Below, one piece after another: positions 1 to 64,000 of a stretch of DNA of 64,000 bases. Each line of letters starts with the position of its first letter. Within the stretch, counting starts at the first letter, position 1. The position numbers and the translations under genes are program-made. This DNA comes from Amyelois transitella (lineage: Eukaryota > Arthropoda > Insecta > Lepidoptera > Pyralidae). Location: NCBI RefSeq assembly GCF_032362555.1, contig NC_083517.1, positions 9,320,001 through 9,384,000 on the forward strand. Direction: 5' to 3'. The notes beneath the pieces were generated by a model. The model ran no database searches. It was given only the letters and a program-made list of their open reading frames with translations, and had not been told where the DNA came from.

Positions 1-1590
1 CTAATTTTGTTATACATATTGTAAACTTGGGGTTTGTATCAGGTGATTGAGCTATAGGATAAGTAGCACAACAATTAGGATCCCAGTGGCATAAAGTGTC
101 AGGTAGCTAGCCCATCACCTTAAAGAAGAATCCCAATTTATTAGCCTTTCCTTTAATACATTACATTATGAAGTATATAAAATAAAGAATTTGAAGTTGA
201 AGTATATATAAGCATACAGTATGAAGATATGGACGCAAGTCTGAAATAAATGATTATTATTATTTGACTTTTACAATCTGCACGGGAAGACAATCAGCTT
301 AATTATTCGACTTACATTTAAAAAGAGAACAGGGTGCGGGCACTTTATGGAAGATATGAGTTCCTTGATGTAAGGGCTTGCTAGAGCTAGCATTACTTGG
401 TGGACTTTCACGAAATGCCCGTCGGCTGCTATTGTCATGTCTACAAATTCTTCAGTCTGTGAATAATAATTAAACTCAATATTAGCACAGCATTAATAAT
501 TGTAAAAGATTTTGATTTTGTGTGAATTCATTTAACTATCTGAGATCAAACATGATTTTGTAATTAGTTGAGGTTTTAGAAATGCTCTGTGAAATACCTG
601 ACTTACAATTGGATAATGATAAAACGGTGTACCACAGGCTCCTCTCTAAAGAGGTGAGGATGTAACTTGGACTAACGTCACAGGATGAAGATGAATATCT
701 GACTTAGGTACTTTTAAGTTGTGGCTTTAGTGCTTAAAACTCGAGGATGCAAGCAGAGCAAGCAATCATATCTTATTAAGCTGATTCTGTACCTTTACTC
801 TCCATCTTTAGGTTTAAAAACTACTTTTTAAGTAGGTCGTTTGCTATAGTGTAGGTATCCAATAGAATAAACAAATTTTACCTGTTGCAAGGAGCTCAAA
901 CCTCTGCAAACATTGCTTCTATAAGCGTCCCATGAAAGGGACACTTTGGATTGCGCCATGGCAGATAAAACCTATTTATATTTGTTTAATAATTTAGTTA
1001 TGTTATGAATTTATTTAATTGTTTTATCTATAAATAAAATAACTTTATTTCAAGAGTACTCGAAACCGCCGAGTTTGCATGAAGAGTTATGAATGTGGAT
1101 GAAGCAAAAGAAGTATGCAGAGATCGTGACAAGTGGAAAGATGTAGCCTCTGCCTACCCCTCCGGGAAAAAGGCGTTATTTTATGGATGGATCAATTTAA
1201 ATAAATATTTAATGAATATGAGTTGGTATCTTGTGCAGAAAACAAAGGCAGAAAAACAACAAACATTATATAGTACCTAAACATTTTATTCTTGACGTTG
1301 ACATTGACAACCAAGCCAATAAATGTTGGTGTTTTGAACAGTGACATTTGATGCATACATTGATGTAATGCACTCAACTATGAATGTCCCTATATAGTCC
1401 CTATATATAAAGTCCCTATATCTTGGTCCCAGTGACTTGATACTATGTGTTTCCACTAATTAGGATCCTTTCATACTTATTTATTTATTATACATTTCTT
1501 CTTATCTCGCTCTCTAGCTTGGAGGTTAGTAATTAAAAAAATAAAATAATTTATAAAGAAAAATTGTTGATATCTGTTTGTAGATATGTA
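1..1590. other. Upstream intergenic DNA, repeat remnants
   Basis: I see no convincing gene here. The region holds a degenerate minus-strand family A fragment (about 92-170), a family C tail fragment (about 625-690), a family D LINE end (1053-1190), and a short array of GTCCCTATATA-like units at about 1384-1430. The 63-aa and 61-aa open frames around 1089-1377 belong to the LINE end or its complement. Confidence 0.6.
1053..1190 (+). mobile_element. Family D: LINE 3' end
   Basis: This is a 5'-truncated copy whose reading frame encodes a C-terminal LINE-type tail (NVDEAKEVCRDRDKWKDV, then SAYPSGKKA), followed by a short GGCGTTATTTTATG-like tail. The A-x-x-x-C-x-D-R-x-x-W spacing resembles the C-termini of non-LTR reverse transcriptases; that assignment is inference. 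Other copies lie at 3003-3117, 9357-9485, 14107-14250 and 26559-26695. Confidence 0.6.
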
Positions 1591-1963
1591 TAAATGGCTT
1601 TTGGCTACACTGGTTTCAAGACAATGGGTAGAACAACTGCGATTACGATAAAGTCACAGACAAAAATTGTAAAGTAAGTGGAGCCTTTTATTGTTTCGGT
1701 ACTTGTCTGGGACCACAAACACATGTCAAATCGGATATGTGTCATTGTCAGATTGAAGCTGAATAGACGTGATTACCCGTTCCCGTCCGGTGCGGTGACT
1801 GAAAATACCTACCCGAGGAAAACAAACAATTTTTAAGACTACTGTTTTTTAAAATTTTTTAGCTGGTCTGTTTATTTATTTTCCCTTGATGTAGATTTTC
1901 TAATTTTTTTAGTAGAGAAAGAATCTACAGTGAGTTTCAAAGTTACTGGTTTACCTATGAATA

Positions 1964-2994
1964 ATGTTTGCTGAGAAAGTAATAGAATTACTGAAAGAAG
2001 CTGAAAGGAATCGGGATACTATTGATCCATTTAACGTAAGTGTTTTTGTATCACCACTTTTGCCGTTATTTGTGTGCTGAGTGGACTGTAATACTAACTT
2101 CCATATATATTTTACATGCTTCTGTTATTTACCATGACCTAAGCCCTTCTTGACATTTTTTATATGTACAGTGGTAAGGTTTGCCTGTCCCTGACTGTAT
2201 ATTTGTTAGCTGCATGTACAACTTCAATGGAATTTTAGAGTGTTTATAAATATTCCATTGGCTCTATTGATATAAGTGTATAAAAAAAATCTTATGGATT
2301 ATCAGGGATGGTGCCTTAAATTATATACTTGCCTATTGAATATGGTGCTACATTGTATTGGAATGTTGAAGTTTGTCTATTATATTCTGTAAAAATTTCA
2401 GGATGATAAAATTAGACAGATTTTGGAAGAAATGAAATTACTCTTCAACCTAAATATGAATGATGCGTAAGTTTAACCGTAATATTCAAAACATCCAATA
2501 ATTACCATTTTATATATCTTATAATCCCACAATTCCGTTTCAGAAATGCATCATCAGATAACAAGTTGTTATGGACCACGATACAAGTAAGACATTCAGC
2601 CTTAGAAAGAAACAAACGCTGTCTTCTCGCTTACCTCTACAGCCGCATGGAAAAAATTAAGACACTTAGATGGGAATTTGGCTCAGTATTACCTCCCGAT
2701 GTCCGAGAATTATTATCAGACGATGAATATACATGGTTCTCAAAATATTCAATGAATCTAGCATCTTACATGCGTTCTCTGGGAGCTGATATTGGCTACA
2801 ATGGTATAGATCTTACGGAAAATTTAAAACCTCCTAAATCATTGTATATTGAAGTGCTTTGTATGTCGGACTATGGAAAGTTGGAGTTGGAAGATGGTGA
2901 TGTGATAATGTTGAAGAAAAATAGCAGACATTTCTTACCTACATCGGAGTGTCAGACATTAATAAGACAGGGTGTTTTGAAACAAATAGTGTAA
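1964..2994 (+). CDS. Psf1: GINS complex subunit Psf1
   Basis: Psf1 is a subunit of the four-protein GINS complex, which with Cdc45 and MCM2-7 forms the replicative helicase in the nucleus. Three exons join in phase: 1964-2035, 2402-2466 and 2544-2994, giving 195 aa, close to the roughly 196 aa of animal Psf1. Introns have GTAAG donors and AG acceptors. The start MFAEKVIELLKEAERNRD matches the family N-terminus. The core carries the Psf1 signature: RNKRC-type (here NKRCLLAYLYSRMEKIK), LRWEFGSVLP, SYMRSLG, LKPPKSLYIEVLC and the C-terminal LKKNSRHFLPTSECQTLIRQG. The upstream ATG at 1964 is the only one that gives the conserved N-terminus. A poly(A) signal AATAAA lies at 3218-3223. A family D fragment begins directly after the stop codon, within the presumed 3' UTR. 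Confidence 0.95.
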
Positions 2995-3000
2995 TAGTTA

Positions 3001-3117
3001 CATACATACATAAAATCACGCCTCTTTCCCAGAGGGGTACGCAGAGCATCATATTGTGGATGAAGCGAAGGAAATATGCAGAGATCGTGGCAAGTGGAAA
3101 GAGGTAGTCTCTGCCTG
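3001..3117 (+). mobile_element. Family D fragment with folded-back tail
   Basis: Positions 3001-3050 read as the reverse complement of the family D tail (TACATACATAAAATCACGCC and onward). They run straight into a forward-oriented piece of the same element (about 3055-3117, GATGAAGCGAAGGAAATATG). The copy is therefore a head-to-tail foldback. It sits just after the Psf1 stop codon and probably forms part of its 3' UTR. Confidence 0.55.
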
Positions 3118-3217
3118 TAATAGTTAATTTATTTTAAATATATGTTTAATGTTTCTTGTAAAAATCTTGTTTAATTTAATGTCAGATGTCATTTGGTACT
3201 ACCAAATATAGAAGTTT

Positions 3218-3223
3218 AATAAA
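3218..3223 (+). terminator. Poly(A) signal for Psf1
   Basis: AATAAA followed by an A-rich run, 224 bases after the Psf1 stop codon. It is the first canonical signal downstream. Confidence 0.5.
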
Positions 3224-3973
3224 AAAAAAATGTTTGTACTTGAGACTATGTTTTTGTTGGTTATGTTAACACTGAGGTTTATTTGTACAGTTACCAGATA
3301 GCTTTGAAATCGAAAATCATGCTTGGCGGCTCATCTCAGTTCAATAAACAAATTGTCATTCATATATCCATACCCCGTAACGTCTATACCGTACACATAA
3401 TAAAATTGTAACTGACCAATGTCTGTACTTGATGTTGTCGAAAAATCGTAAGAGGGGTATTATACTAGTGGGATAATAAAGTACCATTTGCACCAGTAAT
3501 GGTACTCACTGATGGTACAGGGCTCCAGCGGGGAAAAAGTAAACTGAGCTTTTGCTTTTTTTTTTTTAAAGTTAACTTAGCGTTGCTTTTTAAAAAAAGT
3601 GAACTTAACGTTGCTTTTTCCCAGAAATAAGAAACAAAAATAGCTCTTAAAAAGTGTGGCGTTTGCATATTGCGTTGCTATTACGCATCTTCGTGACATT
3701 ATAATAAGTTTTTAACAAATGACGAACGTAGTGTACCTACACATTCTTCTAATGTGATTTCTGTATTAACAACGGTTAATGTTTACATCACAATTGTAAT
3801 ACTTAATGCCTCGCTTAACATTCATGTTTTCTAAGAGACATGCTTGCCGACTTATTGTCACAAAGTACTTAAGCGAATGTACCTAAAGTCATAGGCGTAT
3901 ACGTCAATATTCAATATCATAGGCATAATATTAAATATAGATGCGGCAAGTGATCTGCCAACTGCCAAGTGAG

Positions 3974-4210
3974 TGCCGTGTGGTTTCCGGCCCTCTAGAA
4001 TAGAACCACTTCATATCTTTCTCATGGGTGTCGTAAAAGGCGACTAAAGAAAATGCTTGTAAACTTGGCTAGCAATCTGTCACTATGTATTTGAATCTCA
4101 ATTCCATCATAAGGCCATGCAGCTGAACGTGGCCTTTCAGTCTTTTTAAGACTGATTGCCCTGTCTACCCCGCCAGGGATATAGACGTAACTATATGCAT
4201 GTATGTAGTT
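3974..4210 (+). mobile_element. Family A SINE-like copy
   Basis: Near full length. It begins GTGCCGTGTGGTTTCCGGC, has the internal TGTCGTAAAAGGCGACTAA and GCTGAACGTGGCC blocks, and ends TATAGACGTAACTATATGC followed by a TATG tail. Confidence 0.75.
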
Positions 4211-5029
4211 AGTGATCTACCCTCTCTGATTCTCTTTTCGCGTCTTTGTACCCTGATATTTAGGTACAAGTTAAGGATTTTCCAAGCAAGGCCATCTCAA
4301 GCACTTACACGAATTAAGGACATGTGTGTCATTGGACACTCAATTGTAAAATTGGACAACAAACCTTAAGTATTTCACCTTCAAATGTCAAGAAATGGTC
4401 TAAATGTATTAATAATTCTTGGTTTTTAATGCAATATGCTGAAACATCGGCGGTCTATCTAGTCTTTATCTATGAACAATATCGTAATTATTAGGGTTCC
4501 GATTTCTGAGTAAACGTATATATAAGTATAATAACAAAATATCGGGTTTGACATATAGATGGGTATAGTCTGACATCCGCCCTCGATATGATTGGTGTTG
4601 ACCGCCACCAAAGGGAAGATCTTCCGCCAGGCCATCGATACAAAATTTAATACAAAATTGTTTAGTGTTTCAGCCGTTTAATCGTAACAGACAGTCAGTC
4701 AGACATTCGTATTTGTTAATACAAATGCGAATGTCTGTCTGTCTGTCTGGTCTCTGGTTATACGGAACAATAACCTTAATTTTTACTTTATTCTTGGCTA
4801 TCTGGCTTGAACACCTGTTAAACATTTACTTAGCTTATTCACTAAAGTCTAAGTAAGTATCACTTCGGAGGTCAAAGGTTTGAATGTTGTGGTAAAAATA
4901 AATTCAGGTGTAGCAACATTCGCGGGATTAAGTACTTTAATGCTGCTGGCTATTTTAGGCTGAAGTAAATTGTTTGTTATCAAATGCTTTTTGTTTGGCA
5001 ACTTACTATGTAGGTATTTTGTAGCGGGA

Positions 5030-5412
5030 GCGACGCTTCGGGTTCTACCGCCACAAGGAAGATCTTTCGTCAGGCTATTACTTGGGGAACCGCGGCTCCG
5101 ACGATGTTGAGTCGGAGGTTGTACTTATGCTCCGTTCCGTGAAATCTTTTCTTGCGCGATTTAGCATACGCGCTGTGATAGGCTTGGTGGCGTGTGACGT
5201 TTGAGATGTCGCAATAGGCATTTCGCTGCTATTGGATGAGCGCGTTGTATTCTAACTGTAATTGGCTGATGGCGTGTGACGTAAGTGATGTCCCCCGCCA
5301 CATACTTATAGAGACTTTTAATCTCTCTCTCTCTCTCTCTCTCTCTCATCAAGGCGTTTCTAGCGTTTGCATTTTCAGATTTTTGTTCACTCAAATTTTA
5401 TAAGAAAATAAA
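5030..5412 (+). repeat. LTR-like promoter-bearing segment
   Basis: Two direct repeats of GGCGTGTGACGT (5189-5200, 5271-5282) contain a CRE-like TGACGT core. Two inverted CCAAT boxes (ATTGG at 5231-5235 and 5261-5265) lie between them. A TATA-like CTTATAGA follows at about 5306, then a TC microsatellite (about 5324-5347), then AATAAA at 5407-5412. This order is that of an LTR promoter plus poly(A) signal. No terminal TG...CA pair was defined, so a solo LTR is only a possibility; it could also be a promoter fragment. Confidence 0.35.
5324..5347. repeat. TC microsatellite
   Basis: About twelve TC dinucleotides in a row. Confidence 0.9.
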
Positions 5413-5432
5413 GAACCTTTTCGATATTAGTT

Positions 5433-5660
5433 TGTCGTGTGATTCCCGGTACTTTAGGAAAGGACCACTCCATCTCTAAAAGTCGTAAAAGGCGACTAAG
5501 GGATAGGCTAATAAACTTGGAATTTTAGGCGACCGGCTAGGAACCTGTCTCTATTTGAATCGCGATTCCTTCATTTAGCCAATCAGGTAAACGTGACCTT
5601 TCAGTCTTTGTAAGGCTCTGGCTCTGTCTACCCCGTAATGGATAAATACGTGATTTATGT
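5433..5660 (+). mobile_element. Family A copy
   Basis: Begins CGTGTGATTCCCGGTAC and ends at a short, degraded GATTTATGTTTG tail. Several internal deletions are visible. Confidence 0.65.
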
Positions 5661-5924
5661 TTGTTTTGTGTAATTTTTTTGGAAATAAGATTCTGTGCTT
5701 TCAATAACTATTGTTAGCTGAAATTGATTTGGAAATTAGGGGGCGTGACGGCCGTCAAACATGTTGAGACGTTTTCAGCAATTACATTCACGTTTTACTG
5801 ACGAGAGAACCCAGGACAAGGTTATCCTAGCATAAATTAGGTGAAGACTTCCAAATACCTAAGTGTGAAAAGGGGCTGCACAATAAAGATTAAACTATCT
5901 TCTTCCTACTGGCTTTTTAGTTCC

Positions 5925-6020
5925 AGCCACCTCAACACTCTGAAGAGGAGCCCGGGGTACGCCTCTGACCATGGATTCTGGATTGGATGAGTCAGGTTTT
6001 CGCAGCGAGTCGTGGTAAAA
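5925..6020 (-). mobile_element. Family C SINE fragment
   Basis: Tail half only, reading GAGGAGCCCGGGGTACGCC and CCATGGATTCTGGATTGG on the plus strand, as in the complete copy at 12435-12800. Confidence 0.5.
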
Positions 6021-6040
6021 AGAGCGAACAATATTCAAAT

Positions 6041-6230
6041 GACTGAAAGGCCACGTTCAGCTGTTTGACATAATGATAGAATTGACATTCAAATAGTGAC
6101 AGGTTGCTAGCCCATCGCCTAAAAGAAAAATCCCAAGTTTATAAGCCTATCCTTTGGTCGCCTTTTACGTCTTCCATGGGACAAGATGGAGTGGTCCTAT
6201 TCTTTTTTTAAGGTGCCGGGAGCCACACGT
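6041..6230 (-). mobile_element. Family A copy, lacking its tail
   Basis: Reverse-oriented. It runs from the GGCCACGTTCAGCTG block to GGTGCCGGGAGCCACACG; the TATG-tail end is missing. Confidence 0.65.
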
Positions 6231-6380
6231 GTAGGTATGTAAGTCTAAGTTATCCACATAAATGATGATGATGTAACTGTTCAGATAAATATCTAATAAT
6301 AATTAAGCAAGCGACCACGTGCACATACACGTGCACCTCACGCCTATCCGTAGATCTAGTCGTCAACTTCATTGTAAGTG

Positions 6381-6562
6381 AAAGATTTACTTAAAGATTA
6401 ACTTAAAGATTTACTTGAAGATTTACTTAAAGATTTACTTAAAGATTTACTTAAAGATTTACTTAAAGATTTACTTAAAGATTTACTTAAAGATTTACTT
6501 AAAGATTTACTTTAAGATTTACTTAAAGATTTATTTAAAGATTTACTTAAAGATTAACTTAA
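6381..6562. repeat. 12-bp minisatellite
   Basis: About fifteen tandem units of AAAGATTTACTT with a few substitutions. The 12-bp period is a multiple of three, so it produces an artificial open frame of K-I-Y-L repeats that should not be taken for a protein. Confidence 0.9.
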
Positions 6563-6774
6563 GTACAAATCAAATAAAGGTGACAACGGAACTTTATTGG
6601 TTACGATTCCCACCACTGAGGGATAAAGCAACTAATTTCTTCTCAGTGTCCACGAGTAGGATCCAACGGAAAGATTTCAGTAGCGTAGTCCTGGTACTGG
6701 TGGATATAAAAAAAATCTCGATGTCAAAAAAGTGGGGGAATCGCGAATAAAGGGGTTTTCCCACTTGAGTCTTC

Positions 6775-6935
6775 ACCATTCTGGCGAGGAATCCAAGGAC
6801 TGCCTGTGACCACGATCTTGGAGTAGGATAAGTAAGGTTTTTACACGAAGCTACTCGTATTCACGCTTGACCTCCGAGAACAGTTGCTTGCAGGTTTCCT
6901 CACGATGTTTTACTTTACTGTACGAGCTAATTAAT
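6775..6935 (-). mobile_element. Family C SINE fragment
   Basis: Contains the conserved TTTTTACACGAAGCTACTCG and GCAGGTTTCCTCACGATG blocks on the plus strand. Degenerate. Confidence 0.45.
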
Positions 6936-7319
6936 TAAGAGCGAATTAATTAAATATTAATCCAAACAATCAAACTTGCACGTAACTTGAAGTTGGGAAA
7001 GGATAAAAGTGTAATTCTATAAGTAAAATATTTAGGTATACCTACAGATAGATACACATTTCACAGATGAGATTCTTATGTCAGTGCAGATTATATAATG
7101 CTGCGTAGACGCAAGCGAGCACTCAGGCCGATTTTTACAAATCAATCATCTGAATAGGGGAGTAAAGTTCATAGAAAAATCATGAATTGAACTTTTTAAT
7201 TTAGTACTCAGGTTCCGTATATATAATCGTCTTATAATTTTCTTGTTTTTAATTATTTTCCATGTACTTATTATCATATTTAAAATTGTAGGCAAGTATC
7301 ATATCTAAGTTCTTATTTT

Positions 7320-7482
7320 GCCTTACGGGATAGACAATGTCAGTAGATCCAAGACTTGAGATTCAAATAGTGACAGGTTGCTAGCCCATCGCCTAAAAAA
7401 AGAATCCCAAGTTTGTAAGCATATCCCTTAGTCGCCTTTTACGACATCCGTGGAAAAAAGATGGAGTACCACACGGCAATTT
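7320..7482 (-). mobile_element. Family A copy with internal deletion
   Basis: The segment between the tail block and the GAGATTCAAATAGTGACAGG block is deleted. It ends at ACCACACGGCAA. Confidence 0.6.
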
Positions 7483-7604
7483 CTTGTTGCTCCCATTGGA
7501 ATTTGTTTTCCGACGGATGGCTGTGTATGTATTGAAATAAGTATGTTCAGTAGGTAACTACTTTACGCTGAAAAGTAAATCCGTCGGTTTTTATGTCATA
7601 CTTC

Positions 7605-7712
7605 TTTATCTGAACGTGGCCAATCAGTCTTTTCGGGGTAGACAGAGCCAACAGGGCTCTGTCTACCCCGAAAGGAATAAAGACGTGATTATATGTATAC
7701 TTATGTAAGTAT
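7605..7712 (+). mobile_element. Family A fragment containing a perfect hairpin
   Basis: The 3' half of family A, from CTGAACGTGGCC to GTGATTATATGTATAC. Its normal loop region is replaced by a perfect 19-bp inverted repeat (7631-7649 against 7655-7673, loop of 5). Confidence 0.7.
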
Positions 7713-8057
7713 GTATTTAACCCTAACCTATAGGGTCTATATCTACATAGATTTAGCCAACAGTCTCGAAAATATTGAATGATCACGTTTATAGGTATAA
7801 TTATCTCCTTTAAATGTAAACTTGGAAAATAAATGATTTAAGGAAATAAAAAAACTGTATTAGCTCCGTGGACTATGATCTCTAAAAGTTCTTTCGAAAA
7901 CGCGCGAGGTACCCCAATAGTGAATAAGAACTGAAGGCAGATTCTTTATGTACTTGGTACAAATACAACGACTCGGCCTATTTCAGTTTAGGCGCTTCAG
8001 CGACTCACACCTACCATCCTTTTTTTTAAATAGTGTGAGATAAGTTAACTAGTTGAA

Positions 8058-11000
8058 ATGGTATATGAATCAGTGGCTAGGAAAATATGGGAATTCAAAT
8101 CCACACGTAAGTACCGAATTTTTCACGATTTTTTTACATCATATAGGTATTTTTTTTTAATTGCGATGCGCACTAATATTTATAATGTACCTACTTTCAA
8201 GCTGGTTGTCTATGGTTCAATTTATTTACTATTTAGAAATGAATCATAAAAAAACAATTGAATTTATACATTAATTTAATGTTTTTTTGGGCTATTATTA
8301 TTTATTCGCTAAATATGCCTAGTAAGTTTAGTCAAAGCATGTTTATTTAGTGACTTTATTAAAAACTAGCTGTGCCCATGACTTCGTCCGCGTGGAATAG
8401 TTATTTTGGGCATCATTGAAGCCCTCAAGGATGAACGATTTACTCCGTTTTTTACACATTTTCCATTATTTCTTCGCTCCTAAAAGTTACAGCGTTATGT
8501 TATATAGCCTAAAGCCTTCCTCGATAAATGGTCACTTTAACAAAAAAAGAATTTTTCAATTCGAATCAGTAGTTCCTGAGATCAGCGCGTTCAAACAAAC
8601 ATCATTCGTAATTCATTTCTTTGTTATATGTACAGAGTGGATTTATTTTCTAAGCAAGTTAAATTCAAAAATCTGATCAATTTTCGAAGAAGTTAGCAAA
8701 AATATTTTATGAAAGTTGGACCAAAAATTTTTTAAGGTTTGTGGTCCATATGATCAAAGTTATTCTGAATTTTTTGAAAATAGCAGATATAATTTCAACT
8801 TCTTTCGTCTCGAACATACTCCGAGGCTAACTCAATCTGTATAGGTATTATGTATACTTTCTTATGTCAAAAAAACTTACATTTATTTGAGGCTATCCTC
8901 GGACCACCTCTCTGGAGAGGAGAGAGGTGAGTACGCTACCGGGACTAACCACGGGATGACGATTTACACACTTACTCGTTTAATATAATGAGCAACTTCA
9001 TACTAAAAGGCTCACTTTATTTTGTTATTTATTATTTTGAGTTGCGTTTTGAAGTCTTATCGCCTTTTTTAAAACGTTTAATTTTTATAAATTTATAATT
9101 GGAATTGTCGCAAAAAAAAATTACAAATCTTGAAGATTTCTCTCAATAGTTATTGAAGAGTCACATGGTGATCTCCGAAGAGATTCATCAGGGCCACAGC
9201 TTCACCCATGGTACATAGGTATAATAGCGCCGGGAAATATTGTACGTTTTTAACGTTGAAAGAATTATCATGATTGCTTCAGTGTTTCCGAAGATTAGTC
9301 CTTACAAAGAAACAAACAAACAATCAAAGTTACAAAGTTTACACTTGATAAACTACTAAGCTTGCATGAAGAGAGTTATAAATGTGGATGAAGCGAAGGA
9401 AGTGTGCAGAGATCGTGGCAAGTGGAAAGAGATATCTGCCTACCCCTCCGCGTAAGAGGCGTGATTTTATGTATGTGTGTATGTAAACTAATAAGTAATA
9501 TGGACAATCTATTTGAAGACATTAGCTATACTGGAAACGCCCCATGAAATTAAGTGGATAGTGGAGTCGTTTTTAACAAAGCTGCGTACATAAAAACAAA
9601 TTTTCATAGGTACTAGTTACATGAATACTATTTATAGATACTACAGGTATTAAACGCGCACATAACGAACCTTTATTTTACCTTAAAAACGTCCGAGATA
9701 AAATAATGGATCGTTAAGTGCGCGTTCAATATAGGTATGTAGTATTTATAAATTGTATAATGCAACTCGCGAAGTTTAAAATCAGTTGTAGGTACTACAT
9801 GAAATTCACATCAGGGTCGAACACAGAACCTTCTATTTTTAAAGTCGTTTAAAAATGGCGCGAAGCGTAAAATGATGAAAAATTCCGATGTACCGAATCA
9901 TTGTTACAAGCCGAAGTGCAGGAAAGTATTTGTAGGTCAATCAGTTCGTAAAAAAAAAAACATTAACATGGAAAACATGAAAAACTAATCCATTATGCAA
10001 ATTTAAATGTCAAAGTCAAAGTTAAGTTTTCTATTAATTTTCCTTGTCGCATTTCTGTGTAACCATAGGTAGCTTATTAAAATTTAAATGAATGGATTTT
10101 TATTTTTAAATTAACTAATTGTCTGTCATCCTATAGGAAATAAGTGCTTCATTGCATTATTTTACCTAGAGCAATAAGGTTATAGAAATAAGGTTAACAG
10201 ATTGGTGAAAATAACCACACCATCCCCCGTAGCATGGCAAGAAGGACGCCATTTTTATTACGAGAATAATTATCAAAAGACAGGCTGATATGTAATTTGG
10301 CAATTGGCTATGCGACTAGCAACCTATCACTTAATTAATTTAAATTTAATTTTGAAGCCAACCTCGTGGCCTTTCAGTTTTTTTTAAGACCGTTGGCATA
10401 ACACTGGTTTAAAAAAAAAAAACTTTATTCTAATTCTTATCATTCTCATTTCTTTTTTAACCACTATATTTTATTAAATAAATTAATATATACGGGACAA
10501 ATTACACTGATTGAGTTAGCCTCGAAGTAAGTTCGAAACTTGTGTTACGAGATACTAACTCAACGATACTATATTTTATAACAAATACTTATATAGATAA
10601 ACATCCAAGACCCAGACCAATCAGAAAAAGTTCTTTTTTTTTACTTTGCTAAGACATATCTTAAGTAGACCCCGCAAGAAATTGCCTAGTCTCTCCATGG
10701 TTTTCATTTGCATTAGGAGGGGTCTTGTTTTGACCGTCCAGTTGTCGGATTCTGGCTTATGAAACAAAAGGTCCCGGGTTTAAGCCCCGGTTAGGTCATG
10801 ATTGAAGATGAAAAGAATCAGTATTGTTAATTTGGTATCTCGTAATACAAGTCTTACTTCGAGGCTAGTTCAAAATGTGTAGTTTTTCCCGTAAAAAAAT
10901 GCTTCACTGCAGACGATGTACCCTTGCGTGAGAAAATAATGACCAACAGACCTATACATTTACTCCTTAACGTTGACAAGGCAAGGCATATGTCTTATCT

Positions 11001-14000
11001 TCCCTCATTATAACTATTCTGACGTTAACCGAAAATATAGAGAGCAAGGAAGAATATAGCGTATACCTTAAATCAACATTTAAAAAAATATATAATTAAA
11101 AAAACCATTTATTCTCTACCTTTTGTACATTGCATTAGCTTCAAAACTTATGTCAATATTTTGACTAGAAATTTTGCTTATGATTTGATTAAGAATGTTT
11201 TTTTTCTTTGTTGAATTATAATTGTGAATAAGAGAATAAAAATAAGAGCTGATCATAGTAATTATTGCACGTGGCTCTTTAGTTTGCTTTCTGTAACAGC
11301 TAACCCGTTCTACTAAATCTCTTAATGCCCCTTAAGTCTGTATCAATCATCCCCTATTCCATATCACCAATGCAAAGATAAGCTATTGGAATGGTTGAAA
11401 CCACTTAGTTATGAAGAGGTAGAAAGTTTATTGGAAAAGGTAAAATAGAGGATAGCATTGCTTTTATTATACATAATGTAAATTGTAAAGTAGAATTTAA
11501 TAATTAATTTACCTGACATAAATACTTACTTATATATAATATATTATAGCTTTAAGTAGTGTAGTTAATAGAAGAGCGGCGTCTCCTGGCACAGGCGTAA
11601 AGCTTAAAACGAGGCACCAATCTACACTTGTGTTACTTATGTAAAGAGTTTTTGAAAATAAAAAAAATATTTATTTATTATTATTTATTTATTCCAGAGA
11701 AAAAAATAAGGAACAATATCTATATAATTTCACCCTGTTAACTTCATTAATCAAAACTCTTGGCATCTTTACTTTTAATATTAGTTAAACTTATTGATAA
11801 ACTAGCGGTATCTATATAGAGTTATGTCTGAGCCAGTATGATAGACTTAATTTTTTTTCTACAATAAGAATAAATGAAATGACACATTTCTATAGATAGG
11901 TATCTTAATATATTCAGAAATCTATATGTATTAGGTATTTTACGTATTATAAGTAGTGTGCTTATACATGATATGGATTTTTTATTACATGAAATTCCCA
12001 TCAGGGTCGAATACAGAACCTTCTATTTTTAAAGTCGTTTAAAAATGGCGCGAAGCGTATAAATATGAAAAATTCCGATGTACCGAATAAATATACCAAA
12101 AGATAAATGAAATGACACATTTTTGAGCGACATTTCTATGGATATCTAAATATATTCAGAAATCTATATGTATTAGGTATTTTACGTATTATAAGTAGTG
12201 TGCTTATACAAGATCAAAGTATCAAAAATAAATAATTTACAATTTGCCAATGTATTAAGAGACTACTGACGTCACAAAATGGCGTCAATGTATAACAATT
12301 GTTTCACTTTCTAGTTAAAGTTTAATAGAATATTATCTGACAATATGATAGGTGATTTGACGTAAACTTTGATTTCTTTTGTGACTAACAACTCATTTTC
12401 ATTAATATACTTAATTATTGATTATTAATATTTCTTCCTCATGGCTTTAGTCCAGGTTGCATTATCATCACGAAGGTCTAGGGTAAACCCTTGACCATGG
12501 ATCCTGGTTTGGGTGAGCCAGGTTTTTACACGAAGCGACTCCCGTCTGAGCTCCGCAACCTTTGCAGGGGAACTAAACCCGTATTGGAACATATGGATAC
12601 ACATCCAGTTGCCTGAATGTGTAGGTTTCCTCACTTTGTTTTCCCTCAACATAACAGCATCGGTTAGTATTTAAACTAATGTACATAACTTCGGAAATAG
12701 TCATTGGTACTTGGCCGCGGTGTGATTCGAACCGGTACCTTTATGCGCTACACGCGTTTTAACCGGGCACTTCACCGTTCGGCTACTGACGCTCTTCGTA
12801 ATTATTATTAAATAAAATAGTTAAAAATCTTTTTAAAATAAATTCAAATTAACAATGAATTTCGGTTGCCGTGGCGACTTGACGAAATCTGTGTCGGTAC
12901 ATTTCTAGAATTCGATCCAATTCTCTGGGCTCAGCGGTTTCAGTCAGCAAGGCAGTGTCCTCCTTTATATAATTAGAAGAAGATAACAAGATAAGAGAAT
13001 GGAATGAGAATTAAAGAATAATAGCGATTCTATTCGCACCACGCACGTTAAACTTAAATTCACATTTTTCCCGTATCCCTAGGAGATATCATAAAAATAA
13101 AAGTTATTTCAAGTTAAATTACGATATTCAAAAGTCTATTACCTATATCTCTGTGTCAAATTTCGCCAAAATCGGAACAGAAGTTTATGAGACTTTACAA
13201 AAAAAAAAAAAATCTCTATGTATTTGATGATGAATGAATTATATTTTCCAGTGGACTACGTGGATGACTGGCCTCTGATGAGCTCCCCAATACCAGTGCT
13301 GGCCATATGGACCGCGTACATAGTATTCGTACTGAAAGCTGGCCCGGAATATATGAAGAGCCGACCAGCGTACGGATTACACACAGTTCTCAAACTGTAC
13401 AACTTGTTCCAAGTTATATTCTCATTAGTCCAGTTTTATTTAGTAAGTGTTGCCACAATATATTTTTAATTCGTAACATTGTTTAAATTTGTTAATGACA
13501 CATTATATTTTCATGCTATTCCATTTATACTTATTTGCAATAGTAGAGAAATTGGGGTATAATTTGTTTTTTCAAACAAAAATATTTACCTAATTATTGG
13601 CCCCAATTTTTTATTGTGGAAACTAAAAAGTAAGTGTATATTTTTTTCTACAATACAAAATTTGATCATTTTGATCTATCGAGCGTAACAAGCATTAAAA
13701 TGTGAAAATTGATTTTCGATGTATTTTGTTCCCAGGGTTTAGAACTTTTGCGTCCAACGGGCTACCTTGATATAACTTGCAATGAAGATCCGGCTACGAA
13801 AAAGAAGGTAAATAAATACACATTGTTAAAAAAATTATAAATTTAATCCATAACATTAAACATTATAAATTTATAATTCTCAATAATTTCATGTTATACA
13901 AAAATACTTCAAGTTACATTTTATTATACCGCAAAATGGTTGATAAAAATTAACAACCTACTTATTAATAAACGAATTTTATGGAATACATTTGTTCTCT

Positions 14001-15169
14001 TTGGCTTAAAAGTAATACTTTTTGGTAAAACCCGAAATGGGTTAAAGATTCGGTTAGTTATATTCCTATCTTGGTCAAATTTAGGACGTCCTGGCAAAAG
14101 GTCAGGTCAAGAGTACCCGAAACCGCCGAGCTTGCACGAAGAGAGTTATAATTGTGGATGAAGCGGAAGAACTATGCAGAGATCGTGGCAAGTAGAAAGA
14201 TGTAGTCTCTGCCTACTCCTCCGGGAAAAAGGCGTGATTTATGTATGTTACCAACAGTTCATGGATGAATCGAAAGTTGCTAAACTTTTTAGACTCACTA
14301 TTAAGGATGCAACCAAGATTCAGACGATGATGAACAACTCATTAAAACGGCCAATTTCTTTTCCAGATTGCAACCTTCATCTACATATACTTCCTGGCCA
14401 AACTATCCGAGCTCGCCGACACGATATTATTCGTACTTAGAAAGAAGCAGAACCAAGTGACCTTCCTACACGTGTACCACCACAGCCTCACGTTATTGGC
14501 AGTCTGGTTAACGTTGAAATTTGAGCCAGTGCACAACACTATATTCTTGGCGACGATAAATTCCTTTGTGCACGTTATAATGTATGCGTATTACGGACTC
14601 TCAGCGTTCCCGTCTTTAACTAAGTATCTGTGGTGGAAGAAATACATAACTGCTATGCAAGTGGTAAGCATGTTATTAAAGTAACATTTTTCTCACAAAA
14701 TCAATTTTTACGAGTAACTTTTGTCTACAGTTACGATGGGGCGATTTATAGATATTGAAAAGAAATCGGATTTACTTATAATATTTTTTTTAGATTCATT
14801 GATAGAAATGCGAAGGTTGCTCTATTTCGTTTAACTACCTTGACAAATGAAATGAATATTTAATTTATATATAAAAAAAAATTTACTAGACCATGACAAA
14901 GGAAAAATTTATACTTACCTACTTATTTAATGTTGAGAAGCCGGGAAAAATAATAATTTTATTATTAAAATTTGCAATTTCTTTTTCAGATCCAGTTCGT
15001 TTTTGTCATCATTCACGCGGTTAGGAACTACATCTACAGCGATTGCATGCCCTCGTATGTCCTCTTCTTCACGATTACTGTCAACGAAGCTCTCTTCATT
15101 TACCTCTTCGGAGAATTCTTCGTCAGGTCGTACCTTAGAAAGGATAACAAAAACACCAAAACTAACTAA
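8058..15169 (+). CDS. Very-long-chain fatty-acid elongase (ELO family)
   Basis: ELO enzymes catalyse the condensing step (malonyl-CoA plus acyl-CoA) of very-long-chain fatty-acid synthesis in the ER membrane. Exons are 8058-8106, 13252-13442, 13736-13807, 14367-14663 and 14990-15169; phases agree and the product is 262 aa, usual for the family. Visible features are DDWPLMSSP near the N-terminus, the catalytic histidine box HVYHH (residues 139-143), and MYAYYGLSA and KKYITAMQ before the last exon. There are about six or seven hydrophobic segments and a basic C-terminus (RKDNKNTKTN) without a canonical dilysine signal. The first exon is inferred: a 16-codon frame followed by a GTAAGT donor in exactly the phase that exon 2 needs. 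Intron 1 (5.1 kb) is full of repeats. The particular ELOVL subtype cannot be assigned. Confidence 0.9.
8366..8605 (-). mobile_element. Family E Helitron-like copy, 5'-truncated
   Basis: On the plus strand it starts CTAGCTGTGCCCATGACTTC, the reverse of a Helitron CTAG terminus with its adjacent GC-rich hairpin. The conserved CCTTCCTCGATAAATGG block follows and homology is lost near 8605, so the TC end is missing. It lies within elongase intron 1. Confidence 0.65.
8805..8965 (+). repeat. Family B and C tail fragments
   Basis: Short remnants: a family B tail (CCGAGGCTAACTCAATCTG, about 8820-8838) followed by a family C-like end containing CTCTGGAGAGGAGAGAGGTG. Too degraded for exact limits. Confidence 0.35.
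9357..9485 (+). mobile_element. Family D: LINE 3' end
   Basis: Begins AGCTTGCATGAAGAGAGTTA and ends GGCGTGATTTTATGTATG with a TGTA-rich tail. This copy shows the shared A/D tail most clearly. Confidence 0.6.
9631..9752. mobile_element. MITE-like palindromic element
   Basis: Long imperfect terminal inverted repeats: 9631-9661 (TTTATAGATACTACAGG...) against 9718-9752. They extend inward, so most of the 122 bp can fold back. A related copy lies at 54333-54417. Confidence 0.6.
9797..9898. repeat. Dispersed repeat, copy 1
   Basis: A block of about 100 bp (ACATGAAATTC to CCGATGTACCGAAT, including AAAATGGCGCGAAGCGTA) that recurs almost unchanged at 11987-12088. Class unknown. Confidence 0.65.
10482..10645 (-). 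mobile_element. Family B SINE, head missing
   Basis: Tail part, with GGACAAATTACACTGATTG, the 3' end of the element in reverse, through CATCCAAGACCCAGACC. The tRNA-like head is absent. Confidence 0.6.
10730..10888 (+). mobile_element. Degenerate family B-like SINE
   Basis: Has the box-B-like GGTCCCGGGTTTAAGCCCC and the family B end (GGTATCTCGTAATACAAGTC, TCGAGGCTAGTTCAAAATG). The head differs strongly from the other B copies, so this may be a sister subfamily. Confidence 0.45.
11871..12210. repeat. Tandem duplication of about 233 bp
   Basis: The segment at 11871-11968 (TAAATGAAATGACACATTTC to GTGCTTATACA) recurs at 12104-12210 with few changes. Between them is the second copy (11987-12088) of the dispersed repeat also found at 9797-9898. 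Confidence 0.7.
12435..12800 (-). mobile_element. Family C SINE, complete
   Basis: Reading on the minus strand, it has a tRNA-like head with the box-B-like GGTTCGAATCAC near 12725, then the body (CGAAGTTATG, TGTGAGG-type blocks) and an end rich in GGTTTACCC. The tRNA-like region (about 12715-12795) marks it as a Pol III-derived SINE rather than a tRNA gene. Confidence 0.65.
14107..14250 (+). mobile_element. Family D: LINE 3' end
   Basis: Starts GAGTACCCGAAACCGCCGAG, contains the GCAGAGATCGTGGCAAGTAG block and ends GGCGTGATTTATGTATG. It lies in elongase intron 3, 117 bp before exon 4. Confidence 0.6.
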
Positions 15170-15617
15170 CGCAATGAAATTCGCGTGAAAGCAATTAAAA
15201 TAGATGTAGTTAATAAAAACAAGTTAGGTACACTATTAGAAAGATATTACTTAAACAATATATCATTAGCCTTTTTTATAATACCAATATTATTACATCA
15301 CTATAATTTAACAAATTGTGAAGTTTCAGAAAACAATTGAATGACAATATTGTTATATTTATATATAAATTTTATCTAACCTAAAAAGTTCTTGAAGTTA
15401 TGTGACAATAGTTTGTAATCTCACTTGTTTATTTATGTTAAAAGATAAACCGTAAAAATCTACCTTGCCTAATAAATTAAAGAATTGTAAACCACGAACT
15501 CACAAACTAAATATTTTTAACTTACAATATACATATGTTTAGGTACGATTTAACGCAGAAATGTATCCACCCAATATAAATGTAATATACAAATACTGTT
15601 TGCTGTTTGCGCTGTTA

Positions 15618-15623
15618 AATAAA
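15618..15623 (+). terminator. Candidate poly(A) signal for the elongase
   Basis: AATAAATAAA at 15618-15627, about 450 bp after the stop codon. An alternative AATAAA occurs near 15471; which one is used cannot be told from the sequence. Confidence 0.4.
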
Positions 15624-15629
15624 TAAATT

Positions 15630-16354
15630 GTTGACTCTTTATAGAATTGCAGTTTTGATTAAACTATATCTTAATTATATAGACAAGCACGAAACATATA
15701 AGTATACAAATCAAGCTTATTATTCAAAGGATAAGTCAGAGACTACGCTATTCTAAAATACAGTTCTTCTTAAATTACTATCATTTATATAATAAAAAAA
15801 AAATAAAGTAATTAAATAAATACTGTAAAATATGTGATATTTATACTACGTACAGTCACCGGCTCACTACCACACCAAGTACCAGTACAAGTCTGTCTGC
15901 GATTGGCGCTCGCACGCAACTGTCAACTTGACATTTATAATACCGACTTGTGTGTGTGAGACAGCGTCTTGTATCCATTGCTAGATACAAACACTACAAA
16001 TACTGTAACGAATTCACTTTGTAAAGGCAAAAACTACCTCATTTTGACTACGTACGTCGTGTCAACACATTCGTCCACGTTTCAAATAACAAAAAAAAAT
16101 GCGTGAAGTAATTGTAAAATTGTCAAAATCTTCCTTGATACAATAAGTTTCAGAATGCGACACAAAACATTCGAATGCGACACAAAACATTCGGTAGAAA
16201 TTACAATATTGTCTAAAAAATTTATCATTTCCATAAATTTGCTTAGAAAATTTGCTGTTGTTTAAAAAAAAGTCACCTTTTAAAAAAAACAGTAAACAGT
16301 TGAAAGTGGAGACTTTCCTTTTTTTTTTTCTTAACAAATAAACAACTTATTAAT
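15630..16354. other. Convergent intergenic region / 3' UTRs
   Basis: This lies between the elongase and integrin stop codons and presumably carries both 3' UTRs. It includes a GC-richer stretch at about 15850-16010 of unknown role, and two direct 19-bp repeats of GAATGCGACACAAAACATTC (about 16153-16191). No gene is seen. Confidence 0.5.
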
Positions 16355-19300
16355 TCAATCGGAATCCAATTCGATCAGCTCTCGCGAACAAGTATCGAGT
16401 GTCGACGTGTCATTGTCATCTTGCGTTGTCGTCGTGTCATATTCTAAAGTGGACACGTCAAAGAGCGTTGATTGGTCGAAATCCGATCTCGTTTCGCAAA
16501 TAGCTGCTGTTGATGCCGAGTTGCCTTTAAATACAAACAAATGAATTGTTAATTTTGAAATATGTCCATCTCATTAAAATATCAAATAATCCATCGGTTT
16601 AATTTACATACATACATATAATCACGTCTATATATATATCCCTTGCGGGGTAGACAGAGCCAACAGTCTTGAAAAGTCTGATAGGCCACGTTCAGCTGTT
16701 TGGCTTTATGATGGAGTTGAGATTCAAATAGTGACAGGTTGCTAGCCCATCGCCTAAAAGAAGAATCCCAATAAGCCTATCCCTTAGTCGCCTTTTACGA
16801 CATCCATTGGAACGAGATGGAGTGGTCCTATTCTCTATTTTATTTGTGCCTGGAACCACACGGCACGGATTAATTTATACTTAATAAATACGAAAAACCT
16901 CTCTTCACTATAAAGCATTAATATCATGGTAAAAATCTTAAAATATGAATGTATGGAGTTATTTTTACCTTCGTCAACGGTAGGGCAGCTGTGTTCCGAA
17001 CTGCTTGGCTCCTGCTGTGTGTTTTTGTCTTCTATGAGACGTTTGAGATCCTCTTTCTTCGGTCTCGTGAAGAATCCAAACTGAAATTATGATGCATACA
17101 TACATACATAAATCCCATACGGGGTAGACAGAGTGAACGTTCACGCAAAGACTGAGAGTCCACGTTGCGTCGCATGGCTTTACGATGGAATTGAGATTAA
17201 AACAGCGACATGTTGCTAGCTTATCGTCTAGAAGAAGAATTCTAAGTGTATAAGTCTATCCCTTAGTCGCCTTTTACGACATCCATGATTATGACATTTT
17301 TTAATGCAAAATTATAAGCCAAATTATGAACATATTGAACTTTCTGAAATCTATTCCAAATTTTAACTGCGATAGTTGTAACATAAACAGAAACAATATA
17401 TACCTTATACAGTACAAGCATTATGATAGCTAAAAGAAGAATTCCGGCTACGACGGCCACGATCCAAGGCCAGAGAGGAGGAGCCGGGTCGAGAACTAGT
17501 ATAGTTCTTACTGCTGTATACCTGGAAACCATAGAGTTAACATTACATTTGTGTAAAGCAAACGAATGGATCCAATTATTACTATATATCTAATTCAGAA
17601 GAATATAAGACTGTTGAAGTGGATAGGTACCTGTGAAAGTAACGTTGCAATATATTTTTGAAACCATAACATACATACATATAGTCACGTCTATATCCCC
17701 TGCGGGGTAACCAGAGCCAACAGTCTTGATAAGACTTAAACAGCACATGCGTGCGTGCGTGTTGAGAATAGTGACAGGGTGCTAGCCATATATTTCTTTA
17801 GCTTTAGCCATAATTGCCTACAAAGGGATCCCAAGTTTATAAGCCTATCCCTTAGCCGCGTATAGAAAGACGTGGAGTGATTCTATACTAAAGTGCCGGA
17901 AATCGTAACAATATGAAATAATTCAATTTTTATTTGCACAATATAAGACCTAATTGGTCTTAAATTTATAAATTTTAGAATTAATAAATTTTATACCTTG
18001 TTGTACTCATATTAGAATTAATTTCGGTTAAATTATAATCTTATTATCTACACTAATATTATAAAGAGGAAAACTTTGTTTGTTTGGTTGTAATGAATAG
18101 GCTCAAAAACTACGGGACCGATTTTAAAAATTCTTTCACCATTCGAAAGCTACATTATCCACGAGTAACATAGACTATATTTTATTTTGGAAAAAAATAG
18201 GGTTCCGTAATATGATGGATTTTTCGGACACAAACTGAAAAAAATCAACCAAAAAGTTACTTATTTTGCGTACGCTGCCTAAACTACAAAAGATAGAACC
18301 ATAAAATGTTTTAAATAATTGTAGATCTTATAAATATCTACAAAAAAGTCCGCGACACACCATACCTATCTATGTCGAGTGAGGCACAACAACCACATTT
18401 TTATTTAAAATCTTGAATTTTTTTTGGTCTACATTTAAACGCGTTTTTTTTACTCATGCTATTAATCCTTATCAAAATAAATAATCATTCATCAATAAGT
18501 ACAGTTTATGTAGATAATATTTGGTCTTTGAATGATTAAAATTGGACGTTTGGTTTTGAAGTTGTGGTGAAATTAAAATATTACGATTTCTGCTGCATGG
18601 CCCGGGACTGCAGGCAGAAGTGACACTTTTGCCGGGAGCAAGACTTAGCCGCTTTGCGGGCGGTCCTTTAGTTAGTTCTAATAGAGATATATTTAGTATC
18701 GGCTGTGCATCCCTGCGAAGCCGGGGCGGGTCGTAATATTATAATTTGGTTTTCATTAGGTTCTCCGACTAGATTAAAATACTTACTTTTCGAAAGACAG
18801 TATGTGAATCTTTGAAGTAGCATTATACGTAGTGTTTTCTTTTAAAAAATTACCTGAAAATAAACAATAAAATATTATTCAGGGCAAAATTTCCTCGTAT
18901 TTATTATAAAAAAAATAAGAACAATATAAAAATATTCTCTGTAACATAATAAATATACTTTTGTTTAAATCAGCCAAAGTCTAACTTTAATGCCATTTTC
19001 AATTAAAATAGCAATTCTTTGAAGATTCGGGTTAAAATTTTATAATGTCCACAAAAATTTTGTTTTATAATTTTTTATGTTATCGATATACATATACACA
19101 TAATATATTATTTTCATTTTTATGTTATCCACAAAAATATATGGAATAGTTAAACTTTACTCTTTTGTAAATAATTGTTACTATACCTACCATAGACAAG
19201 TAAGTCTAATCTCAGAGGCAGAACTACAGATATAGTATGTTTTGCCGCTATCGTCCACTCGCAGTCCAACTGATCCATACTTCCCACGCAACCCATCACT

Positions 19301-22300
19301 GGGCTTGATAAGTTAATCTGAAATAGTGAACTTGTTAACTAAGTACATTATACAGTATGTATAATTATATCTACCCTTGCAGTTACCCGCGCTTTCTACT
19401 GGATACAAATTGTAACCAATACAGTTCAGTAGTAGAATATTCACACGAGAAATGTGAATGTGATTAAGATAATTTAAATATTTAGTGTAAAAATTAATAA
19501 CAACATTATCACTATCTATTAGCAAATAGTATAAATACTTATATTATATATAAAGGAAAATAAGATTCTGCGCGAAAGAGTATCAAGAATAGGTAAATAT
19601 AAGCTGACATACTTTAACATACATTTTTGGAGAATAGTTATAATATATAATAAAAATATACAATATTTGTGATAAGTATAATTACAAATAAAAAAAATAT
19701 ATATTATTTTCATTCAATAGATAGTATTTTTTTTCATCACGCGCTGACTTTATATATATGTTAATTCTTAACTACTATTTATAGTCATATTTTTAAATAG
19801 AAAACTAAATTAAAATGAACTTTAATTAGAACTAAAGTTAATACTTTTGAAAAAGAAAGAAAAAAAGACAATTAAAAACTAAAATTTAATTTACTCATTG
19901 TACAGTCCCTGCATATATATAATAGTAATTAATAATCCAAAAGTAAAATTATACCAACCTTGTCCGGTATATGGACTACCGCTTTCAAATTGTACCAGTC
20001 AGACGGCCCTAAATTGCTTATCTGAAAAGTTGAACAAGGATATATATAGAACACAAAAAAAAAGAAAAAATAGAAAGGTACATTGGAATTTGTATGGATA
20101 ATAGAATATTATAGTTTAATTAATAACAAAATATTATTAATAAGCCAAATAGCTGAACGTGGCCATTCAGTCTTTTCAAGACTGTTGGCTCTGTCTGCCC
20201 CGCAAGGGATATAGACGTGACCATATTTATGTTTGTATGTAATTAATAACAAACTTTTTCGATTACCTGATAATAATGAAGAAACGTTATATTTGCCTCT
20301 CCATAAAGTGCATCTCTTGAAACTTCTACTGTCACATTTGGTAAAGCTTTCCTGAAAACATTCATATATAAAATTATTTATATTTATACTCACACACACA
20401 TTGTATTAGAGAAGTCATGTAAAAGTATTTGAAACAATGAAAACTTAGCAATGCTTTGAATAAGTAATTTACGTGTAATTCATATAACACTTCACTTCAT
20501 ATCAATTTCTAAATTTCATATTGTTTGTTCTACTATAAGTAATTTATTTATTCATTTTATTTTATATATTTGGATGACCAACAGCAAGCTTTACAATCAT
20601 TAGCTTTTAAAATATACATTTAAGAACCAATTACGGGTCTTCTTTCACTAATAAAAACAGATAAAGAAAAAACATTTGCTAGAAAGTCAATAAGAAAAAA
20701 AAGACTATGTAAGTAATTTTGCAATGAATCATTCAACACAGTTTGAAATTCCATAGGTAGCTAAGTTGTGATTACTTAACGGTATGCTTAGATCTTTAAA
20801 ACTACACAACGGATTTTGTAGCAAAATATACTAGAAGTCGGGGCGGGTCGCTTGTATAAAATAAACCAATACATACCTACTGCCGTGCCGTGCCGTGTGG
20901 TTCCCGGCACCAAAACAAAAAATAATAGGACCATCTCTTTCCCATGGATGTCGTAAAAGGCGACTAAGGGAGAGGCTTACAAACTTGGGATTCTTTTTTA
21001 GGCGATGGGCTAGCAACCTGTCACTATTTGAATCTCAATTCTATCATTAGGCCAAATAGCTGAACGTGGCCATTCAGTCTTTTCAAGACTGTTGGCTCTA
21101 CCCCGCAAGGGATATAGACGTGACCATATGTATGTATATATGTACAGTACATACCCACTGACAGTTATATTAGCCACCGGCCGTACTTCAAGCACTAATT
21201 CTTTAACAGTAACATTATCAGCAAAAACCATCTCAGCCGTTAAAACCAAATCGGTGTAATTTCCTGAATACTCATACTCCAGTTCTATATCGAATTCAGC
21301 TGTATCATTTCTCCTGAACAAAGCTGGTAGGTAACATGTCATGTTGAAGTCTTGTAGGGTACATGAAGTGGGGACCCGTTTTGGGACCAGCGGTAATGTT
21401 AGGTATAATTTGATGCCGTATGAAGGCTCCTCGTGGTTAACTATTGTAACTTTGGCACCTAGTTTTTGGTTAGTGCCGGGTATGTAAGGTCTGGAAAGAA
21501 AATTAAAGATAAATGGCGACATAATTGCCTTGAAGTTAAGCCTTGTAATGCCATTTCATATATAAAGAAAAGTATTCATATGTATAAAACAGGGAACCAA
21601 AAGTCTGTTTGTGTCGTCTTCAAAATGCTTTCTTTGCCGTGTGGTTCCCGGCATCAATAAAAAAGAGAATAGGACCACTCTATCTCGTTCCTAAGGATGT
21701 CGTAAAAGTCCACTAAGAGCTTATGAACTTGGGATTCTTATTATAGGCGATGGGCTAGCAACCTGTCTCTATTTGAATCTCATTTCTATCATTAAGCCAA
21801 ACAGCTGAACGTGGCCTGTCAGTCTTTCAAGACTGCTGGCTCTGTCTACCCCGCAAGGGATACAGACGTGATTATATGTATGTACGTGGTCAAAATATCT
21901 CAATTTTATGCTTACGAGTCAAAGGGTTCCAGTGTCAATTTAAGGAGAGGTGTGCAAATCATGTCTTTGCCACAGTCATAGATCATTTGGAAGAGTGATG
22001 ATGCTTGCAACACTGAATCATCGGCTAGTCGGGCGCTGTCTGAAAGTAAAGATATAAGTTTTAACTTTAAAAAAAGGCTAATCAACTTGGGGTTCCCTTT
22101 TGGGAAATGGGCTGGCAATCTGTCACTATTTCAATTTGTATTACATCATTAGACCAAACAGCTGAACGTGGTCTTCCAGTCTTGTAAGCTCTGTCTACCT
22201 CGTAAAGTTCTAATTTAGTTTATTCTAATTTACTCGTAGTCTATATTATTATGTAGTGTAGAAATAGGAATAAAATGGCCGTGTGGTTCCCGGTAAAAAT

Positions 22301-25300
22301 AAAATTAAAAAATAGGACCACACCATATCTTTCCCATGGGTGTCGTAAAAGCGACTAAGGGATAGGCTAATAAAATTAGGTTTCTTCTTTTAGGCGATGG
22401 GCTAGCAACCTGTTGTCACTATTTGACTCTCAATTATATCATAACATAAGCAGAACAGCTGAGCGTGGCCTATCAGTTTTTTTCAAGACTTGTTGGCTCT
22501 TTCCACCACGTAAGGAATAGAGACGTGATTATATGTACGTAATTGGAGTAATGTATATGACCAAATACAAAACATTAAAGAGAAGATGTGCTTTCGTCTT
22601 GCAAGACACGTAGTTTTCTGGAACAAAATACGAGATTTATCAAGCCTATATGAGAATCAGGCCTTCATGACACGGCGGGCATGACTGACTCATCAATACG
22701 ACAAGAATCAATAGTTACACGTTCTCAAAAGACTTGACTCACCTTGTGGCGTCACTAACTTCAGTTCATAGGATATCGGTATTGGTTTTGTTAGGTCTGT
22801 TGTGGTCTGAAAATAGAGATATATACTTATATTATAAATGTGAAAGTTTGTGAGTACGTCAGGATGTCAGTATGGATGTTTGTTACTTTTTCACACAAAA
22901 ACTTTTGAACCGATTACGATGAAATTTGGTATGTAGCTGAAGACCCAGAATAACATATAGGCATGATAAACTTGCACATTCTAGCAACTTAATGTGAACC
23001 ACTCCATGTCTTTCAAATGGATGTCGTAAAAGGCGACAATAAGCTTATAATCTTGGGATACCTCTTGTAGGCGATGGGCTAGAAACCTGCCTTTATTTGA
23101 ATCCCAAATCCATCGTGAAGTCATACAGCTGAACGTGGGTTTTCAGCATTTTCGGGACTTTTCGCTTTGTCTACCCCGCAAGGGATATAGATGTGACTAT
23201 ATGTATGTATAAATACTTACATTGACTATAACGACATGTTCATCACACATTTCAATTCCAGGGCTCAGAGTGACCTCATTAGTAGTATCTTCCAAAATTG
23301 ATGCTCTTCTCAAATCAGCATCAATCATTTTTATTGCTTGTAGTTCTGTAAGATTAAACGAAAAATTCTATAATATGTTGATTAATTTCATTCGTTTTAA
23401 AAGATCGTCGGTGGTCGAATAGGTAAGGTGCCCCGTTAAAATGTGTGATGCGCAGAAAGACACAGGTTCAAATCCCGCCTCGGCCATGTACCAATGACTA
23501 TTTTCAAAGTATAATGTAAATAAGTTTGAATACTAACCGATGCTCTTTACGGTGAAGGAAAACATCGTGAAGGAAACCTGCACATTTAGGCAAATGGATT
23601 CGTAATCATGGATCCAATACGGGTTAGGTTGCGGAGGTCAGATAGGAGTCGCTTCGTATAAAAACCCGACTCACTCAATCCAGGATCCATGGTTAAAGGC
23701 ATATCCCGGGCTCCTCTCCAGAGTGGGTGAGGATGCAACCGGGTCTAAAGCCAGGAGAAGCCAGGAGGAAGAAGATACAAATAGTAAGTATTATCCCATA
23801 AGGTGAAGACAGAGCCATCAGTCTCCAAAAGTCTGAAAACTTAATGACAGGGAGATGAGATTAAGATAGTGACAGGTTTGCTAGCCCATCGCATAAAAGA
23901 AGAATTCCAAATTTATACTCGTAGAATTTGACAATTTGCAAGGTAAGAGAAGCACCAGGCACACTGCTTTTACTTCAACCAGCGTGGAAGCTATTTCATT
24001 GGAATTGAGATTATTATAAAATAATCAAATATCGGATTTTTATGACTCTAGGATTATTATAACCCTAATCCATATTGTATCATGGTTACAACATCCAGTT
24101 GCGTGGAAAGCCTTAATTTTTAATCTAATAAAAATAAAGTAATTAGTAGTGTAGTAGTGCCGTGTGGTTCTCGGTACCTATAGAAAAAAGATTAGGACCA
24201 TTCCATCTCTTTCCCATAGCTGTTATAAGAGGCGACTAATAGGCTTATAAACTTGGAATTCTACTTTTAAGTGATGGGCTAGTAACCTGTCACTATTTGA
24301 ATCTCAATTCTATCATTAAGCGAAAGAGCTGAACTTATCGTAACGGCACGTACGATAACGGCCTATCAGTCTATCACGATTGTTGGCTCTGTCTACCATG
24401 CAAGGGATAAAGATGTGATTATATGTATGTATGTTAATGTTAATGTAATTAAAATATTAAATTAAAATTAAATTTTTATTACGGAGTACTTACTCAATTT
24501 TACATGCGAATAATATTGAGGACGGACATTCAAACAGAAATAAGTTGTGAAATTGTTAGCATTCTCTGGCAAGTCTGCTATGTCCGGCAGCTTGATTAGC
24601 ACGTCGACTTTTATGGTGGGGGTACATTTGTAAAGGTACGCCTTGCCACTTGCGTGGGCGCCTATGGCTACATCTGAAAAAAAAAAGAAAATGCTTTAGA
24701 ATTTTTCCATTCATTCATTCACTATCACTACATAGTATAAAGAAATGTCTGTCTGTCCCTATGTTTGTATAAACATACATACATACACAGGTCACGCTTT
24801 ATCCCTTGTGGGGTAGACAGAGCCAACAGTCTTGAAAAGACTTATATAAATAAAATAAACAAATATATACGGGACAAATTACACAGATTAAGTTAGTCTC
24901 GAAGTAAGTTCGAAACTTGTGTTACGGGATACTAACTCAACGATACTATATAATTTATAATAAATACTTATATAGATCAACATCCAAGACCCAGGCCAAT
25001 CAGCGTACTACCGCTGCGCCACAGAGGCCGTGTATGTATGTATGTTTAGATATTTTAAACATAAAAAAAATAAAAATATTTTATTGGGTAACAAAATCAT
25101 TACAAATAATGTAAGTATCTCACCGTTACACAAATCATTATCAACATCTTTTCCCGTAGATATAGAAATACCGAACCCACTAGCTCTCTCGGCTGTTATT
25201 CTTTGCAAGTAGTCCCGTTTTATTCCGGCCTTGCTTCCTTGGTATATGTATACAACTCCATTATCCTCCCAAGGCGCTCCAATTGCCACATCTGAAAATA

Positions 25301-28300
25301 TACATACCTACATACGTACATATGGTCACGTCTATATCCTTTGTGGGGTAGACAGAGCCAACACTCTTGAAAAGACTGATAGGCCACGCTCAGCTATTTG
25401 GCTTAATGATAGAATTGAGATTCAAATAGCGACAGGTTGTTAGCCCATCGCCTAAAAAAATAATCCCGAGTTTGTAAGCATATCCTTTAGTCGCCTTTTA
25501 CGACATCCATGGGAACGACATGTAGTGGTCCTATTCTTTTTTGTACTGGTGCCGGGAATCACACGGCACTGCAAAATATATAAATAACATTTAAACAAGC
25601 TTTTGGTACCTACTAATAAACGCTTCGCTCCCGTGATAGCTTTGCAAAACTAAACGTGGATTTGCAAAACCTCTCGAAGGTCTTTCCGTGCCAAATTTAA
25701 TCAAATTTTGTCCAGCTATTGAGTTTATACGTTTTTAAATATAAATATGTTCTTCAAAACCACTAAAACCTGAACATTCGTTTTACGCATTATTCAAATC
25801 TTTATAATTTAAAAGGAAACTCACTGACTGACCGTTCAACTCACAAGCAAAACTACTGAATGCAGAGCAGAATTTTTGGCAGCATTAAGATATGATGACG
25901 GCCTCTGTGGCGCAGCGGTAGTACGCTTGTCTGTGTTATGACACCGGAGGTCCCGGGTTTGAATCCTGGCCAGGGCATGATGAGAGAAGAACTTTTTATG
26001 CTTGGCCTGGGTCTTGGATGTTTATCTATATAAGTGTTTATTATAAAATATAGTATCGTTGAGTTAGTATCTCGTTACATAAGGCTCGAACTTACTTCGA
26101 GGTTAACTCAATCTGTGTAATTTGTCCCGTATATACATATATAGCGAAATTCCCGCAGAAATGGCAAAATATATAGGTAGTTTAATTTATTATAGGTACC
26201 GTTAAATCCGTCACCGTCGATATCACCAAGGCTAGCTATACTGCTTCCGAATCTGGCTCTGCTTGCCTCGCTACCATACACATACGTAGATTCTTCTAGA
26301 ACAAATGTTGAGTTCTGGAAGAAGAGTAGATTCGTCAATGATTTAGAGCTAGTTTCCTTTCAAACAAGTCAAACCATTGATTCCTTACTCCATATATATG
26401 TATCTCGCATCAGGATCTTTGAATATAAGACTGCGATATGCCTGTAGTCTTATAGGTCTTATTTCGATCACAAGAGCCCAGTTACTTACGACGCTTTTTA
26501 GCTTTACTATGCTGGTATAAGAAATATTTGTTGATAAATATTTACCTTCTTAAATAAGTACCCGAAACCGCCGAGCTTGCATGAAGAGAGTTATGAATGT
26601 GGATGAAGCGAAGGAAGTATGCAGAGATCGTTGCAAGTGGAAAAAGGTAGTCTCTACCTACCCCTCCGGGAAAGAAGCGTTATTTTATGTATGTACTAGC
26701 TGTGCCCGCGACTTCGTCCGCGTGGAATAGTTATTTTGGGCATCATATTTATTTTTGCAAACATCCTCCTCGGCGGTCAGGCGGTCACGCGTATTAGAAA
26801 GAACGCTGGTTCGCCGTATTAAATGTTTCGCTGCAAATTGCTTATAACGATTATATCTCAAAACCTATTCGTCTGATTTATATACTGTAAATGGCAATTT
26901 TAGTCTACATGAAAAGCCGAAAGTAATAAACATATTTATTTGGATAAGGATTAATACTGAATTAAAGAAAATTGGTTTCAAAATAACTTATGTTTATAAT
27001 GAAAAAATAATCTTAAAAAATGAACATAAAAGTGGTTATTGTAAGTAAACCTTAAGAGATAGATATATGCTCTCGCGAACTTTTTTGTGGCAAAAAATGA
27101 GTACTTCACATCTTTAGTACATTGTTTTACTATATCTTTGTTGGTTTGCGCAGCGTTCGCGTGGAAAGCTCGCAGATGGCCGACTCATTCAACTTTCACC
27201 TGCATTGTTGACGTTTCCCGTAGGAAATTCGGGATAAAATGTAGCCTATAGCCTTCCTCGATAAATAGACTATCTAACAGTGAAAGAGTTATTCAAATCG
27301 GTTCAGTAGTTTCTGAGATTAGCGCGTTTAAACAAACAAACAAACAAACAAACAAAACAAACTCTTCAGCTTTATAATATTGGTATAGATGTATGTATAT
27401 TTACCTTCTCCCGGTTCAGATAAACTATAACAGCACCCTGATCATATTTGAAGCCACTATCTCTCTTCACGTAGTTGGGAGCTCCAACCAACAAATCAAT
27501 TCTGCCATCAGAGTTAATGTCCACACAGCACAGAGCCGCTCCGAAGTAGGAACCCATTTGGGGTCCCACGATTTTGGCTTTAATTTTTAAGGGATCGGAC
27601 TCTATTTTCACCGGTTCTATGATTAACACCTGCAATTCAAATAGGGTATCTGATTAGGTTGTACATACATACATACATATGGTCACGTCTATATCCCTTG
27701 CGGGGTAGACAGAGCCAACAGTCTTGAAAAGACTGAATGGTCACGTTCAGCTATTTGGCTTAATGATAGAATTGAGATTCTTTAGATTGATTAGGTTGTT
27801 TACCGCAGCAATACAATCAATCGAAATATATAAATCTATCTGCGTCCTGGGGCGTGTCATTCTACGTTACATTCTAGAATAGAATAGATTTATTTTCAAA
27901 ATTGGATACAAGGTATCACTAATTGACGTCACATCACTTAAATCTAATTATAACTACTACCGCTTCCAAAGAGCATGTGCAGAAGTAGCGGCGGAACAAA
28001 CTACACTGCAGCATTTTCATCGGACGTTAATTAACATATACAGATCTCTTAAAACTACATCGTGGACGAATGCACATTGTCTACATGTGATGCGAATGCA
28101 CATTCTATCCATGTACTTAACTATATCAAAAACTGTCCAGTAGATTTTGCGTGAAAGAGACAACAGACTGGACGTTAGAAGATTTGTACTTTTGTCATCT
28201 CTAAGTGGTTTATTAAATTTAATTTGGTATAAAATGTAGTGTATGCGTAACATACACAACTATATTCGAGTAAACTATCACGGTATTAAAATACTTTACC

Positions 28301-31300
28301 TGGCCAAGACCCATTTTAGATCGAGGGGCTCCCCCCACTTGGAGAAATATCCCGTGAGGTTCAAACATGGCTGATTCTACACTGTATCCTGAAAAGAATA
28401 ATACACAGTTAACATTTTGTTCAATCGATGTTAAAATCTACATATCATTTTATTAATTAAATACATGTTATAAATTTTACTTTATTTTAATTAACTAATA
28501 TTAACTCCAAAATGTTATATTCATCACAATAGCCTATAAAAACCTGCTCGCCGTTTTATATTATTTTAAAATTGCGATGCCCAACAGGGTTCATATTGTA
28601 CCTACTTATAAACAATAAGTGTAATTTATGATTTCGAATTTAATAATTATATCATGTATCAATACATACATACATACAAAATAGTCACAAGGGTTTTATT
28701 TATTGGAAGACACAATATAATAACGTAGATATACCTACCAACATACATTACATAAATTGTTATTATACATATATATATATGTTAGAAAAGTTGAATCATT
28801 CCGCCGCATTTAATTTTATTAGCATAATGATTTAATTATTATTAATAGACAACCTATTAACTATACATTACGTAGGAAATTAGATAATTATTTCATTTAT
28901 TACTGAATTTACATATGATTTACAAATGTTAACCTTATGTGATTTTTTCATAATTATATTATACTTAATAAATACTTCATCGTTATCATTATATCAGACT
29001 TGGACGTTAGACGTTCTTTTGCAGGTAAACCTAACCAGAATCCACGGTTACACATTCCTGAATTCCTGATGATGTCTTCCCTCACCGGAAGAGCATCGGT
29101 TAATAATCAAACTAATGTAATAGCCGTGTGATTCCCGGCACCAATACAAAAAATATTAGGACCACTCCATCTCTTTCCATGGATGTCGTAAAAGGCGACT
29201 AAGGAATAGGCTTACAAACTTGAGATTCTTTTTTAGGCGATGTATTAGCAACCTGTTTCCTGTTTTGAATCTCAATTCTATCATTAAGCCAAATAGCTTA
29301 ACGTGGCCATTCAGTCTTTTCAAGACTGTTAGCTCTGTCTACCCCGCAAGGGATATAGACGTGACCATACGTATGGTGCTGGGAATCACACGGCTATATA
29401 TGTATAAACGCGTAAACTATAACTAACATAAATTCAAAAACTTACCAAAATAATCGTCGGGCCCCAAGTCGTAGGTAAAGTATGGATTCGCTACAGGTTG
29501 TTTCCTTATTGTAGGACCTCTCTCCAAAATGAAGTAATCGATTATTCCACCTGTGAAAAGTAGTTACATTTTTAATCCAATTCAAAATCCTCTTTTGTGA
29601 ACTATAATATATAGTATAGCCTAAAAAAAGAATCTTAAATAATAATTTAAGATTCTTTTTTTAGGCTTAAGCGCCTAAAATAAGAATCTTGAATAACTGA
29701 CACTATTTGAATCTTAATTACTTTAATAAGCTATATACTTAGCTGAATGCACTTTAGGTGTTTGCGAGACTGTAGGCTCAGTCTAAGGAATAAAGACGTG
29801 ATTATTTGTATGTTTCAACAGAAGTTATTCAAGAGTTATTCAAAATTCAGCAAATCGAATCGAGACTTCGACGAAGTTTCAACAAAATTAAAATTTAACT
29901 TAGTTAAGTTGATATGTGAGGAAAAAGGAGAATATTAGAGAAGACATAGGATCTTCTTCCTCGTGGCTACATTCTTACCACTAGGTAGAGGAGCCTGGCG
30001 TTCGCCCTTGACCATGGATCCTGGATTGAGGGAGTCAGTCTTGTACACGAAAAGACCTTTGCATGGGAACCAAAGGCATAGGATCATGGTTCCCGGCACC
30101 CATGGAAAAAAGAATAGGATCGCACCGTCTCTTACCCATGGGTGTCGTACAAGGCGACTAAGGGAAAGGGATTCTTTTTTTAGGCGATGGGTTAGTAATC
30201 TGTTTCTATTTGAATCTCAATTCTATCATTAAGCTAAACAGCTGAACGTGGCCTACTAGATTTTCAAGACTGTTGGCTCTGTCTACACCGCAGTGTGATT
30301 ATACGTATGTATGTATGTTATACATCAAGTTTCCTGAATGTGCAGGTTTCCACACGATGTTTTCCCTTAACAGTTACCCCTCTCTGACATAAGATGTAGC
30401 TTTATAATTACAAACCAGTATTTTGCAAAATTCCTGGTGCTCCCAAAAGTATGTTACTGTCATCAGTGACTTTCATAGACAAACCGGCTAGACCGTACGC
30501 GTAGAAGTTCAGATATTTCCCACCATAATCTAGATATTCTTTCCGGTTACCTGGGGCACTTATTGCGTAATTATCTGAAAGAAAGATAGATAGATTATAC
30601 GTCCATTAGGACAGTAGTAGTTACAGTTATATAACAGCCTTTTAACCTGCGTTGCACAATAAATATATTTGATTTGATATTTGATTTGAATAGATAGGTT
30701 TGGAATAGTTTAGGACTTATGTACATTTTGAAACTCGCCAATATATAACATCGTTATCCTATGAGCCGTGTGGTTCCCGGCACCAATACAACGGACCACT
30801 CCATCTCTTTCCCATGGATGTCGTAAAAGGCGACTAAAGGATAGGCTTACACTCTTTTTTAGGCAATGGGCTAGCAACCTGTCACTATTTGAATTTCAAT
30901 TCTATCATTAATAGCTGAACGTGGCCATTCAGTCTTTTCAAGACTATTGGCTCTGTCTACCCCGCAAGGGATATAGACGTGACCATATGTATGTATGTTA
31001 TCCTATGTTACTTAAATTGTACTTGTTCTTGTTTTCATTTTTTTTTCAACATAACAATGTGTAAACATTTATTTTTCTCTTTATTTTTTTATTGAGAATA
31101 CTTACATACATACATATAATCACATTGCGAGGTCGCACAGCTGTTGCCTGAGTTCACCGTACGATTAAATTACGATTATTTTCGTCACTTAGGCAAAAGG
31201 CCATAGTGTTTCAATAATAACTTTACAGGAAAATTGATTTTTTTTTTGGTAGTGCTACGAATATAGAACCTTAATGGGGAATTGGCGTGTCAGGGAAAGT

Positions 31301-34300
31301 TTTTGAGACTCCTAATTATTTGGTGTGGAATCATTTTATAACGCCTAGAGCGATCTGAGGTTTGAAGTTAAAATGGATATAAACTGTTATTAGCTGGTTG
31401 AAATATTTAATTTTTTTCCGTTATGGTTATTCTACTTATTTTTTTTTACATACCCTACATTTATTAAAACATTCTTCTTACATTCTTCTTTTAGGCGATG
31501 GGCTAGCAACCTGTCACTATTAAAATCTCAATTTTGTCTTAAAGCCAAATAGCTGAACGTGGCCTATCAGTCTTCAAGACCGTTGGCTCTGTCTACCCCG
31601 CAAGGGTTCTAGACGTGATTATATGTATGTATTTATAAAAAGAATTGTTCTTACCTTTTAGTGGAAAAAGCTTTTGATCTCTCCTTGTAGATGTAAAGGC
31701 GTAGCATGCGCCTATTGTTAAAAGATGGGTGTCTTTGTATGATTCAGCCCATGACGGGGCACAAGCCTAAAACAAGTAATTAATCAACATTCACCCCCTG
31801 TGGTGTAGAAATAATACATATAATCACGTCTATATCCCTTGCGGGGTAGATAGAGCCAACAGTCTTGAAAAGACTGATGGGCCCTGAACGTGGCCCATTT
31901 GGTTTTAACATAGAATTGAGATTCAAATAATGACAGGTTGCTAGCCCATCGCCTAAAAGAAGAATCCAAAGTTTATAAGCTTATCCCTAAGTCGCCTTTT
32001 ACGACATCCATGGGAAAGAGATGAAGTGGCCCTATTTTTTTTTTCTATTGGTGCTGGGAACCACACGGCACGTGTAGAAGTAATGTGCTTAGCATTGAGT
32101 GACAAGGTCCCAGGTTCAAGCTCAGGTTGAAATTATGTAAATTGGAAGAAATTTCTCTGGAAATAAGTAGTGCTCTTGTACTAAATGTCTCTTGACTTTA
32201 AGTTCTATTCTTATTTTTTCCTTGATGTACATATATATATTAATAAAATAAATTAACTTACGAATATTATATTGTCATTTATAGCACCAACTGTTGCTCC
32301 AAATAACATGTCTTTGGTGAGAAATTTTTTCGTATCAAACCTTCCTAAAAATGAAATACATAATTATGTTTTTAGCAAATTGGTAGAAAGCGGTACCTAA
32401 CACGTAGGTACGTTTCTGTAGTAAGAAAAAAGAAGTCCGCCATTGCAAGTGATTTGTTTCTTTATAACTATGTACTTATGACCTATTTTCTTGTTACTGT
32501 GTAAATTTCTATGCAATAAAGATATCACAAACAAACAAACAGAAAATATAGATATTTATTGTTACACGATTATGTACGATATCGAGGATAACTTTGATAT
32601 AATCAAATTCAGATGGAACATATATATGTATATGAGGAATTGTTATGATTTTTATATTAAAAAGCGTTTTTGTGACATAAATATAATCACTTAAATTCTA
32701 ATGGCGAAAACGGAATTTGGTAATACAGGTAAGATAGCATAATTTTCCTGAAGCAAAGCAATGAGCGTACGCATACATACTTATACTCACGTCTATATCC
32801 CTTGCGGGGTAGACAGATCCGTCAGTCTTGTAAAGATTGAAAGGCCACGTTCAGCTGTATGGCCATCACATACAAGTGGAATCCCAATTCTCAGTTTATA
32901 AACCTATCCTTTAATGGCCTTTTACTACATCCATAAAAAAGATATGGAGTGGTTTTATTCATTTTCCTTTAGCACTTTAAACCACAATTATCATCATAAT
33001 TGGTGTCAGTGTATAAAAAGATTATTAGATATGATTTGTCAGCCATAGAAATCGAAATAATATAGGACGATTTTTATTGGTGACAATTATAATTTACGTT
33101 TCCGAATGTTAATCACTTTAAATGGATTAAAGACTGAATTAATTTATGTATGTTGATATACTTACCCCTATCGTGGACAGTCAGTTGATTACATATTATC
33201 ACGTACATGGATGTCTCTTTTACGGAACACGTGAACACGCGTCCCGATTTTACATAAGGATATTCGGTACTATTTGCTTTCGGGGCGCCAACGATTAATC
33301 TGGAAAATTATCATTTGTATTTAATCTATTCAATACTACTTACATACATACATATGGTCACGTCTATCCCTTGTGGGGGTATACAGAGTCAACTGTCTTG
33401 AAAAGACTGATTGGCTACGTTCAGCTATTTGGTTTAATGATAGAATTAAGATTCAAATAGTGACACGTTGCTAGCACATCGCCTAAAAAAAGAATCCCTA
33501 GTTTGTAAGCCTATCCCTTAGTCGCCTTTAACGACATCTATGGGAAAGAGCTGGAGTGGTTGACCTGTTTTTTTTACTGGTGCCGGAACCACACGGCACT
33601 ATACAATATTAAATTCAATTCAATACTACTTATATGTTTCATATAAATATAATTTCATATAATAAAGGCTGGCCTTGAAATTAGGCATTGTGTTTTCCTC
33701 ATGTCTATATATCACTACGAGAGGATTTTAATAATTCGTCGTGTGAATGCCAATCTATTATATAAAGGAACAAGGGTGACTGACTCATCGACGCCCAGCC
33801 TGAAACATAGAATCTGCAAACTCGAAGTTTGGTCATCAGCTTTATTTATGACGTTGTGCTGAGATAAAAAGGATTTTTCGAAATTCAACCCCTAAAGGGA
33901 GTCAGGGTTAAAGTTTGTATGAAAAAAATATATTATAAAGGGGAAAGTATGTGTGTTTTCTTTACCTATTTGACTCAAAAATTTCTTTTATCTAACAATA
34001 ATAAAGTAGGTAACAAGTTTATCCCGATAAAGATACAGAAATTCGTTCGCCTAGTATTTGATAAACTGCAATTTATTTAAGGGACATTGCGGGCAAAAGT
34101 AACATAAAAATAACGTCTAATTATGTTTAGAACTTTTTTACGTGGCATCTCCAAAAGTTTCATATTAAACATAACATACTAGCTGTGCCCGCGACTTCGT
34201 CAACGTGGAATAGTTATTTTGGGTATCATTGAAGCCCTCAAGGATGAATAATTTTCCCCAATTTTATTGACATTCTCCATTATTTCTTCGCTCCCTCAAG

Positions 34301-34799
34301 AATAAATAATTATCCCCGTTTTTTTCACATTTTCTATTATTTCTTCGCTTCTAATAGTTGCAGCGTGATGTATATAGCCGAAAGCCTTCCTCGATAAATG
34401 GTCTATTCAACACAAAAATAATTTTTCAATTTGAACCAGTAGTTCTTGAGATTAGCGTGTTCAAACAAACAAACTCTTCAGCTTTATAATATTAGTATAG
34501 ATACATACTTATACATACATCGTCTTTATCCCTCACGAGGTACACAGAGCCGTTAGTCAGAATTAAGGCCGCGTTAAAAATAACAAACGCAAACATAAAA
34601 ATTTATGATCAAGTGGAACAATAAACAAAACATAAACTTACTTTTGAGCTGTCAAAAAGACAGAATAACCAAAATACTTCGCTGTATTTGGTGGGAAAAA
34701 TGTCACTCTGTTGTTATCATTGTAAACTAACTTATTGTTCACTATATCACAATTAGCTTGATCTATAAACATTATACACAAAATAATCCATTTCCACAT
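16355..34799 (-). CDS. Integrin alpha chain
   Basis: A type I membrane receptor subunit that pairs with a beta integrin to bind extracellular matrix. Its 22 exons join in consistent phase: 34799-34642, 33299-33166, 32344-32262, 31766-31655, 30574-30416, 29550-29446, 28388-28300, 27629-27405, 26314-26200, 25291-25124, 24673-24494, 23345-23221, 22806-22743, 22039-21916, 21490-21155, 20351-20267, 20021-19959, 19317-19191, 18853-18787, 17521-17404, 17080-16969 and 16524-16355. The product is 972 aa. It has a signal peptide (MWKWIILCIMFIDQANC) and a beta-propeller with FG-GAP repeats. Three Ca-binding loops are visible: DINSDGRID (about 317-325), DIDGDGFND (386-394) and DVDNDLCND (442-450). A membrane segment (about 858-877) is followed by the GFFxR motif as FGFFTR (880-885) and an acidic, Ser/Thr-rich tail. 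There is no inserted I domain. I see no RxK/RR furin site in the stalk. The short length and divergence suggest the insect alphaPS3-like group, which is inference only. Confidence 0.93.
16608..16868 (-). mobile_element. Family A copy in integrin intron 21
   Basis: Full length, from the CATACATACATATAATCACG tail to GGAACCACACGGCACG. Confidence 0.8.
17097..17287 (-). mobile_element. Family A copy in integrin intron 20
   Basis: The tail and middle are present; the head is missing beyond CCTTTTACGACATCCATG. It begins only 16 bp from the intron acceptor. Confidence 0.7.
17667..17905 (-). mobile_element. Family A copy in integrin intron 19
   Basis: Diverged copy with a TACATACATATAGTCACGTC tail and an AGTGCCGGAAATCG head. 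Confidence 0.65.
18053..18735 (+). mobile_element. Helitron-like element, second subfamily
   Basis: Begins ATCTACACTAATATTATAAA, continues AAACTACGGGACCGATTTT, and reaches GCTTTGCGGGCGGTCCTTTAG and, further on, GCGAAGCCGGGGCGGGTCG. The two GC-rich ends suggest nested or fused elements. It lies within integrin intron 19. Confidence 0.5.
20140..20242 (+). mobile_element. Family A 3' half
   Basis: From AAGCCAAATAGCTGAACGTG to the GTGACCATATTTATGTTTG tail. It ends 25 bp from the integrin exon 16 donor. Confidence 0.7.
20770..20855 (+). mobile_element. Helitron-like 3' end fragment
   Basis: Short piece with ATCTTTAAAACTACACAACG and GAAGTCGGGGCGGGTCGCT, the same end as the copy at 46641-46830. 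Confidence 0.45.
20885..21142 (+). mobile_element. Family A copy in integrin intron 15
   Basis: Full length with a triplicated GCCGT at the head. Its TATG tail ends about 13 bp from the exon 15 donor. Confidence 0.8.
21634..21887 (+). mobile_element. Family A copy in integrin intron 14
   Basis: Full length, starting GCCGTGTGGTTCCCGGCATC. Confidence 0.8.
22072..22207 (+). mobile_element. Family A fragment in integrin intron 13
   Basis: Middle part only, diverged (GGGAAATGGGCTGGCAATCTG). Confidence 0.55.
22278..22540 (+). mobile_element. Family A copy in integrin intron 13
   Basis: Full length; the head reads GGCCGTGTGGTTCCCGGTAA. Confidence 0.75.
22820..22978 (+). mobile_element. Helitron-like fragment
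   Basis: Begins TTATATTATAAATGTGAAAG and includes TTTTGAACCGATTACGATG. This is the start of a family E relative, cut off by the following family A copy. Confidence 0.4.
22990..23212 (+). mobile_element. Family A copy in integrin intron 12
   Basis: The head is lost; it starts at GAACCACTCCATGTCTTTC. Its tail abuts the exon 12 donor (about 7 bp away). Confidence 0.7.
23405..23785 (+). mobile_element. Family C SINE, complete
   Basis: tRNA-like head with GGTGGTCGAATAGGTAAGG (box A region) and CACAGGTTCAAATCCCGCC (box B), then ACCAATGACTATTTTC, the GGAAACCTGCACATTTAGG block and the end CGGGCTCCTCTCCAGAGTGG. It lies within integrin intron 11. Confidence 0.75.
23795..23925 (-). mobile_element. Family A fragment
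   Basis: Diverged reverse fragment adjoining the family C copy. Confidence 0.5.
24150..24434 (+). mobile_element. Family A copy in integrin intron 11
   Basis: Longer than usual: a stretch containing CGTAACGGCACGTACGATAACG interrupts the GAACGTGGCC block near 24337-24360. Confidence 0.7.
24772..24844 (-). mobile_element. Family A tail fragment
   Basis: Only the tail block remains. It is fused directly to the family B copy at 24845. Confidence 0.6.
24845..25030 (-). mobile_element. Family B SINE
   Basis: Internally deleted copy. The 3' end (GGACAAATTACACAGATTAAG) is joined to the tRNA-like head (GTACTACCGCTGCGCCACAG) without the middle. Integrin intron 10. Confidence 0.65.
25302..25569 (-). 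mobile_element. Family A copy in integrin intron 9
   Basis: Full length. Its tail begins 11 bp from the exon 10 acceptor. Confidence 0.8.
25895..26145 (+). mobile_element. Family B SINE, complete
   Basis: The best-preserved head: GGCCTCTGTGGCGCAGCGG (box A region) and GGTCCCGGGTTTGAATCC (box B). The body follows with CCTGGGTCTTGGATGTTTATC, ending GTGTAATTTGTCCCGTATAT. The head is tRNA-derived, so Pol III transcription is expected. Confidence 0.8.
26559..26695 (+). mobile_element. Family D: LINE 3' end
   Basis: Starts GTACCCGAAACCGCCGAGC and ends TTTTATGTATGTA. A Helitron-like element is inserted exactly at its tail. Confidence 0.6.
26696..27389 (-). mobile_element. Family E Helitron-like copy, longest in the window
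   Basis: About 694 bp. Read on the minus strand it starts TCTATACCAATATTATAAAG and ends GGGCACAGCTAG, with the GC-rich hairpin (CGCGGACGAAGTCGCGGG) just before the end. It lacks any coding capacity, so it is non-autonomous. Its TC end lies 15 bp from the splice donor of integrin exon 8. Confidence 0.75.
27661..27782 (-). mobile_element. Family A tail half
   Basis: From CATACATACATACATATGG to the GATAGAATTGAGATTC block; the remainder is absent. Confidence 0.65.
27950..28015. repeat. Short dispersed repeat
   Basis: ACCGCTTCCAAAGAGCATG and ACTACACTGCAGCATTTTC recur as a related block at 37405-37475. Class not recognised. Confidence 0.4.
28990..29115. repeat. Family C remnant
   Basis: Weak matches to family C (TCCACGGTTACACATTCCTG, GAAGAGCATCGGTTAATAATC). 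Limits uncertain. Confidence 0.3.
29123..29396 (+). mobile_element. Family A copy flanked by an inverted head
   Basis: Head AGCCGTGTGATTCCCGGCACC at 29123; the usual tail ends near 29375. It is followed at 29376-29396 by a 21-bp reverse complement of the head with one mismatch. The unit therefore has terminal inverted repeats, unlike the other copies. Confidence 0.7.
29618..29815 (+). mobile_element. Diverged family A copy with a perfect hairpin
   Basis: A 23-bp perfect inverted repeat (29618-29640 against 29645-29667, loop AATA) sits at the GATTCTTTTTTTAGGC block. The remaining 3' half ends GACGTGATTATTTGTATG. Confidence 0.65.
29950..30405 (-). mobile_element. Family C SINE interrupted by a family A copy
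   Basis: Family C sequence at about 29950-30078 (CTTGACCATGGATCCTGG) and about 30325-30405 (TGCAGGTTTCCACACGATG) is split by a family A copy. Nested insertion in integrin intron 5. Confidence 0.65.
30079..30318 (+). mobile_element. Family A copy nested in family C
   Basis: Starts CATGGTTCCCGGCACCCATG and ends in a GTATGTATGTATG tail. It is younger than the family C copy it interrupts. Confidence 0.7.
30763..31000 (+). mobile_element. Family A copy in integrin intron 4
   Basis: Nearly full length; a few bases are deleted before ACGGACCACTCC. Confidence 0.8.
31482..31633 (+). mobile_element. Family A 3' half
   Basis: From TCTTCTTTTAGGCGATGGGC to GTGATTATATGTATGTAT, 22 bp before the integrin exon 4 donor. 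Confidence 0.7.
31810..32071 (-). mobile_element. Family A copy in integrin intron 3
   Basis: Full length; the head reads GGTGCTGGGAACCACACGGC. Confidence 0.8.
32771..32985 (-). mobile_element. Diverged family A copy
   Basis: Integrin intron 2; tail and middle recognisable, head eroded. Confidence 0.55.
33342..33600 (-). mobile_element. Family A copy in integrin intron 1
   Basis: Full length; 42 bp from the exon 2 acceptor. Confidence 0.8.
34179..34501 (-). mobile_element. Family E Helitron-like copy
   Basis: Both ends present on the minus strand: TCTATACTAATATTATAAAG ... GGGCACAGCTAG, with an internal duplication of the TTATTTCTTCGCTCC block. Integrin intron 1. Confidence 0.75.
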
Positions 34800-34891
34800 T
34801 TTATTTGATAATACTTTTTTTTTAACAATAAAAAATCGCGAATTTAAAAAAATATTTTCACACTACTTTGTGCAGGATAGATTGACCTAGC

Positions 34892-34896
34892 ACTGA
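34892..34896 (-). promoter_or_regulatory. Candidate integrin transcription initiator
   Basis: Arthropod initiator TCAGT on the minus strand, about 95 nt upstream of the integrin start codon, within an AATATAAGTCAGTG context. No other promoter element is clear. Confidence 0.35.
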
Positions 34897-35039
34897 CTTA
34901 TATTGTTGTCTTGTTCGTGCGAACGTTAAAATTGACTGATGATTACTATAGGTTCATTTTAAACGAAACCGATAAGGGATGACGCATGCACACTTTGAAC
35001 TATACATTGTATTTAAGTTAAATGCATGATAGCATTCTG

Positions 35040-35258
35040 CATTTCTATTGACCATGGTTGAGATTGGTCGCCGACCTCAGTGCAAGCTGGGAATCATCAT
35101 CACAATTGCGCAAGTTCAAATGACTGACTCTTAACACTGACTACATAACTTTGAAAATAGTCATTGGAGTACATGGCCCAGGTGGGATTTGAACCTGTGC
35201 CTTTATGCACGCATTGTAACCACCCACTTAACCGATTTGACTACCGACGCTCACACCT
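35040..35258 (-). mobile_element. Family C SINE, partial
   Basis: Contains the tRNA-like head in reverse (GGGATTTGAACCTGTGCC, ACCGATTTGACTACCGACGC) and the TTTGAAAATAGTCATTGGAG block. Confidence 0.6.
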
Positions 35259-35329
35259 TTTGTCTATCTAGGGATCTAGATTTTGGGAAAAAAAAGAGTG
35301 CTCGGAAGAGTTTTTATAATTATTAATGA

Positions 35330-35565
35330 CTAGCTGTGGCCGTGACTTCGTCCGCGTGGAAAAGTTATTTCGGGCATCATTGAAGCCCTCAAGGATGAAT
35401 TATTTCTTCGTTCCTTATAGTTGCAGCGTAATGTTATATAGCCTAAAGCCTTCCTCGATAAATGGTCCATTCGACGCAAAAATAATTTTTCAATTCGGAC
35501 CAGTAGTTGCTGAGATTAGCGCGTTCAAACAAACAAACTCTTCAGCTTTATAATATTAGTATAGA
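35330..35565 (-). mobile_element. Family E Helitron-like copy
   Basis: Compact, about 236 bp, with both ends. It yields an open frame on the plus strand that is not a gene. Confidence 0.75.
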
Positions 35566-35650
35566 TATGTATGTGACATAAAAATATTATTTATCTCAAA
35601 GTTTCCTGCAACGCTGATAACATTACAATGAATCATTAAGTAATTACAGA

Positions 35651-35877
35651 GTACATACATACATTCAATCACGTCTATATCTCTTGCGGGGTAGACAGAG
35701 CCAACAGTCTTGAAAAGACTAATATGCCACGTTCAGCTGTTTGGCTTAACGATAGAATTGAGGTTCAAATAGTGACAGGTTGCTAGCCCATCGCCTAAAA
35801 GAAGAATCCCAAGTCAATCGAATGAGTTGGATTGGTCCTATTCTTTTTTTTTATTGGTGCCGGGAGTCACACGGCAC
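35651..35877 (-). mobile_element. Family A copy
   Basis: The block between CCCAAGT and TGGATTGGTCC is deleted; both ends remain. Confidence 0.75.
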
Positions 35878-36006
35878 AATTGTTATATAGATACAGTTTA
35901 GTTAATTACAGAACAATTTAAAGTAATATAATTATTTATTAATGTCTACTGTTAATGACAATGATTTTTATTTTCAAAATGTGCAATTGTGCACAGTTTT
36001 GATTTG

Positions 36007-36145
36007 TACATACATACATATAGTCACATCTATTTCCCTGGCGGGGAAGACAGAGCCATCAGTTTTGGAAAGACTGAAAGGTCACGTTCATCTGTATGGT
36101 TTCATGATGGAATTGAGATTCAAATAGTGACAGGTTGCTAGGCCT
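36007..36145 (-). mobile_element. Family A tail half
   Basis: Ends at GACAGGTTGCTAGGCC. Confidence 0.65.
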
Positions 36146-37600
36146 TGACATATAAAGAATTTGAATTTAGAAGAGATGGTGTATCAAAGAGTTTGTTTAT
36201 CTACCGGACAAGGGAAATAACCTATCAAATTCATGGGCAATCATGCGCAATGTGGGGGACCATTATTTGTTGGGTGATTCTGATATGCGGTAGGTACCTA
36301 CCACACATTATTTTTAAAAAGAACTAACACTGTGGTGAGGTCTCTTATAAATAGATAATATTTACGTAAATAGTAAAGACATTTTGAACCATTCTTAAAT
36401 TGAAACTAAATTTACATTTAAAGTTTGGTGACAGAAAGGTAAGAGTTTTACTTCAGTCCAGTAGTTTTTGAGTTTATTCGTTAAAAACACACGAATCTTT
36501 TCTATTAAGTATAAATTGAAAAAATAAATTGTTTCTTAAAAACTAAAAAATCAAAAAACTATAATAACTGGAAAATGATTCATTATATAACTTTTGTAAA
36601 CCTAAATTTCACCTGTCTCGATAAAACCTTGTAAGGATTTTTTAAATTCTTCTTATTGATATTGCCATCAGTAATAATAAATATAAATTAGTAACTAGGT
36701 TTATTTAAAAACCTACGAAATGATAATTGTGATGATGAATCTACCGGAAGTATGAAGGCATTAATTATGTTGACTCATAAAAAGTAGTATTTGCAAGTCT
36801 TATTCATCGGACAATGTCGCTGACAATCGCACGATTCAATCGAATCGTCTTTTTAACCGTCGACCTCACGAGGGATAAAAGAAAGGGTGTTATATTAAAG
36901 TTTGACATTATTCAAATTCAAAATTTTTATAAATTATTATGGGATACTTCATATTACTTAATAGTTGTCATATCTTTTAGTTTCACAACATTGGTTGAGG
37001 TCAAATAACTTAATTAAAATTAAGTTTACTGCCTGTCTTCGCCAATTATTTATTTTTTAATATATGTTTTATAAACGCCACTACATACACGCACTCTTTC
37101 ACGCACGCACTCAATCCTATTCCTGTCCCACTCTCACTCCTTTCACAAATGTCAAAATAATTTAAAAGAAAACGTTCTAATTCATCTCCGCGCGCAACTG
37201 CACCGCTCTCTGCATCGGTTGTGAATATTCTCAAAATTTATCAAAGACGCTAAAACTTTATTAACTACGCACCCCGGGGTTAATTTGTGAAGTGCAGTGA
37301 TTTGTGTTTCCCAAAAACTACCCTTTGGATCGTGGAAGATACCGGCGCTGGACGAGAGCTCGAGTTACGGATCAAAGGTACTCCTTGTCCATATCCTTCC
37401 GCGAGACCACTGCCGCTTCCAAAGCGCCAGTGCAGAAAGAGCGGTAACAAACTGCACTGTAGTATTTTCTTCTGTGTAGAGACTTAGGTATTAGCAGATA
37501 AAAATAAAAACCTGTCTGTTAATTGGTTTAAAGATAAACTTAGAAATATTTACAGTATTATATAAATGAAGATATGCCGACAGAAAGATATTTAGAATAA
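36146..37600. other. Intergenic DNA, no gene seen
   Basis: Mostly AT-rich unique sequence. Around 37080-37480 it is GC-richer, with a GCACGCACTC-type stretch and a block (37405-37475) related to the dispersed repeat at 27950-28015. It lies between two divergent genes, so regulatory DNA or a non-coding first exon of the transporter could be here, but no signal proves this. Confidence 0.4.
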
Positions 37601-37604
37601 AATA

Positions 37605-37700
37605 CTCCTTGTAGGCGATAGGCTATCAACCTACTATTTAACAGATGAACGTGGCCTTTCAGTTTTTTCGAGATTGTTGGCTCTGTCGACCTCGCAAGGG
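37605..37700 (+). mobile_element. Family A 3' half
   Basis: Forward half copy whose tail meets the tail of the reverse copy that follows. Confidence 0.6.
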
Positions 37701-37712
37701 GTATATAAATAT

Positions 37713-37975
37713 ACATACATATAATCACGTCTATATCCCTTGCGGGGTAGACAGAGCTAACAGTTTTGTAAATACTGATAGGCCACATTCAGCTATTTGG
37801 CTTTAAGATAGAATTGAGATTCTAATAGTGACGGGTTGCAAGCCCATCGCCTAAAAGAAGAATTTCAAGTTTATAAGCCTACCCCTTTGTCGCCTTTTAC
37901 GACATTCATGGGAGAGTGATGGAGTGGTCCTATTCTCTTTTTTTCTATTTGGTGCCGGGAACCACACGGCACATA
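37713..37975 (-). mobile_element. Family A copy, tail-to-tail with its neighbour
   Basis: Full length; the pair 37605-37975 can fold into a hairpin. Confidence 0.8.
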
Positions 37976-38034
37976 TAATTTATAAATATGAAATACCTAC
38001 TTTATATGTACGAGTTTATTTTTAAGGCTACTAT

Positions 38035-39222
38035 CTATCTATATATATAAAACTCTTCCGTTACTGAGTGACTGACTGACAGACAACGCACAGTCGAAAC
38101 TACTGGTCGTAGACAGCTGAAATTTGGAATGTAGGTTCCTTGGGATATATAGGGGAGCAATAAAAAAGGATTTTTGGAAATTCAACCCCCAAGGGGGGGA
38201 AAAGGGGTAAAAACGTTTCTATGAAAAATCTTATTCCTTGGGTTTATAAACTTGAAACTTGGCATGAACACGTACATAGGCAAGTAAATATGTTTGACAT
38301 TATAAGTTTTTTCAAACTACCCTCCAATCGTGATTTAGGGGGTGCGATTGGGTGACTGATTTATTAACGCACAGCCGAAACCGCTCGGTATAGGAGTCTG
38401 AGATTTTGAACAGAGGTTCCTTTAGTAACATAAGTGAGCACTAAGAAGGGATTTTTGAAATGTCAACCCCCAAGGGGGGGAAACGGGATAAACTGAGCCG
38501 GGGCTGCGGGAAAGTTCTAACGAGATACCGTGGCCCCGGAACGCAAAGGGCAACTGAAGGAACGAGGTGGATTTTAGTCAGTAAAAGTCTGACACTCCCT
38601 TCCGTTCCACCCAGAGCGGGAGAGGTCATTTGAAGATTTCCCATCCTTAAAAAAAAGACTTTGTATGACAACTTTCAGTCGTCTCTTTAACATACATAAT
38701 AACATACATAATTATGTACATACATGCATAACATTAATAACATCACGCCTTTAAATCCCTATTTTGTGTTAACACTACCCATACAAACAGCTAAAAGGAA
38801 ACAAGTGAAGAGACGAAATTTGTCCGCATCCATTTTCACCTAAATTCTTAACGTTAATGAGATTTACTTTTTATTATCAGGTCAACCTAATAGCCTCACA
38901 TGTACGTATAACTTCGTAAGAATTTTCTTTCAACTCCTAACCGTTGAGGAGTTGTACCTTCCATCATCAGCTCATTCACATGGGATGATGACTATCAGAC
39001 TATATTTGTTTACACATGTAATCGATAAACTCCGAAACTACTGAATCGATTTCAAACATTCACCATTAGAAAGCTACATCATCCCTGAGTAACACAGGCT
39101 ATATTTAATTCCAGTTGTAACAAGATATCAGCCTGTGGAAGAAAAAGCCCTGTCGAGATCATTAAAAAACGCTATATATAACCGAATTACACGTGGGCGA
39201 AGCCGCGGGCGGAAAGCTAGTA
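38035..39222. mobile_element. Helitron-like mosaic
   Basis: Begins ATCTATATATATAAAACTC and has GACTGACTGACAGACAACGC, two copies of a TTCAACCCCCAAGGGGGGG block (about 38180 and 38462), and further on an end typed GGGCGAAGCCGCGGGCGG then AAAGCTAGT near 39195-39220. Several elements seem to be merged. Confidence 0.45.
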
Positions 39223-39294
39223 CCGGATAAAAACTTATAAAATGTTAGTTACTTAAGGGGTAGTATTGGAATGATGGGGTGTCCGCACCCCATA

Positions 39295-39386
39295 CAACAT
39301 ACTTACATATAATAACTTCTTAATCTCTTACGGGGTAGACAAGGCTTGAAAAGACTTAAAGGCCACGTTCAGCTGTATTCGATTTT
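39295..39386 (-). mobile_element. Family A tail fragment
   Basis: Diverged tail block only. Confidence 0.5.
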
Positions 39387-39417
39387 ATTATTATAATTAA
39401 ATTTATAATTTAACTTA

Positions 39418-39540
39418 CTAGAGCTACCAAATTGAATTTGAAGTTATAAAGGAAATAACTTTACATGCATTGTAGAAGAAGTGGACATACATAATGTATG
39501 TATATCCACTTCTTCTACAAATCCAATTTGGTAGCGCTAG
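39418..39540. mobile_element. MITE-like element with internal hairpin
   Basis: 22-bp terminal inverted repeats with two mismatches (CTAGAGCTACCAAATTG... at 39418-39439 against 39519-39540). Inside them is a perfect 16-bp hairpin (39470-39485 against 39505-39520). Confidence 0.65.
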
Positions 39541-40597
39541 GGAGTTTAATAGGTTCATACGTTCAGTATGAATAGGAATATGTACACTGTTGTGATTAAA
39601 AGTAACTCTTCTCATTTTTCTAGTCATTTTATCATCTACATGACGCTTTGAAAAATCTTTCAAATAACAAGATATAGGTACCTAAGGCTTCCACAGAATA
39701 GACACATTGGAATCCATTAAGCAACTTAGATGAATTCACCAACGCGTTTTTATACCAACAAAATTTGGTATACAAAATGCTCAGAAGCAACTTTTTTTTA
39801 GCAAACATTATCCACAAAAGTGATTGACATTGATACATAATAATCAAGTGTATATACCAAAAAATGAACAATAAAAAAATACGTTACAGAATAACACTGC
39901 TCTACAAAATGATATGTACGATCAAAACTTGGTGTGGTTCCGACCTTAGTTGATACCAGACACCTAAACGAGTTTATCACAATATCCAAGTAATCACAAG
40001 TTAATAATTCTATTTTGTCTAAATTTACTTAATTTGACTCAGTTTGTTTCAAAAGACAAGCAACTATATAGTTCCAGATACCTATAGCTAATGTATATGT
40101 GTTTATAGCTATACCTATAGCTATGCTATATAAAAAAATAAAATAAAAAACAGCCACTTACTCTACAACCAGTCGTAGAAATATCAAAAAAGAACTAAAA
40201 ATTTAGTGTATTTATACAATTACCTAACAAACTGAATTCCAATTTTAAATATAATTATTACAAATTAAACATTTAAAAATAAAAAAACAGCTTTGTTTTA
40301 CGAAATATAAAATATTATTGGCACTTAATAAAAACCTAAATATAATGGTGGTGGGCGATTTGGTGCGATGGATGGATTGATTGTAACCTTAATTACCTGA
40401 TTGGAAAAAGAGGTGTACTGTTGAAGTCATGAAATAGGAACAAATATAAAACGCAATTGTATTATTCAACCTCATTGAAGCTTTACTATAATGTAAGTAG
40501 AATATTTTTTATTATATACTATATACAAGTCATATCATATTTTTGTCAGATTTAAATTATATTTTATTATGACAGAGCCACAATAACTCTTTTCTGA

Positions 40598-40955
40598 CTA
40601 AATATTTGAGTGCCTTCCGACGGTCTTACGGTGAGGGAAAACATATATTCATATGCATTTATTTGCCAACTAAGTACATTGGTATTAAAATTAGGAATGC
40701 AGCTTATAAATTAGCAACATTTTACACTAGCATTATATAAAAAGCCTGCACATTTAGGCAACTGAATGTAGATATAATTGTGTAACCATGATCCTAAGGT
40801 TGCATGAAGAAGTTGCGGTGGTCAGAGTCCAGAGGTAGGAGTCGCTTTGAGAAAAAATCTGACTCACCCAACCCCAGGATCAAAGTCAAAGGTGTACCTC
40901 GAGCTTTTCTCCGCAGAAGTTAGGATGTACTGGGACTGGAGTTTAGAGTTGGTAT
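40598..40955 (+). mobile_element. Diverged family C SINE
   Basis: Has CCTGCACATTTAGGCAACTG and CCTCGAGCTTTTCTCCGCAG; the middle is interrupted by unrelated sequence at about 40640-40745. Confidence 0.5.
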
Positions 40956-42960
40956 TTTTATTTTTATCTTCATGAAATGCATATCCCCGACAATCTAAAA
41001 GAGAAATAATATAAAAAAAAAGTATTAAAGCATCTTCCGGTAAGTTAATAAAAGAACAATACGTGCCTAATGTAACATATGATTTAAATAACCTTGATGC
41101 ACCACATCATGGGCAGTTGCCAGCACAAGCCGGCGACGATTGCATTCTGTCTAAATAAAAAAAAAAAAACAAATTTCCATTAAGAACTGGCTGAAAATAA
41201 ATGATTGCGTCTCGGTGTGTGTGTAAAAAATATTTATTTTTCAAAATTTTCGCGCCTTTTTCGAACAAGATTTCGATTCCGAAGATATATTTCATTCAAT
41301 CGTACCTACCTACGTGACTGAAATCACGTGTGTGTTGTTTTTTTTTTCTCAAAATAATTTATTCAAGCCGTCAAAATTAAACAATTAAAGGGTGAGTTAA
41401 GTTTGAGCATGAAACATATAGTTTAAAAATGTTTGATTCCTATTTATTAATTTCTAACATTTTGATGAAATCATTCATTCCAATAGATGTCAAACATTTT
41501 GCCTCACATGGTGATGAAATTTATCAAAACGATATAATTGTTAATAAATGTCATATGCTAGTATTTTACACATTCAATTATAATTAAATAATAACATTCA
41601 AAAATAATTACAATTAAATTCCTTCTATTCGTATCCACGTACGAAAAGTATTCCCGTTTTTTAAAATTACATATATTTAACGTCATTATAAACTTTTTTT
41701 GATTTTATTCAAAGAATAGGATAAAATCAACGATCTAACGATGATCTCTTTTCTCTTCAAACGTAGATCTCTAGACTATTTATAGTATGCACGTGCTTAG
41801 TATTAATACACAATGTTGGATCGCGAACTATTGCTCTTTATGATTTATGCCAGTTATGCAATTGATTTGATGATATGTGACCAATTGATAAATAGGAAGT
41901 GTTTGGTTGTTACGGGTGCAGATATATATATACATATATGTGCAACCGTACGTATTTTATAGGTAAGTTCTTTAATCACAATACCCGCAAACCCAACTCA
42001 TGACCACTCTGCCAAGAGCAAACGACTGAGAAGAGAAAAGATTTAGTAATAAGAACTTTAAGAAAACCGAGAGAACTCTTCAAATGTTTTAGACACAGTG
42101 ATTACTTTTGATATAGGTATTCAAAAACTACAAATGCATTATTATAAGTTATTTCTGGCAGTCATCACTTTACATTTTTTTGTTAATTATATGTAATATA
42201 AGAAATCGGTTTCTTTTAGAAGAGAATTGATAGTCACAAGATTTTGTTTTAATATATTAAGCAACTTGTGATTTTCCATGATCGGATTAAGTAACGAATA
42301 TAATCTTCCTGAGATGTTTTGATGCAATCAAAACAACGTAGGGAAAGTTTCCATTCAGCTTATCAAACAAATTTAGAATAAACAACAAAGTTATAGCTAC
42401 ATTTACCTATAGACAACTCAGGCATCAATAAAATTTCATCATTGTGCCAAAAGTAAATTGACAAATAATGATCTACTTTTTTTCATAGATTTTTGTTTAA
42501 ACTATTTCTTTTATTTAAAACTTGAGTAGATTTATCAGAGGTGGAGATATATATATGATTTCTAAGATGACTGGGCATCCAGATAAAATACTGCATTTGC
42601 TGAAAGGTGCATAATATTGAATAAAAGCTTTTAAAAACAGTTATTTTTTACATGAAAAAGAAGCTCTTCGTTGTTTCTTTATTTAAATAAATGCAATCGG
42701 AAATAAATTACTATGCAAGAGAGCTTAGAACGGATGCAAGTTGCACATATAATGCTCAACCATGTGTCTGAACCATTGAGCAATTCAAAAAAGTTTACAA
42801 ATAAACCATTGAATGTATTGCGCATGTCAATGCACCCGGTTCCATCCACGGCACACAAAGTTATGTATGCATCTAAAGAGGCTTGTGTAATGTCGACTAA
42901 GTCGCTGAAATCCTTAACAATACACTTAATGCCGACAATTTAATAAGCTATTTATAGAAA
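40956..42960. other. Intergenic DNA, nothing recognised
   Basis: AT-rich, apparently low in repeats. A 76-codon open frame at 42713-42943 has no recognisable domain and no supporting splice or promoter context. Confidence 0.5.
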
Positions 42961-43045
42961 TTTAATAAAACTAAAGTGAATGGGTCACAATCGATGAATG
43001 CGCGCGCATTTTCAGAAATGGCTTCCTTGCCCTACCTCGTTCCGT

Positions 43046-43050
43046 TCAGT
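43046..43050 (+). promoter_or_regulatory. Candidate initiator of the transporter gene
   Basis: TTCAGTC, a match to the arthropod TCAGT initiator, inside a GC-richer stretch (about 42990-43260) some 470 nt upstream of the start codon. No TATA box is evident. A short upstream frame (ATG at 43125, 18 codons) would lie in this leader if it is unspliced. Confidence 0.3.
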
Positions 43051-43513
43051 CGTTTCAGACGCGTACTGAGTACATAGCGGCGTCAAAGCTGATACTCTGT
43101 GAAAGTGAACCTACAGAAGCCGCAATGTATAAAACAATTCAAGATAAAACCAGTGTTGTCGGTGATGAAATCGATGTATAGTACGATATACCAGTAACAC
43201 ATTTGGTAGTAGGTTAGTCGCCTGAAGACAACCGCGCCAAGCACACCGGTGCAGTTAAATAAGTAACTAACAATGACATAAAAGATTATAAATAGACAAA
43301 TAAAATATCCCCAAAAACTGCCATTAAACTAACAATAAAGTTAACCTTTACAAAAATAATCATAATGAGATACTAAAATAACATAATAACATCACATAAC
43401 AACAACTATTAATATTCAATCGAGTGTTACGAAAAATCAGAGAGATAGGAGACGTGGGAACACAAAAGACCAGATCAGAAAGATCTGGGCTAGGAGGTCC
43501 TACTAGGCCTGTA

Positions 43514-46500
43514 ATGGAGAAAAGTGAACGGTTTTCAGAGTACCTATTCGCAAAGATGGGCCCCGGAGACGGAGGGCCGAAGACCACAGAAGATCGGTCA
43601 GCTCACAAGGAGCCGACTGGTCTGAAGAAATGGTTGGCGGAGAACACAATGCTGGTGGTGACTTTGGCCGGTGTTGTCACGGGAGTTGGCATTGGTAAGT
43701 TATTTTTTATCCTATTATTTTACTTTATTGGGCGATTGTCAATTTTATTATAAAGATATAGAAAGAGATGTACCTGTCTTTGTGGTACAATTGCTTCGCT
43801 CTGTGGTCTAATACCCAGCTGGGAATACGTATAAATGACAGAAAGATAAAAAGTGATGGGTTAACATTTTAACCCATCACTTTTTCGGGAAGCAAATATG
43901 CTCCGTAACTCTTATCTGACGTTGCCATCTTTGTGTAAACCTTCTAACTCCTGTTCTTTTATTTTATTGTTGTTTTTAGAAACAATAGGTATTTTGGTAA
44001 TGCAATAAGTAGAAGAGTTATGAGTTCAAAACTAAGACCTAGTTTTGATCACGCCCCTTTCCACTTGCTACGATTCTTGAATACGATTTCTCCACATTTA
44101 TCATCATCTTCATGTAATTATCTTTCATCAGGACTAAAAATGCAAATTGAAAAATAATAAAAAATGATAATAACAATCTTCATGTGATTTTCAATTACTG
44201 AATAAAGTATTCGTGTTCAAATTAATATGATTTTCAATGTGCGGACACTAGTTGTATGATATTACGAGTATGCAATAATTAATTAAGGATATCTACTCCA
44301 GTAAACTCATAAACTTATTTTACCATCTCAACAACATTTTGTAAGTCCCGTGTGGTTCCCGGCACCAATACAAAAAAGAATAGGACCACTCCATCTCTTT
44401 CTCATGGATGTCGTACAAAGGCGACTAAGGGATAGGCTTGCAAACTTGGGATTCTTTTTAAAGCGATGGGCTAGCAACTTATCACTATTTCAATCTCAAT
44501 TCTATCATTAAGCCAAATTGCTGAATGTGACCGTTCAGTTTTTTCGTGACTGTTGGCTCTGTCTACCCCGCAAGGGATATAGACGTGACCATATGTATGT
44601 ATGTACGCAACAACATGTTCAATTCTTCTCATATATAAAAATCATTATGAAACAATGATTTAAGAAGCGGCACTTCAGTACAAATAACTTCAGTGTCAGG
44701 GGTTAAATTATGTGTGACAACTTCAATAAAGGGAGTTTATTGAGCAATTTAAAATGTACAAAGCAATTAACTGTGAGAGCTTTGGTCATGCGATGTGATA
44801 AAACATCTTCATTTAGCCTTTAGTTATTAGGTACAAAGTTAGCAATATCGCTAAAGCTAGATGTAGCATAGAGATTACAACGGTAGCATAATAATGTGTA
44901 ATATTTTATATAATGTATATAAATTTTCGAACTTCACTCAATAATATTAATTAATGTTTTCAACAATTAGAGTATGTAGCGTTTACCTTAAATGGTTTGC
45001 ACATTTAACAACTAAATTAACATACTATACACATAAATATGTATTAGATTGTTGTAGTATTGTAGGCATGTATCAATGTAGCAAACAATGGTAGGCCAAA
45101 TAAATAAATAAAAAAAATATATATAATATTCAAACGATGACATTATGTGTAATTTTTCACAAGTTGTGATAAAATTGGTATGGTTGGTTTATAGAAATCA
45201 CGAAACTAAAAGACAAGTCTCGCATGGCATAATAATGGAAAGAGTGAAAGGGTGCTAGTCCATCGCCTAAAAGAAGGATCACAAGTTTATTACACCTTCC
45301 TTTGATTACAGATACATACAGTCACGTCTATATCCCTTACGGGCTAGACAGAGCCAACAGTCTCCAAGAGATTGATAGGCCAGCTTTTTAGGCTTAATGA
45401 TAGAATTGAATTGAATAGAATCATTTGATAAAATTGAACATAATTCTAAGAACCAATTAAATAAATAAATATGTATATACGGGACAAATTACACAGATCG
45501 AGTTAGCCTCGAAGTAAGTTCGAGACTTGTGTAACGAGATACTAACTCAACGATTCCATATTTTTTAATAAATACTCATTTAGATAAACATCCAAGACTC
45601 AGGCCAAACAAAAATAGTTCTTTTCTCATCATGCCCTCGCCAGGATTCGAACCCGGGACCTCCGGTGTTACAGACAAGCGTACTACCGCTGCGCCACAGA
45701 GGCAGTCAAGTGTTAATTATGCCTTCAGTTATTTCAGTAATTACTCACCCACACGGGAATACGTTTAGAAAATAAGTATTTGTAAGTGATGAATAACCTG
45801 TCGCTGTGTATTCGATGATCAATGATGTCAGAACCTTTCATAAACATGTCAACGGTAAACCACTAAACACCCCTATAATTTCTACCAATGAAAGTCATCG
45901 ATAAGATTTAAAATCAATAAGCCCTGACTGCCTCTACAAATAGAAACGGCCGAGTGATGGAAAATCAATAATTTCTGTGAACGAGAGAATGTTTGAAAGA
46001 CTTTTTGGTTTGTTCGATTACTTTTTAAACTTTGATTTCTTAATACCTTAATTATTTATTAGGGTTTAATAGACGTTTTAGTTTTTTTTTCTTGGGGTAT
46101 TAGAAATTGTTGTACATACATACACATACATAAAGTCACGTCTATATCCCTTGCAGGGTAGACTGAGAAAATAGTCTTGAAAAATTTTATAGGCCACGTT
46201 AATTTTTTGGCTTGATGATAGAACTGTGATTCAAAATAGATACTGTGATGACAGGTTGCTAGCCCATCGCCTAAAATAAGAATCCCAAGTTTGTGAGCCA
46301 ATCCATTAGTCGCATTTCACGACATCCATGGGAAAGAGATAGAGTGGTCCTATTCTTTTTTCTATTGGTGCCGGAACCACACGGCGTTAAAATTATTATA
46401 AATTTAAGGGAATATTTTCGAAAAAGGATTATAGAACTATTATTTATAGGATAGCTTAGAAGTTAATTAAATAACGTTCTCTGCCTCATTATTGTTATTC

Positions 46501-49500
46501 GATACACAAAAAAATTTGATGATAATAGGTACACCTATTCCGTTGAGCGAACAAATATTAATAATGATAGAAAAATATTGATTTGTATCCTATCTACATA
46601 GATCTGTTTCTGAATCACAATATATATTTTTTTTATTATATATCACTACATAGTATAAAACAAAGTCGCTATTTTAGTCTGTTCGTCTGTATGCTTAAAT
46701 CTTTAAAATTACGCAACGGATTTTGATGCGGTTTTTTGTAACAGGTAGAGTGATTCAAGAGGAAGGTTTTTATGTATAATAACTTTTATAATTTTGCACC
46801 CGTGCGAAGCCGGGGCGAGTCGCTAGTTTATAATAAAACAAATATTTTTAAAACCTCGCTTTTAGCTTCCTAGGGTTAAAGTGTGACCTTCCTAGTCTGA
46901 ATACTAGTTTCAGTCGATAAGTAATCACTGAAATGAACACAGTAATAGAGGTACTACCTGGTACCTATAGGTCTTAAGCTATTTTTAGTTCGGATTGACG
47001 CATAGCAAGTTCAAGGTCGTCGAAGATTGATGGAGGTTTTGCACGAAAAATACATTTACTTGACAAACATCATAATGACGGTGAGATATCTAACGATAAT
47101 GGAATTGACCACAAAGCGCTGACGTGGACAAGCGCCACCTTCAATTTAACAAGCTTCTTGTAATGACCGCTATCTGTAATACCACTCGGACTCATAATAC
47201 ATACATGATCACGACTATATTCCTTACGGGATAGACAGAGCCAACGGTCTTAAAAAGACTGAAAGGCCACGTTTGGCGTATGGTGTAGAAATGGAATTGA
47301 GATTCAAATAGTGACGGCCCATACCCTACAAGTATAGAATCCCAAGTTTATTAGCCTTTCCCTTAGTCGCCTTTAATGATATTTATGGGTGTGGAGTGGT
47401 GCTATTCTAGAGTCCCAAGAAACGCACAGCCCTATAAATTTGCATTTAATTTTTTTTATAATAAATGAATAAAGTATGTAACCTAAATAAAATAATACTT
47501 GGTTCTCAGTACAGTTTGTTACAAAACAAAAAACTGTTAACGCTGATTACTTACATCATGACGACACTATGCAAAATTGCACAATTTGTAAACTACAGAA
47601 AATCACGACAATGCCTTATGTAATGAAAAAAAGATATCTAGTTTACCGTCGTAAACAAAAAAAAAATATGCAAAAATAAACAAAAGTGAGGTAGTATGTA
47701 TAGGAGTACCCATGACAGATACACTAAATGTCACAGTCTTCAATAAAATATAGACATTCCGTTCGATCCTCATAGCTATGGTTGCCTTTCTCTAAACATT
47801 AATAATCTCGCTGGATGTATGATTATCATTAAGCGATACAATACAATACAATACAATACAAGTTATCTATATTGTCCATAACAAAATTAATAAGAACATA
47901 GTAGAAAAATAAAAAATAAAATTAATAAAATAAATATTTTTTTTTAACTAACACTGTTGTCTATTTGATTCAATTTTGAAACTACTATCGTAGATGATCT
48001 ATCTTGTTTTTAATGATGACATTGATGTAACAGTTATTTACGGTAACAAAAAATCAACAAAATGATAAAGATGGTTAGATAAAATGTTTACAAATTTACT
48101 TTAGCGTAAATACCTAGCTTATTTTGGTAAAAAAAATTTGTAAACAAACAAGTTTGAAATATTCTTAGGGGGGATTTTCTGAGAAAAGTTTATATCTTTA
48201 TGCATAATCGAGGCGGGTCATATGCAATTTCTACATAACAAAATTTAATGAAATATACCTAGTAACAAAATCACGTTCATGAGACATTTCTTTTTCTCGG
48301 ATCAAAATATTGCTAACATACATAGATCTCTTTCAGATCTTTCAGATCAAGGAAAAAGTAACAATGGAACTTAAACTAAAGAGAAATTTAGTACAAGCAC
48401 TACTTATTTGTAGAGAAATTTCTTCCAGCGGCCTGGTATGAATATTATGAAAAATGTAATGTCACTATTTGCGTCAAATAATGATAGTTCTTTCTTTCTT
48501 ACAATAAGAATAACATTATGAATTTAGCGTCGTTGGATTTATTTTCAAAAAGTCTCGCTTAAGCTATGTAGTGTTAATACAATATAAATAATATATACGG
48601 TACAAATTACACATATTGAGTTAGCCTCGAAGTAAGTTCGAGACTTGTGTTACGAGAGACTAACTCAACGATTCTATATTTATATAATAAATACTTATAA
48701 AGATAAACATCCAAGAGCCAGGTCAATCAGAAAACGTTCCTTTCTCATCATGCCCTGGCCGGGATTCGAACCCGGGACCTCCGGTGTCACAGACAAGCGT
48801 ACTACCGCTGCGCCACAGAGGCCGTCAAAGTACAATATGTAATGTATGTTAATTTATTGTTACAGGCTTCGGCCTCCGCCCCTACAACCTGGGACCAGAC
48901 GCTCATATGATCATCTCCTACCCTGGCGAACTCTTCATGAGGCTTCTTAAACTCATGATCCTTCCTCTCATCATCGCTAGCCTGATAGCTGGATCTGCGA
49001 GTTTGAACGCCAAGATGAGTGGAAAGATTGCAGTCAGGACACTTCTATACTTCATTCTGACGTCTATGTTCAATGCGTTCCTTGGGTTGCTGCTAGCTAC
49101 GATGGTGCACCCTGGTCAGCCGGAGTTGAGAGACGATGTCCGGGGTGTCGTCGAGACTAAACGGGACCATAGCATTTTGGACAGTATTCTGGATATTGGA
49201 AGGTAATTTTTTTTTTAATATTTTCTGCGCTATTTTTTGTATTTTTTTGTCGATGCCACCAAAATAATTGTTATTTTTTTATACTCGGGTAACATTGTTC
49301 CTATATCAATTATGTCAAATGCATAATATAAACTTGCATACAAACATATAGTCACGTCTATAACTCTTGCGGGGAAGACAGAGTCAGCAGTCTCGAATAG
49401 ACTAAAAGGCCACGTTCAGCTGTATGGCTTCATGATGGAATTGAGATACAAATAGTGACAGGTTGCTACCCCGTCGTCTACAAGAGGAATTCCAAGTTAA

Positions 49501-52482
49501 CAAGCCTCTTCTTTAGTCGCATTTTACGACATCGACGGGAAAGATATATTGTGGTCCTATTCTAAAATAATTACCAATTTATGATTAAAAATTTGCTAAA
49601 GAAATTTAGTAGTAACTATACTACTTTTTGACACACCTTTTTTTTGTTACGATGCCTTATACTGAACTACTATAGAATTAATAAAGGAAGGAGTTGACTC
49701 TTTATATAACGTGGCCACTTCAGCGCTGAATGCCCGGGTCGTGACCTCATGACCCCACTTTTATCTAGAGTACGAGAATTAATCAACATTTATTAAAATA
49801 TGATTTATTTTGAATTACATACATTTCCTAGGAATTGTATACAATAACGGATTACATACATTTCTGTTAACATAAATATATAATTTTTAAGTAATTTCTA
49901 GTTAAAAAAATGTTAAGGTTCAACCCTTATCACTAAGGGGTATGAAAAATAGACGTTGGCCGATTTTCAGACTTATATATATATATATATATATATGTAT
50001 ATACATATATATATAAGTCTGAAAATCGGCCAACGTCTATATATATATGTATATATATATATATATATATGTTTTATTTCACAGAAACATATTCCCCGAC
50101 AACATAGTGCAGGCCGCGTTCCAGCAGGCTCACACAGTATACACTGAGCCACCTACGCTGTTCGCCAGGAACTTCACTGATAATGATTCATTGCCACATT
50201 TGGTCAGAGTTGTGTCTTACAGGTCAGTCATATGTAGATTAAGAAATTGTCAGCCTTGTGCAGAATTTAGAATCCGATTAAAAAAAAAACAGTTGTACCA
50301 TCTCTTCGTTTTGTATATTTTTTTGATGTCTTGATTATTTTAGTGGATATTGTTATGTGGTCTTTTTTCTAAGTCGTTTTAGTCTGAATCTGTTCTCTTG
50401 TAAAAATATACATTCTTCTTTCTCTTGGCGTAAATTACTTGCCATTTTTATATGCGTTAATTACTTGCCATTTTTATATGTCATTGTTATTATATCAATT
50501 TGACGTGTATGTATGTTTGTCCGCGATTATCTCGCGTTTCGCTGAACAGATTTTAATGCGGTTTTCAGGATCAGTGTTTGTTACTTTTAGGAGAAGGTTT
50601 AAGAAATTTAACCGAGTTTAAAAAGTATGATATCGTTTGGACGTGGTTCTCCTTTTACAAAAGTTATTTAAGATTTTAAAATTTTTGAACATGAGTATTA
50701 TTTGGAGATGTTATACAAATCTTTATATAACTTTCAGGTCAGGCACCAACACTCTGGGATTAGTATTCTTCTGTCTGGTATTCGGGAGTCTATTGGGAAC
50801 ACTTGGAGCAAAAGGTCAGGTGGTGATAGACTTCTTCCAAGCGATATTTGAGGTGATCATGAAGATGGTGACCGGAGTCATGTGGTTTACACCTGTTGGA
50901 GTCAGCAGCGTCATCGCTGGGAAGATATTGGGTGTCAGTAATGTTGGTGAGTTTACCGACAAGTATTTGTTTATAATACTTGGTTATTGAACTTGGTTGT
51001 GCCGTGTGGTTCCCGGCACCAATAAAAAGAAGAATAGGACCACTCCATCTCTTTCCCATGGATGTCGTAAAAGGCGACTAAGGGATAGGCTAACAAAATT
51101 GGGATTCTTTTTTAAGCGACAGGCTAGCAACCTGTCACTATTTGAATCTCAATTCCATCATTAAACCAAATAGCTGAACGTGGCCTCGTTCAGTCTTTTC
51201 AAGACTGTTGGCTCTGTCTACCCCGTAAGGGATATAGATGTGATGATATGTATGTATGAACTTGGTTATTGAAAGCTTTTTTTGAATGTCGATGTTCGAA
51301 TCGGTAAGGTGCCTGGTCAAAATGCGGTTGCGCATAAAGGCACCGGTTCGAATCCCTTCGCGGCCTTGTACCAATGACTATTTTCGAAGTTTTACGTACT
51401 TTAGTTTGATAACTAACCGATGCTCTTACGCCGTGGGAAAACATCGTGAGGAAAACTGCACGTTCAGGCAACTGGATGTGTAAACATAGGTATGATCTAA
51501 TACGGGTTAGGTTCCCCTGCAAAGGTTGCGGAGGTCAGACGGGAGTCGCTTCGTGTAAAAATCTGAATCACCCAATCCAGGGTACATAGTCAAAGGCTTA
51601 CCCCGGGCTCCTCTCCAGAGTGGTTAGGATGCAATCGGAACTACAGTCAGGAAGATTGATAGCTGCTTTTGCTCATGATACATCATACATATGTACATAC
51701 ATATATCCCTTTTGCCGTGCCGTGTGGCTCCCGGCACCAATACAAAAAAGAATAGGACCACTCCATCTCTTTCCCATGGATGTCGTAAAAGGCGACTAAG
51801 GGATAGGCTTACAAACTTGGGATTCTTTTTTAGGCGATGGGCTGGCAACTAGTTGAATCTCAATTCTATCGTTAAATCAAATAGCTGAACGTGGCCATTC
51901 AGTCTTTTCAAGACTGTTGGCTCTGTCTACCCCGCAAGGGATATAGACGTGACCATATGTATTATATCCCTTGTCAAATTTCTTTTAATTTACTTCATAT
52001 TTACTAATTCCTTCCTCACCATAATTGCAGCGCAGGTGATGTCTCAGCTGGCCTGGTTCATCGCCACAGTAGCTGTTGGTGTCTTCTTCTACCAGCTGGT
52101 CGTGATGCAGCTCATCTACTTCGCCTTCTTGAAGAAGAACCCGTACAAGTTCTACTGGGGACTGTCGCAGCCTATGCTGACTGCTTCGGCTACCGCTTCT
52201 ACGTGAGTTTCTTTGGTTATTTACTTTTAAAATTTCAGATATGACTTTTTAATGAAATGATAAATAAATAAATGAATATATGCAGGACAAATTACACAGA
52301 TTGAGTTAGCCTCTAAGTAAGTTCAAGACTTGTGTTACGAGATACTAACTCAACGATACTATATCTATACTTATAATAAATCTGTAGAGAGGTCAATTCT
52401 GTACATTGAATATATTTTCAAAATAACTATCAGGGGGTGATTAGTGATCGATACTGATGCCAAAAATGCAATCAGTAAAATT

Positions 52483-52515
<33 letters not shown>

Positions 52516-55500
52516 ATGTTCTTTATAGAAACAAAAACTACTTGACGGATTTTAACGAAACTTGGTACAGTTATTCTTCATACTCCTGAGCAGGTCATTG
52601 TATACTTTTCATTACGCTACAATCAGTAGGAGCAGAGCAGTGAAAGTAAATGTAGGGAAAACGGGAGAAGTTACTTGATTTTTTAAGCTTCCGTCGCGTG
52701 TGCGGGCTGCACACGAATGGTTAAAGATACAGCGAAACCATGTATAACGGAAATATTCTACATAAAATTATTAAAAAAATATCCCAAGACAGCATAAGTC
52801 TATCTGTTATGGTTGACTCACAATAACACGTGTAATTCCTAATAGCTTAGCAGTTCGGAGATTTCTGATTATATTTCTATACTCTGACGTTTATAATACC
52901 AATAACACTTACACTCATTCGTAATTTTTAAAAATTCATATAATTACCTATTCAATAAAAAAAGAAACATCGAATTCGGTATAGAAACACCAATCTTATA
53001 CATGTAATGAAATACGCTAACAAGCCATCGCGCGTAAATACTGAATCTTGCTATAAGGATTATTTTTGCGTAACGGTTGCCGCGCTCGACGCGTCTCGCA
53101 GCGGCAAGGTATAAAAGGGGCGGAAGGCGAGTGCAAGCTTCATGACCAAGGCAGCCAGGGGAAGACTTCACGCAGTTCTCTCCTCCAGCCTCCCCCTGAG
53201 GACGAAGCTCGGGATCTACCAAACGTACGTCAGATCCCGCCTCACGTACGCGGCCCCGGCGTGGTACGCATACTGCTCTGAGACCAACAGGAGAAGACTC
53301 AGAGCCCAAGAGAACCAAAGTCTCAGAGCAGTCGTTAGAAACAACCCTGCGCTACGTGAGGAACTCGACGATCCTCAGGGACCTGAAGTAGGAGAACCTA
53401 GATATTCGAGAGGCCGGACGCGTCATCACACAGCCACCTGCGCGGCATTTCGCCGCTCCACGCCCGCCCTCCGGGCCGTCGGGTGAAACTCTCCCCTCGC
53501 TGCCTTGCGGCAGACGTCGTCGACCAGTGACAACGCCGCCGCCGATGGGAACTCCCAGTGTATGAAGACGTGAAGACCCAGGCCGTCACGGCCGCCCCAT
53601 CGACCTGCCTACAGTCGTAGGCAGCAATGATGCCATTGAAGAGGGCCAAAAGCCCTGACCAATCTACTCCGACTCCCCTAAGGGAGTGTGGGAAGACCCG
53701 ACGACGGCAAGATAGTATTGCACAGGCGTTTCTTTATTTTCATTTCTTTTAAATTTTTTTGTAAGTTGTAGGTACATATTTCTGGTTATAATTCTATTAG
53801 AATATGTTTTTTTTGTTTAAATAGGCACTTAGATTTATCTATACTAATATTATAAAACTGAAGAGTTTGTTTGTTTTTTTTAATGTGCTAATCTAAAGGA
53901 CTACTGGTTCGATTTGAAAGATTATTTTTGTATTGAATAGACCATTTATCGAGGAAGGCTTTAGGCTATATAACGTCTAGATGCAACTATTAACCTATTA
54001 GGAGCGAAGAAATAATGGAAAATGTGAAAAAAATCGGGGAAGGAGCATCCTTGAGGGCTTTAATGATGCCCAAAATAACTATTCCACGCGGACGAAGTCG
54101 CAGGCACAGCTAGTTTTATAATAAATACTTACTTAATAATAAACATCCAAGACCCAGGGAAAGTTCGTTTCTCATCATTGATTCGAACTCGGGACCTCCA
54201 ATGAAGAAATGAAGAAGTTAAAAATAGACTGAACGAATTAGATAACACATAACGTTGTTAAAGATAACATCATGTTCCAAGATTCATTAACAATAACAAA
54301 TCAAAATTGAAAATAAACTTTTAGACATTAAGTATTTATAAATACTACAGGTATTAAACGCGGAGGTTTCTAACCATGTTACAATGATCCGTCGTCACCG
54401 AGTAGTATTTATAAATAGTATAACGCAACCCAAAAGTTAAAAATTAAATTCCTTTTCATCCTCAGAGCTGCAGCTCTCCCAGTAACATTCCGCTGCATGG
54501 AAGGCCCTCTGCGCGTGGACCCGCGCATCACTCGCTTCGTGCTTCCCATCGGCTGCAACATCAACATGGACGGGACTGCTCTCTTTCTTGCCGTCGCTAG
54601 TGTCTTCATCTGTCAGATGAACAATATCCATCTTGGATTTGCCCAGTTGGCCACCATTTTGTAAGTACAAGCCACCATTTTGTAAATACATCATTGTCGT
54701 TATGCTTTTACATTGTAGGTTTAAATTTGCTGTGTCCAATGTCCGCAGTGGGTAGCGTCCTGATGTGCAAAATTAACAATATTTATCTGAGCTGGGCATA
54801 ATTGGCCACAATTTTGTAAGATATTGTCATCTTCTAACAGAGTAGAAAATAGCATTTATAAGACCCGTGCATCACTCGCTTCGTGCTCCCCATCGGCTGC
54901 AACATCAACATGGACGGGACTGCTCTCTTTCTTGCCGTCGCTAGTGTCTTCATCTGTCAGATGAACAATATCCATCTTGGATTTGCCCAGTTGGCCACCA
55001 TTTTGTAAGTACAAGCCACCATTTTGTAAGCACATCATTGTCTGCATGCTTTTTCATTTTAGGTTTTAATTCGCTGTGTCCAATGTCCGCAGTGGGTAGC
55101 GTCCTGATGTGCAAAATTAACAACATTGATCCGGGCTGGGCATAATTGGCTACAGTTAGTACCATTTTGTAAGATATTGTCATCTTCTAGCAGAGTAGAA
55201 AATAGCATTTATATGACCCGCTCATCACTCGCTTCATGCTTCTCATCGGCTGTAACATCAACATGGATGGGACTGCTCTCTTTTTTGCCGTCGCTAGTGT
55301 CTTCATCTGTCAGATGAACAATATTCTCCTTGGATTTGCCCAGCTAGCCACCATTTTGTAAGTAATCAATTGCCGTCGCTAGCGTCTTTATCTCCCAGAT
55401 GAACAGTATGCATATTGGTTTTGTGCAATCAATCATTATTTGGTAACAATTGTCATATCAAGAATGATAAAGGAGACTGAGTTTTCTTCTAAGGTTTTTA

Positions 55501-57137
55501 TAGACTAGGTACTATTGGAACGTTATAATTCAAAATTTCCTAAAAACCATGCAATTTTTTGTCTCTATCAGTTCAGTTCAGATTTTATAAATCAAGTTTA
55601 AATTCCTTCTAGCCTAACATCAACAGCGGCGTCAGTGTCATCAGCGTCAGTGCCGTCAGCCGCCATGGTGTTGCTGCTGGTCGTGCTGACAGCAGTCGAT
55701 GCTCCTACACACGACGTGTCTTTGCTATTCGCTGTCGATTGGCTTGTGTATGTTACATCATTATTTATTATATTATCTTCAGAAGTGTCCATTAGGTATT
55801 TTAAGCATTTAAAAACAACATTATAATCAGTATGTATGTTTTATTTTATTTACTAATTCAAAGAACTAAGGAAATATTTTCTTTAATTGAGCTCCAATTC
55901 AAGTTTGTATATGGGTTAGATTCCCCAGTAAAAACTTCGTGTAAAATAAAAATCTGACCTAGCAAATCGCAGTCTCGGGCTGCTCTCGAGAGAGGTGAAG
56001 ACACAAACGATAATAATAATAGGAATAGTCGTTGTGTTTTTAAACATCTAAAATCGGAAATCTTAGAATAACAAGTCACCTAAGACTTATAATATTTTAA
56101 TTATCAGTACCCGGTTGGTCTACCAGAGATGGCGCTGATATAGTTTCTTAAAACGCGGTTTTTAAAATGTTTATATATCTTGGGAACCGAGCTTTTCTCG
56201 AACCTAGGATCTTGATAAATCGATTCCTTGAGCCGAAAAGCCCCTAATTTGTAACTTTCATGAAAATCGTTGAAGCCGTTTCCGAGATCCTGATTATATA
56301 TATACAAGAATTGCTCGTTTAAATATATTAGATTTGAGATAGCTCCTTGATTTTCGCCCACATAGAGACCGGATACGGACCACGAACAACATGCTGGGAG
56401 ATTGTTACGCGGCGGCTGTCGTCGAGCATCTCTCCAAGAACGAGCTCATGGCATGCGATGCTGTTTCTGTAAGTTTTTTTTTGATAATTAATCAAAGATT
56501 ATATTATATTATTATAGGTACATACATATAGTCATAGTGTCGTTTGGTTCCCGGAACCAGTACAATAAAAGAATAGGACCACTCCATCTCTTTCCCATGA
56601 AGGCGACTAAGGGATTGGCTTGCAAACTTGGGATTATTTTATTATTTTTAAGGGTATATCCGTGGCTATATGTACATACATACATACATATATTCACGTC
56701 TATATCCCCTGCGGAGTAGACAGAGCCAAGAGTCTCGAAAAGACTGATAGGCCACGTTCAGCTGTGCTGGATTTATGTTAGATTCAAATAGGGACAGGTC
56801 GCGAGCTCATCGCCAAAAAAGAAATAATCCCAATGCCATCATAAATCAAAAGATATTTTCTAAAAATTTTTACAAAGTTTTTCTAACTACCATATAAGAT
56901 TAGAATTTGCTTAACTTGATAGGCAAAAGTTGATAGTTCAGAAAATATACACTATGATTCTGTTCAAAAGAGAGCAAATAATTTCAGGATCCAATGCAAG
57001 CGTGCCTCGCACCGACCCCCAACACTGAAGTGGACATAGGCATCGTTACACCAAAGAGGTCAATTTGCGATGACGTTATCATCGACATGCATTTACACAG
57101 TAATGACAAACACTGCAATAACGTCAAGCGAATTTAG
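43514..57137 (+). CDS. Eaat: Excitatory amino-acid transporter (SLC1 family)
   Basis: A sodium-coupled carrier for acidic amino acids in the plasma membrane, typically of glia and neurons. Nine exons join in phase: 43514-43694, 48866-49202, 50085-50222, 50738-50946, 52031-52202, 54466-54660, 55613-55747, 56366-56468 and 56988-57137, giving 539 aa. The start chosen is [10 protein letters not shown]; the frame is open further upstream but without an ATG. It shows the SLC1 signature [17 protein letters not shown] (residue 80 on) and an extracellular loop with an N-glycosylation site (RNFTDND). NMDGT is at 378-382. [17 protein letters not shown] carries the substrate-binding D..R..T region at about 457-468. 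Hairpin 1 (ASATASTAALP) and hairpin 2 ([16 protein letters not shown]) diverge from the usual Ser-rich and Gly-rich forms, so an EAAT2-like or altered specificity is possible. Five partial copies of exon 6 follow it. Confidence 0.93.
43848..43885. repeat. Perfect hairpin
   Basis: 17-bp arms (43848-43864, AAAAAGTGATGGGTTAA, against 43869-43885) with a 4-base loop, in transporter intron 1. Confidence 0.85.
44346..44612 (+). mobile_element. Family A copy, transporter intron 1
   Basis: Full length with a clean TATG tail. Confidence 0.8.
45250..45405 (-). mobile_element. Rearranged family A fragments
   Basis: A middle block (about 45250-45310) precedes a tail block (45314-45405) in an order not seen in intact copies, so two fragments are joined. 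Confidence 0.5.
45472..45706 (-). mobile_element. Family B SINE, complete
   Basis: Head in reverse at 45640-45705 (GGATTCGAACCCGGGACC, CTACCGCTGCGCCACAGAGG). The box B is intact. Confidence 0.8.
46115..46386 (-). mobile_element. Family A copy, transporter intron 1
   Basis: Full length, with a small insertion near 46238. Confidence 0.75.
46641..46830 (+). mobile_element. Helitron-like copy, third subfamily
   Basis: TATCACTACATAGTATAAAA ... GTGCGAAGCCGGGGCGAGTC followed by GCTAGT. The end hairpin and CTAG terminus are present. Confidence 0.6.
47198..47430 (-). mobile_element. Diverged family A copy
   Basis: Transporter intron 1; the tail and head ends are both eroded. Confidence 0.6.
47840..47861. 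repeat. ATACA microsatellite
   Basis: Four to five units of the pentamer ATACA. Confidence 0.8.
48590..48826 (-). mobile_element. Family B SINE, complete
   Basis: The head in reverse (GGGATTCGAACCCGGGACC) ends at GGCCGTC, only 40 bp before the transporter exon 2 acceptor. Confidence 0.8.
49337..49570 (-). mobile_element. Family A copy, transporter intron 2
   Basis: Diverged; the head is missing after TGGTCCTATTC. Confidence 0.65.
49949..50040. repeat. Long perfect inverted repeat around a TA core
   Basis: 32-nt arms (49949-49980 against 50009-50040; the arm begins ATAGACGTTGGCCGATTTTC) enclose a TA-rich loop of about 28 nt. A second TA run follows to about 50070. The palindrome ends 44 nt before the transporter exon 3. 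Confidence 0.85.
51000..51260 (+). mobile_element. Family A copy, transporter intron 4
   Basis: Full length. Confidence 0.8.
51285..51660 (+). mobile_element. Family C SINE, complete
   Basis: Head GTTCGAATCGGTAAGGTGCC and box B CACCGGTTCGAATCCC, body with AACATCGTGAGGAAAACTG, end CTCCTCTCCAGAGTGG. Confidence 0.75.
51715..51963 (+). mobile_element. Family A copy, transporter intron 4
   Basis: Nearly full length; the tail stops at GTGACCATATGTATT, 68 bp before exon 5. Confidence 0.8.
52262..52385 (-). mobile_element. Family B SINE, 3' half
   Basis: Only the GACAAATTACACAGATTGAG to CAACGATACTATATC part. Confidence 0.6.
52434..52735 (+). mobile_element. Helitron-like fragment with GTCT microsatellite
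   Basis: Contains about eight GTCT units (52483-52515), ACTTGACGGATTTTAACG and a GCTTCCGTCGCGTGTGCGGG end. Related to family E by general layout only. Confidence 0.4.
53070..53740 (+). pseudogene. Non-LTR retrotransposon fragment (RT C-terminus)
   Basis: The frame at 53142-53486 encodes [39 protein letters not shown], then [17 protein letters not shown]. This is the conserved region after the palm of Jockey/CR1-type reverse transcriptases (typical pattern: Y-x-x-x-R-x-x-x-x-Y-A-x-x-x-W). Homology goes on in a different frame ([19 protein letters not shown]) after a frameshift near 53375, so it is dead. GC content is far above the surroundings, consistent with a recent insertion. It lies within transporter intron 5 in sense orientation. 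Confidence 0.7.
53838..54113 (+). mobile_element. Family E Helitron-like copy with intact ends
   Basis: Starts TCTATACTAATATTATAAAA and ends GGCACAGCTAG. The flanking bases are A (53837) and T (54114), the expected Helitron insertion context. The GACGAAGTCG hairpin precedes the end. Transporter intron 5. Confidence 0.8.
54115..54202 (-). mobile_element. Family B SINE fragment
   Basis: Internal part with AAACATCCAAGACCCAGG and GATTCGAACTCGGGACC, next to the Helitron end. The Helitron probably inserted into it. Confidence 0.55.
54333..54417. mobile_element. MITE-like element, second copy
   Basis: TATTTATAAATACT and its complement at the ends; the left part (ACTACAGGTATTAAACGCG) matches the element at 9631-9752. 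It lies 48 bp before transporter exon 6. Confidence 0.6.
54745..54815 (+). pseudogene. Decayed copy of transporter exon 6 (copy B)
   Basis: Translates [18 protein letters not shown], stop, LATIL, aligning codon by codon to [24 protein letters not shown] of exon 6. It still ends with an ATTTTGTAAG donor. An in-frame TAA replaces the CAG codon. Many differences fall at third codon positions. Confidence 0.75.
54862..55004 (+). pseudogene. Recent partial copy of transporter exon 6 (copy C)
   Basis: From the GACCCG block to the GTAAGT donor it differs from exon 6 at about two bases. The frame is open and NMDGT is kept. The first 52 bases of the exon and its acceptor are missing. The nearest acceptor-like site (TTCTAACAG, about 54830-54838) would put it out of frame. 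Confidence 0.8.
55089..55168 (+). pseudogene. Decayed copy of transporter exon 6 (copy D)
   Basis: Counterpart of copy B in the second repeat unit, with the same in-frame TAA and a small insertion (TACAGTTAGT) before ACCATTTTGTAAG. Confidence 0.7.
55215..55357 (+). pseudogene. Partial copy of transporter exon 6 (copy E)
   Basis: Open in the exon 6 frame with NMDGT and a GTAAGT donor, but several amino-acid changes (FMLLIG, LFFAVA, NNILLG). Same 5' truncation point as copy C, about 353 bp further on. Confidence 0.75.
55372..55442 (+). pseudogene. Old partial copy of transporter exon 6 (copy F)
   Basis: Translates [17 protein letters not shown], then VQSIIIW, and lacks a stop until the donor-like GGTAAC. 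It starts 15 bp after copy E. Confidence 0.65.
55885..56015. repeat. Family C remnant
   Basis: GGGTTAGATTCCCCAGTAAA and CGGGCTGCTCTCGAGAGAGG resemble the end of family C. Diverged. Confidence 0.4.
56535..56645 (+). mobile_element. Family A head half
   Basis: From GTCGTTTGGTTCCCGGAACC to CTTGGGATTATTTTATT; the rest is missing. Confidence 0.65.
56672..56832 (-). mobile_element. Family A copy, head missing
   Basis: Tail CATACATACATACATATATT through CATCGCCAAAAAAGAAA. Facing the preceding half copy in transporter intron 8. Confidence 0.65.
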
Positions 57138-60100
57138 CTCTTACGGATTTTCTACCATTGGTGTTTGTAGGTTGGCCTAAGGATATAATCAATAATCACA
57201 AGAGTTGTGGGTTTGAAATAAATCAGTTTCTGCTTTCACTGGTCGAATAGAATAATCTTTAAATACATAAGTGCGTTAAAAATCTTTTACTATACCATAC
57301 ATTTTCTACCATAAAATATCAAGAATTTGAACAGCTTTCAATTTCTTGAACATGATTTATGCGGATTTAAGTATGACAATTAACTTAACATGATACATAC
57401 CATAGCTAACATACCATACCATAGCAGTTAAAGAAATTTGAAGTGTTTTCAAAATACTCAAAATCGTTAATAAGTATAATGATAGACTTCAGATTAAAAT
57501 GAACCTATAGTGACTGACATTAAATATATTTTTTTCTGGATTTCACAAATAGTTTTAATTATTTAATATCTATGTAATTGAATATTTTACTGTAACATCT
57601 ATGATATAAATTTCTTACGAAAATTTTATGGAATAATTTTCAACAAATTCATTCTTATTTTGAGAAACAATACAACCACGCCTAGTTGGTCCCGGATTAC
57701 AAACATCATTGTTTATCTCTAAATGTTTCATTATAAGCCTACGTCCATTTTGTTTATATAAATTTAGTATAGTTATATATTATAATATAATTAATAAGTT
57801 TCTAAAGTAAGTACACTACAATTTAGGTGCTAACATCATTTGATGTTTTGTCAACATCAATATCATCGTTTTCAGTCTACTGAGCGGATTTCACTATGAA
57901 TTTGGCCACATAATTTCTTCAATACTATTGTATAATTGGTTCGAAAAGGAATAAGTACGTACGTAAAAGAATCTTTTTTATTATTTAGTCGAAGACCAAG
58001 AAAATCGTTGGCTGAAAAACATCCCAATTTGGGACAGGAACCTTTGTAGGTTGTACTATTATTATGTTGACCTTGTATTTCTTTTTAACAATAAAGTATT
58101 ACATTAATAAAGTATACACAATTGGTATTATGCTTGCTTACATATTTCGCCCAAAATTTAAAAAATGTTTTGGACATTAGCAATTTAACTACCAATACCG
58201 TTAAAGTTGGTTGTGACTTCTTTTCGAAGAAAACGTTTTGACTCCAGAAGTTATATAATTAAAAAAACAATATCAAAATGTCAGTACTGGTCTTTTCATT
58301 GAAAAATTATAACACGGACACATCTTCCATAAATTGTTTGTCAATTGATCAAATCTATTGAGACCATGTAATGGCAATAATTCTAATCAGATCTAAATTA
58401 AGGCAATTCTATACAACTTTGTATTCTATCATCAAATTTATTAGAATTTAGAATACTTTTTCTTAAACTTCATTTCTTGTGATGTATGTTTACTATTATT
58501 GTCTGAACAAGTATTTGCTTTTGATAAATTAGTAGGCACATTAACTTTTATATTAGTACATATAAATTTGTGTGCAATATTTGTAAGAATGATATAAATG
58601 ATTCTGATTTCATTTTTTTATACATTTAATAATGAGATACCAACATCAACCCCTAATGTTAGTAACAAGTGGCTTTATATAGTATTAAAATGTAATCTTT
58701 CATAATCATTAAGTATTTGAATATTATCTTAGTAATCGACTGCAATTTATGTAGAATTTATAAAATTTTACACCATATAATCATTATTATGTAATTTTTA
58801 CACTATGTCAAGTTAGAAAGGCATACTATCAATTATTTTATGATTCCTTTGTCTATCTGTTTTCAAACTGTTCTTCTAGTTGTATTCTTCAATCTCCGAA
58901 AAAATGTTCAAAGTATATTTGACCTTAACATTATTTGCTAAATAACTTTAAAGATTGTCAATTCTCAGAGACACAAGAAATTTCTTCTGTTATATAAATA
59001 TACCACGTAAATAGGAAGTGTTCAATCAAATTCATGTCATGCTATTGTCTTTATATGTACCTATTTTTAGTCTGATTCTGAAGTTGTATCTTACGTAGCT
59101 TCGTGATCTGTACTGTGTCATTGTTCATTATGATGTTTATTCTAAAAGGCTAAAGTAATAACGCGATGACACCACAGACATTCAGCTAAGTACAAAAGCA
59201 AATTTCAGGGGAGAATTCTAAATTACACTAGTATTAAGAGTTTTTAGTATAAATAGTACCTATCTTATCCATTTCATTGGCAATGGCAATAGGAATGCTA
59301 ATTGAAAATACCAACGGCAGTTAAATTAATGTACTTTATGATCTTTAGGTATCTAATACATCGGTATAACTCGATGATGTTGAAATTCAGGTACTACTGT
59401 GGAAGAGACTATTTTACTGTCACATTTTTGCTATTGAAAAGAAAGGGATAAGAGCTTAAAATTTAACTATGAATGATAACATGAGTGATGCTGGTTTATT
59501 ATGTAAAATATCAACTAAGTATCCCACTGATTTTAAGGGGTGTGATATGATAATATGGTAATAACGTGTCCTTTTATTGTCCACGCCACGTGGAACTTAA
59601 TCAGTAGATTTAGATATATCTGTGATACTTTGTAATTTTCACTTTCGCATCACAAGCGAAGGCGGCGGTGAAATAAAACTAGTGATTATAATTTTCAGTT
59701 GTTTATTTTTCTTTAAACTCCCTCAGACAGACGTTTCTCAATTGATATGGACGGACATATTTACAAAGTTCGATTATTATAATAATATTTAAGTATGTGT
59801 TTTTAAATTATCGAACAAATAACTACACATTTTCGATACTTACACGAAAATCACAGTACAAATTATATAAATAAGATGATTTATACACTTGATAAAAATC
59901 ATACAAAAGGCACTATTCGAAAGGCAGAATTTGTGACTGCTTTTTATTAAAATACATCGATTCGTAATAAAGCTTACAATGGAATTGCATTGTCTAAAAA
60001 TATTCTTATTGCTTAAAGTAAAGCTGTTTCGTTTGTTCTAAAAAATATAACATGGCAGTCTTCATTTTTATATTTTACAAGGCACTAAATTATAATAGCT

Positions 60101-60359
60101 AAGTTTATTTACATTAAAGTTATAACCCGAATGAAGACTAATAATATGTACAATTACCGTAAAAATCGGTAATAAGCGCTTAATACATCACTTTGAGCAC
60201 TTTCAGGCAGTTCAGTATTTCAATGCACAAAATGAAAATTAGAATAAGAATTACTACGCCGATCACATCGACAAATAATAAATAGCACTATCAATACTTA
60301 TAGGCAAAATAGTCATCGCATACATATGTACAATATCCTAAGAAATAATACATTTATGT
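57138..60359. other. Convergent 3' UTR / intergenic DNA
   Basis: AT-rich and unusually free of the repeat families that fill the rest of the window. It should hold the 3' UTRs of the transporter (+) and dachsous (-). Possible transporter poly(A) signals (AATAAA) are near 58091 and 58107; TTTATT motifs on this strand near 59700 and 59942 could serve dachsous. No other gene is visible. Confidence 0.5.
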
Positions 60360-63300
60360 TCATATTCGCATAGTGGCGTGTGGTGGCTTCCGACTCGCTG
60401 GCGCAGGTGGTAACCCTGGGCCTACCAGCGGCGACATTGAAGGTGATCTTGTCGCCAATGGCGATAACGATGGTGAAAACGAGGGCGACATAGCTGCCGC
60501 AGCCGAAAAACCACCAGGAACATCATGACTAATTGGAGACCTAGGTAATAAGTGTTGCGGCTGTCTACAAGACAGCGATGGAGCTGGACAACTCCTAGGT
60601 GCAACTGTTGTCAACAATGGCGGAGGAACACTTTTACCACCTGACATTGAAGTCCCTTTACTTTTTGCACTAGAAGCTCCACTGTTGCCGCTTTGTAAAG
60701 ACACAGCATCATCTTTCAGTCTTGCTATTTCAGAGAATACATGAGCAAGGGGTTGATATTGTGGCCCCCAGTCTAATAAATAGTCCCAATTATAGCTACC
60801 AGTCAATTCTTCTTCTGAATGTACAATAGAACTAAGACTTCCAGTCATGGACGGTCCGGCTGTCGGAACGGCAGTGCCGTCTCCTGGCGCACTTGGAAAC
60901 GCTCCCAAGGCCATAGCTCTATCGACAGCGGCACTTGTATCATCGGCACTACTTGCTCTTTCGCTTCCAGTTACTTCATTTAACTTTGCGTAAATTAGAT
61001 TAGTAATATCATTCTCATGACCAGCATCTTCATCAAACATATGCATCGAGTCTATAGGACCATGATGAAGCATTGTGTCTTTATTTCCAACGTTTTCTGA
61101 ACACCTTCTAGATGAGGTTGATGCGCCTCCACCAGTTCCCGTGTCAACTATGCCAAGTCTAGCTAAATATTCTTGAGTATTATGTACTGAGACATCTGAT
61201 AAATTATCATCGTCTACGCCATTATTTTGTCTATGCATGCCAGATTCTCTGAGAGGGCCTTCATTTATCATTCTTATTTCCTCATCTTCCCCATCTTCTC
61301 CATCCTCTGCTGAGCCTCGACCACTGGACCCAGATTGATCTGAACCTGATAGTTCTGAAGTAGTAGCAGCTCCAGAATTGGAACTTGCTGTATGTGGTCC
61401 GTATGGAGGAATCTCATCGTATTTTGGAGGAGCAAACTGATTCCCAGGCCCTGTGTTCCTTATTGGAATGGTATCAAAGGCACTTGGATCCACATAACTG
61501 TTAGTAGCACCAACTCCTTCGGAATTTAAACCTGGTTTATTAACTTTCTTGTGTCGTTTATTTTTCATATGTAAGAACAAGAATGCTGCTGCAAATATAA
61601 TTATGATGAATATAAAAGCAATCAGCAAGCCTAGTGCCCAGTCTGAAAGACCTCCATTTGAAGCTGCTGCTTCATTGACTTGGTTTATATCTGATATTAC
61701 TGCTAAAGGATCAAGTAATATTTCAACTGCAGTTTTGTTAGTAAGTGAGCCCGGTCTTCCAGAAGTAGCAGTAACAACAAGACTTATTGATTTATCTGCA
61801 CCAAAAAGATTGGCTACCGATTCTACTTTCTTTTTTAGAAATATTACTCCTGTTGTTCGATTGATTTTGAAGAATGAGTGTGAAGTTGACAACTGGTATA
61901 CTATTCTTCCATCAATACCCTTGTCTCTGTCGGTAGCTGTTGCTTGTCCAATTACATATCCTGCTCGTAAGGGACCTGATTTTGGGATACCAAAATTGTA
62001 AGTCTTTTGTGTAAATTGAGGATAAAACTCATCTCGGCTTTCTATGTCTATTCTGACCTTTACAGTAGAACTTCTACCACCCATATCAGAAGCTTTGATG
62101 GAAAACTCGTATTTATTTTTCTGTTCGTAATCGAATACGACATTTGTGTTAACCAGTCCTGATATTGGGTCAATTTGAAACATTTTCCATGAATCATCAT
62201 GTCGATTGTAATTTGTAGATGCTGAGACGATAGAATAATTAAGTTTCCCATATCGCCCTTTATCTAAATCAGTAGCTCTTGCTATAAAGACTGAGGTTCC
62301 GACTCTTTCATTCTCTCCTATGGTTTCAAAATATTCGTTGACTGGGAAAGTAGGTGAATTATCATTTTCATCAATAATATCAACTTTTACATTTGCTATA
62401 TTACATAATGATGGAGCTCCTTGATCGCAACCTACGATTATGAGTTTATACACCGTGTTACCAATATCATAATCAAGTGTCTTGTTAACTGTTAGTAACC
62501 CACTTATAGGATGTACATAAAATAGTCTTTCGTCATCTCCAGAAGTGATATTATAAACAATAGCCGAGTTAGGTGTTCCATACAAATCAGCGTCTGTAGC
62601 AGATAGTTGAACCAGTGAATGTCCAATACTAACATCTTCGCTGACAGTTAATTCTAAGTCGTTGGTTAAGAATACAGGAGCATTGTCATTTGAATCGGCG
62701 ACAGTGACAAACACGGTGATAGATGTTTTGTTTTGGTTGTGTGAAATTACTTTTCCTTGTTCTACAGCTGCTAAGCCAAGAATGTACGAATCTTGAGTTT
62801 CTCTATCAAGTTTGTTAATTAAAATGAGCGCTCCATCAGCGTTGACGTCAAAACTGTCCGCTTCGTTGCCACTAATGATGTGGAAATCCAGGTTGTACTT
62901 CTTGAGGACATCGTTAATGCCACCAATTTGAAGGAGTGACGAGCCCTTTTCAGTATCTTCATTTACTGTTATCCTGAAAATGATAATAATTATTTGGTAA
63001 ATATGTGAAATAAATAAAAAAATAAGCTAATTAGATGTTAAGCGCAGAAAAAGTGAAAAGAAAACAAATATAAGTGGATACACTAAATTTAAAAAAGTTT
63101 CATTTAGAACAAATGCTTAAGTGAGATTCTATTACTGTTTTAATTAAAATAATTATGTCAAATATAGTGTCAAAAAACGCAGAAAAAGGGGTAAGATAAG
63201 ACAACTTTTTTTTGGGATATGATTTTTCAAAAACTACATCATAACATTTTACCAACCTGTAAGTATCCTGTCCGATGAAAGGTTTTATTTCTGAAGTAGC

Positions 63301-63548
63301 TCCAGTGCTGATCCTTAAAGACGTAACGGCACTTCTGTTAGGTTTCCCGTGGTCAGTAGCGATTATGGCCAGTTGAACATTCCTCTGGTTTTCAGGTAAT
63401 GCACTGTAGTTTACGAAAATAGATCCGGACGCCGCGTCGATGGAGTAACTCTTCGTTGGATGGAGAAAGGAATAGGATATTCTGCCATTGTCACCGCTGT
63501 CGATGTCGCTTGCGTGAACGGAGCCGATTTCCAATAAGCCGGTGCCTT
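60360..63548 (-). CDS. ds: Dachsous cadherin, C-terminal exons (partial)
   Basis: Dachsous is a giant atypical cadherin that binds Fat and directs planar cell polarity and Hippo signalling at the cell surface. Two last exons are in the window: 63548-63257 and 62973-60360, joined in phase (AG|G); the 5' part lies beyond the right edge. The visible roughly 967 residues contain the last cadherin repeats with Ca-binding motifs (ADSNDNAPVF, DENDNSPTF, DIDSGDNG, DADLYGTPNS). A membrane helix (WALGLLIAFIFIIIIFAAAF, about 61643-61570) and a long cytoplasmic tail follow. The tail has PPKYDEIPPYGP, an acidic run, and the Dachsous signature NWDYLLDWGPQYQPLAHVF then SEIARLKDD (about 60800-60710). The Pro/Ser-rich end finishes MRI-stop. 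Confidence 0.92.
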
Positions 63549-64000
63549 CTGAAATGTTAGATGTTTTCATGAGGATAGTTTGCTAAAACTCTTTGTGGTG
63601 TAAGTAGGTCAGGTAAGGTTATATCCCAGATTGAGATTGATTGATTTCTTTAGAGCGGTAAATATATGGAGTGACTCCTTGCTTGACCACGGTTATGGTT
63701 GTTTATTTTCATGTCTTCTCATCTATACTAATATTATAAAGCTGAAGAGTTTGTTTGTTTGAACGGGCTAATCTCAGGAACGACTGGTTCAAATCGAAAA
63801 ATTATTTTTGTGTTGAATAGACCATTTATCGAGGAAGGCTTTAGGCTATATAATATCACGCTGCAACTATTAGCAGCGAAGAAATAATGGAAAATGTGAA
63901 AAAAAAAACGGAAAAGTTATTCAATGATGCCCAAAATAACTATTTCACGCGGACGAAGTCGTGGGCACAGCTATTCACGATAAAGAGATTAGTTCAATTC
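63549..64000. other. Dachsous intron (partial)
   Basis: Intron sequence upstream of the penultimate visible exon. It holds a Helitron-like copy at 63722-63973 and no further exon before the window ends. Confidence 0.6.
63722..63973 (+). mobile_element. Family E Helitron-like copy
   Basis: Starts TCTATACTAATATTATAAAG and ends GGGCACAGCTAT; the last base of the terminal CTAG is changed. The 5' flank is A. Confidence 0.75.

Follow-up and report, generated by a model that had tools for sequence, protein, structure and literature searches.

The intron that follows exon 6 of an SLC1/EAAT-like transporter gene holds five partial copies of that exon (B to F; exon 6 itself is copy A). All are homologues of one exon, in one gene and in one orientation, and together they extend over approximately 1 kb. 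The array is very probably a truncated tandem exon duplication whose copies would be non-functional debris, leaving exon 6 as the only version used in the mRNA. The duplications appear to have begun inside the exon, so that the copies came without its acceptor and its first 17 codons, and the splicing machinery is expected to pass them over. The array can be seen as an example of how a series of duplicated exons begins and then comes to nothing: what is left is donors and coding sequence, with no acceptor. Its main interest at present is for annotation, as prediction programs may call spurious exons at this site.

The features are collected in Table 1, with positions counted from the first base of the window, that is, of the whole 64-kb stretch analysed (C13:9320001-9384000), which comes from a genome of 327 Mb in 33 contigs that looks lepidopteran in its repeats and its size.

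Table 1. The transporter gene, the exon 6 array and related features, in window coordinates
Feature	Position	Strand	Remarks
Transporter coding exons 1-5	43514-43694, 48866-49202, 50085-50222, 50738-50946, 52031-52202	+	
Transporter coding exons 6-9	54466-54660, 55613-55747, 56366-56468, 56988-57137	+	
Exon 6 (copy A)	54466-54660 (195 nt)	+	Functional; carries NMDGT; acceptor with pyrimidine tract; phase-matched, open
Copy B	54743-54819	+	Old; covers only the last ~75 nt of exon 6; interrupted by a TAA in frame; 53/77 to A
Copy C	54862-55004	+	Exon 6 nt 53-195; differs from A by R>C and by a silent change; immediately preceded by an in-frame TAA
Copy D	55087-55172	+	Counterpart of B in the second unit; 9-nt insertion; in-frame TAA
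Copy E	55215-55357	+	Exon 6 nt 53-195; R>L, V>M, P>L, L>F, H>L and silent changes
Copy F	55370-55446	+	Older remnant of the 3' ~75 nt; 59/77 to A; open, 5'-truncated; its donor, at 55443, is in register
21-bp tandem duplication of the donor region (second GTAAATAC)	54650-54690 (unit 1), 54994-55034 (unit 2)	+	
Candidate 60-nt in-frame mini-exons	C 54945-55004; E 55298-55357; F 55383-55442	+	Internal TAG as acceptor

The transporter gene and its sixth exon

The parent gene is intact. Its nine coding exons, joined across GT/AG junctions, give a 539-aa open frame (43514-57137, + strand) in a gene model whose start ATG and exon ends were picked by eye; two further choices at the exon 4/5 junction are likewise open, at 536 aa each. 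Exons 5-9 match the Pfam SDF domain (4e-56) and the EAAT1-3 structures in the PDB. The gene also contains NMDGT, which we take to be the motif of the SLC1/EAAT family, so that domain and motif together place it there. Coding sequence makes up 12% of the gene span. Exon 5 breaks off after the second base of a codon, and the length of any substitute exon must therefore be divisible by three. The original prediction had placed exon 6 correctly: its acceptor (ttcatcctcag/AGCTGC), its donor (CATTTT/GTAAGT) and a frame that is open and in phase with the exon 5 donor at 52202 all agree on its position.

Some other features of the neighbourhood can be recorded here. A perfect 16-nt inverted repeat (54333-54348 and 54402-54417, 53 nt apart) lies about 50 nt upstream of exon 6. 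An open frame on the + strand (2464-2991) matches the GINS subunit PSF1 (PF05916, PF24997), and the - strand beyond the downstream end of the transporter has two long open frames (60363-63026 and 63103-63582) that encode cadherin domains (PF00028).

Units, junctions and the close match between A and C

The similarity of C, E and F to exon 6 is far beyond chance: a search of the 64-kb window with exon 6 finds C at 98.6% identity (6e-69), E at 92.3% (2e-56) and F at 85% over 54 nt (55370-55423; 2e-12). B is matched at 69% over 71 nt (54745-54815) with a blast E of only 0.01; its alignment score with A was reached by none of 1000 dinucleotide shuffles. Tandem Repeats Finder describes the array as 2.4 copies of a 344-nt period with 92% matches, and a repeat search resolves a long block in three copies, at spacings of 344 and 353, and a 3' block in five copies. 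D is not among the copies returned by the repeat search; it was seen as a further copy in alignment (71 of 77 positions identical to B). The serial partial duplication of the NMDGT exon that the original prediction had proposed, with its five extra copies and its spacings of about 344 and 353 bp, is borne out by the repeat search and the alignments to exon 6. It had, however, listed the five as separate copies: they do exist, but B with D, and C with E, are parts of one repeated unit rather than equal and independent elements.

The unit is defined by its junctions. Unit 1 (54518-54861) consists of the 3' part of A, the intron sequence that follows it, and B. C and E begin at the same exon base (GACCCG, nt 53), and both have the same left neighbour, cagagtagaaaatagcatttata (except for the last base before the junction), which is the end of unit 1; unit 1 was thus copied head to tail, as C+D. 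Of a third unit, the part after the E donor is missing, and F starts 12 nt past the end of E. F agrees with A at 59 of 77 positions and with B at only 46 of 77, and for that reason it is set apart as an older remnant in its own right. Three other assignments were considered and not adopted: 1) F is not claimed as the third-unit partner of B and D (it resembles A more than B, and no significant likeness links its 3' flank to that of B, P 0.52); 2) the idea that B and D descend from a complete second exon that had an acceptor of its own was rejected (the sequence upstream of B and of D has no significant similarity to the 5' part of exon 6, with P 0.55 and 0.24, respectively); and 3) an origin of B or F from another SLC1 gene is not supported (the genome, searched with proteins and with Pfam, gave SLC1 matches at two loci, on C13 and C18, a count that is a lower bound). 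A near-perfect 17-nt palindrome, TTCATCTGTCAGATGAA, stands inside exon 6, C and E (54605-54621, 54949-54965 and 55302-55318) and may favour local rearrangement.

This arrangement would follow from a series of small tandem duplications in the intron, each of which took the 3' three quarters of exon 6, or no more than its final ~75 nt, along with adjoining downstream intron sequence. The order of events that we infer is the following: 1) old partial copies would have given rise to the B-type and F remnants; 2) the segment from GACCCG (54518) to just past the B remnant (54861) would then have been duplicated in tandem, producing C+D, while E would have arisen from the same junction as C, later losing its second half and becoming fused to F; 3) exon 6 and C would have been made nearly identical over a tract of ~140 nt, by gene conversion or by later copying. 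Judged from the exon part of the unit, the duplication is local and not that of a dispersed repeat. Exon 6 DNA has at least five matches in the genome, four in the array and one in an exon of the C18 paralogue, and the matches listed for this query (B and D are not among them) fall nowhere else. Local amplification, which the original prediction had offered as one alternative, is supported by these matches and by the tandem unit structure.

Two things are unusual about the array: how many copies it has, and how closely A and C agree. A and C differ at 2 of 143 exon positions, against 16 of 201 in the rest of the unit (Fisher p=0.006), and their longest identical run is 141 nt (permutation p=0.0013), although both P values are optimistic because sites are not independent and 9 of the 16 differences fall in one 57-nt stretch, some of them side by side. 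Is C real? Identity over 141 consecutive bases is what one would expect if copy C, at least, were an artefact of assembly, as had been suggested for it in part. But the unit flanks differ at those same 16 of 201 non-exon bases and by a 9-nt insertion, E adds yet another copy that has diverged, and, if the assembly was built from long reads, the ~1 kb of the array is far below their length. An artefact is exceedingly unlikely. Low divergence in the exon would also follow from constraint on C, and to that extent it counts against the reading of C as a dead copy. Coding constraint would end at the exon edge, whereas conversion, or a more recent copy, would not: the identical run continues for 25 nt past the exon end into the intron, so that conversion or recent copying fits better than selection, and gene conversion is favoured as the source of the near identity, short of proof.

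Splice sites, substitutions and a stretch of intron 5

If C or E, or both, were working alternatives to exon 6, spliced in a mutually exclusive manner, which acceptor would they use? The point was approached by listing every AG from the preceding copy's donor to each copy's own donor, with the exon 5 donor at 52202 as the only upstream partner. None of the AG sites listed makes C or E into an open in-frame exon containing NMDGT. The in-frame sites ahead of C (54843, 54846) and of E (55196, 55199) run through stops. For C, TAG and TAA stand in frame within four codons upstream, with a TAA (54859-54861) directly before the copy; for E, an in-frame TAG lies four codons before the copy. With stops so close upstream, longer exons fail too. 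B and D are stopped at every in-frame site listed. The acceptor of exon 6 and its first 52 nt (the 17 codons) are absent from every extra copy, and a search for those 52 nt elsewhere on the + strand of the 64-kb window finds nothing beyond 10-13-nt matches. It had been anticipated that the extra copies would lack the first part of the exon and a good in-frame acceptor, and the AG lists and the missing 52 nt confirm it. The accompanying claim, that C and E are open and keep NMDGT, stands for the motif but must be qualified for the frame: C is open only from its first codon, and there are stops upstream of both.

In favour of mutually exclusive use, then, are the in-frame similarity of C and E to exon 6, their NMDGT, their donors (both retain the hexamer GTAAGT) and the low divergence between A and C. 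Exons of this kind have, each of them, their own acceptor and donor and are interchangeable and of similar length; here donors are kept, the exon 6 acceptor and first 52 nt are gone, the lengths are 195 nt against at most 143 nt, and no open in-frame exon with NMDGT can be drawn for C or E.

The proline lost in E (P>L) is shared by 9 of 10 aligned SLC1 sequences (exon 6 among them, the copies not counted), and the arginine changed in both C (R>C) and E (R>L) is kept in all three animal and none of the seven bacterial sequences (the seven relatives from bacterial genomes serve only as a source of SLC1 outgroup residues). The changes carried by C and E include radical ones, at positions that the animal SLC1 sequences in the comparison otherwise conserve; in F, 8 of 23 residues are changed relative to A. 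A neutral simulation of amino-acid changes in C, E, F and B, with few sites to go on, puts C at the neutral expectation (probability of as few changes 0.45-0.51). Deficits are seen in E (5 changes against 7.5-7.8 expected, P 0.05-0.09), in F (8 against 10.3-10.9, P 0.06-0.12) and, despite its stop, in B (9 against 12.8-13.3, P 0.006-0.02). Purifying selection on B was considered on the strength of the last figure and rejected: B has an in-frame stop, and an excess of silent changes is expected from a constrained A branch. Since B is dead, constraint on A must be the main source of this mild deficit, and the similar weak signals in E and F therefore mean little. Nor is the lack of a stop in F unexpected (probability 0.67-0.70). 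The substitutions in C, E and F would thus need no constraint on the copies themselves.

One observation, and only one, leans weakly towards regulated exon choice. Among inverted pairs in 52203-55612 (the best 25 of 45 were looked at), a stretch of intron 5 (53702-53715) shows complementarity, at 13 of its 14 bases, to a spot shared by A and C, suggestive of a docking site, and a second (53538-53551) is complementary, also at 13 of 14 bases, to A alone. Such matches are rare in shuffled sequence: none of 60 whole-intron shuffles reached the two observed matches and one had any, while shuffles of the G+C-rich block 53060-53720 gave two or more in 2 of 300 and any in 6 of 300; ten other coding stretches of the window show no antisense match of this kind. 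(A technical note: this test was chosen after the fact, with its word length set after the list of pairs had been seen.) Only A and C take part in the pairing, at a place within the exon where the two do not differ in any case; E, F, B and D have no such 14-nt pairing with intron 5. This result makes the dead-copy reading slightly less certain, but no conclusion is built on it. Even so, it is extremely improbable that C or E serves as a mutually exclusive alternative, and the suggestion that theirs is the layout of such exons does not survive the 17 missing codons, the want of an in-frame acceptor that keeps NMDGT, and the changes at otherwise conserved residues.

Could the copies be spliced in some lesser way? 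Of the AG sites listed, the only ones that are open and in frame for C and E are internal TAGs (54945 and 55298), which would yield 60-nt exons without NMDGT, and F offers two open in-frame solutions, of 60 nt (55383) and 36 nt (55407), that also exclude the motif. The copies might accordingly act as rare cryptic or "poison" exons, either as a 60-nt mini-exon that uses the internal TAG as acceptor, or by frame-shifting inclusion that lowers transporter output. A length of 60 preserves the frame, and the mini-exon is open in A, C, E and F; at the internal site of C (ctctctttcttgccgtcgctag/TG) pyrimidines make up a fraction of 0.81, with a good donor downstream (the site of F reaches 0.56). But the matching TAG stands in exon 6 itself (54601), so that the site in the copies is inherited from exon codons, and a 20-aa insert would, in our judgement, probably duplicate part of a transmembrane segment. 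Cryptic use of this sort is improbable. A more ambitious version, which we regard as a longer shot still, would make the array a live exon nursery, in which conversion keeps A and C alike and a 60-nt mini-exon from C, E or F alters the transporter in one tissue or another, with the complementary stretch of intron 5 as a possible guide. If the copies were spliced after all, the result would be a glutamate transporter with an alternative core segment, which would be surprising. The reading of the array as debris fits the suspicion in the original prediction that most copies are dead: most or all of them look so, with no acceptor, the first 17 codons absent, and in-frame stops in B and D.

Genomic background and related systems

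How much explanation does such an array call for? In a survey of 20 further 10-kb regions, 8 contained local same-strand duplications of at least 50 nt that were unmatched elsewhere in the sample, several of them minisatellite-like arrays. The survey was crude: its regions were taken at round-number positions, uniqueness was judged against a small sample only, and exon overlap lay outside its scope. With local duplications common and 12% of the gene span coding, that one of them should strike an exon is unremarkable. Within the window, no copies of the transporter's other eight exons, of the PSF1 frame or of the cadherin frames were found at E 0.001.

Tandem exon duplication with unannotated intronic homologues is already known. 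Ivanov and Pervouchine (2022; PMC9013439) surveyed tandem exon duplications in human, fly and worm genes and reported 4,027 unannotated intronic targets in human. Like those cases, the array copies are exon homologues in the same gene and on the same strand; unlike them, they are 5'-truncated and have no acceptor. Ion transporters account for 6 of the 12 gene families with mutually exclusive tandem exons in human, fly and worm, where working tandem exons tend to keep the most important residues and most changes are conservative (PMC9741552). The array has homologous exons in tandem in common with mutually exclusive tandem duplicated exons (PMC9741552, PMC6071210), but its copies, unlike the exons of PMC9741552, have lost 17 codons, the acceptor and conserved residues. 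Drosophila Gr39a has a history of exon gain, pseudogenisation and loss (PMC2204066): there too exons are duplicated within one gene and some copies are pseudogenised, although Gr39a keeps several large alternative exons and the array has only one copy that is apparently usable. In the titles and abstract openings of a literature that included glutamate transporters together with exon duplication and mutually exclusive exons, this exon array was not found. Twelve stretches of viral contigs matched a search pattern; none is a relative.

The C18 paralogue, the second SLC1 locus (L011), carries a comparable trace: a 53-nt fragment of an exon lies in the next intron (L011:2066-2118 against 2409-2461), degraded, at 81% identity (2e-9). 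Finally, two Rfam tRNA matches on the - strand of the window (45632-45703 and 48751-48822) lie inside similar repeated stretches, the like of which recur in part at 52266-52353 and at L011:950-1050; these repeats look like tRNA-derived SINEs and not tRNA genes.
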